Assembly (NCBI GenBank): GCA_951801955.1
Contig: CATOOV010000027.1
Location: 1-40,898, forward strand
Direction of reading: 5' to 3'
Source of the DNA: an uncultured Lachnospiraceae bacterium
GTDB lineage: Bacteria; Bacillota; Clostridia; Lachnospirales; Lachnospiraceae
DNA: 40,898 nucleotides
The notes beneath the pieces were generated by a model. The model was given only the letters and a program-made list of their open reading frames with translations, was not told the origin of the DNA and did not search any database. The stretch's first letter is position 1. Each line of letters begins with the position of its first letter. A program made the translations under genes and the position numbers. Positions 1 to 40,898 of the stretch are shown here, one piece after another.

Positions 1-95
1 TTGATTTTGACAACTTAATTATACCATTTGGAGCTGATGGTTACTATAAATTTGGAGTGATAAAGAGGTTTGCCATGCCTCGCAAAGCCGCATAA
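1..95 (+). CDS. possible 3' end of an upstream gene (partial)
   Basis: The frame read from base 3 is open from the window edge to a TAA at 93-95 and would encode about 30 residues ending in ...MPRKAA. I do not recognise the product. The stretch is too short to exclude a chance open frame. An AtpI-like protein is often encoded just before atpB, but this tail is not hydrophobic enough to claim that. Confidence 0.2.
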   Translation, partial: DFDNLIIPFGADGYYKFGVIKRFAMPRKAA

Positions 96-154
96 ATACA
101 GGATATGTAGAGTTTTGCTCATGGCTAGAAATTATTTATTAAGGAGGTGAGAGA

Positions 155-889
155 GTGCAGGATGTGATTTTACTGTCTTCCAGTTCTGATATTGATATTA
201 TGGTACATGGACTGTTTTCTTATGAACTGTTTGGGCAAACCTTTTGGATTACCACGACCCATGTGTGCCTGCTGATTATTATGGTGGTACTGATTGGATT
301 TTCCATTGCGGCGAACCGTGCGATGAAACATGCCTCTGAGGTGCCAAGCGGTTTTCAGAATGTGGTGGAACTGATTGTGGAAATGCTGGATAAAATGGTG
401 CATGGGGTTATGGGCAAGAGTGGCGACAAATTTGTCAACTACATTGGGACCATCTTTATTTTTATTTTGGTATGCAATATCTCCGGTCTGTTTGGCTTGC
501 GCCCGCCCACGGCGGATTATGGCGTTACCTTGCCGCTGGCGCTGCTGAGTTTTATCTTGATTCATTTCAACCAATTTAAACACCAGACGCCAAAGCAGAT
601 TTGGGTAGATATGTGTTCCCCATTACCACCATGGCTGCCCATCTGGTTTCCAATCAATTTAATCAGTGAATTTGCCGTACCGATTTCCCTGTCATTGCGT
701 CTGTTTGCCAATATTTTGTCAGGTACCATCATTATGGCGCTGATTTATGCGCTGTTGGCTAAAATTGCATATTTTTGGCCAGGTGCGCTGCATGCGTATT
801 TTGATGTATTTTCCGGCTGCATCCAGACCTATGTGTTCTGTATGCTGACTATGACTTATATCAGCAACGCCATTGGGGAGGAAGAGTAG
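155..889 (+). CDS. atpB: ATP synthase Fo subunit a
   Basis: Membrane subunit a of the F1Fo ATP synthase, which forms the two half-channels that carry ions to and from the rotating c ring. The 244-residue product has five to six hydrophobic segments. It carries the family signature SLSLRLFANILSG near residues 178-190, with the essential arginine at about R182 facing the c-ring carboxylate. The GTG start at 155 is chosen because AAGGAGGTGA at 141-150 lies at ideal distance. It is the first gene of a complete atpBEFHAGDC operon, followed after 163 bp by atpE. No convincing promoter is visible in the 154 bases upstream, so transcription may start outside the window. Confidence 0.97.
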   Translation: MQDVILLSSSSDIDIMVHGLFSYELFGQTFWITTTHVCLLIIMVVLIGFSIAANRAMKHASEVPSGFQNVVELIVEMLDKMVHGVMGKSGDKFVNYIGTIFIFILVCNISGLFGLRPPTADYGVTLPLALLSFILIHFNQFKHQTPKQIWVDMCSPLPPWLPIWFPINLISEFAVPISLSLRLFANILSGTIIMALIYALLAKIAYFWPGALHAYFDVFSGCIQTYVFCMLTMTYISNAIGEEE

Positions 890-1031
890 ACGAATTGTGT
901 ACAAAGCACAGGCAGTACATTTGGGAAAATTACCAGAGAAAATTTCTGGGATGATACATGGGCAAACCTGACTGTAAAACTTACAGGCAGCGGCACTATA
1001 GTAAAAGTTAATTAATAAGTAAATTTTATGA

Positions 1032-1310
<279 letters not shown>

Positions 1311-1347
1311 GGCTCGGGAGACAAAAACAAGGAAAGGAGGCCCGGTC

Positions 1348-1850
1348 TTGGAACAGTTATTTGGCTTAAATCCCCAGTTGATACAAGATACTATTATTGC
1401 TGTATGCGCCATTTTGTTTTTGTTTGCCCTGATGTCGTATTTGTTGTTTAATCCCGCAAAGAAGATGCTTAAAGACAGGCAGGAGCGTATCAAAAATGAT
1501 ATTGATACGGCACGTAAGGACAAAGAAGATGCTGCTGCAGTAAAAAGAGAGTATGACCAGAAACTGAAAGGGATTGAGAAGGAAGCTGAGGAAATCTTAA
1601 GTGAGGCCCGCCAAAAAGCTTTAAAAAATGAAGCAAGAATTGTGGATGAGGCGAAGGAAGAGGCTGCCCGTATCATCAAGCGCGCCAACGAAGAGGCTCT
1701 GTTGGAGAAGAAGCGTGTGATGGATGAGGCAAAGCAGGAAATGATTACGATTGCCTCTATGATGGCAGGCAAAGTAGTTGCAGCCGCTATTGATACATCC
1801 ATACAAGATACATTGGTGGAAGAGACATTAAAGGAAATAGGTGAGAGCAC

Positions 1851-1863
<13 letters not shown>
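1348..1863 (+). CDS. atpF: ATP synthase Fo subunit b
   Basis: Peripheral stalk subunit b (171 residues) linking the membrane sector to F1. It has one N-terminal membrane segment (about residues 13-35) followed by a long, highly charged Lys/Glu/Ala-rich helix typical of the b-subunit coiled coil. The TTG start at 1348 is supported by GGAAAGGAGG at 1331-1340. The 3' end overlaps the atpH start by 13 bp (atpH begins at 1851), so translation of the two stalk subunits is probably coupled. Confidence 0.95.
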
Positions 1864-3919
<2,056 letters not shown>

Positions 3920-3987
3920 AAGTGGCAGAATTCTGCTGATGAAAAATTCCTGTTTTTGCAGGAAAAGCAGTTAGGTGGTGAATCATT

Positions 3988-4845
3988 ATGGCGTCCATGA
4001 GGGACATTAAAAGAAGAAAAGGCAGCATACAAAGTACGCAGCAAATCACAAAAGCCATGAAGCTTGTTTCTACTGTGAAATTACAAAAAGCGAGAAACCG
4101 TGCGGAGCAGTCCAATCCATATTTCAACTATATGTACCAGACCGTAACTTCCATGCTTGCGAGAAGCGGAAATATAAACCATCCCTATTTGAAGGCAGGG
4201 AGTTCCAAGAAAAAGGCTGTGATAGCCATTGCCTCTAACCGTGGGCTTGCCGGCGGGTACAATTCTAATATTGTGAAACTTATCACAGGCAGCGATATGG
4301 CAAGGGAGGATGCGCAGATTTATATGATCGGGCGCAAGGCAAAAGAAGTATTGGTGCGCAAGGGTTATGAGATCAAAGCGGATTATTCTGACGTGATTGA
4401 GGGACCCACCTATGAAGACGCATCCATGATCTGTAAAGATGTGTTAGGTGCATTTAGCAGAGGTGAGATTGGAGAAATCTATCTTGCCTATACGCATTTT
4501 AAGAATACGGTAAGCCATGAGCCTACGCTGATGAAACTGCTTCCAATAGAATTTGATGAGGCAGAATTGAAAGAGGCGGATAGTAACGTGCTGATGAATT
4601 ATGAACCGAATGAAGAAGAGACGTTAGACCTGATTATTCCCAAATATATGACGAGCCTCTTCTATGGGGCATTGGTGGAGGCGGTTGCAAGTGAAAATGG
4701 CGCCAGGATGCAGGCGATGGATTCTGCAACAAGTAATGCAGACGAAATGATCAGTGATTTGACATTGAAATATAACAGGGCGCGCCAGGGTTCCATTACC
4801 CAGGAACTGACAGAGATTATTGCTGGCGCCGAGGCCATCTCATAG
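3988..4845 (+). CDS. atpG: ATP synthase F1 subunit gamma
   Basis: Central rotor shaft of F1 (285 residues). It has the conserved N-terminal coiled-coil strand (MRDIKRRKGSIQSTQQITKA) and the C-terminal strand (TLKYNRARQGSITQELTEI). The ribosome binding site AGGTGGTGA precedes the ATG. The last codons and the TAG stop lie inside the left arm of a perfect 16-bp hairpin (4835-4871), so the final residues AIS are encoded by what looks like an inserted palindrome. It is separated from atpD by 169 bp, unusually wide for this operon. Confidence 0.97.
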   Translation: MASMRDIKRRKGSIQSTQQITKAMKLVSTVKLQKARNRAEQSNPYFNYMYQTVTSMLARSGNINHPYLKAGSSKKKAVIAIASNRGLAGGYNSNIVKLITGSDMAREDAQIYMIGRKAKEVLVRKGYEIKADYSDVIEGPTYEDASMICKDVLGAFSRGEIGEIYLAYTHFKNTVSHEPTLMKLLPIEFDEAELKEADSNVLMNYEPNEEETLDLIIPKYMTSLFYGALVEAVASENGARMQAMDSATSNADEMISDLTLKYNRARQGSITQELTEIIAGAEAIS

Positions 4846-4871
4846 AAATGCTTCGCATTTCTATGAGATGG
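4835..4871. repeat. perfect 16-bp palindrome with CTTCG loop over the atpG stop
   Basis: The left arm 4835-4850 and right arm 4856-4871 are exact reverse complements around the loop CTTCG. The TAG stop of atpG lies in the left arm. No T-run follows, so this is not an ordinary terminator. The core resembles the palindromes that head the tandem repeats at 7008 and 7166 (TCTCATA...CTTCG...TATGAGA), suggesting one mobile palindrome family. It may act as an RNA processing or stability site in the atp transcript (inference). Confidence 0.85.
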
Positions 4872-4931
4872 AAAGATGCGCAGGTCCGTCCAGAGGAAGA
4901 AGCTGCACAAGGGCAGCGGACCGCCCGCGCG

Positions 4932-4955
4932 CAGAAAAGCCGGTTGGCTTTTCTG
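4932..4955. repeat. second hairpin in the atpG-atpD gap
   Basis: CAGAAAAGCC (4932-4941) pairs exactly with GGCTTTTCTG (4946-4955) around a four-base loop. It lies 45 bp before the atpD ribosome binding site, has no T-run, and together with the upstream palindrome makes this gap strongly structured. Confidence 0.7.
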
Positions 4956-5002
4956 AATGAAATCAGGCTGAGGGGAAAATGGTCTGAGATTAACAATTTT
5001 AA

Positions 5003-6406
<1,404 letters not shown>

Positions 6407-6418
6407 GGAGGTGGACAC

Positions 6419-6817
6419 ATGGCAGAAAATTTTCAGTTGCAGATTATTACACCAGATCGGATATTTTATGAGGGGGAGGCTTCCATGGTGGAGTTTACGT
6501 CGGTAGACGGTGAAATGGGTGTCTATAAGAACCATATTCCATTGACTACCGTATTGGCTCCTGGTGTTGTGACCATCACGGAAGCAGGAGGAAAAAAAGA
6601 TGCGGCAATTCATGCTGGTTTTGTGCAGATTCTGGGAGATAAAGTAACCTTTCTCGCTGAAATTGCCGAGTGGCCAGATGAAATTGATGTGGCACGCGCA
6701 GAAGCAGCAAGAGAACGTGCAGAGGAGAGATTGCGCAACCATGGTGCAGAGGTTGATGTGGCACGCGCAGAGATTGCATTGAAAAAAGCGCTGGTCCGTA
6801 TCGGTGTGAAACAGTAG
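6419..6817 (+). CDS. atpC: ATP synthase F1 subunit epsilon
   Basis: Epsilon subunit (132 residues) of the central stalk, which couples gamma to the c ring and can inhibit ATP hydrolysis. The N-terminal beta sandwich (FQLQIITPDRIFYEGEA, then GEMGVYKNHIPLTT) and the C-terminal helical hairpin (EAARERAEERL) are both present. The AGGGAGGTGG ribosome binding site overlaps the end of atpD. It is the last gene of the operon and is followed nine bases later by a strong terminator. Confidence 0.95.
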   Translation: MAENFQLQIITPDRIFYEGEASMVEFTSVDGEMGVYKNHIPLTTVLAPGVVTITEAGGKKDAAIHAGFVQILGDKVTFLAEIAEWPDEIDVARAEAARERAEERLRNHGAEVDVARAEIALKKALVRIGVKQ

Positions 6818-6825
6818 AGATTACA

Positions 6826-6862
6826 AAACCCCTTAGAAGCAAATTCTAAGGGGTTTATTTTC
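6826..6862 (+). terminator. rho-independent terminator of the atp operon
   Basis: AAACCCCTTAGAA (6826-6838) and TTCTAAGGGGTTT (6844-6856) form a perfect 13-bp stem with loop GCAAA, followed by ATTTTCT. It lies directly after atpC and directly before the tandem repeat block. Confidence 0.93.
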
Positions 6863-7007
6863 TCATATAGGAAATTCCTATATGAGAAAACTACCATGCG
6901 CACGCGCACAAGAGGAAACGAATGCTGCGCAAATGTGCGCGGCGCGGAATAAAAGATGCGTTAGCAAAAGAAAGTTGTTCGCTAAGGCGCATGAAACGCA
7001 CTTTTAT
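6861..7007 (+). repeat. structured tandem repeat, copy 1 (147 bp)
   Basis: It opens with a perfect 13+1+13 palindrome (6861-6887, TCTCATATAGGAA arms) and continues with a conserved body: GCGCAC...GTGCGC pair, GCGCGGAATAAAAGATGCG, then TGCGTT...AACGCA pair, ending CGCACTTTTAT. It lacks 11 bases of the palindrome loop found in copies 2 and 3. No coding sense is visible; short open frames across it are an effect of the repeat. Confidence 0.9.
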
Positions 7008-7165
7008 TCTCATATAGGAAATTCCTTCGAAATTCCTATATGAGAAAACTACTATGCGCACGAGCACAAGAGGAAACGAATGCTGCGCAAATGTGCGCGG
7101 CGCGGAATAAAAGATGTGTTAGCAAAAGAAAGTTGTTCGCCAAGGCGCATGAAACGCACTTTTAT
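7008..7165 (+). repeat. structured tandem repeat, copy 2 (158 bp)
   Basis: Nearly identical to copies 1 and 3. Its palindrome head has a longer loop containing CTTCG (7008-7045), resembling the hairpin at the atpG stop. It is in head-to-tail orientation with its neighbours. Confidence 0.9.
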
Positions 7166-7323
7166 TCTCATATAGGAAATTCCTTCGAAATTCCTATATG
7201 AGAAAACTACCATGCGCACGAGCACAAGAGGAAACGAATGCTGCGCAAATGTGCGCGGCGCGGAATAAAAGATGCGTTAGCAAAAGAAAGTTGTTCGCCA
7301 AGGCGCATGAAACGCACTTTTAT
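7166..7323 (+). repeat. structured tandem repeat, copy 3 (158 bp)
   Basis: It differs from copy 2 at only a few positions and ends at CGCACTTTTATTCT. The 158-bp period is exact between copies 2 and 3, which suggests recent duplication. Diverged relatives lie at 16065-16172 (inverted) and 21204-21345. Confidence 0.9.
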
Positions 7324-7327
7324 TCTT

Positions 7328-7437
7328 ATCAGGGAGGCTTCCTTGTAGCCCGCAGCAAGAACGCCGATGGCGTTCTTGAAGTCTATCTTAGGGATAATTC
7401 TCTGCATGTTCTTAAGATAGCAAATGAGTCTGTATAA
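7328..7437. repeat. dispersed GAACGCC palindrome unit and following stem
   Basis: CAAGAACGCC/GGCGTTCTTG (7356-7378) form a 10-bp stem with a 3-base loop, preceded by TCAGGGAGGCTTCC. The same arrangement recurs at 13590-13626, and the palindrome alone recurs at 14411-14427. A second pair, CTATCTTA/TAAGATAG, follows near 7382-7425. There is no T-run and no gene. Confidence 0.6.
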
Positions 7438-7637
7438 TTCAATGGGATTCTATAGACAGATGGAGTGTTTAAAACAAACATTTATGATGTGTATGGATTT
7501 GATCAAGTATCTGCGGGCAAAGCTGACTCGAATCAAGCGCAGGACTCGCGAGCGAGTTTTGAATCTATGGGAATAGAAAGTTATGGGCTTTTGTTCCCAT
7601 TTGTGAATTTAAGCAATGATTTATGAAGAAAATCGTA

Positions 7638-7666
7638 TGGACAGAAAAGTACCCGTAAAATATAAT
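7638..7666 (+). promoter_or_regulatory. promoter of the two-component operon
   Basis: TGGACA (7638-7643), a 17-base spacer, then TATAAT (7661-7666), 32 bases before the response regulator start. Sequence match to a sigma-A promoter is strong. Confidence 0.75.
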
Positions 7667-7698
7667 GAATAGATAGTACATACGAGGAGTTAATACAA

Positions 7699-8400
7699 AT
7701 GATAAAAGTAGGAATATGTGAAGATGATAAAATTTGCAGAGATACAGTAGGAAAACTTTTAGAATGGTATTTTGCAAAGAGAGAAACAAAATATTTGCAG
7801 AAGGAATATAAGTCTGGCAAAGAATTTATGGAAGAAAAAGAAAACATAGATATCTTAATTTTAGACATAGAGATGGAAGGAATTTCAGGGATTCAATTAA
7901 AAGACTGGCTGTGGAGAGAAGAGAAAGATGTCAAAATTCTCTTTGTGACAAGGCATGAGGAAGGGATGCCAGAGGCATTCGGAAAGAATGTATATGGATT
8001 TCTGCCCAAACCTTTGGAAATTACTGGTTTTGTAAAATATATGAATCGGATGATGGAGGATATAGATGAAGACCAGAGTTTTGTGATAAAAAGTTTAAAT
8101 AAGGATATTCCAATGAAAATGAAAAGCATTTTTTACTTTTTATCAGATAATAAGTATAGCTGGGTTATAAGCAACGATAAGAAATATTTTTGTGATGCTG
8201 GGCTGCATCAGTTAGAGCAGGATTTAAAGAAGAATTGGTTCTTTCGATGTCACAAATGCTATCTGGTAAACTTCAGGAATATAAGCAGGATTGAAGATGA
8301 AATCTATATGAAAAATGGGGATACGATCCCAATCAGCCGAAGGAAGGGAAAGGCGTTAAGGGATTCGTATCAAGAATATATTTTTAGGAAGGCGCGATAG
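7699..8400 (+). CDS. LytTR-family response regulator
   Basis: DNA-binding response regulator of 233 residues, AgrA/LytR type. The receiver domain (about 1-118) has the acidic pair D9/D10, phospho-acceptor D56 in LILDIEM, T84 and K104 in FLPKP. A LytTR domain (about 125-230) contains the typical FFRCHKCYLVNFRNISRI segment. It is encoded four bases before a GHKL kinase, with a consensus promoter upstream, so the pair forms one transcription unit. LytTR regulators bind paired direct repeats about two helical turns apart, and such a pair lies just downstream of the kinase at 9724-9749. The specific target is inferred. Confidence 0.93.
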   Translation: MIKVGICEDDKICRDTVGKLLEWYFAKRETKYLQKEYKSGKEFMEEKENIDILILDIEMEGISGIQLKDWLWREEKDVKILFVTRHEEGMPEAFGKNVYGFLPKPLEITGFVKYMNRMMEDIDEDQSFVIKSLNKDIPMKMKSIFYFLSDNKYSWVISNDKKYFCDAGLHQLEQDLKKNWFFRCHKCYLVNFRNISRIEDEIYMKNGDTIPISRRKGKALRDSYQEYIFRKAR

Positions 8401-8404
8401 ATCA

Positions 8405-9718
8405 ATGGAAATAGTGACAGAAGATGTATGGTTGGCTGTATTTTCCGTATTGGAAAATATGATTATGATATTTGGTATTTTTTGTGTACCAATTGCAAAG
8501 CACAAAAGATATTTTTTATTTGGTTTAGGTTTATTTTTAGGTTTATGTCTGGGGACTATTTGGTTGGGAGACAAAAAATTTGCTATTTTATCAATGCGAA
8601 TCTGTATGATTCCGGTCATTATATTGTTATGGACTAGTGGAAAGATAATTAGAAGGTTTGCGATTTACATATGCAGTACTATGTATCTACATATGCCGTA
8701 CCTATGTATTAATCTAGTGTGTTCTGGAATATCTGGAAAGTCAATGAATGATCTGAATGGTTATGTGGTATATAAAATTATTCGAGGAATTCTAACTTGT
8801 ATAATAATAGGGCTTTTGGCGTATCGACTGCGAAAAATATCAGGGTACAAGGAGCTTATCAATAACCTGCAGACAAAATATTTTTTAGTTGGAGGTGTTT
8901 GCAGCCTTGCGGCTTCTGTGGTACAACATTTTATTGAAGAGGCAAGTTTGGTAACTTATTATGATATGGAATTGGTAATCTGCATTATTATTTGTATGGT
9001 AATTGTCAGTACCATGTTTTATGCCTTGGGAGTGGGATTTGTGGTGATGGACCTGCTTCGGCAAAAATACAAGGCGGAGAGCAGTTTGAAAGATGAGTAC
9101 CTCCAGATTACCAGGGAGTATGTCCGTGTGGTGCGCAGGAATGCCAGGGAGACTAGGAAAATGCGCCACGACCTGCAGGCGCATATCAGCAGTTTAAGAC
9201 ATTATATGGAGAAGAAGGAGTATCGGAAGGCAGAATCGTATCTGTCTGCAATACAGGACCATATGACCCAGACCATATGCAAGACTGTGTCGGTAAACCA
9301 TGAGATTGTGGACGCGGTCTTGCTGGAGGCACAGTCACGGGGCGAACCCTACCAGATTCAGTGGAAAATTGAAGGAATCCTGCCTTCCGCCTTATCCATC
9401 GGAGATTTTGAGCTGTGTACGATTTTTTCCAACCTGCTGTCGAACAGCATTGAGGCATGTGAAAGGCTGCCTCAGAGCCAGCGTCAGATTCATTTGGAGA
9501 TCCGCCAGTTGGAGAACAATCTGGTCATTGAACTTGCCAATCCTGTCAGGGACCGGATTGACCTTGAGAGGCTGGGAAGCGTAACAACCAAAGAAGATGA
9601 AAAGAACCATGGGTTTGGAATTTCAAATATCAGGACGATGGTGGAGAAAAATCACGGTCGGCTGTTTTTTGAAGAACAGGAAGGAATTTTTCTGGCAAAA
9701 ATCCTGTTTTTGATGTAA
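8405..9718 (+). CDS. GHKL-domain sensor histidine kinase (AgrC-like)
   Basis: Membrane sensor kinase of 437 residues. The first ~215 residues contain about six hydrophobic segments, as in peptide-pheromone receptors of the AgrC/ComD type. A linker follows, with the H-box MRHDLQAH (H255), then the N-box FSNLLSNSIEACE (N343, N347) and the G-box GFGISN near 403-408. It partners the LytTR regulator four bases upstream. No AgrB-like protease is in the window, so if the ligand is a peptide, it may be unprocessed or matured elsewhere. The candidate peptide gene at 9896 lies directly downstream. Confidence 0.92.
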   Translation: MEIVTEDVWLAVFSVLENMIMIFGIFCVPIAKHKRYFLFGLGLFLGLCLGTIWLGDKKFAILSMRICMIPVIILLWTSGKIIRRFAIYICSTMYLHMPYLCINLVCSGISGKSMNDLNGYVVYKIIRGILTCIIIGLLAYRLRKISGYKELINNLQTKYFLVGGVCSLAASVVQHFIEEASLVTYYDMELVICIIICMVIVSTMFYALGVGFVVMDLLRQKYKAESSLKDEYLQITREYVRVVRRNARETRKMRHDLQAHISSLRHYMEKKEYRKAESYLSAIQDHMTQTICKTVSVNHEIVDAVLLEAQSRGEPYQIQWKIEGILPSALSIGDFELCTIFSNLLSNSIEACERLPQSQRQIHLEIRQLENNLVIELANPVRDRIDLERLGSVTTKEDEKNHGFGISNIRTMVEKNHGRLFFEEQEGIFLAKILFLM

Positions 9719-9723
9719 AATTG

Positions 9724-9749
9724 ACCGTTGTCTCCAAAATTCGACCGTT
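9724..9749 (+). promoter_or_regulatory. tandem LytTR-type binding site
   Basis: Two identical ACCGTT hexamers start at 9724 and 9744 (20-bp spacing), each preceded by AAATT-like sequence. They lie six bases after the kinase stop and 13 bases upstream of a -35 element. Paired ACNGTT-type direct repeats about two turns apart are the known target form for AgrA/LytTR regulators. Binding by the adjacent regulator is inferred. Confidence 0.6.
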
Positions 9750-9762
9750 TATTCCATGATTC

Positions 9763-9792
9763 TTGCATTTTGCCCTTGATATTGAGTAGAAT
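9763..9792 (+). promoter_or_regulatory. promoter after the LytTR boxes
   Basis: TTGCAT (9763-9768), an 18-base spacer and TAGAAT (9787-9792). The weak -35 directly downstream of the direct repeats is what an activator-dependent promoter would look like. It would drive the small ORF at 9896 and perhaps the genes beyond. Confidence 0.5.
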
Positions 9793-9895
9793 AAAGGCAG
9801 GTACTTGTAAAGGTGTCAGGCAGTCAGACTTTCCGATGTTCTATTCCGATAGTTTTACAAACGCCGAATAAAAATAGGAGCGGAGGTGATATGAG

Positions 9896-9961
9896 ATGCC
9901 GTTGGCATATGATGAATCATTTTGGGAGTGGTTAAAGATGCTCTTGGGCGGAAAGAAATAA
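9896..9961 (+). CDS. candidate 21-residue peptide under LytTR control
   Basis: A short ORF with a good ribosome binding site (GGAGGTGAT at 9882-9890, nine bases from GGAGG to ATG). It encodes 21 residues starting MPLAYDESFWEW and ending LGGKK. The middle (FWEWLKMLL) is aromatic and amphipathic as a helix. There is no signal peptide and no cysteine, so it is not a classical AgrD. Its size, lack of leader and position behind a LytTR-type promoter recall phenol-soluble modulins or leaderless peptides controlled by AgrA, but no homology is claimed. An overlapping ATG at 9891 gives a less plausible 14-codon frame. Confidence 0.4.
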   Translation: MPLAYDESFWEWLKMLLGGKK

Positions 9962-9993
9962 GCCCTGCGTCATATATGAAAATATAAAGACCG

Positions 9994-10229
9994 TACAAAA
10001 GAGGGAAGTAGTGTACAAAAGAAAAAAGATGTACGGAAAAGAAAGCGTAGATTTACAAAAGAGGAAACGTGAATTTACATAAGAAATCGTATAAGGTGCA
10101 AAAGAGGATAGTAGATTTGCAAAAGAGGAATTGTAGATTTACATAAGTAGTATAAGGCGCAAAAGAAAAATACAGAATTGCAGGTATAATTTATGCAGAT
10201 TTGTAAAATGAATCGATTGTACGAAAGAG
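9994..10229 (+). repeat. helically phased array of TACAAAAGAGG-like motifs
   Basis: Variants of TACAAAAG(AGG) begin at 9994, 10014, 10032, 10054, 10076, 10097, 10118, 10140, 10158 and 10220, with weaker units at about 10179 and 10202. Mean spacing is about 20-21 bp, two DNA turns. All frames contain stops, so it is not coding. The RNA would be almost pure purine and weakly structured. Spacers are not unique and the repeats are not palindromic, so it is not a CRISPR array. Confidence 0.7.
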
Positions 10230-10303
10230 GATAAGGAGTATTTAATCTTTATAAAAATGTAACTGCAGGGGAGAACTGCAGCATGACTGAAATCGGAAAG
10301 TAA

Positions 10304-10353
10304 CATGAAAAGGACTGTATTAGGTGGGGGAGACCATACAGTTCCTTTTCATG
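10304..10353 (+). promoter_or_regulatory. hairpin covering a start codon
   Basis: CATGAAAAGGA-CTGTAT (10304-10320) pairs with ATACAG-T-TCCTTTTCATG (10336-10353), 17 bp with one bulged base and a 15-base loop. The right arm ends in the ATG at 10351, and the loop holds an alternative GTG at 10324. This is likely to limit translation of the following ORF unless opened. No T-run follows. Confidence 0.6.
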
Positions 10354-10533
10354 CAGGAAAAAGATGATTTGGCATTTGGAGATCGGCAAATGAAAGTTGT
10401 TTCAAGATTTCCCATAAAGAGTATAAAAACTTTTCTAAGCAGGAAAAGGGGTGTGGCAATGGCAGACATTGTAGTAACGGTTATGGCAGTCGGAGTTTTA
10501 TCTTCAGCTTACATTTGCGACAGTCCATATTAA
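10351..10533 (+). CDS. small membrane protein or 5' part of a broken gene
   Basis: Sixty codons from the ATG at 10351 (a GTG at 10324 would add nine). A basic N-terminal part (KSIKTFLSRKRG) is followed by a hydrophobic stretch VAMADIVVTVMAVGVL and then ends CDSPY. The basic-then-hydrophobic layout fits a membrane anchor or a prepilin-like leader, but I do not recognise the family. The +1 frame stays open from 10478 through 10945 and continues hydrophobic sequence, so this is probably the first half of a longer gene with a frameshift near 10496-10500 (a short T run). Confidence 0.4.
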   Translation: MQEKDDLAFGDRQMKVVSRFPIKSIKTFLSRKRGVAMADIVVTVMAVGVLSSAYICDSPY

Positions 10534-10564
10534 CCACATCCATGTCAGATTAAATGGATTCCAG

Positions 10565-10945
10565 TTGTACAGCAAGGAAGAATTGTCACAGGCGGCGAAT
10601 GCTTTGGAATGGTATTTTTTCCAGCATATGGCGGGCTGTGAATTACAAGAAATCGATGATAGGAAGTGGATTCCTTGTGATATCAGTAAAGGTATGGGAC
10701 AAGAGAATGGAATCAAAGATTCAAAAGAAGTATTGGTAGTATCCATATCTTACTTGGAAAAACTCGGCTTTCACCCGATTTTCTCACAGTTACCATCCAA
10801 AGGCACGAGATATACAGAAGAATGGCTGCTTGCCAGGAACGGAGATGATGCCAACTGGAAAGTGGCAGGTTTTTTGGGGGTGGGTAGGAAGGTGAAAAGG
10901 GAGCAGAAAAAGATTGTTGTAAACAGAGGGAGTGGGTATGATTGA
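10565..10945 (+). CDS. uncharacterised protein, probably the 3' part of a frameshifted gene
   Basis: An open frame of 126 codons from a TTG at 10565; the same frame is open back to 10478 and reads ...TFATVHINHIHVRLNGFQLYSKEEL. There is no ATG and no good ribosome binding site near 10565. The best reading is a fusion with the frame starting at 10351, giving a protein of about 195-200 residues with one membrane segment and a C-terminal soluble domain rich in charged residues. No family is recognised. The stop overlaps the start of the next small ORF (10938), so the genes are coupled. Confidence 0.5.
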   Translation: MYSKEELSQAANALEWYFFQHMAGCELQEIDDRKWIPCDISKGMGQENGIKDSKEVLVVSISYLEKLGFHPIFSQLPSKGTRYTEEWLLARNGDDANWKVAGFLGVGRKVKREQKKIVVNRGSGYD

Positions 10946-11063
10946 TTTTGGCATATTTATAACGTTAAGTGTTACGATATTAGGTATTTATTTTCCAATC
11001 TTTATTGATCTGAAAAAAGATATTGATGATATAAAAGAAATAAAAGAACCATCAAAAAAATAA
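10938..11063 (+). CDS. small single-span membrane protein
   Basis: A 41-residue ORF. Residues 1-22 are hydrophobic (MIDFGIFITLSVTILGIYF...), followed by a charged tail rich in Lys, Asp and Glu that ends KEPSKK. It starts eight bases inside the preceding gene, which supports translational coupling. Function unknown; size and layout resemble holin-like or regulatory microproteins, but nothing specific can be claimed. Confidence 0.5.
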   Translation: MIDFGIFITLSVTILGIYFPIFIDLKKDIDDIKEIKEPSKK

Positions 11064-11092
11064 AAAAGAAATTAGAGAACAGGAAGAAATAT

Positions 11093-11571
11093 ATGATTTT
11101 AGTACATATTTTTTTTGTTTCTTATGTTATTGTTTCTGTTAGTTCTTTATCTGTTACCTCAAATTATTAATGGAGTTCAAAATATAAGGTTAGTCACATT
11201 ATCAGATGTAAGAGATGGATTGGGTAAGCTATTACCATTTAAAAAAGGATATTTTGATAATGATAATTTCACTTTTTCTTTCATTACAGAAAGCATTTTA
11301 GCAATACTTGTGTTAATCATTTTTTGGGGGGGGTACATATGAAGCCTTGGAAGATGGGCATGTGAGTTCTTTATCAGCTAGAATCATAATTTTTACAATA
11401 TCCACAGTGTTTTTGGTTATGGGATTCATTTGGGCGAATAATTTTATTTCGTTATTTTTAGTACGCTGTATTATACATTTCTTTCCGTTATTTTCTATCG
11501 TTTCCAATATTATAATTTATATTGTAATATTTCTAGTAATAATGCTGTTCTTTTGGAGTATGGATAAGTAA
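11093..11571 (+). pseudogene. multi-span membrane protein gene, frame broken at T8 and G8 tracts
   Basis: Three consecutive frames rebuild one protein of about 158 residues. The ATG at 11093 has AGGAAG upstream and reads MILVHIF. Removing one T from the T8 run (about 11109-11116) continues into FLMLLFLLVLYLLPQIINGV. Removing one G from the G8 run (about 11327-11335) joins WGGTYEALEDGHVSS, which reads to TAA at 11569-11571. The joined product has about four or five membrane segments. The two breaks at homopolymers mean either phase-variable expression, a pseudogene or sequencing error. No family is recognised. It is the last gene of the LytTR-linked cluster. Confidence 0.5.
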
Positions 11572-11576
11572 TATTA

Positions 11577-11762
11577 ATGCATACTGCAGTATACAAGATA
11601 ATGGGGCTGTTTAAAATAAAGTGCCAGTTTCGAAAATGGGGGTGTTTAGGCATCCTCATTTTATGGTTTGGCGCAGTATGTTGCTTTGCAATTGTGTTTG
11701 GCGCGCCAAAGTGTACAAGGTGCCCGATCTTCCAAATAATAAGAAACACAGTTTGCAACTGA
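11577..11762 (+). CDS. doubtful small ORF
   Basis: A 61-codon frame with a hydrophobic centre (WGCLGILILWFGAVCCFAIV) and several cysteines but no ribosome binding site. The DNA contains inverted repeats (TTTGGCGC...GCGCCAAA), so the hydrophobic frame may be chance. Listed because it fills the gap between the accessory cluster and the biotin promoter. Confidence 0.15.
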   Translation: MHTAVYKIMGLFKIKCQFRKWGCLGILILWFGAVCCFAIVFGAPKCTRCPIFQIIRNTVCN

Positions 11763-11810
11763 ATCTTGTCAAAGACTCTCTCGTGAGCCTGGAGAGTCTG
11801 AACGACTCAA

Positions 11811-11841
11811 TTGTAAACCAAATAAAACTTAAAGTTGACAA
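11811..11841 (+). promoter_or_regulatory. BirA-type biotin operator
   Basis: TTGTAAAC (11811-11818) and GTTGACAA (11834-11841) are inverted half-sites with a 15-base gap, matching the TTGTAAACC...GGTTTACAA form of BirA operators. The right half overlaps the -35 box of the promoter for bioY and bioB, so biotinyl-AMP-loaded BirA would block RNA polymerase. BirA itself is not in the window. Confidence 0.85.
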
Positions 11842-11863
11842 TCATGCTTTCTTCCTGTATAGT
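11835..11863 (+). promoter_or_regulatory. promoter of the biotin operon
   Basis: TTGACA (11835-11840), 17-base spacer, TATAGT (11858-11863). The -35 box is embedded in the BirA-type operator. The untranslated leader to bioY is about 100 bases. Confidence 0.85.
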
Positions 11864-11973
11864 ATACCCAAGGGCACCTCATTATGGTCATTTGGTTGTG
11901 TCATAAGGTATGGATAGACAGCCTGGAGAAATAAGATAAAAGGCAGGATTACAAAAGATTTAGGAGGAAAAAG

Positions 11974-12546
11974 ATGGAAAAGAAATTTACAGTAAAAGAA
12001 ATCGTATGTGGGGGAATGTTTACTGCGCTTGTGGCGGCAGGCGCCTTTATACAGGTTCCGGTTCCCGGAATGGATTATTTTACCCTGCAGTTTTTATTTG
12101 TACTGCTGGCGGGAATGATTCTTGGGTATAAAATGGGGGCGGTTAGTGTAGGGGTGTATGTATTGCTGGGACTCTGCGGGCTGCCTATTTTTGCGGCAGG
12201 AGGGGGGATTGCCTACATCTTTCGTCCAAGTTTTGGTTATCTTTTGGGTTTTGTTTTAGCAGCGTTTGTGACAGGATTGGTTGTGGATAAGTCTGGAATC
12301 AAAGGTTACGCAAAATATTTGACGGCGGCATTTGGAGGTTTTGTCGTGACTTATGCGATTGGTTTGGTTTACAAATATATGATGCTGAACTTCTATGTAG
12401 GAGAGAAGACAGCGTTTGCAATGGTGCTTGCAGATTGTTTTCCGCTGGATATGCCTGGTGATATCGTGCTCTGCTTTTTGTCTTCAGCGCTTGCAGTGCG
12501 CCTGGTGCCCGCATCCAGAAGTATTCTGGGAACCATCGCAGAGTAA
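11974..12546 (+). CDS. bioY: biotin transporter BioY (ECF S component)
   Basis: Substrate-binding membrane protein for biotin uptake, which works with a shared ECF energizing module or alone. The 190-residue product has about six membrane segments and BioY features: GMFTALVAAGAFIQVPVP at the N terminus, VYVLLGLCGLPIFAAGGG in the middle, and FPLDMPGDIVLCFL near the C terminus. The ribosome binding site TTAGGAGGAA precedes the ATG. It is the first gene behind the BirA-regulated promoter and is followed by bioB, combining import with the last synthesis step. Confidence 0.95.
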   Translation: MEKKFTVKEIVCGGMFTALVAAGAFIQVPVPGMDYFTLQFLFVLLAGMILGYKMGAVSVGVYVLLGLCGLPIFAAGGGIAYIFRPSFGYLLGFVLAAFVTGLVVDKSGIKGYAKYLTAAFGGFVVTYAIGLVYKYMMLNFYVGEKTAFAMVLADCFPLDMPGDIVLCFLSSALAVRLVPASRSILGTIAE

Positions 12547-12579
12547 ACAGTACCATTGGAAGCAGAAATGGAGGACTAT

Positions 12580-13554
12580 ATGCAACAGCAATTAAAGAGC
12601 CTGAAACAGAAAGTTTTGGAGGGTGGAAAAATTAGTAAGGAGGAAGCACTTGGTCTGGCAGAAATGCCGCTAGAGGAGCTGTGCCCTGCAGCAGATGAGA
12701 TACGAAAGGCATTCTGTGGCAGCAGCTTTGATTTATGTACGATTATCAATGGAAAGAGCGGGAAATGTTCAGAAAACTGCAAATATTGTGCCCAATCTTC
12801 TTTTTATAGAACCAATGTGGAGAGTTATCCATTGTTGGGGACAGAGGAGTTGGTCAGGCAGGCGCAGTATAATAGTGAACGGGGGGTTCCCAGATATTCC
12901 ATTGTTACTTCTGGAAAGAAATTAAGCAGTAAGGAAGTGGAGCAGGTATGTGAAAGTATTCGAGCAATCAAAGAGAAGGTGGATATCTCTGTGTGCGTGT
13001 CTTTTGGGCTTTTGGAGGAAGCAGAGTTTCAGAAGGTAAAAGAGGCAGGTGCTGCGCGGGTACATAATAACTTGGAAGCATCGGAAAGGTATTTTCCAAA
13101 GGTCTGTACAACCCATACCCAGAAAGACAAGATTGGGGCGCTGAATGCTGCAAAGAATGTGGGGCTGAGTATCTGCAGCGGTGGTATTATGGGGCTGGGG
13201 GAAACCATGGAAGACCGAATTGACTTGGCGATTAGCCTTCGGGAGTTAGGGGTAAATTCCGTTCCAGTCAATCTGTTGAATCCAATTCCAGGAACGCCTT
13301 ATGAACACAATCCCAGGTTGACAGAGGATGATATGAGAAGGATTGTGGCAGTTTTCCGGTTTATTTTGCCAGAGGCATTTATTCGGCTTGCCGGGGGCAG
13401 GGGATTGATGGAAGACCAGGGCAGAAAATGTTTCCAGTCAGGCGCTAACGCAGCAATTACAGGGGATATGCTGACTACGGCAGGAATCACGATTCAACGC
13501 GATCTGCAAATGCTCCAGGAATTGGGGTACCAGGTGGCAAGGGACTGTGAGTAA
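12580..13554 (+). CDS. bioB: biotin synthase
   Basis: Radical SAM enzyme that inserts sulfur into dethiobiotin to make biotin. The 324-residue product has the CxxxCxxC cluster motif at C63, C67 and C70 (GKCSENCKYCAQ). It also has the conserved RVHNNLEAS-like segment and the C-terminal SGANAAITGDMLTT motif of the second cluster region. I place the start at 12580 because GGAGG at 12570-12574 precedes it by five bases. In-frame ATG 12568 and TTG 12556 are alternatives that lengthen the N terminus by 4 to 8 residues. It lies close behind bioY. Confidence 0.95.
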   Translation: MQQQLKSLKQKVLEGGKISKEEALGLAEMPLEELCPAADEIRKAFCGSSFDLCTIINGKSGKCSENCKYCAQSSFYRTNVESYPLLGTEELVRQAQYNSERGVPRYSIVTSGKKLSSKEVEQVCESIRAIKEKVDISVCVSFGLLEEAEFQKVKEAGAARVHNNLEASERYFPKVCTTHTQKDKIGALNAAKNVGLSICSGGIMGLGETMEDRIDLAISLRELGVNSVPVNLLNPIPGTPYEHNPRLTEDDMRRIVAVFRFILPEAFIRLAGGRGLMEDQGRKCFQSGANAAITGDMLTTAGITIQRDLQMLQELGYQVARDCE

Positions 13555-13589
13555 AATATAAGGGTCACAGGGGTGTGGATTTGTTCTTG

Positions 13590-13626
13590 TCAGGGAAGCT
13601 TCCCCGCACCCTGCAGCAAGAACGCC
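13590..13626. repeat. second copy of the TCAGGGA...AAGAACGCC repeat
   Basis: TCAGGGAAGCTTCC followed by a GCAGCAAGAACGCC end matches 7328-7365 closely, but here the right arm of the palindrome is missing. It lies in the 159-bp gap between bioB and bioD, where no terminator is visible. Confidence 0.5.
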
Positions 13627-13713
13627 CTCATAGGCAGGTTTTTGGGAAGAAATTTTAATGATTCCATCACGATAACATATTGATACCAGGGAAGGGAATA
13701 AGGTGATTTATTT

Positions 13714-14403
13714 GTGGCGAAAGGGATATTTATAACTGGCACAGGGACAGACATAGGGAAAACTTACGTAACGGCGCTGTTGGTAAAAAAATATAATGAA
13801 ACAGGGATAAGGACGGCTTATTATAAGGCGGCTGTCAGTGGAAACCGACAAGGAAGCAATGGGCTTTTGCCGGGGGATGCAGTATATGTGAAGGGAATCG
13901 CCGGGATCTTACAGCCGGTAGATACTATGGTTCCCTATATATACGAGCATGCCGTCTCGCCGCATTTGGCGGCAAGGCGGGAAGGCAATCCAGTGGAACT
14001 TTCTGTCGTCCGCCAGGGGTATGAGGCTCTGTGCCAGGAATATGACCATATTATTATGGAAGGAAGCGGAGGAATTTTGTGCCCTCTGCGCTGGGATGAA
14101 AAAAAAGAACTTTGGCTGGAGGATGTGATTCAGGAACTTGAGTTGCCTTGTCTTGTGGTGGCAGATGCAGGGCTGGGGACGATCAATGCAACTCTGCTTA
14201 CCCTGGAATACCTGAAAATGAAGAAAATTGTAGTAAAAGGGGTAATTCTCAATCATTTCCATCCAGCAGATGAGATGGAACAGGATAATCGCAGGATGAT
14301 AGAGTACAAAGGGGGAGTCCCTGTGGTTGCCTGTGTACCAGAAGGAGCCAAAGACATTCGGATGGATGCAGATCTATTTGAGAAGGATGAGGTAAAACTT
14401 TGA
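13714..14403 (+). CDS. bioD: dethiobiotin synthetase
   Basis: ATP-dependent carboxylase that closes the ureido ring of dethiobiotin from diaminopelargonate, the step before BioB. The 229-residue product has the P-loop GTGTDIGKT at residues 9-17, the substrate lysine region YKAAVSG, and the EGSGGILCP motif. The GTG start at 13714 has AAGGTGAT upstream at 13700-13707. The gap to bioB carries a dispersed repeat, but orientation and function suggest the same regulon. bioA and bioF are not present, so the strain may take up precursors or encode these genes elsewhere. Confidence 0.95.
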   Translation: MAKGIFITGTGTDIGKTYVTALLVKKYNETGIRTAYYKAAVSGNRQGSNGLLPGDAVYVKGIAGILQPVDTMVPYIYEHAVSPHLAARREGNPVELSVVRQGYEALCQEYDHIIMEGSGGILCPLRWDEKKELWLEDVIQELELPCLVVADAGLGTINATLLTLEYLKMKKIVVKGVILNHFHPADEMEQDNRRMIEYKGGVPVVACVPEGAKDIRMDADLFEKDEVKL

Positions 14404-14410
14404 GGTTCAA

Positions 14411-14427
14411 GAACGCCATCGGCGTTC
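14411..14427. repeat. third GAACGCC palindrome
   Basis: GAACGCC-ATC-GGCGTTC, a 7-bp perfect stem, eight bases after the bioD stop. It is related to the palindromes at 7356-7378 and 13618-13626. There is no T-run, so it is not a terminator by itself. Confidence 0.5.
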
Positions 14428-14549
14428 CCGCCGAGGGAGGCAGACCAGCTTTCTGAATCGAGTAGAGAAGATTTATCTTCCCTTACTCGCGCGCCGGGCA
14501 TCCGTCAGCTTGCTGGCATTTTTCTTTCATTTGGGTGCCCGTGTGCATA

Positions 14550-14591
14550 AAAACAAATACCCCCGCAGCAAGCTGTGAGGGTATTTGTTTT
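14550..14591. terminator. bidirectional terminator between bioD and the FliD-like gene
   Basis: AAAACAAATACCC (14550-14562) pairs exactly with GGGTATTTGTTTT (14579-14591). A-run on the left and T-run on the right let it end transcription from both sides. The right arm overlaps the stop codon of the convergent minus-strand gene. Confidence 0.9.
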
Positions 14592-15888
14592 AACAATATT
14601 CATCCATCATCATTCCTGAATAAATCGAAGTGACATAAGGTGTCGCAAAGGTTTTACCAGGATTCTTATAAGTAACAAGAACTTTATCCACATACCGCAT
14701 AGGGTCTAAGGAAGCATTGTTTGCTTTTACATTGAGCAGATTCTTAAAATCATTCAGTACAGAAAGCCGTTCCTCATAGTTCTCAGCGGAAACCACTTCT
14801 GTAAGCATGTCTTTATCAATGGTAATTTCGCCATTGTCTTCCACCATAAGCCCAAGGTTTCCAAGGCTCTTCTCATAAGCAAACGCAGCGCCGCTCATAT
14901 CTCGGTAGAGCATAACGCTCTGCTGTTGGGAAGCAGAATATTTGCTTGCAGTCTGTAAGATGGAATTATAGGAATCTACCAATGTCTGAATATTTTCTGC
15001 CATGGCATCTGCGTTGGTCTTAAAACCAATCACAGCCGGATTGTCTTTGGAACTGGTTCCATGTAATTTCAGCTCAAAGTTGTTATCCAGCATAAACTCA
15101 TTTGAGTATGCCATATGTTCATGCCCATTGAGCAGGAAAACGGCATTGTGCGCTTCCTGTGTCACATGGTCGATGCCCAATGTGTCAATTGCCGCCATGG
15201 AATTGTGATTTCCCTGGGGCGAAACGGAAAACAGAAAAACCTCATTTGTACCGATGCCAGTAGAGGCGGATTCAATCTGCAGGGCGCTGTGCCCGTCTGC
15301 AGTTTCCGCAATTGATGCATTCAAACCAATATCTGCATTGGTAATCAGTCCAGCAAGTTTGCTCTGGATTGAATAATTCGTGTCCTCCGAATTAACAGTA
15401 AATTGAAATTCATAAGCGGAAGCATTGTTCTCAAGATCAAAGGAATAGGAACCAGGTCTGAGATTCAAACGGTTCTTATCCAAAAAGTTTCCTTGATTAA
15501 TCTGAGAAGTAGCAAGCTGTTTCACTTCTACAAAAAAGTTATCTGAATTGTCAGAAGTTTTATTGTCCCCCACATATTTAGCGGATACTACGTCTTCTTG
15601 GGAAGAAAACGCCAATTTTTTCTGAAAGGCATTTCCGATCCCTTCCTCTGCATCAGTTAAAGAAGCAACCACATTTTTGATCATGCGGGCGCTTTCCTTA
15701 ATATCAATGGCAAATTTCTGTACATCTGTTGAATGTCTGATCTTATACAGAGGCGAATCCTTGTTGATCTTTACAATATTATTGTAAATATTCCGCAGTT
15801 CGCTTTTTTTATGTGAATCATAACGGGAAGTCGATTGTTTCGCATAAGTGCTTAGATAATAATTATAAGCAGTATCAATCGCCGCCAT
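14590..15888 (-). CDS. FliD-like flagellar capping protein homologue
   Basis: A 432-residue protein with the layout of flagellar hook-associated protein 2. It has an N-terminal helical segment, a central beta-rich part (FFVEVKQLATSQINQGNFL, then SYSFDLEN), an LNGHEHMAYSNEFMLD segment equivalent to the FliD INGxxxxxxSNxxxD motif, and C-terminal helices with NIQTLVDSYNSIL. The start at 15888 (MAAIDTAYNYY) is chosen because AAAGGAGGGG precedes it; a longer frame to 15927 lacks a site. It is a lone minus-strand gene, not in a flagellar operon, with a sigma-28-like promoter upstream. It may cap filaments or be an exported surface protein. Confidence 0.75.
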   Translation of the reverse strand: MAAIDTAYNYYLSTYAKQSTSRYDSHKKSELRNIYNNIVKINKDSPLYKIRHSTDVQKFAIDIKESARMIKNVVASLTDAEEGIGNAFQKKLAFSSQEDVVSAKYVGDNKTSDNSDNFFVEVKQLATSQINQGNFLDKNRLNLRPGSYSFDLENNASAYEFQFTVNSEDTNYSIQSKLAGLITNADIGLNASIAETADGHSALQIESASTGIGTNEVFLFSVSPQGNHNSMAAIDTLGIDHVTQEAHNAVFLLNGHEHMAYSNEFMLDNNFELKLHGTSSKDNPAVIGFKTNADAMAENIQTLVDSYNSILQTASKYSASQQQSVMLYRDMSGAAFAYEKSLGNLGLMVEDNGEITIDKDMLTEVVSAENYEERLSVLNDFKNLLNVKANNASLDPMRYVDKVLVTYKNPGKTFATPYVTSIYSGMMMDEYC

Positions 15889-15959
15889 GAAATCCCCTCC
15901 TTTCATCCTTGAAATCGTGCAGTGCACGGGGGCTTAACACTCCATGTGATTTAACACGT

Positions 15960-15987
15960 ATATCGGATAGTTCTGGTACTTTCTTAA
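15960..15987 (-). promoter_or_regulatory. sigma-28 (SigD)-like promoter
   Basis: Read on the minus strand: TTAA (15984-15987), 16 bases, then TCCGATAT (15960-15967). This is one mismatch from the SigD -10 GCCGATAT, and the -35 is close to TAAA. It lies about 70 bases upstream of the FliD-like start at 15888. The second FliD-like gene has the same type of site at 24531-24558. Confidence 0.5.
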
Positions 15988-16064
15988 CAGTTAGTTTTAG
16001 AAAATTAATCCAAAATGAATGATTATACCTTTTGGGCGTTTATTTGGAAATGCCATAATTAAGA

Positions 16065-16172
16065 ACAAAAGTGCGTATCACGTACTTCCGTGACCACCTT
16101 CTTTTGCTAACGCATCTTATGTTCCGCGCCGAGCAGGGTCACGAAGTGACACGTTCCATTTGTGCGCATATT
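16065..16172 (-). repeat. diverged inverted copy of the structured repeat
   Basis: Read on the minus strand it shares GCGCGGAACATAAGATGCG, the TTAGCAAAAGAA core and the ACGCACTTTTGTTCT end with the units at 6861-7323. Two regions are replaced by other self-complementary sequence (GTCAC-TTC-GTGAC, and GGTCACGGAAGTACGTGAT). Replacement of one stem by another hints that pairing rather than sequence is preserved. Confidence 0.7.
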
Positions 16173-16201
16173 TATTTTATCCTACTAGATTAAGAAAAGT
16201 G

Positions 16202-16230
16202 TTGACGGCACAACGGGATTGTGCTATGCT
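16202..16230 (+). promoter_or_regulatory. promoter of rpmG-secE-nusG-rplKA
   Basis: TTGACG (16202-16207), 17-base spacer, TATGCT (16225-16230). A T10 run (16251-16260) lies in the leader before rpmG. Confidence 0.85.
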
Positions 16231-16296
16231 AGACTAGCGATGGAAGTAGGTTTTTTTTTTATGCCTAAAATTAGAGATTAAGTGGAGGTGGAAGTT

Positions 16297-16446
16297 GTGC
16301 GCACTAGAATAACTTTGGCATGTACGGAATGTAAACAGCGTAATTACAATATGACAAAAGATAAAAAAGCTCATCCGGACAGAATGGAGACGAAGAAGTA
16401 TTGCAGATTCTGTAAGAGACACACATTACACAAAGAAACCAAGTAG
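16297..16446 (+). CDS. rpmG: ribosomal protein L33
   Basis: A 49-residue protein of the large ribosomal subunit, too short for many gene finders. The zinc-binding form is indicated by two CxxC pairs: CTEC near residues 8-11 and CRFC near 36-39. The GTG start at 16297 has GTGGAGGTGG upstream. The order rpmG-secE-nusG-rplK-rplA is the usual Firmicutes arrangement. Confidence 0.95.
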
Positions 16447-16534
16447 CAAGCGTGAGCAAAGGAAGTGAAAGTCTGAACAGATATTCACCCATCCTTGGTT
16501 TTTGGGCGCTGTGAATGTGCCAGAGGAGGTAAAA

Positions 16535-16741
16535 ATGGGAGAAACCAATACAGAAAAAACTCAAAAAGTGAGCTGGTTTTCCGGTCTTAAGGCTGAGTTT
16601 GATAAAATTATTTGGCCAGACAAAAAATCACTTACCAGGCAGACAGCGGCAGTTGTTGCTGTTTCCATTATCTTGGGTCTTATTATTGCCGTATTAGATG
16701 TGCTTATTAAGTACGGCGTAGATACCCTGGTGAATTTATAG
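16535..16741 (+). CDS. secE: protein translocase subunit SecE
   Basis: Single-span SecE of the SecYEG channel, 68 residues. A charged N-terminal part with the conserved FDKIIWPDKKSLTRQT segment is followed by one membrane helix (VVAVSIILGLIIAVLDVLI). The ATG at 16535 is chosen because GAGGAGGT lies five bases upstream; the longer open frame from 16502 has no site. It is 16 bases from nusG. Confidence 0.95.
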   Translation: MGETNTEKTQKVSWFSGLKAEFDKIIWPDKKSLTRQTAAVVAVSIILGLIIAVLDVLIKYGVDTLVNL

Positions 16742-16757
16742 GAGGCATAGGTGATTT

Positions 16758-17273
16758 ATGGCAGAGGCAAACTGGTATGTTGTTCATACCTATTCCGGTT
16801 ATGAAAATAAAGTCAAGGAGAACATAGAAAAGACAATTGAAAATCGGCACCTGGAGGACCAGATCCTGGAGGTAAGGGTTCCGATGCAGAGCGTCATGGA
16901 AATGAAAAACGGTGTAAAAAAGACAGTTGAAAAGAAAATGTTTCCAGGCTATGTTCTTATTAATATGGTTATGAATGATGATATATGGTATGTGGTTAGA
17001 AATACCAGAGGTGTTACCGGGTTTGTAGGTCCGGGATCCAAGCCCGTACCGCTCACTGAAGCTGAAATGAGACCATTGGGTATTCAGGTTGACAGTGTGG
17101 TTGTGGATTTTGAAGAAGGTGACTCTATCCGGGTAATCGGTGGCGTATGGAAAGACACTGTGGGGATTATCCAGTCTATGAATCACAGTAAGCAGATGGT
17201 TACAATCAACGTTGACTTGTTCGGTCGTGAAACACCGGTAGAAATAAGTTTCACAGATATTAGAAAATTATAA
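16758..17273 (+). CDS. nusG: transcription elongation/termination factor NusG
   Basis: NusG (171 residues) binds the RNA polymerase clamp and influences elongation, pausing and rho action. The NGN domain starts NWYVVHTYSGYENKV and includes FPGYVLI and RNTRGVTGFVG. A C-terminal KOW domain contains GDSIRVIGGVWKDTVGII. The ribosome binding site AGGAGGC is the end of secE's tail. It lies in its usual place between secE and rplK. Confidence 0.97.
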   Translation: MAEANWYVVHTYSGYENKVKENIEKTIENRHLEDQILEVRVPMQSVMEMKNGVKKTVEKKMFPGYVLINMVMNDDIWYVVRNTRGVTGFVGPGSKPVPLTEAEMRPLGIQVDSVVVDFEEGDSIRVIGGVWKDTVGIIQSMNHSKQMVTINVDLFGRETPVEISFTDIRKL

Positions 17274-17392
17274 TATCTTTCCGTTTACGGCTTGGCGTTG
17301 AAAGCAGCAGGCAAGTGAATGGGAATAGAAGATGCATATTGCTGCAGGATTTTTACAAAACTGCGGACAAGTATTAAAGGAGGATTTTCCAA

Positions 17393-17818
17393 ATGGCAAA
17401 AAAAGTAGAAGGATATATCAAATTACAAATCCCTGCTGGAAAGGCTACACCTGCACCACCAGTTGGTCCTGCACTTGGACAGCATGGTGTAAATATCGTT
17501 GAGTTTACAAAGCAGTTTAATGCAAGAACTGCTGACCAGGGAGACTTAATCATTCCAGTAGTGATTACCGTATATACAGACAGAAGCTTCAGCTTCGTAA
17601 CAAAGACCCCGCCTGCTCCTGTATTAATTAAGAAAGCATGCAATATTAAATCTGGTTCTGCAGTTCCGAACAAAACAAAGGTCGCAACTATTTCCAAAGC
17701 AAAGGTTCAGGAAATCGCAGAATTGAAAATGCCGGATTTGAACGCTAGTTCCCTGGAAGCAGCAATGAGTATGATTGCAGGAACGGCAAGAAGTATGGGC
17801 GTAAAAGTCGAAGAATAA
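17393..17818 (+). CDS. rplK: ribosomal protein L11
   Basis: L11 (141 residues) forms the GTPase-associated centre with 23S rRNA. The N-terminal domain ([21 protein letters not shown]) and the RNA-binding C-terminal domain ending in [13 protein letters not shown] are typical and full length. AAAGGAGGA precedes the ATG. It is cotranscribed with rplA, 56 bp downstream. Confidence 0.98.
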
Positions 17819-17874
17819 ACTTGCTTAATCGTGGGAGGGAATACTCTCGATATTACCACTAGGAGGTTATTAGA

Positions 17875-18567
17875 ATGAAACGAGGAAAGAAATATGTAGA
17901 AGCTGCAAAAGCTATTGACAGAACTGTGCAGTATGATACAACAGAGGCAATCAGCCTGGTGAAAAAGACAGCGGTTGCCAAATTTGATGAAACAATCGAG
18001 GCTCATATCAGAACTGGCTGCGACGGACGTCATGCAGAACAGCAGATCCGTGGAGCGGTAGTATTACCCCATGGAACAGGTAAAACGGTTAAGGTTCTGG
18101 TTTTTGCAAAAGGTGACAAGGTAGATGAGGCATTGGCAGCAGGCGCTGACCATGTAGGCGGTGAGGAACTGATCCCGAAGATCCAGAATGATGGATGGCT
18201 GGATTTTGACGTTGTAGTTGCCACTCCCGATATGATGGGTGTGGTTGGACGTTTGGGACGTGTACTTGGACCGAAAGGCTTAATGCCAAACCCAAAAGCA
18301 GGAACCGTAACGATGGATGTTACCAAGGCTGTGAATGACATTAAGGCTGGTAAGATTGAGTATCGTTTAGATAAAACAAATATTATCCATGTGCCAATTG
18401 GAAAAGCATCTTTTACAGAAGAACAATTAGCGGACAACTTCCAGACCCTTATGGATGCCATCATAAAAGCAAAACCAGCCGCGTTGAAGGGACAGTATTT
18501 GAAGAGTGTTACATTGGCTCCTACTATGGGACCAGGTGTAAAACTCAATACGGCTAAATTTGTTTAA
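17875..18567 (+). CDS. rplA: ribosomal protein L1
   Basis: L1 (230 residues) forms the mobile stalk at the E site and in many bacteria represses its own operon. Signature [16 protein letters not shown] is present. The 56-bp rplK-rplA gap with GTGGGAGGG and ACTAGGAGG resembles the usual Firmicutes spacer, in which an L1 binding site can occur. It is followed by a separate promoter for rplJ-rplL. Confidence 0.98.
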
Positions 18568-18575
18568 GTTTAGTG

Positions 18576-18604
18576 TTGACATCTGAAATAGAAAATGTTA
18601 TGCT
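18576..18604 (+). promoter_or_regulatory. promoter of rplJ-rplL
   Basis: TTGACA (18576-18581), 17-base spacer, TATGCT (18599-18604), directly after the rplA stop and before the L10 leader. Confidence 0.85.
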
Positions 18605-18611
18605 GAACAAG

Positions 18612-18710
18612 CATTATGACCGAAGACAGCAGGTGCCGTAAGGCGTAACATGTTGACCTGCCGAGGAAATTTATTGGATATTTTGTGTTCAATAAGGATG
18701 AAAGATAATT
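18612..18710 (+). ncRNA. ribosomal protein L10 leader
   Basis: Contains the L10-leader core GACCGAAGACAGCAGGTGCC with the pairing GCAGGT (18629-18634)/ACCTGC (18656-18661) and the closing CCGAGG. In this family the L10(L12)4 complex binds the leader and promotes attenuation of rplJ-rplL. The attenuator hairpin follows at 18713. Confidence 0.9.
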
Positions 18711-18712
18711 TC

Positions 18713-18752
18713 AAGCCTCTTTGTCTCGGACAAAGGGGCTTTTAAATTTTTT
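18713..18752 (+). terminator. attenuator of the L10 leader
   Basis: AAGCCTCTTTGTC (18713-18725) pairs with GACAAAGGGGCTT (18729-18741) with one G-U, loop TCG, followed by TTAAATTTTTT. About 150 bases remain to rplJ, with a further inverted pair GCGCTT/AAGCGC near 18787-18822 of unknown role. Confidence 0.85.
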
Positions 18753-18901
18753 AATGATTTCAGGAAGGGAGCTAAGTGCAAGCAGCGCTTGTAAAGCCTA
18801 GACTGAAGCGCAAACGCATATCCTGCCCTTTGGGAGCGGAACTGTTGATTTATCATTGAAAATTTAAAAGCTCAGATACAAAAAAAGGAGGTGCACGATT
18901 C

Positions 18902-19435
18902 GTGGCAAAAGTAGAATTAAAGCAGCCGATTGTACAGGAAATCTCGGAACAGATCAAAGATGCACAGTGCGTTGTATTGGTAGATTATCGTGGATTGACT
19001 GTAGAAGAAGATACACAGTTGCGTAAACAGTTAAGAGAAGCTGGTGTTTCTTATAAAGTATATAAGAATACATTGATGAATTTTGCATTTAAGGGAACAG
19101 ACTTTGAGAGCATGTCTTCTTTATTGGAAGGACCAAATGCCATTGCCATTTCCAAAGATGATGCAACTGCACCAGCAAGAATCCTTGCAAAATTTGCAAA
19201 GAATGCACCAGCTTTAGAGTTAAAAGCAGGTGTTGTAGAAGGGACATTCTATGATACAGACGGAATTAAAACGATTGCATCTGTTCCTTCCAGAGACGAA
19301 TTACTTTCCAAATTCCTTGGAAGTATCCAGTCACCGATTACCAACCTGGCACGTGTTCTTAATCAGATCGCAGAGCAGGGCGGGGAGCCGGCAGCTCCAG
19401 CAGCCGGAGAAGCAACCGAGACCGAAAGCAACTAG
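18902..19435 (+). CDS. rplJ: ribosomal protein L10
   Basis: L10 (177 residues) is the base of the L7/L12 stalk. It contains VVLVDYRGLTVEEDTQLRKQLREAGVSYKVYKNTL and a C-terminal helix that binds L7/L12 dimers, ending in an Ala/Pro/Glu tail. The GTG start at 18902 has AAAGGAGGTG upstream. Expression is probably controlled by the L10 leader. rplL follows after 158 bp, a gap containing inverted GTTCTGT/ACAGAAC. Confidence 0.97.
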   Translation: MAKVELKQPIVQEISEQIKDAQCVVLVDYRGLTVEEDTQLRKQLREAGVSYKVYKNTLMNFAFKGTDFESMSSLLEGPNAIAISKDDATAPARILAKFAKNAPALELKAGVVEGTFYDTDGIKTIASVPSRDELLSKFLGSIQSPITNLARVLNQIAEQGGEPAAPAAGEATETESN

Positions 19436-19593
19436 CGATTGGCAAGCCGCAGGCGCAGACAGAGCGTGTTGCGAGGTCGTTCTGTGAGATTAGCGAGAGC
19501 GAGCGAAAGCGAAGATAGAGGTTAGCAAACAGAACTTCCCAACTTATGTAAAACAGAGTTATAAGATCAAATAGAAAATGGAGGTATATCATA

Positions 19594-19971
19594 ATGGCAA
19601 AATTAACAACAGCAGAATTTATTGAAGCGATTAAAGAGTTGAGCGTTTTGGAATTAAACGAATTGGTAAAAGCATGTGAAGAAGAGTTTGGCGTATCTGC
19701 AGCAGCAGGTGTTGTAGTTGCAGCAGCAGGCGGAGACGGCGCTGGCGCAGCAGAAGAGAAGACAGACTTCAATGTAGAGCTGACAGAAGTTGGACCAAAC
19801 AAAGTTAAGGTTATCAAAGTTGTCCGTGAAGTAACCGGCTTAGGCTTAAAAGAAGCTAAGGAAGTTGTAGATGGTGCACCTAAGGTAGTGAAGGAGGGCG
19901 CTGAGAAGGCAGAAGCAGAAGATATTAAGGCTAAGTTAGAAGCAGAAGGCGCAAAAGTAACATTAAAATAA
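19594..19971 (+). CDS. rplL: ribosomal protein L7/L12
   Basis: L7/L12 (125 residues), the multicopy stalk protein that recruits translation factors. It has an N-terminal dimerisation domain, an Ala/Gly hinge ([17 protein letters not shown]) and a C-terminal domain with [35 protein letters not shown] precedes the ATG. The gene ends 29 bases before a strong terminator; rpoB, its usual neighbour, is 6.2 kb away. Confidence 0.98.
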
Positions 19972-20000
19972 TCGCGATTCAGCGGATTGAGAATAATAAA

Positions 20001-20050
20001 ACAGGGAAGCGGTTCTATGGTGACATAGGAAACTGCTTCCCTGTTTTGTT
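20001..20050 (+). terminator. terminator after rplL
   Basis: ACAGGGAAGCGGTTCTATG (from 20001) pairs with CATAGGAAACTGCTTCCCTGT (to 20044) with few mismatches and a short GTGA-type loop, followed by TTTGTT. It separates rplJ-rplL from the accessory island. Confidence 0.9.
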
Positions 20051-20149
20051 ATCATATTAGGAAATTCCTCCGAATTCCTTTGAAACAAAATTTCCGTTTA
20101 GCCAAAAAAGCGCAGACTTCCCCTATCCCTGATATTTTTTACTTTATTT

Positions 20150-20958
20150 TCAGGCTGTGGCGACCTGCGTTTGACTATTCGGTACCCATCCAAGTTTTTT
20201 TAACTTTTTCAGATAGGCGTTTATCTTTCTTTCACGGTTAAACTGGTTATAATAATCACACCCTAAGTCCTTATACGGGAAATTTTCTTTTAATACGTGG
20301 TATATTGCTGTCAACATTGAATGGGCTGCTGCTACATACGCCCTCTTGTTTTCTCTATCTTGTTCCGGTCTGCTTTCAGCCTCCCGTCTACCAACTCTTC
20401 CAGGCGCTTTTCATTGATCTCATTTCCTGACAGCAGCTCCTCCAGGATCTTCCTCCCGCTTTTCCCGTTAATGTTTGAAATCGTAGCTGATAGTTTTATG
20501 TTTGCACCTTCCAGCATTTTCTGCAGCCGGTTCCGTTCCTGGTTCTTTTCCTGGACCAGGCTTTTCGGGTAAGGGACCAGTCCCCTTAATTCCCCCTGGT
20601 TCCGTTCCGGAATATAACTCGCCTTTAATAAACCATGCTGCAGCAGGTCTGCTATCCATTTCGCGTCCTTTGCGTCTGTTTTCCTGCCGGGTACCGCTTT
20701 CATATGCTGCACATTGACTACCATGGCTTTTAATTCTGCGGATTCAAAAACGTTGTACAAAGGCTTCCAATAAGACGCGGCGCTTTCCATAGCGATCATT
20801 TCACACTTATTTCCCATAAGCCAGCCTGCTATTTTCAGGAGTTCCTTTGTGGTGGTCCCAAACCCCCTTAATTCATTAGACGTCCCATTTCGAAAACACG
20901 CCACAATCAGTTTCTTATGCACGTCTATGCCACAACAGCGCTCGTATACTTTTTCCAT
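20150..20958 (-). pseudogene. IS110-family transposase, internally deleted
   Basis: The N-terminal DEDD/RuvC-like domain is intact from 20958 (MEKVYERCCGIDVHKK, then MESAASYWKPLY, then KTDAKDAKWIADLL). The frame stops at a TAG near 20333. The last ~70 residues (AYVAAAHSMLTAIYHVLK...KKLGW) continue in another frame to a TGA at 20150-20152. The middle, including the transposase_20 domain with its catalytic serine, is missing: about 280 residues remain against ~400. The junction falls at GGGCGTATG, which would encode RGRM on one side and RAYV on the other, consistent with deletion between short direct repeats. The ribosome binding site GGGAGGAA precedes the start. It should be inactive. Confidence 0.85.
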
Positions 20959-21203
20959 GTTCAATTCCTCCCATTTCAAAAATCTACGGCGTGAACGCCT
21001 GTCCCCCTATTATTTTCCTTTACGTCCTTCTACCTATGGCTGGATAATTCGTGGTGCAATGAGGAGTTCATGAATCAGTTTCCTATACGGGCTTCATGCC
21101 CAAAATTCGTTCAACCGCTGCCGCATACATGAAGTATACTCTTTCAGAACGTAAATTCATAGCCATGTTTCATTTATCGTGGTGCTTTATAGAAGCATGG
21201 GGG
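20959..21203 (-). mobile_element. upstream noncoding part of the IS110 element
   Basis: About 245 bases without a gene, upstream of the transposase on its strand. In IS110 elements this region specifies the bridge (seek) RNA that pairs with target and donor DNA. Partial self-complementarity is visible, but I cannot define loops or the element end. The boundary toward 21204, where a copy of the structured repeat begins, is a guess. Confidence 0.4.
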
Positions 21204-21345
21204 TTTCCTATATGAGAAAAGCCCTCCGGGCAGGATGCGCACGCGCACAAGAGGAAACGATTATTGCACAAATGTGCGCGGCGCGGAACAAAAGATGCGT
21301 TAGCAAAAGAAATTGGTTGCGGAGGTGCGTGAAACGCACTTTTGT
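21204..21345 (+). repeat. single copy of the structured repeat
   Basis: TTTCCTATATGAGAAAA, GATGCGCACGCGCACAAGAGG, GTGCGCGGCGCGGAACAAAAG, ATGCGTTAGCAAAAGAAA and AAACGCACTTTTG follow the same order as the units at 6861-7323. The left half of the palindrome head is missing, and the variable segments differ. It lies beside the IS110 remnant. The next ~220 bases to the sigma gene hold nothing I recognise. Confidence 0.8.
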
Positions 21346-21568
21346 TTTTTGAAAGCGCAACGCATGCCCAGGAGACGGAATGTTTCCAGGGGCAATCCGC
21401 GGATTCAGAAAAAGGCGAAATCCCGCGTGCCAAAGCATGGCATTAACTTTTATTTCCAGTTATTTCTATTCTTTTTTCTTAGAAATTGATAGATTTCTTA
21501 TTCCATATCCGTAATAATTAATGTAATTACAAAACAAACTGTGCACAGGATGGAAAAGAGGAATATTT

Positions 21569-22120
21569 ATGAGGGTTGGAGAACACAACTTTATTCAGCA
21601 ATTACAATTACATAATGAGAAGGCGCTCCTGTATGTGATTGATGAATACGGCAGCCTGCTGATGTCTATTATTCGAAAGCAGCTTTTTGGAGTTCCCCAT
21701 CGGCAGGAAGAATGTTTTAATGATGTACTGCTGAAAATTTGGCAACATATTTCCGACTATGATGAAAGCAAAAATACATTTAAAAACTGGGCGGCGGCAA
21801 TTGCCCGATATCGAGCCATTGATTATCTGCGGCAGTACCAGCGGGAACTTGCAACTGTGGATATTGAGAATACTGTGATTGTGAAAGAGGATCGTATTCT
21901 GGCAAAGATGATAGAGAAAGAGATTTCGGAGGAAGTGGAAATGATGCTGGATTCCTTAAAGCCTTCAGACCGGGAACTGTTTATGAAGCTGTATGTGGAA
22001 GACAAATCTCTGGAACAGGTCAGCCAGGAGACAGGGATGAAAAAGGAAGTCATATACAACCGCCTGTCGCGAGGGAAAGAGAAACTCCGCAAACAATTTC
22101 ATATGGAAAGAGGTGTTTAG
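21569..22120 (+). CDS. ECF-type RNA polymerase sigma factor
   Basis: Alternative sigma factor of 183 residues with only regions 2 and 4. Region 2 spans about residues 45-92 (CFNDVLLKIWQHISDYDESK, then NWAAAIARYRAIDYLRQYQRE). Region 4 spans about 128-178 (LDSLKPSDRELFMKLYVEDKSLEQVSQETGMK and a helix-turn-helix). AGAGGAA lies before the ATG. The partner anti-sigma gene begins two bases after the stop, so the pair is one operon. The target regulon is unknown; the adjacent lipoprotein-like gene is a possible member. Confidence 0.92.
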   Translation: MRVGEHNFIQQLQLHNEKALLYVIDEYGSLLMSIIRKQLFGVPHRQEECFNDVLLKIWQHISDYDESKNTFKNWAAAIARYRAIDYLRQYQRELATVDIENTVIVKEDRILAKMIEKEISEEVEMMLDSLKPSDRELFMKLYVEDKSLEQVSQETGMKKEVIYNRLSRGKEKLRKQFHMERGV

Positions 22121-22121
22121 G

Positions 22122-23336
22122 ATGGAAAAGACAATATATGAATTACTTAACGAAGTGCAAGTGGATTTCACAGAATATGAACAGATAGAATTATCTTCCG
22201 AAGAAAAAGATCGTTATAAACAAAAAATTCTGATGGAGGTGAAAACTATGAAAGAGAACGAAAAAAAGGGAAAGAAAAGAATATGGAAGAAAGCGACGGC
22301 CATTGCAGCCGCTTGTGTGCTTGTGATTGGGGCGGCAGGAATTGCGGCGAATCCGGTACTGGCAAAACAGATCGCCAGCACAGTGTTTGGAAAATTGATT
22401 AATATTTCAAGGGAAGATAAGTGTATGGTATCACAAGAGAAAGTATATGAAAAAATTGCAGAACATGCTGTGGATGCCGAGGCAGAAATGGAAAAGCTTC
22501 AGGACACAGACGGTTATGTGACAAAGATAGAAGAAAAAGATTTCACCCTTTCCGTGTCAGATGTTTATAGTGATGGTAATTCCGTGTTTTATACAATCTC
22601 GCTGGAAACAGAAAATGAAGATTTGAAACGGGCCGATACCGTATTATTGTATGAGCAAAGGGGACAGGCGGGTTGCCCATGGATTGAAATGAAAGACGGA
22701 ATGCTGCCATTTGGCGGAGCTACCTACAGCGGGCTGAAAAAATCTGAGGACGGGACATTTGTAGGTATGAACCAAGTTAGTTTTTATGGTTCCAGTTTTC
22801 ATACTGAAAGTGCAAAGAAAGAGTTGCAGTCCATGATTGAAAAAGAGGGAAGGGTGGTTGTCAATTGGGATATTCATGGAGTGACAGGGATATTCTTAGA
22901 CCAGGAGGATGAGAGAGGAAATTTTGCTGAGACAACTTTCATTAAGGGTGAATGGAATTTGAGGTTCCCTGTCCCGGTAGATAATTCAGAAAACCAGGAA
23001 ATTGAGATTAATAAAGAGGAAAATGGAATTTTGGTAAAAAGTGCGACAAAATCCAAGACGGCTCTGATTGTAAGCGTTGATTATTCTACGTATGCGACAA
23101 AACCGCCATACGATTTTGAAATAGGAGATATATGCATTATCGTGAAAGATATGGAAGGTAACAGTTTGGAATGGTTAAGTTCTAGCGATAACGGATTATT
23201 TACGGAATCTATAGAGGTGCTCTATGATGGGCAGAAGGATTTGGTCGTTGAAGTTCTTGGACCCTCTGAAGATCCTACCTTTGAGGGAAGGAATTATAAT
23301 GTACCCATTGCAGAGATACCAATTCAGTTACAATAG
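22122..23336 (+). CDS. DUF4179-type membrane anti-sigma factor
   Basis: A 404-residue protein predicted to sit across the membrane and hold the adjacent sigma factor inactive. A cytoplasmic segment of about 57 residues is followed by one membrane helix (about 58-80, ATAIAAACVLVIGAAGIAA) and a large extracellular beta-rich domain, the layout of DUF4179 proteins next to sigma factors. The start at 22122 is preferred to a GTG at 22113 because AAAGAGG is eight bases upstream. It ends before a long perfect palindrome that probably terminates the operon. Confidence 0.85.
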   Translation: MEKTIYELLNEVQVDFTEYEQIELSSEEKDRYKQKILMEVKTMKENEKKGKKRIWKKATAIAAACVLVIGAAGIAANPVLAKQIASTVFGKLINISREDKCMVSQEKVYEKIAEHAVDAEAEMEKLQDTDGYVTKIEEKDFTLSVSDVYSDGNSVFYTISLETENEDLKRADTVLLYEQRGQAGCPWIEMKDGMLPFGGATYSGLKKSEDGTFVGMNQVSFYGSSFHTESAKKELQSMIEKEGRVVVNWDIHGVTGIFLDQEDERGNFAETTFIKGEWNLRFPVPVDNSENQEIEINKEENGILVKSATKSKTALIVSVDYSTYATKPPYDFEIGDICIIVKDMEGNSLEWLSSSDNGLFTESIEVLYDGQKDLVVEVLGPSEDPTFEGRNYNVPIAEIPIQLQ

Positions 23337-23368
23337 AAACCGATCCATGTTTCCACAAAGTATAGGCA

Positions 23369-23410
23369 TAAACTGGGACAACAGTACTGTTGTTCCAGTT
23401 TATTCTCTTA
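23369..23410 (+). terminator. palindromic terminator of the sigma/anti-sigma operon
   Basis: TAAACTGGGACAACAGT and ACTGTTGTTCCAGTTTA (23369-23402) are reverse complements except one G-T pair, followed by TTCTCTT. It can fold into a stem of about 15 bp. The T-run is weak, but it is the only candidate before the next gene. Confidence 0.6.
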
Positions 23411-23429
23411 TAGGATGATGCCAGGGGCA
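23411..23429. repeat. inverted copy of the 62-bp repeat end
   Basis: These 19 bases are the exact reverse complement of 23627-23645 (TGCCCCTGGCATCATCCTA) in the tandem repeat, and 18 of 19 match 23565-23583. The ~140 AT-rich bases between have no gene, so the segment 23411-23583 has the form of a small inverted-repeat element. Confidence 0.75.
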
Positions 23430-23560
23430 AAAAGCGTTTCTGGCTAAATTTTATTTCATTGCAATAGGACTTTTGCCAATTTGTTTTAAAAAGTTTTTGT
23501 ATCATACAACAATTGAGTGTACAATTTAAATACAATTGTGACAATATATCTGCCCATAGC

Positions 23561-23684
23561 TATATGTCCCTGGCATCATCCTACCGTATTAAGAAATAAC
23601 ATACGTGCTGGTGCAAAAAATGTATATGCCCCTGGCATCATCCTACCGTATTAAGAAATAACATACGTGCTGGTGCAAAAAAAG
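23561..23684 (+). repeat. 62-bp tandem duplication upstream of the lipoprotein-like gene
   Basis: The unit TATATG(T/C)CCCTGGCATC...GTGCTGGTGCAAAAAA occurs at 23561-23622 and 23623-23684, nearly identical. The second copy ends at the ribosome binding site of the gene at 23694, so the duplication lengthens or doubles its 5' control region. I cannot see a clear promoter in the unit. Confidence 0.9.
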
Positions 23685-23693
23685 GAGAAACCT

Positions 23694-24281
23694 ATGGAAA
23701 TAAGAAAATTTGATTCAAAGAAGCATTTGCCTGGTGCAGGAAGCGATACCCAAAATGAGGTTTATAGTGCGATTCGGTTTGCCATAAGGTATTGTGACAA
23801 GATGCAGAAATATTTGTATGCCATGTTTGCCGCGCTGTGTCTGGTGGTTTTTTCCGCTGGATGCCAGGGAACGGATAAATATAATGAGATTTTAGATAAC
23901 CACAGCGCCGTAAAGTTGTATCAGGATGGAATATGGAAACCCCGTTATACATCTGATACGGCTGAATATACAGATAGGATTAAATCAAAAACAACCTTTG
24001 TATCTATCAATGTGTTGGGAGAATTGACAGAGGAAAATATGCTGGAAATTATGGATTACTATGAGTTCACCAGAAATGCTTATTTTGGAAGTGGCACAAA
24101 ATATTTAGGTGAGCGGGATACCGATTTCACCTGTTATGCCGTGTTCTTTCAGGGGGAGACCGAGGAGGAAATCCGCAGGATAAAATATTATAATAGGGAA
24201 GAAGTGGCGCAAACAGAGGAAGATGAACCCATGTTTCCTTCCCCCGTGATGCGTTCCAGGCAGAGAAGCCAGTTGCCTTGA
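23694..24281 (+). CDS. putative lipoprotein, uncharacterised
   Basis: A 195-residue product starting MEIRKFDSKK, with AAAAGGAG upstream. After 36 hydrophilic residues comes a hydrophobic stretch ending in a lipobox (CLVVFSAGC, Cys57), so either a late start at 23802 yields a lipoprotein or the N terminus is a cytoplasmic extension. The remainder is soluble and acidic. The last residues VMRSRQRSQLP look out of register: shifting frame at a C5 run near 24240 gives RDAFQAEKPVALIVEKQF..., which reads more like protein. No family is recognised. Its neighbours suggest it could belong to the sigma factor regulon. Confidence 0.6.
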   Translation: MEIRKFDSKKHLPGAGSDTQNEVYSAIRFAIRYCDKMQKYLYAMFAALCLVVFSAGCQGTDKYNEILDNHSAVKLYQDGIWKPRYTSDTAEYTDRIKSKTTFVSINVLGELTEENMLEIMDYYEFTRNAYFGSGTKYLGERDTDFTCYAVFFQGETEEEIRRIKYYNREEVAQTEEDEPMFPSPVMRSRQRSQLP

Positions 24282-24424
24282 TTGTGGAAAAACAATTTGA
24301 AAGCACGATTTGGTGCAAATGAAAAGTTGCCAGACTGGAATGTTGTCTGTGCCAGGCAGCGAAAGAAGGAAATTCTCTTTCCTGCTGTTAGTCCGGTTTT
24401 TGAAAGCAGGTTTTCTGTATTTTT

Positions 24425-24489
24425 CACGGAAATCCATTTTCAAAATATCTTTAACCATTTTTTGAAAATGGATTTCTGTGTATTTTTTT
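24425..24489 (+). terminator. strong terminator before the second FliD-like gene
   Basis: A 21-bp stem (24425-24445 with 24460-24480, one G-T pair; arms read CACGGAAATCC... and ...GGATTTCTGTG), loop of 14 bases, followed by TATTTTTTT. Confidence 0.9.
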
Positions 24490-24498
24490 CCAGTAATC

Positions 24499-24527
24499 TT
24501 GAAATCCTGAAATGTGTGTGCTATACT
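24499..24527 (+). promoter_or_regulatory. sigma-A promoter of the second FliD-like gene
   Basis: TTGAAA (24499-24504), 17-base spacer, TATACT (24522-24527), about 95 bases upstream of the start at 24622. It partly precedes a sigma-28-like element, so the gene may have two promoters. Confidence 0.6.
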
Positions 24528-24530
24528 GGC

Positions 24531-24558
24531 TAATAACTATAAAGGTTTTTGCCGATAT
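24531..24558 (+). promoter_or_regulatory. sigma-28 (SigD)-like promoter
   Basis: TAAT (24531-24534), 16 bases, then GCCGATAT (24551-24558), a perfect match to the SigD -10 box. Geometry equals that of the site upstream of the FliD-like gene at 14590-15888. The -35 is imperfect (TAAT for TAAA). Confidence 0.5.
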
Positions 24559-24621
24559 ATAATATACCATACCAGACGTGAAGATATGGATGTCTATATT
24601 TTATTCAAAGGAGTGATGATA

Positions 24622-25797
24622 ATGAGTATGAATCAAGGTTATTCTTTTTTCCAGGGTCTTTCATCCAGCAGTGGAACAGGAAATCAGAATTTTCTCTCAG
24701 ATTATGCCAGCATTAAGAGCGGCAGCTACGGCAGGCTTATGAAGGCTTATTACGGTGCAGGAAAGAGTTCAAGTACAACGTCGGCTGGTTCAAGTACCAG
24801 CACAAGTAATGTTCTTGACAGAATTCTGGAAGAGAGAAGGAATCCGAAGGTTTCTGAAGATGTGAAAGAGGCCAATTCTAATCTGACAAAGGGGATCTCA
24901 AGCCTCAGGAACTCTGTTTCGACGTTACAGAACGAAAACACATATACAAATACAGAAAATGGCAAGACAGCAGCAGACAAGGCTGTTACTGCATTGAAGG
25001 CATATGTATCAGACTATAATGATGTTGTGAGTGCATCAAAACGTTCTACAATGACAAACAAAACAGCATATATAGCTAATATAATGAAAAGCACGGCTGC
25101 GAATGCAGATAAGCTTTCGGAGATTGGCGTTTCAATCAATCAGGATGGAACACTTCAATTTAATGAGGGTAAGATGAGGTCAGCAGATCTCTCGAAAGTG
25201 CAGGAGTTGTTTTCTTCCAAGGACAGCATGAGCTATGGTTCTACCGTTATGTCCCGTCTTCAGTTCACAGGTATTACCTCCAGCGCTACAGACAGTGCGG
25301 AGAAAGACAACACGGCAGGTTCCAGTGCAGCAGCCCTGAAGGAAGACAGCAAAACACTTGCATCTGATAAATTATATGAAATGATAAAGGATAAGGATGG
25401 CAAGGAAACATACGATATTGACAAAATCTTTTCCACAGCAAAGAGCTTTGTAGACAATTATAACCGTATGTTTGAAGCTGCAAAATCCATCTCAAATTCC
25501 GGTGTAACAGCAAATTTGGCCCAGATCAGGGAAAAAACAGCGCAAAATAAGGAAGCGCTTAAGCAGTTTGGAATTAGTGTGGACGAGAAAGGCACCATGG
25601 ACATTGATGAGGACACATTTAAAAAATCAGATATGTCCCAAGTACAGAAGTTTTTCAAAGATTATGGTTCTTCCATTGCCACCAACGCATCTCTTGTAGA
25701 TTATTATACGACTACGAAAGCCAATGCTTCCAATGGGTATACGGCTGCCGGGGCATATAATGTACAGGGAAGTTCGCGCTTTGCTGATTACATTTAA
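24622..25797 (+). CDS. FliD-like protein with two capping-protein C-terminal units
   Basis: A 391-residue protein with a Ser/Gly/Thr-rich, low-complexity N-terminal third and two similar helical units of the FliD C-terminal type. Unit 1 (about residues 120-215) contains ALKAYVSDYNDVVSASK and LSEIGVSINQDGTLQFNE. Unit 2 contains AKSFVDNYNRMFEAAKS and LKQFGISVDEKGTMDIDE. It has no signal peptide and no membrane segment, as expected for a flagellar type III export substrate. AAAGGAG (24607-24613) supports the ATG at 24622; an ATG six bases later is also possible. No flagellar neighbours. Confidence 0.7.
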   Translation: MSMNQGYSFFQGLSSSSGTGNQNFLSDYASIKSGSYGRLMKAYYGAGKSSSTTSAGSSTSTSNVLDRILEERRNPKVSEDVKEANSNLTKGISSLRNSVSTLQNENTYTNTENGKTAADKAVTALKAYVSDYNDVVSASKRSTMTNKTAYIANIMKSTAANADKLSEIGVSINQDGTLQFNEGKMRSADLSKVQELFSSKDSMSYGSTVMSRLQFTGITSSATDSAEKDNTAGSSAAALKEDSKTLASDKLYEMIKDKDGKETYDIDKIFSTAKSFVDNYNRMFEAAKSISNSGVTANLAQIREKTAQNKEALKQFGISVDEKGTMDIDEDTFKKSDMSQVQKFFKDYGSSIATNASLVDYYTTTKANASNGYTAAGAYNVQGSSRFADYI

Positions 25798-25930
25798 TCC
25801 ATGTGATGAAACGGAAAAGAAGCTTACAGGAAAGTAGCTTAGATGGGAGATAAATCCCGTACAAAGGCTTGCCAGAATGAGCCTTGGAAAAAGGAAAGAA
25901 GAAGGCTGTGAAAATAGTCTGAAAATATGT

Positions 25931-25975
25931 AAGGTACTGTGATTTCTTCTGGAAATTGCGGTACCTTAAATTATT
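25931..25975 (+). terminator. weak terminator after the FliD-like gene
   Basis: AAGGTAC...ATTTC-TTCT-GGAAAT...GTACCTT (25931-25967) folds into an interrupted stem followed by AAATTATTAT. The T-run is poor. The remaining ~130 bases up to the rpoB promoter hold another partial inverted repeat and no gene. Confidence 0.45.
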
Positions 25976-26104
25976 ATAGTACTTTAAATGATTGGCATTA
26001 TACTCTATTTGGAGTTGGGTGTCAAAAGGTTTAATGGAACCATCTTTTGGTACCCGAATCTTATTTGGCAATGTTTGTCTTTATGCAGCAAATAAAATTT
26101 GTCC

Positions 26105-26134
26105 TTGACATGCATTGAGCGATTGTGCTATCAT
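26105..26134 (+). promoter_or_regulatory. promoter of rpoB-rpoC
   Basis: TTGACA (26105-26110), 18-base spacer, TATCAT (26129-26134). It makes rpoB independent of rplJ-rplL, which ends at a strong terminator 6 kb upstream. Confidence 0.85.
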
Positions 26135-26212
26135 ATAGGGTGCACTATTGTGGTGGATTATACTTATTGCCAGGTAATAGATATCATTATAAAAACGAGA
26201 GGTGAAACGTCA

Positions 26213-29200
26213 ATGGAGAAAAACAGAATACGTCCGATTAAAGCAGGAAAAAGCGTTCGTATGAGTTACTCGCGACAAAAGGAAGTATTGGGAATGCCGA
26301 ATCTGATTGAGGTTCAGAAGAATTCTTACAACTGGTTTATCAGTGAAGGCTTGAAAGAAGTATTTGCCGATATTTCTCCCATCGCAGATTACAGCGGACA
26401 GTTAAGTCTGGAATTCGTTGGTTTTACATTGTGTGAGAATGATGTAAAATATTCAATTGCAGAATGTAAAGAACGAGATGCAACCTATGCCGCTCCCTTA
26501 AAAGTAAAAGTCAGATTTTACAACAAAGAAGCAGTTGAAGAGGTCAAGGATTATGAAATCTTCATGGGCGATTTACCACTTATGACAGAGACAGGGACAT
26601 TTGTAATCAATGGCGCAGAGCGTGTAATTGTCAGCCAGTTGGTGCGTTCGCCTGGTATCTATTATGGAATTGCACATGATAAGGTGGGGAAGACCTTGTA
26701 TTCCTGCACAGTCATTCCAAATCGTGGAGCATGGTTGGAGTATGAGACAGATTCCAATGATGTTTTTTATGTGCGTGTGGACCGGACCAGAAAGGTTCCG
26801 GTTACAGTGTTAATTCGTGCGCTTGGCATAGGTACCAATCAGGAAATTATTGATTTATTTGGAGAAGAGCCAAAGATCATTGCAAGTTTTGGCAAAGATG
26901 TTGCCACAAACTACCAGGAAGGGCTCCTGGAGCTGTATAAGAAGATCCGTCCCGGTGAGCCATTGACTGTGGAAAGTGCAGAAAGCCTGATTAACGCCAT
27001 GTTTTTTGATCCCAGACGTTATGATTTGGCGAAGGTGGGAAGATATAAATTTAATAAAAAACTTGCCTTGAAGAATCGTATTAACGGACAGGTTCTCGCG
27101 GAAGACGTGATAGACGCATCCACAGGAGAGATTATTGCAGAACGGGGAACTACTGTTACTCGTGATCTGGCGGACGCTATTCAGAATGCAGCGATTCCTT
27201 TTGTATGGATTCAAGGGGAAGAGCGCAATATTAAGGTCTTGTCCAATTTGATGGTGGATGTTGCAAATTATATTGATATAGAGGCACAGGAAGCAAAAAA
27301 ACTGGGTATTACCGAGTTGGTATACTATCCTGTGCTGGAAAAGATATTAGAAGAAAATGAAACGATAGAAGAGAGGAAGGAAGCGCTTCACAGAAATGCA
27401 GCGGATTTGATTCCAAAGCATATTACGAGAGAAGATATTTTAGCTTCCATTAATTATAATATGCATTTGGAATACGGTCTGGGAAATGATGACGACATTG
27501 ATCATTTGGGCAACCGCCGTATTCGTGCAGTAGGGGAGCTTTTGCAGAATCAGTACCGAATCGGGCTTTCCAGAATGGAGCGTGTGGTTCGTGAGAGAAT
27601 GACAACCCAGGATTTGCAGGGGATTTCCCCTCAGAGTTTGATTAATATTAAGCCAGTGACGGCAGCGGTGAAGGAATTCTTTGGTTCCTCCCAGTTGTCA
27701 CAGTTTATGGACCAGAACAATCCATTGGGCGAGCTGACCCATAAGAGACGTCTGTCTGCACTGGGACCTGGCGGTTTGTCCAGGGACCGTGCTGGTTTTG
27801 AGGTGCGGGATGTGCACTATTCCCATTATGGCAGAATGTGCCCGATTGAGACCCCGGAAGGTCCCAATATCGGTTTGATCAATTCTCTTGCGACCTATGC
27901 AAGGATTAATGATTATGGTTTTGTGGAGGCGCCTTACCGCAAGATTGATAAATCGGATCCCAAGAACCCCAGGGTAACAGATGAGGTTGTCTATATGACG
28001 GCAGATGAGGAAGACAATTACCATGTGGCGCAGGCAAATGAGACATTGGATGCAGAAGGGCATTTTGTGAGGAATTCTGTTTCTGGCCGTTATCGGGAAG
28101 AGACGCAGGAATATGAGAAAGTAATGTTTGATTATATGGATGTGTCCCCGAAGATGGTATTCTCTGTTGCTACGGCTTTGATTCCGTTTTTGGAAAATGA
28201 CGATGCGAACCGTGCGCTGATGGGTTCCAACATGCAGCGCCAGGCAGTGCCTCTTTTGACCACGGAAGCGCCGGCAGTGGGAACTGGTATGGAGATTAAA
28301 GCGGCAGTGGACTCAGGCGTTTGTGTACTTGCCAAACATGCTGGCGTCGTAGAACGTTCGATTTCCAACGAGATTACCATTAAGACAGAGAGCGGAAAGC
28401 GGGATGTCTATAAACTGACAAAATTTACCCGAAGCAACCAGTCTAACTGTTATAACCAAAGACCAATGGTATTTAAAGGCGATAAGGTGGAAGCTGGGCA
28501 GGTAATTGCAGACGGACCTTCCACTTCAAATGGAGAACTTGCGCTTGGCAAGAATCCGCTGATTGGCTTTATGACCTGGGAAGGCTATAACTATGAGGAT
28601 GCAGTTCTCTTAAGTGAGAGATTGGTACAGGAGGATGTATATACCTCCGTCCATATCGAGGAATATGAGGCGGAGGCGCGTGATACCAAACTTGGACCAG
28701 AGGAGATTACCAGGGATGTTCCAGGCGTGGGCGATGACGCGCTGAAAGATCTGGACGAGAGAGGAATTATCCGTATCGGTGCAGAAGTACGTGCAGGGGA
28801 TATCCTGGTAGGTAAAGTAACTCCAAAAGGGGAGACGGAGCTTACCGCAGAAGAACGTCTGCTCAGGGCTATCTTTGGAGAGAAGGCAAGAGAAGTAAGG
28901 GATACTTCCTTAAAGGTGCCTCATGGCGAATATGGTATTGTTGTGGATGCCAAGGTATTTACCAGGGATAATGGGGATGAGTTGTCTCCGGGAGTGAATC
29001 AGGCAGTTCGCATTTACATTGCCCAAAAGCGTAAGATTTCTGTGGGTGATAAGATGGCAGGCCGTCATGGGAATAAGGGTGTGGTTTCCCGTGTGCTTCC
29101 TGTGGAGGATATGCCGTTTCTGCCGAATGGTCGTCCCTTAGACATTGTGCTGAACCCTTTGGGCGTGCCTTCCCGTATGAATATTGGACAGGTGCTGGAA

Positions 29201-30085
29201 ATCCATTTAAGCCTTGCGGCGAAGGCGCTTGGGTTTAACATTGCCACGCCTGTATTTGATGGTGCGGATGAAAATGATATTATGGATACCCTGGATTTAG
29301 CAAACGATTATGTCAATAGTTCCTGGGAAGAGTTTGAGGCAAAACACAAGGAAGAACTGCTTCCAGAAGTGATGGAATACCTGTATGAGAACAGGGACCA
29401 CAGAGAGGTGTGGAAAGGCGTTCCACTGTCCAGGGATGGCAAAGTAAGGCTACGCGACGGGAGGACAGGGGAGTATTTTGACAGCCCAGTTACCATTGGG
29501 CATATGCATTATCTGAAGCTCCACCATTTGGTAGACGATAAAATCCATGCCCGCTCCACTGGCCCTTACTCACTGGTAACGCAGCAGCCTTTGGGCGGCA
29601 AGGCACAGTTTGGCGGACAGCGTTTTGGAGAGATGGAAGTTTGGGCGTTGGAAGCATATGGCGCCTCTTATACCCTGCAGGAGATTCTTACTGTGAAGTC
29701 TGACGATGTGATTGGACGTGTGAAGACTTATGAAGCGATTATTAAGGGCGACAATATTCCAAAGCCAGGCATTCCAGAATCCTTTAAGGTACTTTTGAAA
29801 GAGCTTCAGTCATTGGGGCTGGATGTAAAAGTTCTCGATGAAAATAGAGAAGAAATTGAGCTTATGGAAACCAGTGAATATGGCAATACAGATTTAAATT
29901 CTATTATTGCCGGTGACCGTAACTTTGCGTTCGAGGAAGAAGAATCTTTCGGGGCAATGGGCTTTAGCAAACAGGAATTTAATGAGGACAGCGAAGAATT
30001 GGTTGATATAGAAGAAGATGACGATGAGGAAGAAGCATTAGAATTAGAAGATGATTTTGCCGATTTTGAAGATGTTCTCTCATAG
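26213..30085 (+). CDS. rpoB: RNA polymerase subunit beta
   Basis: Beta subunit (1290 residues) of RNA polymerase. Start at 26213 ([20 protein letters not shown]) with GAGAGGTGAA upstream; the open frame continues to 26099, but that extension covers the promoter. The rifampicin-binding region reads [19 protein letters not shown] with the wild-type Asp, His and Ser residues. The C terminus carries an acidic tail ([15 protein letters not shown]) and a [11 protein letters not shown] segment. It is followed after a fold-back element by rpoC. Confidence 0.98.
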
Positions 30086-30109
30086 AAATAACCTTTAATT
30101 TAGCAGAAA

Positions 30110-30207
30110 GGGACTGTTGCAAAACAAATGGATTCTACAACATATCGCAATAATATAACAAATATTTGTATTATTATGTTGTAGGAATCTCTTGTTTTGC
30201 GATGCCC
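30110..30207. repeat. 98-bp fold-back element between rpoB and rpoC
   Basis: The whole interval is one imperfect inverted repeat. GGGACTGTTGCAAAACAA pairs with TTGTTTTGCGATGCCC, GATTCTACAACATA pairs with TATGTTGTAGGAATC, and the centre is ACAAATATTTGT. A related 99-bp element follows rpoC. The ends resemble CTGTTGCAAA termini of IS6-type elements, so it may be a miniature nonautonomous element. There is no T-run, so rpoC transcription can continue. Confidence 0.85.
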
Positions 30208-30247
30208 ACAAGTGTCAGAAAAGAGAATCGTAGAAGGGAGAGTCACA

Positions 30248-33200
30248 ATGCCAGAAGCTATGAATAAAGAAAAGTACCAACCAATTACCTTTGATGCAAT
30301 CAAGATTGGTCTGGCGTCACCGGAAAAGATTCGTGAATGGTCCAGAGGCGAAGTAAAAAAGCCGGAGACCATTAATTATAGAACGCTGAAACCGGAGAAA
30401 GACGGGCTGTTTTGTGAGAAAATTTTTGGACCCAGCAAGGACTGGGAGTGCCATTGTGGGAAATATAAGAAAATTCGATATAAAGGCGTTGTCTGTGACC
30501 GCTGCGGTGTGGAAATCACCAAGGCAAGCGTGCGCAGGGAGCGAATGGGACATATTGAACTGGCGGCTCCAGTTTCCCATATCTGGTATTTTAAGGGGAT
30601 TCCCAGCCGTATGGGGCTGATCCTGGATTTGTCTCCCAGAACCTTGGAGAAAGTGCTGTACTTTGCTTCCTATATCGTATTGGATAAAGGAAACAGTGAT
30701 TTGCAGTACAAACAGGTGTTGTCTGAGGCTGAGTATCAGGAGGCAAGGGAGAAATTTGGCAGTGAGTTCCGTGTGGGAATGGGTGCTGAATCCATTAAGG
30801 AATTGTTAGAGGCAATTGATTTAGAGAAAGACGCAGTGGAATTAAAAACCTCTTTGAAGGATGCTACCGGACAGAAACGTGCACGGATTATTAAGCGCCT
30901 GGAAGTGGTGGAAGCATTTCGGGGATCTGGAAATAAGCCAGAATGGATGATTATGGATGTAATCCCTGTCATTCCTCCAGATTTGCGCCCAATGGTACAA
31001 TTGGACGGCGGACGTTTTGCGACTTCTGACCTGAATGACCTGTACCGCCGGATTATCAACCGCAATAACCGTCTGCGCAGGCTGTTAGAGCTTGGCGCGC
31101 CGGATATTATTGTCAGAAATGAAAAGCGGATGCTTCAAGAAGCGGTAGATGCCCTGATTGACAACGGCAGAAGGGGGCGTCCGGTCACAGGACCTGGCAA
31201 TCGTGCACTGAAATCCTTGTCTGATATGTTAAAGGGTAAATCGGGACGATTCCGTCAGAATCTTTTAGGAAAACGTGTGGATTATTCAGGACGTTCCGTT
31301 ATAGTGGTGGGTCCAGAGCTGAAAATTTATCAGTGTGGACTACCCAAAGAAATGGCAATTGAGTTGTTTAAGCCATTTGTTATGAAAGAGTTGGTCTGCA
31401 ACGGCACGGCGCATAACATTAAGAGTGCTAAGAAAATGGTAGAACGCCTTCAGTCGGAGGTATGGGATGTTTTGGAGGAAGTAATCAAAGAACATCCAGT
31501 TATGCTCAACCGTGCGCCTACCCTGCATAGATTGGGAATCCAGGCATTTGAGCCTATTTTGGTAGAAGGAAAAGCAATCAAGCTGCATCCATTGGTTTGT
31601 ACGGCGTTTAATGCAGATTTTGACGGTGACCAGATGGCAGTCCATCTGCCATTGTCTGTGGAAGCGCAGTCTGAGTGCAGGTTTTTGCTGCTCTCACCGA
31701 ACAACCTGCTGAAACCATCTGATGGCGGACCTGTGGCGGTGCCCTCTCAGGATATGGTCTTGGGCATTTACTATCTGACGCAGGAAAGACCAGGAGCCAT
31801 GGGGGAAGGGAAATTTTTCAAGAATGTCAATGAGGCAATTCTTGCATATGAGAACGATTCTCTGACCCTGCATTCCAGAATTACAGCGCGTATGACCCGC
31901 ACTCTGCCAGACGGCGAAGTGATGACTGGAAACGTAGAGTCAACCTTGGGACGTTTTATTTTTAATGAGATTCTGCCCCAGGATTTGGGGTTTGTAGACA
32001 GGAGCAAACCAGAAGATAAATTAAAACTGGAAGTGGATTTCCATGTGGGCAAAAAAGGTTTAAAGCAGATTTTGGAGAAAGTAATCAATATCCATGGCGC
32101 AACGAAGACGGCAGAGGTATTGGATGATATCAAAGCGATGGGGTACAAATATTCCACCCGTGCGGCGATGACGGTTTCGATCTCTGATATGACAGTGCCT
32201 GCAAAGAAACCAGAACTAATCAAACGTGCGCAGGATACCGTGGATAAGATTACTAGGAACTATAAGCGTGGTCTGATTACGGAGGAAGAGCGTTACAAGG
32301 AAGTGGTTGAGACCTGGAAAGAGACAGACGATGTTTTAACCCATGAACTGCTCAGTGGTTTGGATAAATACAACAATATTTATATGATGGCAGATTCTGG
32401 GGCGCGTGGTTCTGATAAGCAGATCAAACAGCTTGCAGGAATGCGTGGATTGATGGCAGATACCACAGGTCGTACCATTGAGCTGCCAATTAAATCCAAT
32501 TTCCGTGAAGGGCTGGACGTATTGGAGTACTTTATGTCAGCACATGGAGCACGGAAAGGATTGTCTGATACCGCGCTGCGTACGGCAGACTCTGGTTATC
32601 TGACCAGACGTTTGGTAGATGTGTCACAGGAGCTGATTATCCGCGATATTGACTGTTGTGAAGGAAAGCCTGCGCCTGGTATGTATGTAAAAGCGTTTAT
32701 GGACGGAAAAGAAGAGATTGAGAGCTTGGAGGAGAGAATTACAGGACGTTTCTCCTGTGATACGATCTGTGATGCACAAGGGAATGTCCTGGTGAAAGCA
32801 AACCATATGATTACGCCAAAGCGTGCGGCGCTGGTGATGAGCAAAGGCATCAATGAAAAAGGAGAGCCTCTTTCCAGAGTGAAAATCCGTACCGTATTGA
32901 CCTGCCGTTCCCACAATGGAATCTGTGCAAAATGTTATGGTGCGAATATGGCAACCGGGCAGGCAGTGCAGGTAGGCGAGTCTGTCGGCATTATTGCAGC
33001 ACAGTCAATTGGTGAGCCAGGAACCCAGCTTACGATGCGTACCTTCCATACGGGCGGTGTTGCTGGAAATGATATTACGCAAGGTCTCCCACGTGTAGAG
33101 GAGTTGTTTGAGGCGCGTAAACCGAAAGGTCTTGCCATTATCACAGAATTTGCTGGTATTGCCACAATTAAGGACACTAAGAAGAAACGTGAAATTATTG

Positions 33201-33937
33201 TGACGAACGATGAGACGGGAGAGACTAAGGCATACCTGATTCCTTATGGTTCCCGCATCAAGATTATGGATGGCGCTGTATTGGAAGCAGGTGACGAGCT
33301 GACAGAAGGCAGCGTGAATCCCCATGATATTTTAAAGATCAAGGGTGTGCGTGCTGTGCAGGATTATATGATCCAGGAGGTACAGCGTGTTTACCGCCTG
33401 CAGGGTGTGGAAATCAATGATAAGCATATCGAGGTGATCGTGCGCCAGATGCTCAAGAAGATCCGCATTGAGAATAATGGGGATTCTGACTTCCTGCCAG
33501 GCACACTGGTTGATATTTTGGATTACGAGGATGCCAATGAGAGATTGGAGGAAGAAGGCAAAGAGCCAGCAGAAGGAAAGCAGGTAATGCTGGGTATTAC
33601 AAAGGCTTCCCTTGCTACTAACTCTTTCTTGTCTGCCGCATCGTTCCAGGAGACGACAAAAGTGTTGACAGAAGCAGCTATAAAGGGGAAGGTAGACCCA
33701 TTGATCGGCTTAAAAGAAAATGTTTTAATTGGTAAACTGATTCCTGCCGGAACTGGTATGAAGAGTTATAACAGTATCAAATTGTCCACCGATGTGGATG
33801 AGATGGACGAGATTTATTTTGATGAAGAAATGTTAGATTTCAGCTATAAGGAAGATGAATCAGGAGATTTTGAGGAGTCTGATGATTTACAGCCGCAAGT
33901 TGGGCTGGAGCAAGAAACTGCGGTTACAACAGAATAA
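30248..33937 (+). CDS. rpoC: RNA polymerase subunit beta'
   Basis: Beta' subunit (1229 residues) carrying the active-site Mg2+ motif [12 protein letters not shown]. The N-terminal zinc finger (CHCGKYKK...CDRCGVE), the second zinc site ([13 protein letters not shown]) and the trigger-loop region are present. The start at 30248 ([15 protein letters not shown]) follows GAAGGGAG; the upstream in-frame extension lies in the fold-back element. Cotranscription with rpoB is likely despite the 162-bp gap. A perfect terminator follows. Confidence 0.98.
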
Positions 33938-33944
33938 GTTTAAA

Positions 33945-33990
33945 ACCCCTGAAACAACTTTCGTTATAGGTTGTTTCAGGGGTATTTTAT
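33945..33990 (+). terminator. terminator of rpoBC
   Basis: ACCCCTGAAACAAC (33945-33958) pairs exactly with the arm ending GGTTGTTTCAGGGGT (33969-33983), followed by ATTTTAT. Confidence 0.92.
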
Positions 33991-34026
33991 ATCATAGGCA
34001 ATTTTACTTTTCCTATGATATAAAAT
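33984..34026. repeat. perfect 15-bp palindrome after the rpoC terminator
   Basis: ATTTTATATCATAGG (33984-33998) and CCTATGATATAAAAT (34012-34026) are exact reverse complements with a 13-base loop. It resembles in composition the CATATAGG palindromes of the structured repeat. Confidence 0.75.
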
Positions 34027-34081
34027 ACAATTATGCGCAGCCGGCGAAATATAAGTTGCTGCTTTGCAGCTCGCGCGCATG

Positions 34082-34180
34082 GGGATTGTTGCAAAATACA
34101 GGGAATCCACAAAATGTAGTAACAATATGACAAACATCTGTACGATATATTGTGGAAATTTTCCATTTTGAAGCAATCCC
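34082..34180. repeat. 99-bp fold-back element downstream of rpoC
   Basis: GGGATTGTTGCAAAAT at the left end pairs with ATTTTGAAGCAATCCC at the right, and the inner GGAATCCACAA part pairs with TTGTGGAAATTTTCC. Length, end sequence and centre (ATATGACAAACATCTGTA) match the element at 30110-30207, in the same orientation. The exporter pseudogene starts just beyond. Confidence 0.8.
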
Positions 34181-34196
34181 TTCTGTTCTCAAATAG

Positions 34197-35533
34197 GAAA
34201 TTTCTTTAACATTCTTCCGGCAAAACGATTGGGCAGACATTGCGAAACGTGCGAGGGAAGTTTCTGATTTATTTCTGGTATTTTCAGATTCTTTCGGCAA
34301 AACTATTTGGAGCAGTTGTTTTTTGATACTGTTTTTATGGAGGATGTATGTTTGTTCAGGGAAACTGCCAGGGGGCGTGGTTTGGGTTTTGCGCTGTTTT
34401 TGTTGCCTGTGGTCTTTCCTGGATACATGCAGTTAGAATACCAGGAAACACAGGTTGAAATGGAAGGGAAGATTTTGTCTGTTCTGTATCAGTTTCTAAA
34501 AGGCATTGCTAGAATCAGGATTGCCGGGATGGAAAACAGGGCATTATTTAAATAATTTGAAACTTTATTCTGAAAACAGGAAACTTGAAGTACATAAGAA
34601 AAAACGGGAAATTTTTAAAGAAACCCTGTGTATGTTGCTTCCTGGAGCCTGCATGTTGTCTGTGTTCGGCATGAGGAAGGGCTGCCCAATAACTACAGGA
34701 TCCTTTTTGGCATTTGTCACAGCGATGGGGGATTTTGCAACGCAGCAAGGCAGGCAGTGGAAAATATTCTGGAAATGATTAAGCTGCTGCTGGATTACAG
34801 GTGCTGCAAAGTAATTTTAGATGCGGGGGAAAATTATAAAAAGACACTGTAATTCCAGGAAAGATAACAGGAGAAATTGAGGTCAGCAACCTATCTTTTA
34901 CCTATCAGGAAGAGAAAGTTTTGAAAAATCTTTCTTTCCATATCTGGGCAAGAGAGTATCTTGGGATTGCAGGTTCTTCTGACTGTGGAAAAATCACCGT
35001 GGTCAATCTTTTATTAGCGTTTGAAAAACGCATACAAGGAAGGAGCTTCTATGATGGGATAGATATGGAAAATATAAGGAAAGAAGAACTGTGCCAGAAA
35101 TTTGGAATTGTGCTGCAGGAGGATCAGTTGATTCCAGGCAGTATTTATGAGAATATTACCCTTATGTCGCAGGAACTGTCCAAAAATCGTTTGGAGCAAG
35201 TGATTAAAGAGGTAGGGCTTTGGACAAAATGACTATGGGATGGCACACCATATTGCCCCAGGGTGGCGTGTTATCTCCGGCGGACAGGAACAGAAAATCC
35301 TTCTTGCACGGGGGCTTCTTGTAAATCCCCAAATCTTGTTTTTGGACGAGGCATTCTGTGCGTTGGACAACTAGAATCAGACCAGGATCCATAAAGTCTT
35401 TTCAGGTAAAAAAATAACCAAGATTGTGAATTCGAATCAGATGAATTTCCTGAAAGATTATGACAGGATCCTGGTTATGGACTAAGGGATGATTGCAGAG
35501 GAAGAGGAGTATCAGGAACTTATAGAGAAGTGA
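34197..35533 (+). pseudogene. remnant of a NHLP-family bacteriocin ABC exporter
   Basis: Successive frames give pieces of one ABC exporter. They are FFRQNDWADIAKRAREVSDL, then YLRY-like LEYQETQVEMEGKILSVLYQ and GIARIRIAGMENRA, then CPITTGSFLAFVTAMGDF. A nucleotide-binding domain follows with degenerate Walker A (AGSSDCGKIT), FGIVLQEDQLIPGSIYENI, signature VISGGQEQ, Walker B ILFLDEA and CALDN. At least four frame breaks or stops interrupt it, and the N-terminal part is missing. This order is typical of peptidase-less NHLP/NHLM exporters for ribosomal peptide natural products. No precursor or modification gene is nearby. It is a dead relic inserted between rpoC and rpsL. Confidence 0.85.
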
Positions 35534-35614
35534 GGATTGTTTTACAAACTTGGCAGCAGGAACGAGTCTTGAATGGGATAGTTAAAAAAAATGGGTAAAA
35601 ATTAGAAAAAGTCC

Positions 35615-35643
35615 TTGACATGCCAATTTTATCTTTATATAAT
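35615..35643 (+). promoter_or_regulatory. promoter of the rpsL operon
   Basis: TTGACA (35615-35620), 17-base spacer, TATAAT (35638-35643), a full consensus promoter 53 bases before rpsL. Confidence 0.92.
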
Positions 35644-35695
35644 GATTTAGCGTGCATACAAAGATGCACATATAATTTTACAGGAGGTGAAAAGA

Positions 35696-36118
35696 ATGCC
35701 AACATTTAACCAGTTAGTAAGAAAAGGAAGACAGACATCAGAGAAGAAATCTACAGCACCGGCTTTGCAGAGAGGATATAATTCCCTGAAGAAACGCCCA
35801 ACAGATACTTCTGCTCCCCAGAAGAGAGGTGTTTGTACCGCAGTTAAGACTGCAACTCCTAAGAAACCTAACTCTGCTCTTCGTAAGATCGCCAGAGTAC
35901 GTCTTTCCAACGGAATTGAGGTAACAAGCTACATTCCAGGAGAAGGACATAATTTGCAGGAACATAGTGTTGTCCTGATCAGAGGCGGAAGAGTAAAAGA
36001 CTTACCAGGTACCAGATACCATATCATCCGTGGAACTTTAGATACAGCAGGTGTTGCAAACAGACGCCAGGCTCGTTCCAAATATGGTGCAAAGAGACCA
36101 AAAGACGCTAAGAAATAA
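35696..36118 (+). CDS. rpsL: ribosomal protein S12
   Basis: S12 (140 residues) sits at the decoding centre and affects accuracy. [12 protein letters not shown] start, [15 protein letters not shown] and [13 protein letters not shown] are intact, with lysines at the positions that give streptomycin resistance when changed. The ATG at 35696 follows CAGGAGGTGA. It is first in the rpsL-rpsG-fusA-tuf cluster. Confidence 0.98.
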
Positions 36119-37059
<941 letters not shown>

Positions 37060-37098
37060 TTTTTGAAATGAGTGAATGTGCGAAAGCATATATGTCCA

Positions 37099-37142
37099 CA
37101 ATTTCGTAAGGAAGAAGATTGCCTTGCGGCAATCCGAAATTG
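37099..37142 (+). repeat. nested hairpins between rpsG and fusA
   Basis: The outer pair CAATTTCG (37099-37106)/CGAAATTG (37135-37142) encloses the inner pair GATTGCC (37117-37123)/GGCAATC (37128-37134) with loop TTGC. No T-run follows. It may serve in RNA processing or pausing between rpsG and fusA. Confidence 0.6.
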
Positions 37143-37227
37143 GGACTGCACTTGCTATAAAGCTTGTGCGATTCACATGGATTGTGAGAGATTGCTTTTG
37201 CTGTAAGAAATTTAGGAGGAAAGAACC

Positions 37228-39342
37228 TTGGCTGGAAGAGAATATCCATTAGAGAGAACCAGAAACATTGGTATTATGGCTCATATTGATGCGGGTAAAA
37301 CGACATTGACAGAGCGTATCCTTTATTATACCGGTGTTAATTATAAAATTGGTGATACTCATGAAGGTACTGCTACCATGGACTGGATGGAACAGGAGCA
37401 GGAGAGAGGAATCACAATTACTTCAGCCGCTACAACTTGTCACTGGACAGAGCAGGAAAACTGCAAGCCCAAGGCAGGCGCCTTGGAACACCGTATCAAT
37501 ATTATTGATACTCCGGGACACGTTGACTTTACGGTTGAGGTTGAGCGTTCACTCCGTGTACTGGATGGCGCTGTGGGCGTCTTCTGTGCAAAAGGCGGGG
37601 TAGAGCCTCAGTCCGAAAATGTATGGCGTCAGGCTGATACCTATAATGTACCAAGAATGGCATTTATCAATAAGATGGACATTCTGGGAGCTAATTTCTA
37701 TGGTGCAGTAGATCAGATTAAGACACGTTTAGGAAAGAATGCAATTATTCTCCAGTTGCCAATTGGCAAGGAGGATGAGTTTAAAGGAATTATTGATTTA
37801 TTTGAAATGAAAGCCTATATTTACAATGATGACAAGGGCGATGACATTTCAATTACAGATATTCCTGATGATATGAAGGATGATGCAGAGTTGTATCATG
37901 CTGAATTAGTTGAAAAAATATGTGAGTTAGATGATGATTTGATGATGGAATATCTGGAAGAGAAAGAGCCGTCTGTGGAAGCATTGAAAGCAGCGTTAAG
38001 AAAAGGAACCTGTGAGTGTACAGCAGTTCCGGTATGCTGTGGTTCCGCTTACCGCAACAAAGGCGTTCAGAAATTGTTGGATGCGATCCTGGATTATATG
38101 CCAGCTCCTACTGATATCCCAGCGATCAAAGGTGTTGACTTAGAAGGGAATGAGATGGAGCGTCATTCTTCCGATGAAGAACCTTTCTCTGCGCTTGCTT
38201 TTAAGATTATGACAGATCCATTTGTAGGGAAACTTGCCTTTTTCCGTGTGTATTCTGGTACAATGAACTCTGGTTCCTATGTACTGAACGCGACAAAGGG
38301 TAAAAAAGAGCGTGTTGGACGTATTCTGCAGATGCATGCCAATAAGAGGGCAGAACTTGACAAAGTTTACTCTGGAGATATTGCTGCCGCTGTTGGATTT
38401 AAATTTACCACAACAGGTGATACGATCTGTGACGACCAGCATCCGGTAATCCTGGAATCCATGGAATTCCCAGAGCCGGTAATCGAGCTTGCGATTGAGC
38501 CGAAGACAAAAGCAGGACAGGGCAAGATGGGTGAGGCGCTTGCAAAACTTGCAGAAGAAGATCCTACGTTCCGCGCACATACCAATACTGAGACGGGACA
38601 GACAATCATTGCTGGTATGGGAGAACTGCATCTGGAGATTATCGTTGACCGTCTGCTCCGTGAATTTAAGGTGGAGGCAAATGTAGGAGCGCCCCAGGTT
38701 GCTTACAAAGAGACATTTACCAAACCGATTGACCAGGAATACAAATATGCAAAACAGTCTGGTGGACGCGGACAGTATGGACATTGTAAAGTTCGCTTTG
38801 AACCGATGGATGCAAACGGAGAAGAATTGTTTAAATTTGACTCTGAAGTTGTCGGCGGTGCAATTCCAAAAGAATATATTCCAGCAGTAGGAGCAGGTAT
38901 CGAGGAGGCAACCAAGGCTGGTATTCTTGCCGGATTCCCGGTTGTAGGCGTACACGCTACCGTATACGATGGTTCCTATCATGAAGTGGACTCTTCTGAA
39001 ATGGCATTCCACATTGCAGGTTCCATGGCTTTTAAAGAAGCTATGAAGAAGGCAACCCCAGTGTTGTTAGAACCGATTATGAAAGTAGAAGTAACTATGC
39101 CAGAAGAGTATATGGGTGATGTTATCGGTGACATCAACTCCCGCCGCGGACGCATCGAAGGTATGGATGATCTTGGCGGTGGTAAGATCGTACGTGCATT
39201 TGTACCCCTTGCCGAGATGTTTGGTTATTCTACCGATCTTCGTTCCAGAACACAGGGACGCGGAAACTATTCTATGTTCTTTGAGAAATACGAGCAGGTA
39301 CCAAAATCTGTACAAGAAAAAGTTATTTCTTCAAAAGAGTAG
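37228..39342 (+). CDS. fusA: elongation factor G
   Basis: Translocation GTPase (704 residues). It has the G1 motif AHIDAGKTT, the switch/G2 region [11 protein letters not shown]3 DTPGH and G4 NKMD, followed by domains II to V with the C-terminal [11 protein letters not shown] segment. TTG start at 37228 with TTAGGAGGAA upstream. It follows rpsG by 168 bp, and tuf follows after 105 bp. Confidence 0.98.
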
Positions 39343-39359
39343 GAAAGTGAAGAAAACAC

Positions 39360-39388
39360 TTGAAAAATCAATGATTTTCGAATATAAT
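39360..39388 (+). promoter_or_regulatory. promoter of tuf
   Basis: TTGAAA (39360-39365), 17-base spacer, TATAAT (39383-39388) in the fusA-tuf gap, giving tuf its own transcription start in addition to read-through. Confidence 0.75.
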
Positions 39389-39447
39389 CATAGATAGCTT
39401 GTTTCATGAATCAGCCCAAGGGCAAAAATAAAGGAGGACGTTATAAA

Positions 39448-40635
39448 ATGGCTAAAGCTAAATTTGAAAGAACAAAACCGCATTGTAATATCGGAACCAT
39501 TGGTCACGTTGACCATGGTAAGACTACTTTAACAGCAGCTATCACAAAAGTTTTATCTGAAAGAGTTGCTGGTAACGAAGCTACTGATTTTGAAAATATC
39601 GACAAAGCTCCAGAAGAGAGAGAAAGAGGTATTACCATTTCTACTGCTCACGTTGAGTATGAGACAGAGAACAGACACTATGCACACGTTGACTGTCCAG
39701 GTCATGCTGACTATGTAAAGAACATGATCACTGGCGCTGCTCAGATGGATGGAGCTATCCTTGTTGTAGCTGCTACTGACGGTGTTATGGCTCAGACAAA
39801 AGAGCACATCCTGTTATCCCGTCAGGTAGGCGTACCTTATATTGTTGTATTTATGAACAAATGTGACATGGTTGACGATGAAGAGTTGCTTGAATTAGTA
39901 GAAATGGAAATTACAGAGATCCTGGAAGAGTATGAATTTACAGATTGCCCAATTATCAAGGGTTCTGCATTGAAGGCTCTGGAAGATCCAAGTGGAGAAT
40001 GGGGCGACAAGATCATGGAATTAATGGCATCTGTTGATGAGCATATTCCAGATCCCCAGCGTGCAACTGACCAGCCGTTCCTGATGCCTATCGAAGATAT
40101 TTTCACCATTACTGGACGTGGAACGGTTGCTACTGGTAGAGTAGAGCGTGGTGTCCTGCATGTAAATGAGGAAGTTGAAATCGTTGGTATCAAGGAAGAG
40201 ACCAAGAAGACTGTTGTAACTGGTATCGAAATGTTCCGTAAGCTGTTAGACGAAGCTCAGGCTGGCGATAACATTGGTGCATTGCTTCGTGGTATCCAGA
40301 GAACTGAAATTGAAAGAGGACAGGTTTTGGCTAAACCGGGGACAGTTACTTGCCATACAAAATTCACTGCTCAGGTTTATGTTTTGACAAAAGATGAAGG
40401 TGGACGTCATACTCCGTTCTTCAACAACTACAGACCTCAGTTCTATTTCAGAACAACAGACGTAACAGGTGTCTGCAACTTGCCAGAAGGTACAGAAATG
40501 TGCATGCCTGGTGACAACGTAGAGATGACCATTGAGTTGATTCATCCAATCGCTATGGAGCAGGGTCTTACATTTGCTATCCGTGAGGGTGGTAGAACTG
40601 TTGGGTCTGGTCGTGTGGCTAGCATTATCGAGTAA
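39448..40635 (+). CDS. tuf: elongation factor Tu
   Basis: GTPase that delivers aminoacyl-tRNA (395 residues). G1 [10 protein letters not shown]3 DCPGHADY and G4 NKCD are all present. Domains II and III are complete, ending in [15 protein letters not shown]. The ATG at 39448 follows AAAGGAGG; the open frame begins 42 bases earlier without a site. Codon choice is strongly biased, as expected for a very highly expressed gene. Last gene of the cluster. Confidence 0.98.
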
Positions 40636-40657
40636 TTAGTAAAAAGCTAGATTTTAT

Positions 40658-40689
40658 GGGGCTTTCCGAGAAATTGGGAAGCCCTTTTT
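40658..40689 (+). terminator. terminator of tuf
   Basis: GGGCTTTCC (40659-40667) pairs with GGGAAGCCC (40676-40684; G-T wobble inside), loop of eight bases, followed by TTTTT. Confidence 0.92.
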
Positions 40690-40898
40690 GAAATTTTGCA
40701 ACAGTGAAAAAATGTAAAGCGGTGCCAAAACGGTGCCGTAAAGTAGAAATTTTGTGAAGTTTAGTTATGTATTACACCACTTTACAACTTTTCCATAAAA
40801 AAAATGTCATACAGGACTTTCTGATGTATAATAAGTTTGCAAACAAAAAAATACGAAAGAAAGTGATCCTGTACGACAGACTTATTATACAACGAAAA
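40690..40898. mobile_element. apparent edge of a mobile element
   Basis: TTTTGCAACAGT (40694-40705) is the reverse complement of the CTGTTGCAAAA end of the fold-back elements. Further on, TACAGGA (40810-40816) and TCCTGTA (40867-40873) form one inverted pair, and GTATAATAAG (40826-40835) and CTTATTATAC (40881-40890) form another. A GTG at 40863 opens a frame that runs off the window. The pattern suggests the control region of a transposase gene cut by the window edge, but I cannot name the family. Confidence 0.35.

Follow-up and report, generated by a model that had tools for sequence, protein, structure and literature searches.

The locus described here probably consists of a two-component system that drives a dual-function RNA, i.e., one transcript made up of a peptide message and an RNA body, in the manner of agr-RNAIII, FasX, VR-RNA, and SpoZ; no AgrB was detected. 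This reading was reached by sequence comparison and by analogy with described systems. The locus lies in a window of 40,898 nucleotides, the whole stretch of DNA analyzed, from an uncultured Lachnospiraceae bacterium. Its regulator, kinase, LytTR-type repeats, 21-codon ORF, and array form one real, coherent locus (Table 1). The GHKL kinase and the LytTR regulator would control a single dedicated promoter just 3' of their own genes. Once phosphorylated, as family knowledge suggests, the regulator would bind the two boxes, and RNA polymerase would make an RNA of about 550 nt. The 5' part of this RNA would be the message for a Trp-rich peptide some 20 residues long. The remainder would be a regulatory body in which a 5'-3' helix closes, the RCNAAAGA copies stay unpaired, and an intrinsic terminator ends the transcript. 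At the sequence level, the ordered module, the coding peptide, the terminator, and the motif enrichment are established. Searches of the open-licence literature brought up no description of an RNA or peptide of this type from Lachnospiraceae.

Table 1 Features of the locus (window coordinates)
Feature	Position	Strand	Basis
LytTR response regulator, 233 aa	7699..8400	+	Pfam Response_reg and LytTR
GHKL sensor histidine kinase, 437 aa	8405..9718	+	Pfam HATPase_c_5; same-genus orthologues
Tandem LytTR-type boxes, ACCGTT at 9724 and 9744	9724..9755	+	Genome search; position 3' of kinase shared with relatives
Putative target promoter, TTGCAT-18-TAGAAT	9763..9792	+	Read from sequence; aligned in seven loci
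Inferred dual-function RNA, 552 nt	9799..10350	+	Both ends inferred; alignment, 3'-end model
5' box ACTTTCCGAT, closing-helix strand	9828..9837	+	Alignment, folding
21-aa Trp-rich peptide MPLAYDESFWEWLKMLLGGKK	9896..9961	+	Ribosome site; conservation; pN/pS
Array, seven copies of RCNAAAGA, mostly predicted unpaired	9993..10240	+	Enrichment; folding prediction
3' box ATCGGAAAGT, complement of 5' box	10292..10301	+	Folding
Intrinsic terminator hairpin	10304..10350	+	Compensatory changes across seven loci
Companion-gene remnant, homologue of a membrane-anchored protein, N-terminal part out of frame	10461..10945	+	27-39% identity to ORFs in L038, L040, L044, L046, and L054

A first-pass annotation, made from the letters alone, had proposed a LytTR/GHKL regulator-kinase pair with direct repeats of LytTR type before an adjoining target promoter. 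Pfam domains bear out the pair, and the boxes and putative promoter were found 3' of the kinase. The pair has a promoter-like site of its own (TGGACA-17-TATAAT, at 7638), and orthologues of the kinase with 49-63% identity occur in 10 same-genus genomes. LytTR and GHKL domains are present, and the regulator scored 37.7 bits against the AgrA model, whose cut-off is 400; the NCBIfam matches of the kinase included no AgrC model. The absence of AgrB, also claimed earlier, held for the genome of origin (88.76% complete), in which PF04647 had no match. The ACCGTT repeats stand 20 bp apart, 5' of the promoter. A search for the box pair with up to three mismatches gave one match in the own genome, as did the reversed control, and 15 matches in the genus versus 11 for the reversed control. 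Only the placement of the boxes is therefore informative, and they adjoin a kinase or regulator in 14 of the 15 genomes with a match. The regulator tree, built without L054 and L068 and with the single L034 regulator labeled "2ndRR", has forks that stay open and an outgroup on long branches, and does not decide the direction of evolution. Alignment A1 excludes L006 (G013), where the kinase is interrupted.

Besides the window locus, six of the 10 same-genus relatives with an orthologous kinase carry the module after it. It begins with the tandem boxes and the promoter, continues with the conserved leader, the peptide ORF, and the RCNAAAGA copies, and ends with a 3' box, whose sequence complements the leader, followed by an intrinsic terminator; the inferred RNA measures 400-614 nt across the loci. 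The 3'-end model matches seven of 29 same-genus genomes, the same seven from which it was built, with five further weak matches (30-34 bits). Against 299 family genomes (one per genus, except two from the genus of the window; stricter filters), it found two strong matches, both within the genus, and seven others at 30-36 bits. These seven and the five weak genus matches were taken as ordinary terminators.

The order expected earlier to be conserved, regulator-kinase-array-small membrane genes, is replaced in the relatives by regulator-kinase-box-peptide-array-terminator. Past the terminator, the neighboring genes vary by lineage (we take those of the relatives, by recognition, to be bioY, phosphopentomutase-like, and amidohydrolase-like genes), so the RNA unit stands alone. 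The three small membrane genes annotated in the window do exist as ORFs; they lie beyond the terminator and outside the conserved unit. The downstream ORFs of 43, 75, and 74 aa had no match in 172 partly overlapping loci, save one at E 0.89. The ORF at 10565-10945 is a relative of the membrane-anchored protein of sister loci, and this companion protein matched DUF4829 only below the cut-off. Since the terminator ends the unit before them, the small membrane genes are unlikely to be the principal output at this locus. Alternatively, the unit could be a cis-acting leader, with terminator and array attenuating read-through to the next gene, ancestrally the companion membrane protein. The companion gene directly follows the leader or array in L038, L044, L046, and L054, and the window retains its remnant 3' of the terminator. 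However, the RNA is conserved in L032-L037 although unrelated genes follow it there, and attenuation appears improbable.

The peptide ORF, noted earlier for its 21 codons and good ribosome binding site (GGAGGTG), proved to be conserved. The modules of the relatives encode Trp-rich peptides of 19-20 aa, and pN/pS is 0.34 in frame versus 0.71 and 1.80 in the other frames. By these sequence measures, the ORF evolves as coding sequence, under coding constraint. Amphipathicity is high in six of the seven RNA-borne peptides; the helical moment of the window peptide is unremarkable (75th percentile). None of the tested peptides matched a family model. At 15-21 residues, such peptides fall below the size that gene finders usually call, and kinase-linked peptides may thus be an overlooked class: several other GHKL kinases also have similar tiny Trp-rich ORFs beside them.

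In the terminator hairpin, five of 15 pairs are changed on both sides across the seven loci, which was reached by 3 of 500 shuffles; its U-run in the window is weak. The earlier "hairpin over a start codon" is a real hairpin, best read as this intrinsic terminator. The whole RNA folds with z scores from -2.7 to -5.2. Without the terminator, z drops to between -0.1 and -1.5 in the six relatives, no better than shuffles, with -4.0 in the window, and a strongly folded RNA body was rejected as a common feature. RNAIII is closed by pairing of its 5' and 3' parts, and its 3' end controls translation. A closing 5'-3' helix was predicted in all seven loci. Since this helix hardly varies, covariation provides no support for it, and its paired percentage was reached by 226 of 500 shuffles. 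In five of seven loci, the predicted accessibility of the ribosome site hardly depends on whether the 3' end is present; in L035 and L036, it rises from 0.24 and 0.23 to 0.49 when the 3' box is included. The effect of the 3' end is therefore not consistent, and gating of translation as in RNAIII was rejected.

The RCNAAAGA array is enriched in all seven loci, with 1-7 copies per locus and just one in L034. The seven window copies start between 9995 and 10221, versus a mean of 0.27 and a maximum of 3 in 500 dinucleotide shuffles. The copies have a mean predicted unpaired probability of 0.93, compared to 0.46 for all positions; that of the single L034 copy is 0.50. The array had been described as phased, and the window spacings (20, 40, 43, 21, 40, and 62) are indeed near multiples of 20. 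Spacings near 20 and 40 bp recur in L032 and L033, as would suit a DNA element whose phased A-tracts bend the DNA. In L035-L037, however, the spacings are 18-23 and 52-54, and with the one copy in L034 this means that helical phasing is not conserved. Moreover, many copies in the relatives read CCAAAG or CGAAAG, with three consecutive A only, and the array lies 3' of the promoter, inside the terminated unit. Bent DNA was rejected on the spacings and short A runs of the relatives and is very improbable; judged from sequence, the array is more plausibly an element of the RNA. A coding array was likewise discarded, as spacings such as 20, 40, 41, and 38 are not multiples of three.

Two candidate partners of the array were also rejected. 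Sponge RNAs of the CsrB type carry repeated unpaired GGA motifs. Here, GGA falls inside the motif in five of seven window copies, one of six in L032, and none of 19 in L033-L037, and CsrA copy number is untied to the RNA (3, 1, 1, 2, 1, 1, and 1 in the genomes with the RNA; between 1 and 8 in the 22 others). No match to Hfq (PF17209) was found in the genome of origin, at 88.76% completeness.

A simpler view is that the unit is a short mRNA, with the peptide alone as output, either as signal or as membrane-active effector, and with the array and 3' end merely protecting or terminating the message. In agreement with this, five loci (L040, L041, L042, L068, and L071) make a similar peptide from a short leader without an array, and with the terminator set aside, six of the seven RNAs show ordinary folding stability. 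Nevertheless, the RCNAAAGA core is retained while flanks and copy number vary, and L044 and L054 still carry copies of the motif although they have lost the peptide. The short mRNA is a less likely alternative to the dual-function RNA.

The closest design among known systems is the agr locus of Staphylococcus aureus, where a LytTR-type regulator acting at P3 yields one RNAIII of about 500 nt with a structured body, which encodes delta-hemolysin (PMC7602753). The present locus similarly has a LytTR-type regulator beside a putative target promoter and a small-peptide ORF in an inferred RNA of about 550 nt. Unlike in agr, no AgrB was found, the peptide is Trp-rich, a purine-rich motif array is present, and the RNA follows immediately after the kinase and shares its strand. 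RNAIII binds ribosome sites through unpaired C-rich UCCC motifs (PMC2837412); UCCC or CCCC motifs are absent from all seven locus RNAs. Rfam searches of window positions 9700-10420, up to E 10, returned only mir-9186 (E 7.1), and no RNAIII match was found at gathering thresholds in L032, L034, and L037. Membership in RNAIII was rejected on these grounds: the locus RNA is not RNAIII itself but an unrelated RNA in an RNAIII-like design. Phenol-soluble modulins have about 20 residues and no leader. They are described as small, amphipathic, and agr-controlled, and include delta-hemolysin (PMC7602753). The locus peptide differs from them in being Trp-rich, in matching no family model, and in being encoded next to its own kinase.

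Within Clostridia, the VirR-like regulator of Clostridioides difficile RgaSR activates the ~560-nt SpoZ via direct repeats, and RgaR has further targets, including agrB1D1 (PMC10602386). Class, direct repeats, and RNA length are alike; the published account presents SpoZ as a regulatory RNA that runs antisense to an ORF, and not as a peptide message (PMC10602386), in contrast to the peptide-coding RNA here. VirSR of Clostridium perfringens leads to VR-RNA (386 nt), and FasBCA of Streptococcus pyogenes to FasX (205 nt), encoded within the fasBCAX locus (PMC7602753). Both share the regulatory RNA output of a two-component system; a kinase-linked Trp-rich peptide and an RCNAAAGA array set the present locus apart from the descriptions given there (PMC7602753). 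LytTR-driven Clostridia RNAs of similar length (SpoZ, VR-RNA) were counted in favor of the dual-function reading. If that reading is true, the RNAIII design, a single regulator-driven RNA that serves as peptide message and regulator at once, emerged beyond the staphylococci as well: in commensal Clostridia, some of which are in culture, such as the relative Lachnospiraceae strain X68 (QXWW01000002), and apparently in the absence of the agr processing enzyme.

Beyond the dual-function RNA, the peptide might leave the cell unprocessed or insert in the membrane and be sensed by the neighboring kinase, while the array might act in trans via an RNA-binding protein or target RNAs. In its most specific form, the proposal would be an independently evolved RNAIII counterpart in gut Lachnospiraceae, forming a self-contained signaling unit. 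The kinase next to it would have as its ligand a Trp-rich peptide of some 20 residues that stays unprocessed and needs no maturation enzyme, and the message of this peptide would double as a sponge RNA whose RCNAAAGA array titrates an RNA-binding protein, uniting signal and effector in one molecule. This form is speculative and rather doubtful. Whether AgrC-like kinases can have unprocessed amphipathic peptides as ligands could be tested directly with this locus.

The first-pass annotation had the kinase sensing a local product. In three loci, the kinase is missing between regulator and box, and the peptide is missing in all three; 13 of 16 loci with the kinase have the peptide (p 0.021). This comparison omits L055 (box in G012; 210 bases 5' of box) and the more distant kinases L018, L020, L073-L096, and L116-L145. 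The co-loss, which is weak, is consistent with the peptide being the unprocessed ligand that the kinase may sense. On the other side, L035 has a kinase with an in-frame TAG and nevertheless keeps the whole RNA and the peptide; with this kinase counted as broken, the association has a p of 0.071.

Sequence comparison shows four things at this locus: a module of fixed order, a peptide ORF that is coding, a terminator and the enrichment of a short motif. The regulator-kinase pair of the first-pass annotation was confirmed by Pfam for both members. In a protein search of 61 genomes, including the window's own, kinase orthologues turned up in 10 genomes of the same genus (49-63% identity), and one genome of the same family had a relative at 32%; these 11 kinase regions were fetched as loci L032-L042. 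Among named records, orthologous kinases are carried by Lachnospiraceae isolates and MAGs, including strain X68. Two ACCGTT-type boxes and a promoter lie 3' of the kinase in all 11 loci (the second box is degenerate in L042). In 10 loci a Trp-rich ORF comes next, 18-21 codons long and preceded by a ribosome site; the exception is L039, with a stop after only nine codons. Behind the ORF, the window and six relatives (L032-L037) carry the array, then a conserved 3' block and the terminator. In L035 and L037, a tandem pair of LytTR regulators was seen upstream of the kinase.

Positions of the features in the window
Feature	Position	Strand
Tandem 158-bp units	6871-7326	
LytTR regulator	7699-8400	+
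GHKL kinase	8405-9718	+
LytTR-type boxes	9724..9755	
Inferred RNA	9799-10350	+
Closing helix, 5' box	9828..9837	
Peptide ORF	9896-9961	
RCNAAAGA array	9993..10240	
Closing helix, 3' box	10292..10301	
Terminator	10304..10350	
Membrane-anchored-protein homologue	10565-10945	
Eight-G run	11327-11350	
Truncated transposase-like ORF	20332-20979	-
62-bp tandem duplicate	23561-23682	

The box pair matched once in the own genome at up to 3 mismatches, against one match of the reversed control. Among the 29 same-genus genomes, it matched once each in 15 (up to 2 mismatches). Because the control gave 11 matches in total, this number is uninformative and the evidence lies in placement: 11 matches stand after an orthologous kinase, 3 directly after a regulator and 1 (genome G012) elsewhere. 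At the latter site (L055), the pair precedes a putative secreted-protein gene, without a peptide; by eye, the gene resembles a member of the L041 cluster.

The peptide ORF is, judged by its sequence, coding. Across the seven loci that carry the RNA, pN/pS is lower in the peptide frame (0.34) than in the two others (0.71 and 1.80), and differences peak at third positions (0.50 vs 0.32 and 0.24). The helical moment exceeds the 92nd percentile of permutations in six of the seven RNA-borne peptides; the window peptide stands at the 75th. NCBIfam models gave no match to the peptides tested, nor did Pfam models to the window peptide. Outside the orthologues, 59 GHKL kinase ORFs were scanned by script and judged by eye. 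Tiny Trp-rich ORFs lie 3' of the kinase at L018, L020, L068, L071 and L084, and 5' of it at L085; the L042 locus was present twice, as L069 and L141, also with a tiny ORF. Direct repeats precede several of these other ORFs. Kinase-linked tiny Trp-rich ORFs are thus, by eye, a minority yet recurrent class. L018, L020, L084 and L085 are GHKL/LytTR pairs at which the tiny ORF apparently has direct repeats of its own upstream.

Inferred RNA length (ends from promoter and terminator), RCNAAAGA copies, mean unpaired probability of the motif, and peptide
Locus	RNA (nt)	Copies	Unpaired	Peptide
Window	552	7	0.93	MPLAYDESFWEWLKMLLGGKK
L032	614	6	0.79	MLLSHDEDLWEWLKRLMGW
L033	611	7	0.78	
L034	400	1	0.50	
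L035	407	4	0.76	MFYAYDDNLWELLKKLFGW
L036	423	4	0.70	
L037	401	3	0.82	
L041				MLLSKDFWFWNWFRKFWK
L071 (Roseburia, more distant)				MLLSASSEIWEWIWGLLRN
L068 (more distant)				MYFANDNTIWEWILSILNGGR

In the terminator, 96.2% of cells are paired across the seven loci and 5 of 15 pairs are changed on both sides, a count equalled by 3 of 500 shuffles; its covariation score was equalled by 1 of 500 and its further pair types by 155 of 500. The closing helix (ACUUUCCGAU/AUCGGAAAGU) is predicted in all seven RNAs with pair probabilities of 0.54-1.00 (>0.85 in all but three of 63), and 92.8% of its cells are paired vs 24-63% on sliding. It is nearly invariant, its pairing is not above shuffles, and complements as long occur in 2-40 per 1000 shuffles, depending on the RNA. 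With the terminator removed, the RNAs of the six relatives are no more stably folded than shuffled sequences, which counts against a strongly folded body. The seven loci served to build a 3'-end model, which gives 82-107 bits in their own genomes and no more than 34 bits in the rest of the genus; among 299 family genomes, strong matches occurred only in the two of the window's genus. Rfam gave no meaningful match to the RNA.

Shuffle means for the RCNAAAGA motif were 0.12-0.36 copies, and the unpaired probability over all positions was 0.40-0.46. Hfq was not found in the own genome (3.62 Mb, 88.76% complete, the window being one contig of it). CsrA, present there in three copies, was rejected as array partner, as neither motif nor distribution fits: the 29 same-genus genomes have 1 to 8 matches each, a copy number that is unusual and does not vary with the presence of the RNA.

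From knowledge of the family, the boxed promoter should be activated by the phosphorylated LytTR regulator. Two further steps are hypothetical: feedback of the peptide on the kinase, and binding of a protein or RNAs in trans by the array. Three loci (L044, L046, L054) have boxes directly 3' of the regulator, without a kinase or an intact peptide, which is intact in 13 of 16 kinase-bearing loci (exceptions L039, L070 and L072; one-sided Fisher p 0.021, the loci being related). A single in-frame TAG, either a real interruption or an assembly error, stands in the L035 kinase (codon 71 of the stretch matched), yet peptide and RNA look intact there; scored as broken, this kinase raises p to 0.071. 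Since the loci share kinship, this co-loss only hints that the peptide may be the kinase's ligand. The joint reading, an unprocessed peptide as ligand of the adjacent kinase plus an array titrating an RNA-binding protein as a sponge, seems rather unlikely, and slightly more so in view of the L035 kinase.

By analogy, the unit probably works like RNAIII without belonging to the RNAIII family. RNAIII is 514 nt long and also encodes delta-hemolysin, two-component systems control further RNAs, FasX and VR-RNA (PMC7602753), and C-rich loops of RNAIII bind targets (PMC2837412). This C-rich motif is absent from all seven RNAs. C. difficile has SpoZ, of about 560 nt, which RgaR activates via direct repeats (PMC10602386). 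No earlier description of this locus was found in the open-licence papers searched.

The unstable membrane genes, which the first-pass annotation had included in the locus, fall outside the unit, as it stops at the terminator upstream of them. The product of 10565-10945, its N-terminal part out of frame in the window, is related, at 27-39% identity, to ORFs that L038, L040, L044, L046 and L054 carry beyond the box; the other three small ORFs had no match below E 0.8 among 172 loci. An eight-G run separates membrane ORFs of 75 and 74 aa, which may be one gene split by this slippery run. In other relatives, a similar promoter and peptide are followed by other cargo: L039 and L041 have subtilases, and L071 has a C39-peptidase ABC transporter and then a protein whose bacteriocin match is below the cut-off.

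The locus is flanked by what we take to be the atp operon and by bioY-bioB-bioD (BioY by Pfam, bioB and bioD presumed by recognition). Upstream of the regulator, about 2.9 copies of the tandem unit were seen, with an inverted repeat inside each. Elsewhere in the window lie a truncated ORF, presumably an IS110-type transposase, and the 62-bp duplicate, with two nearly identical copies.
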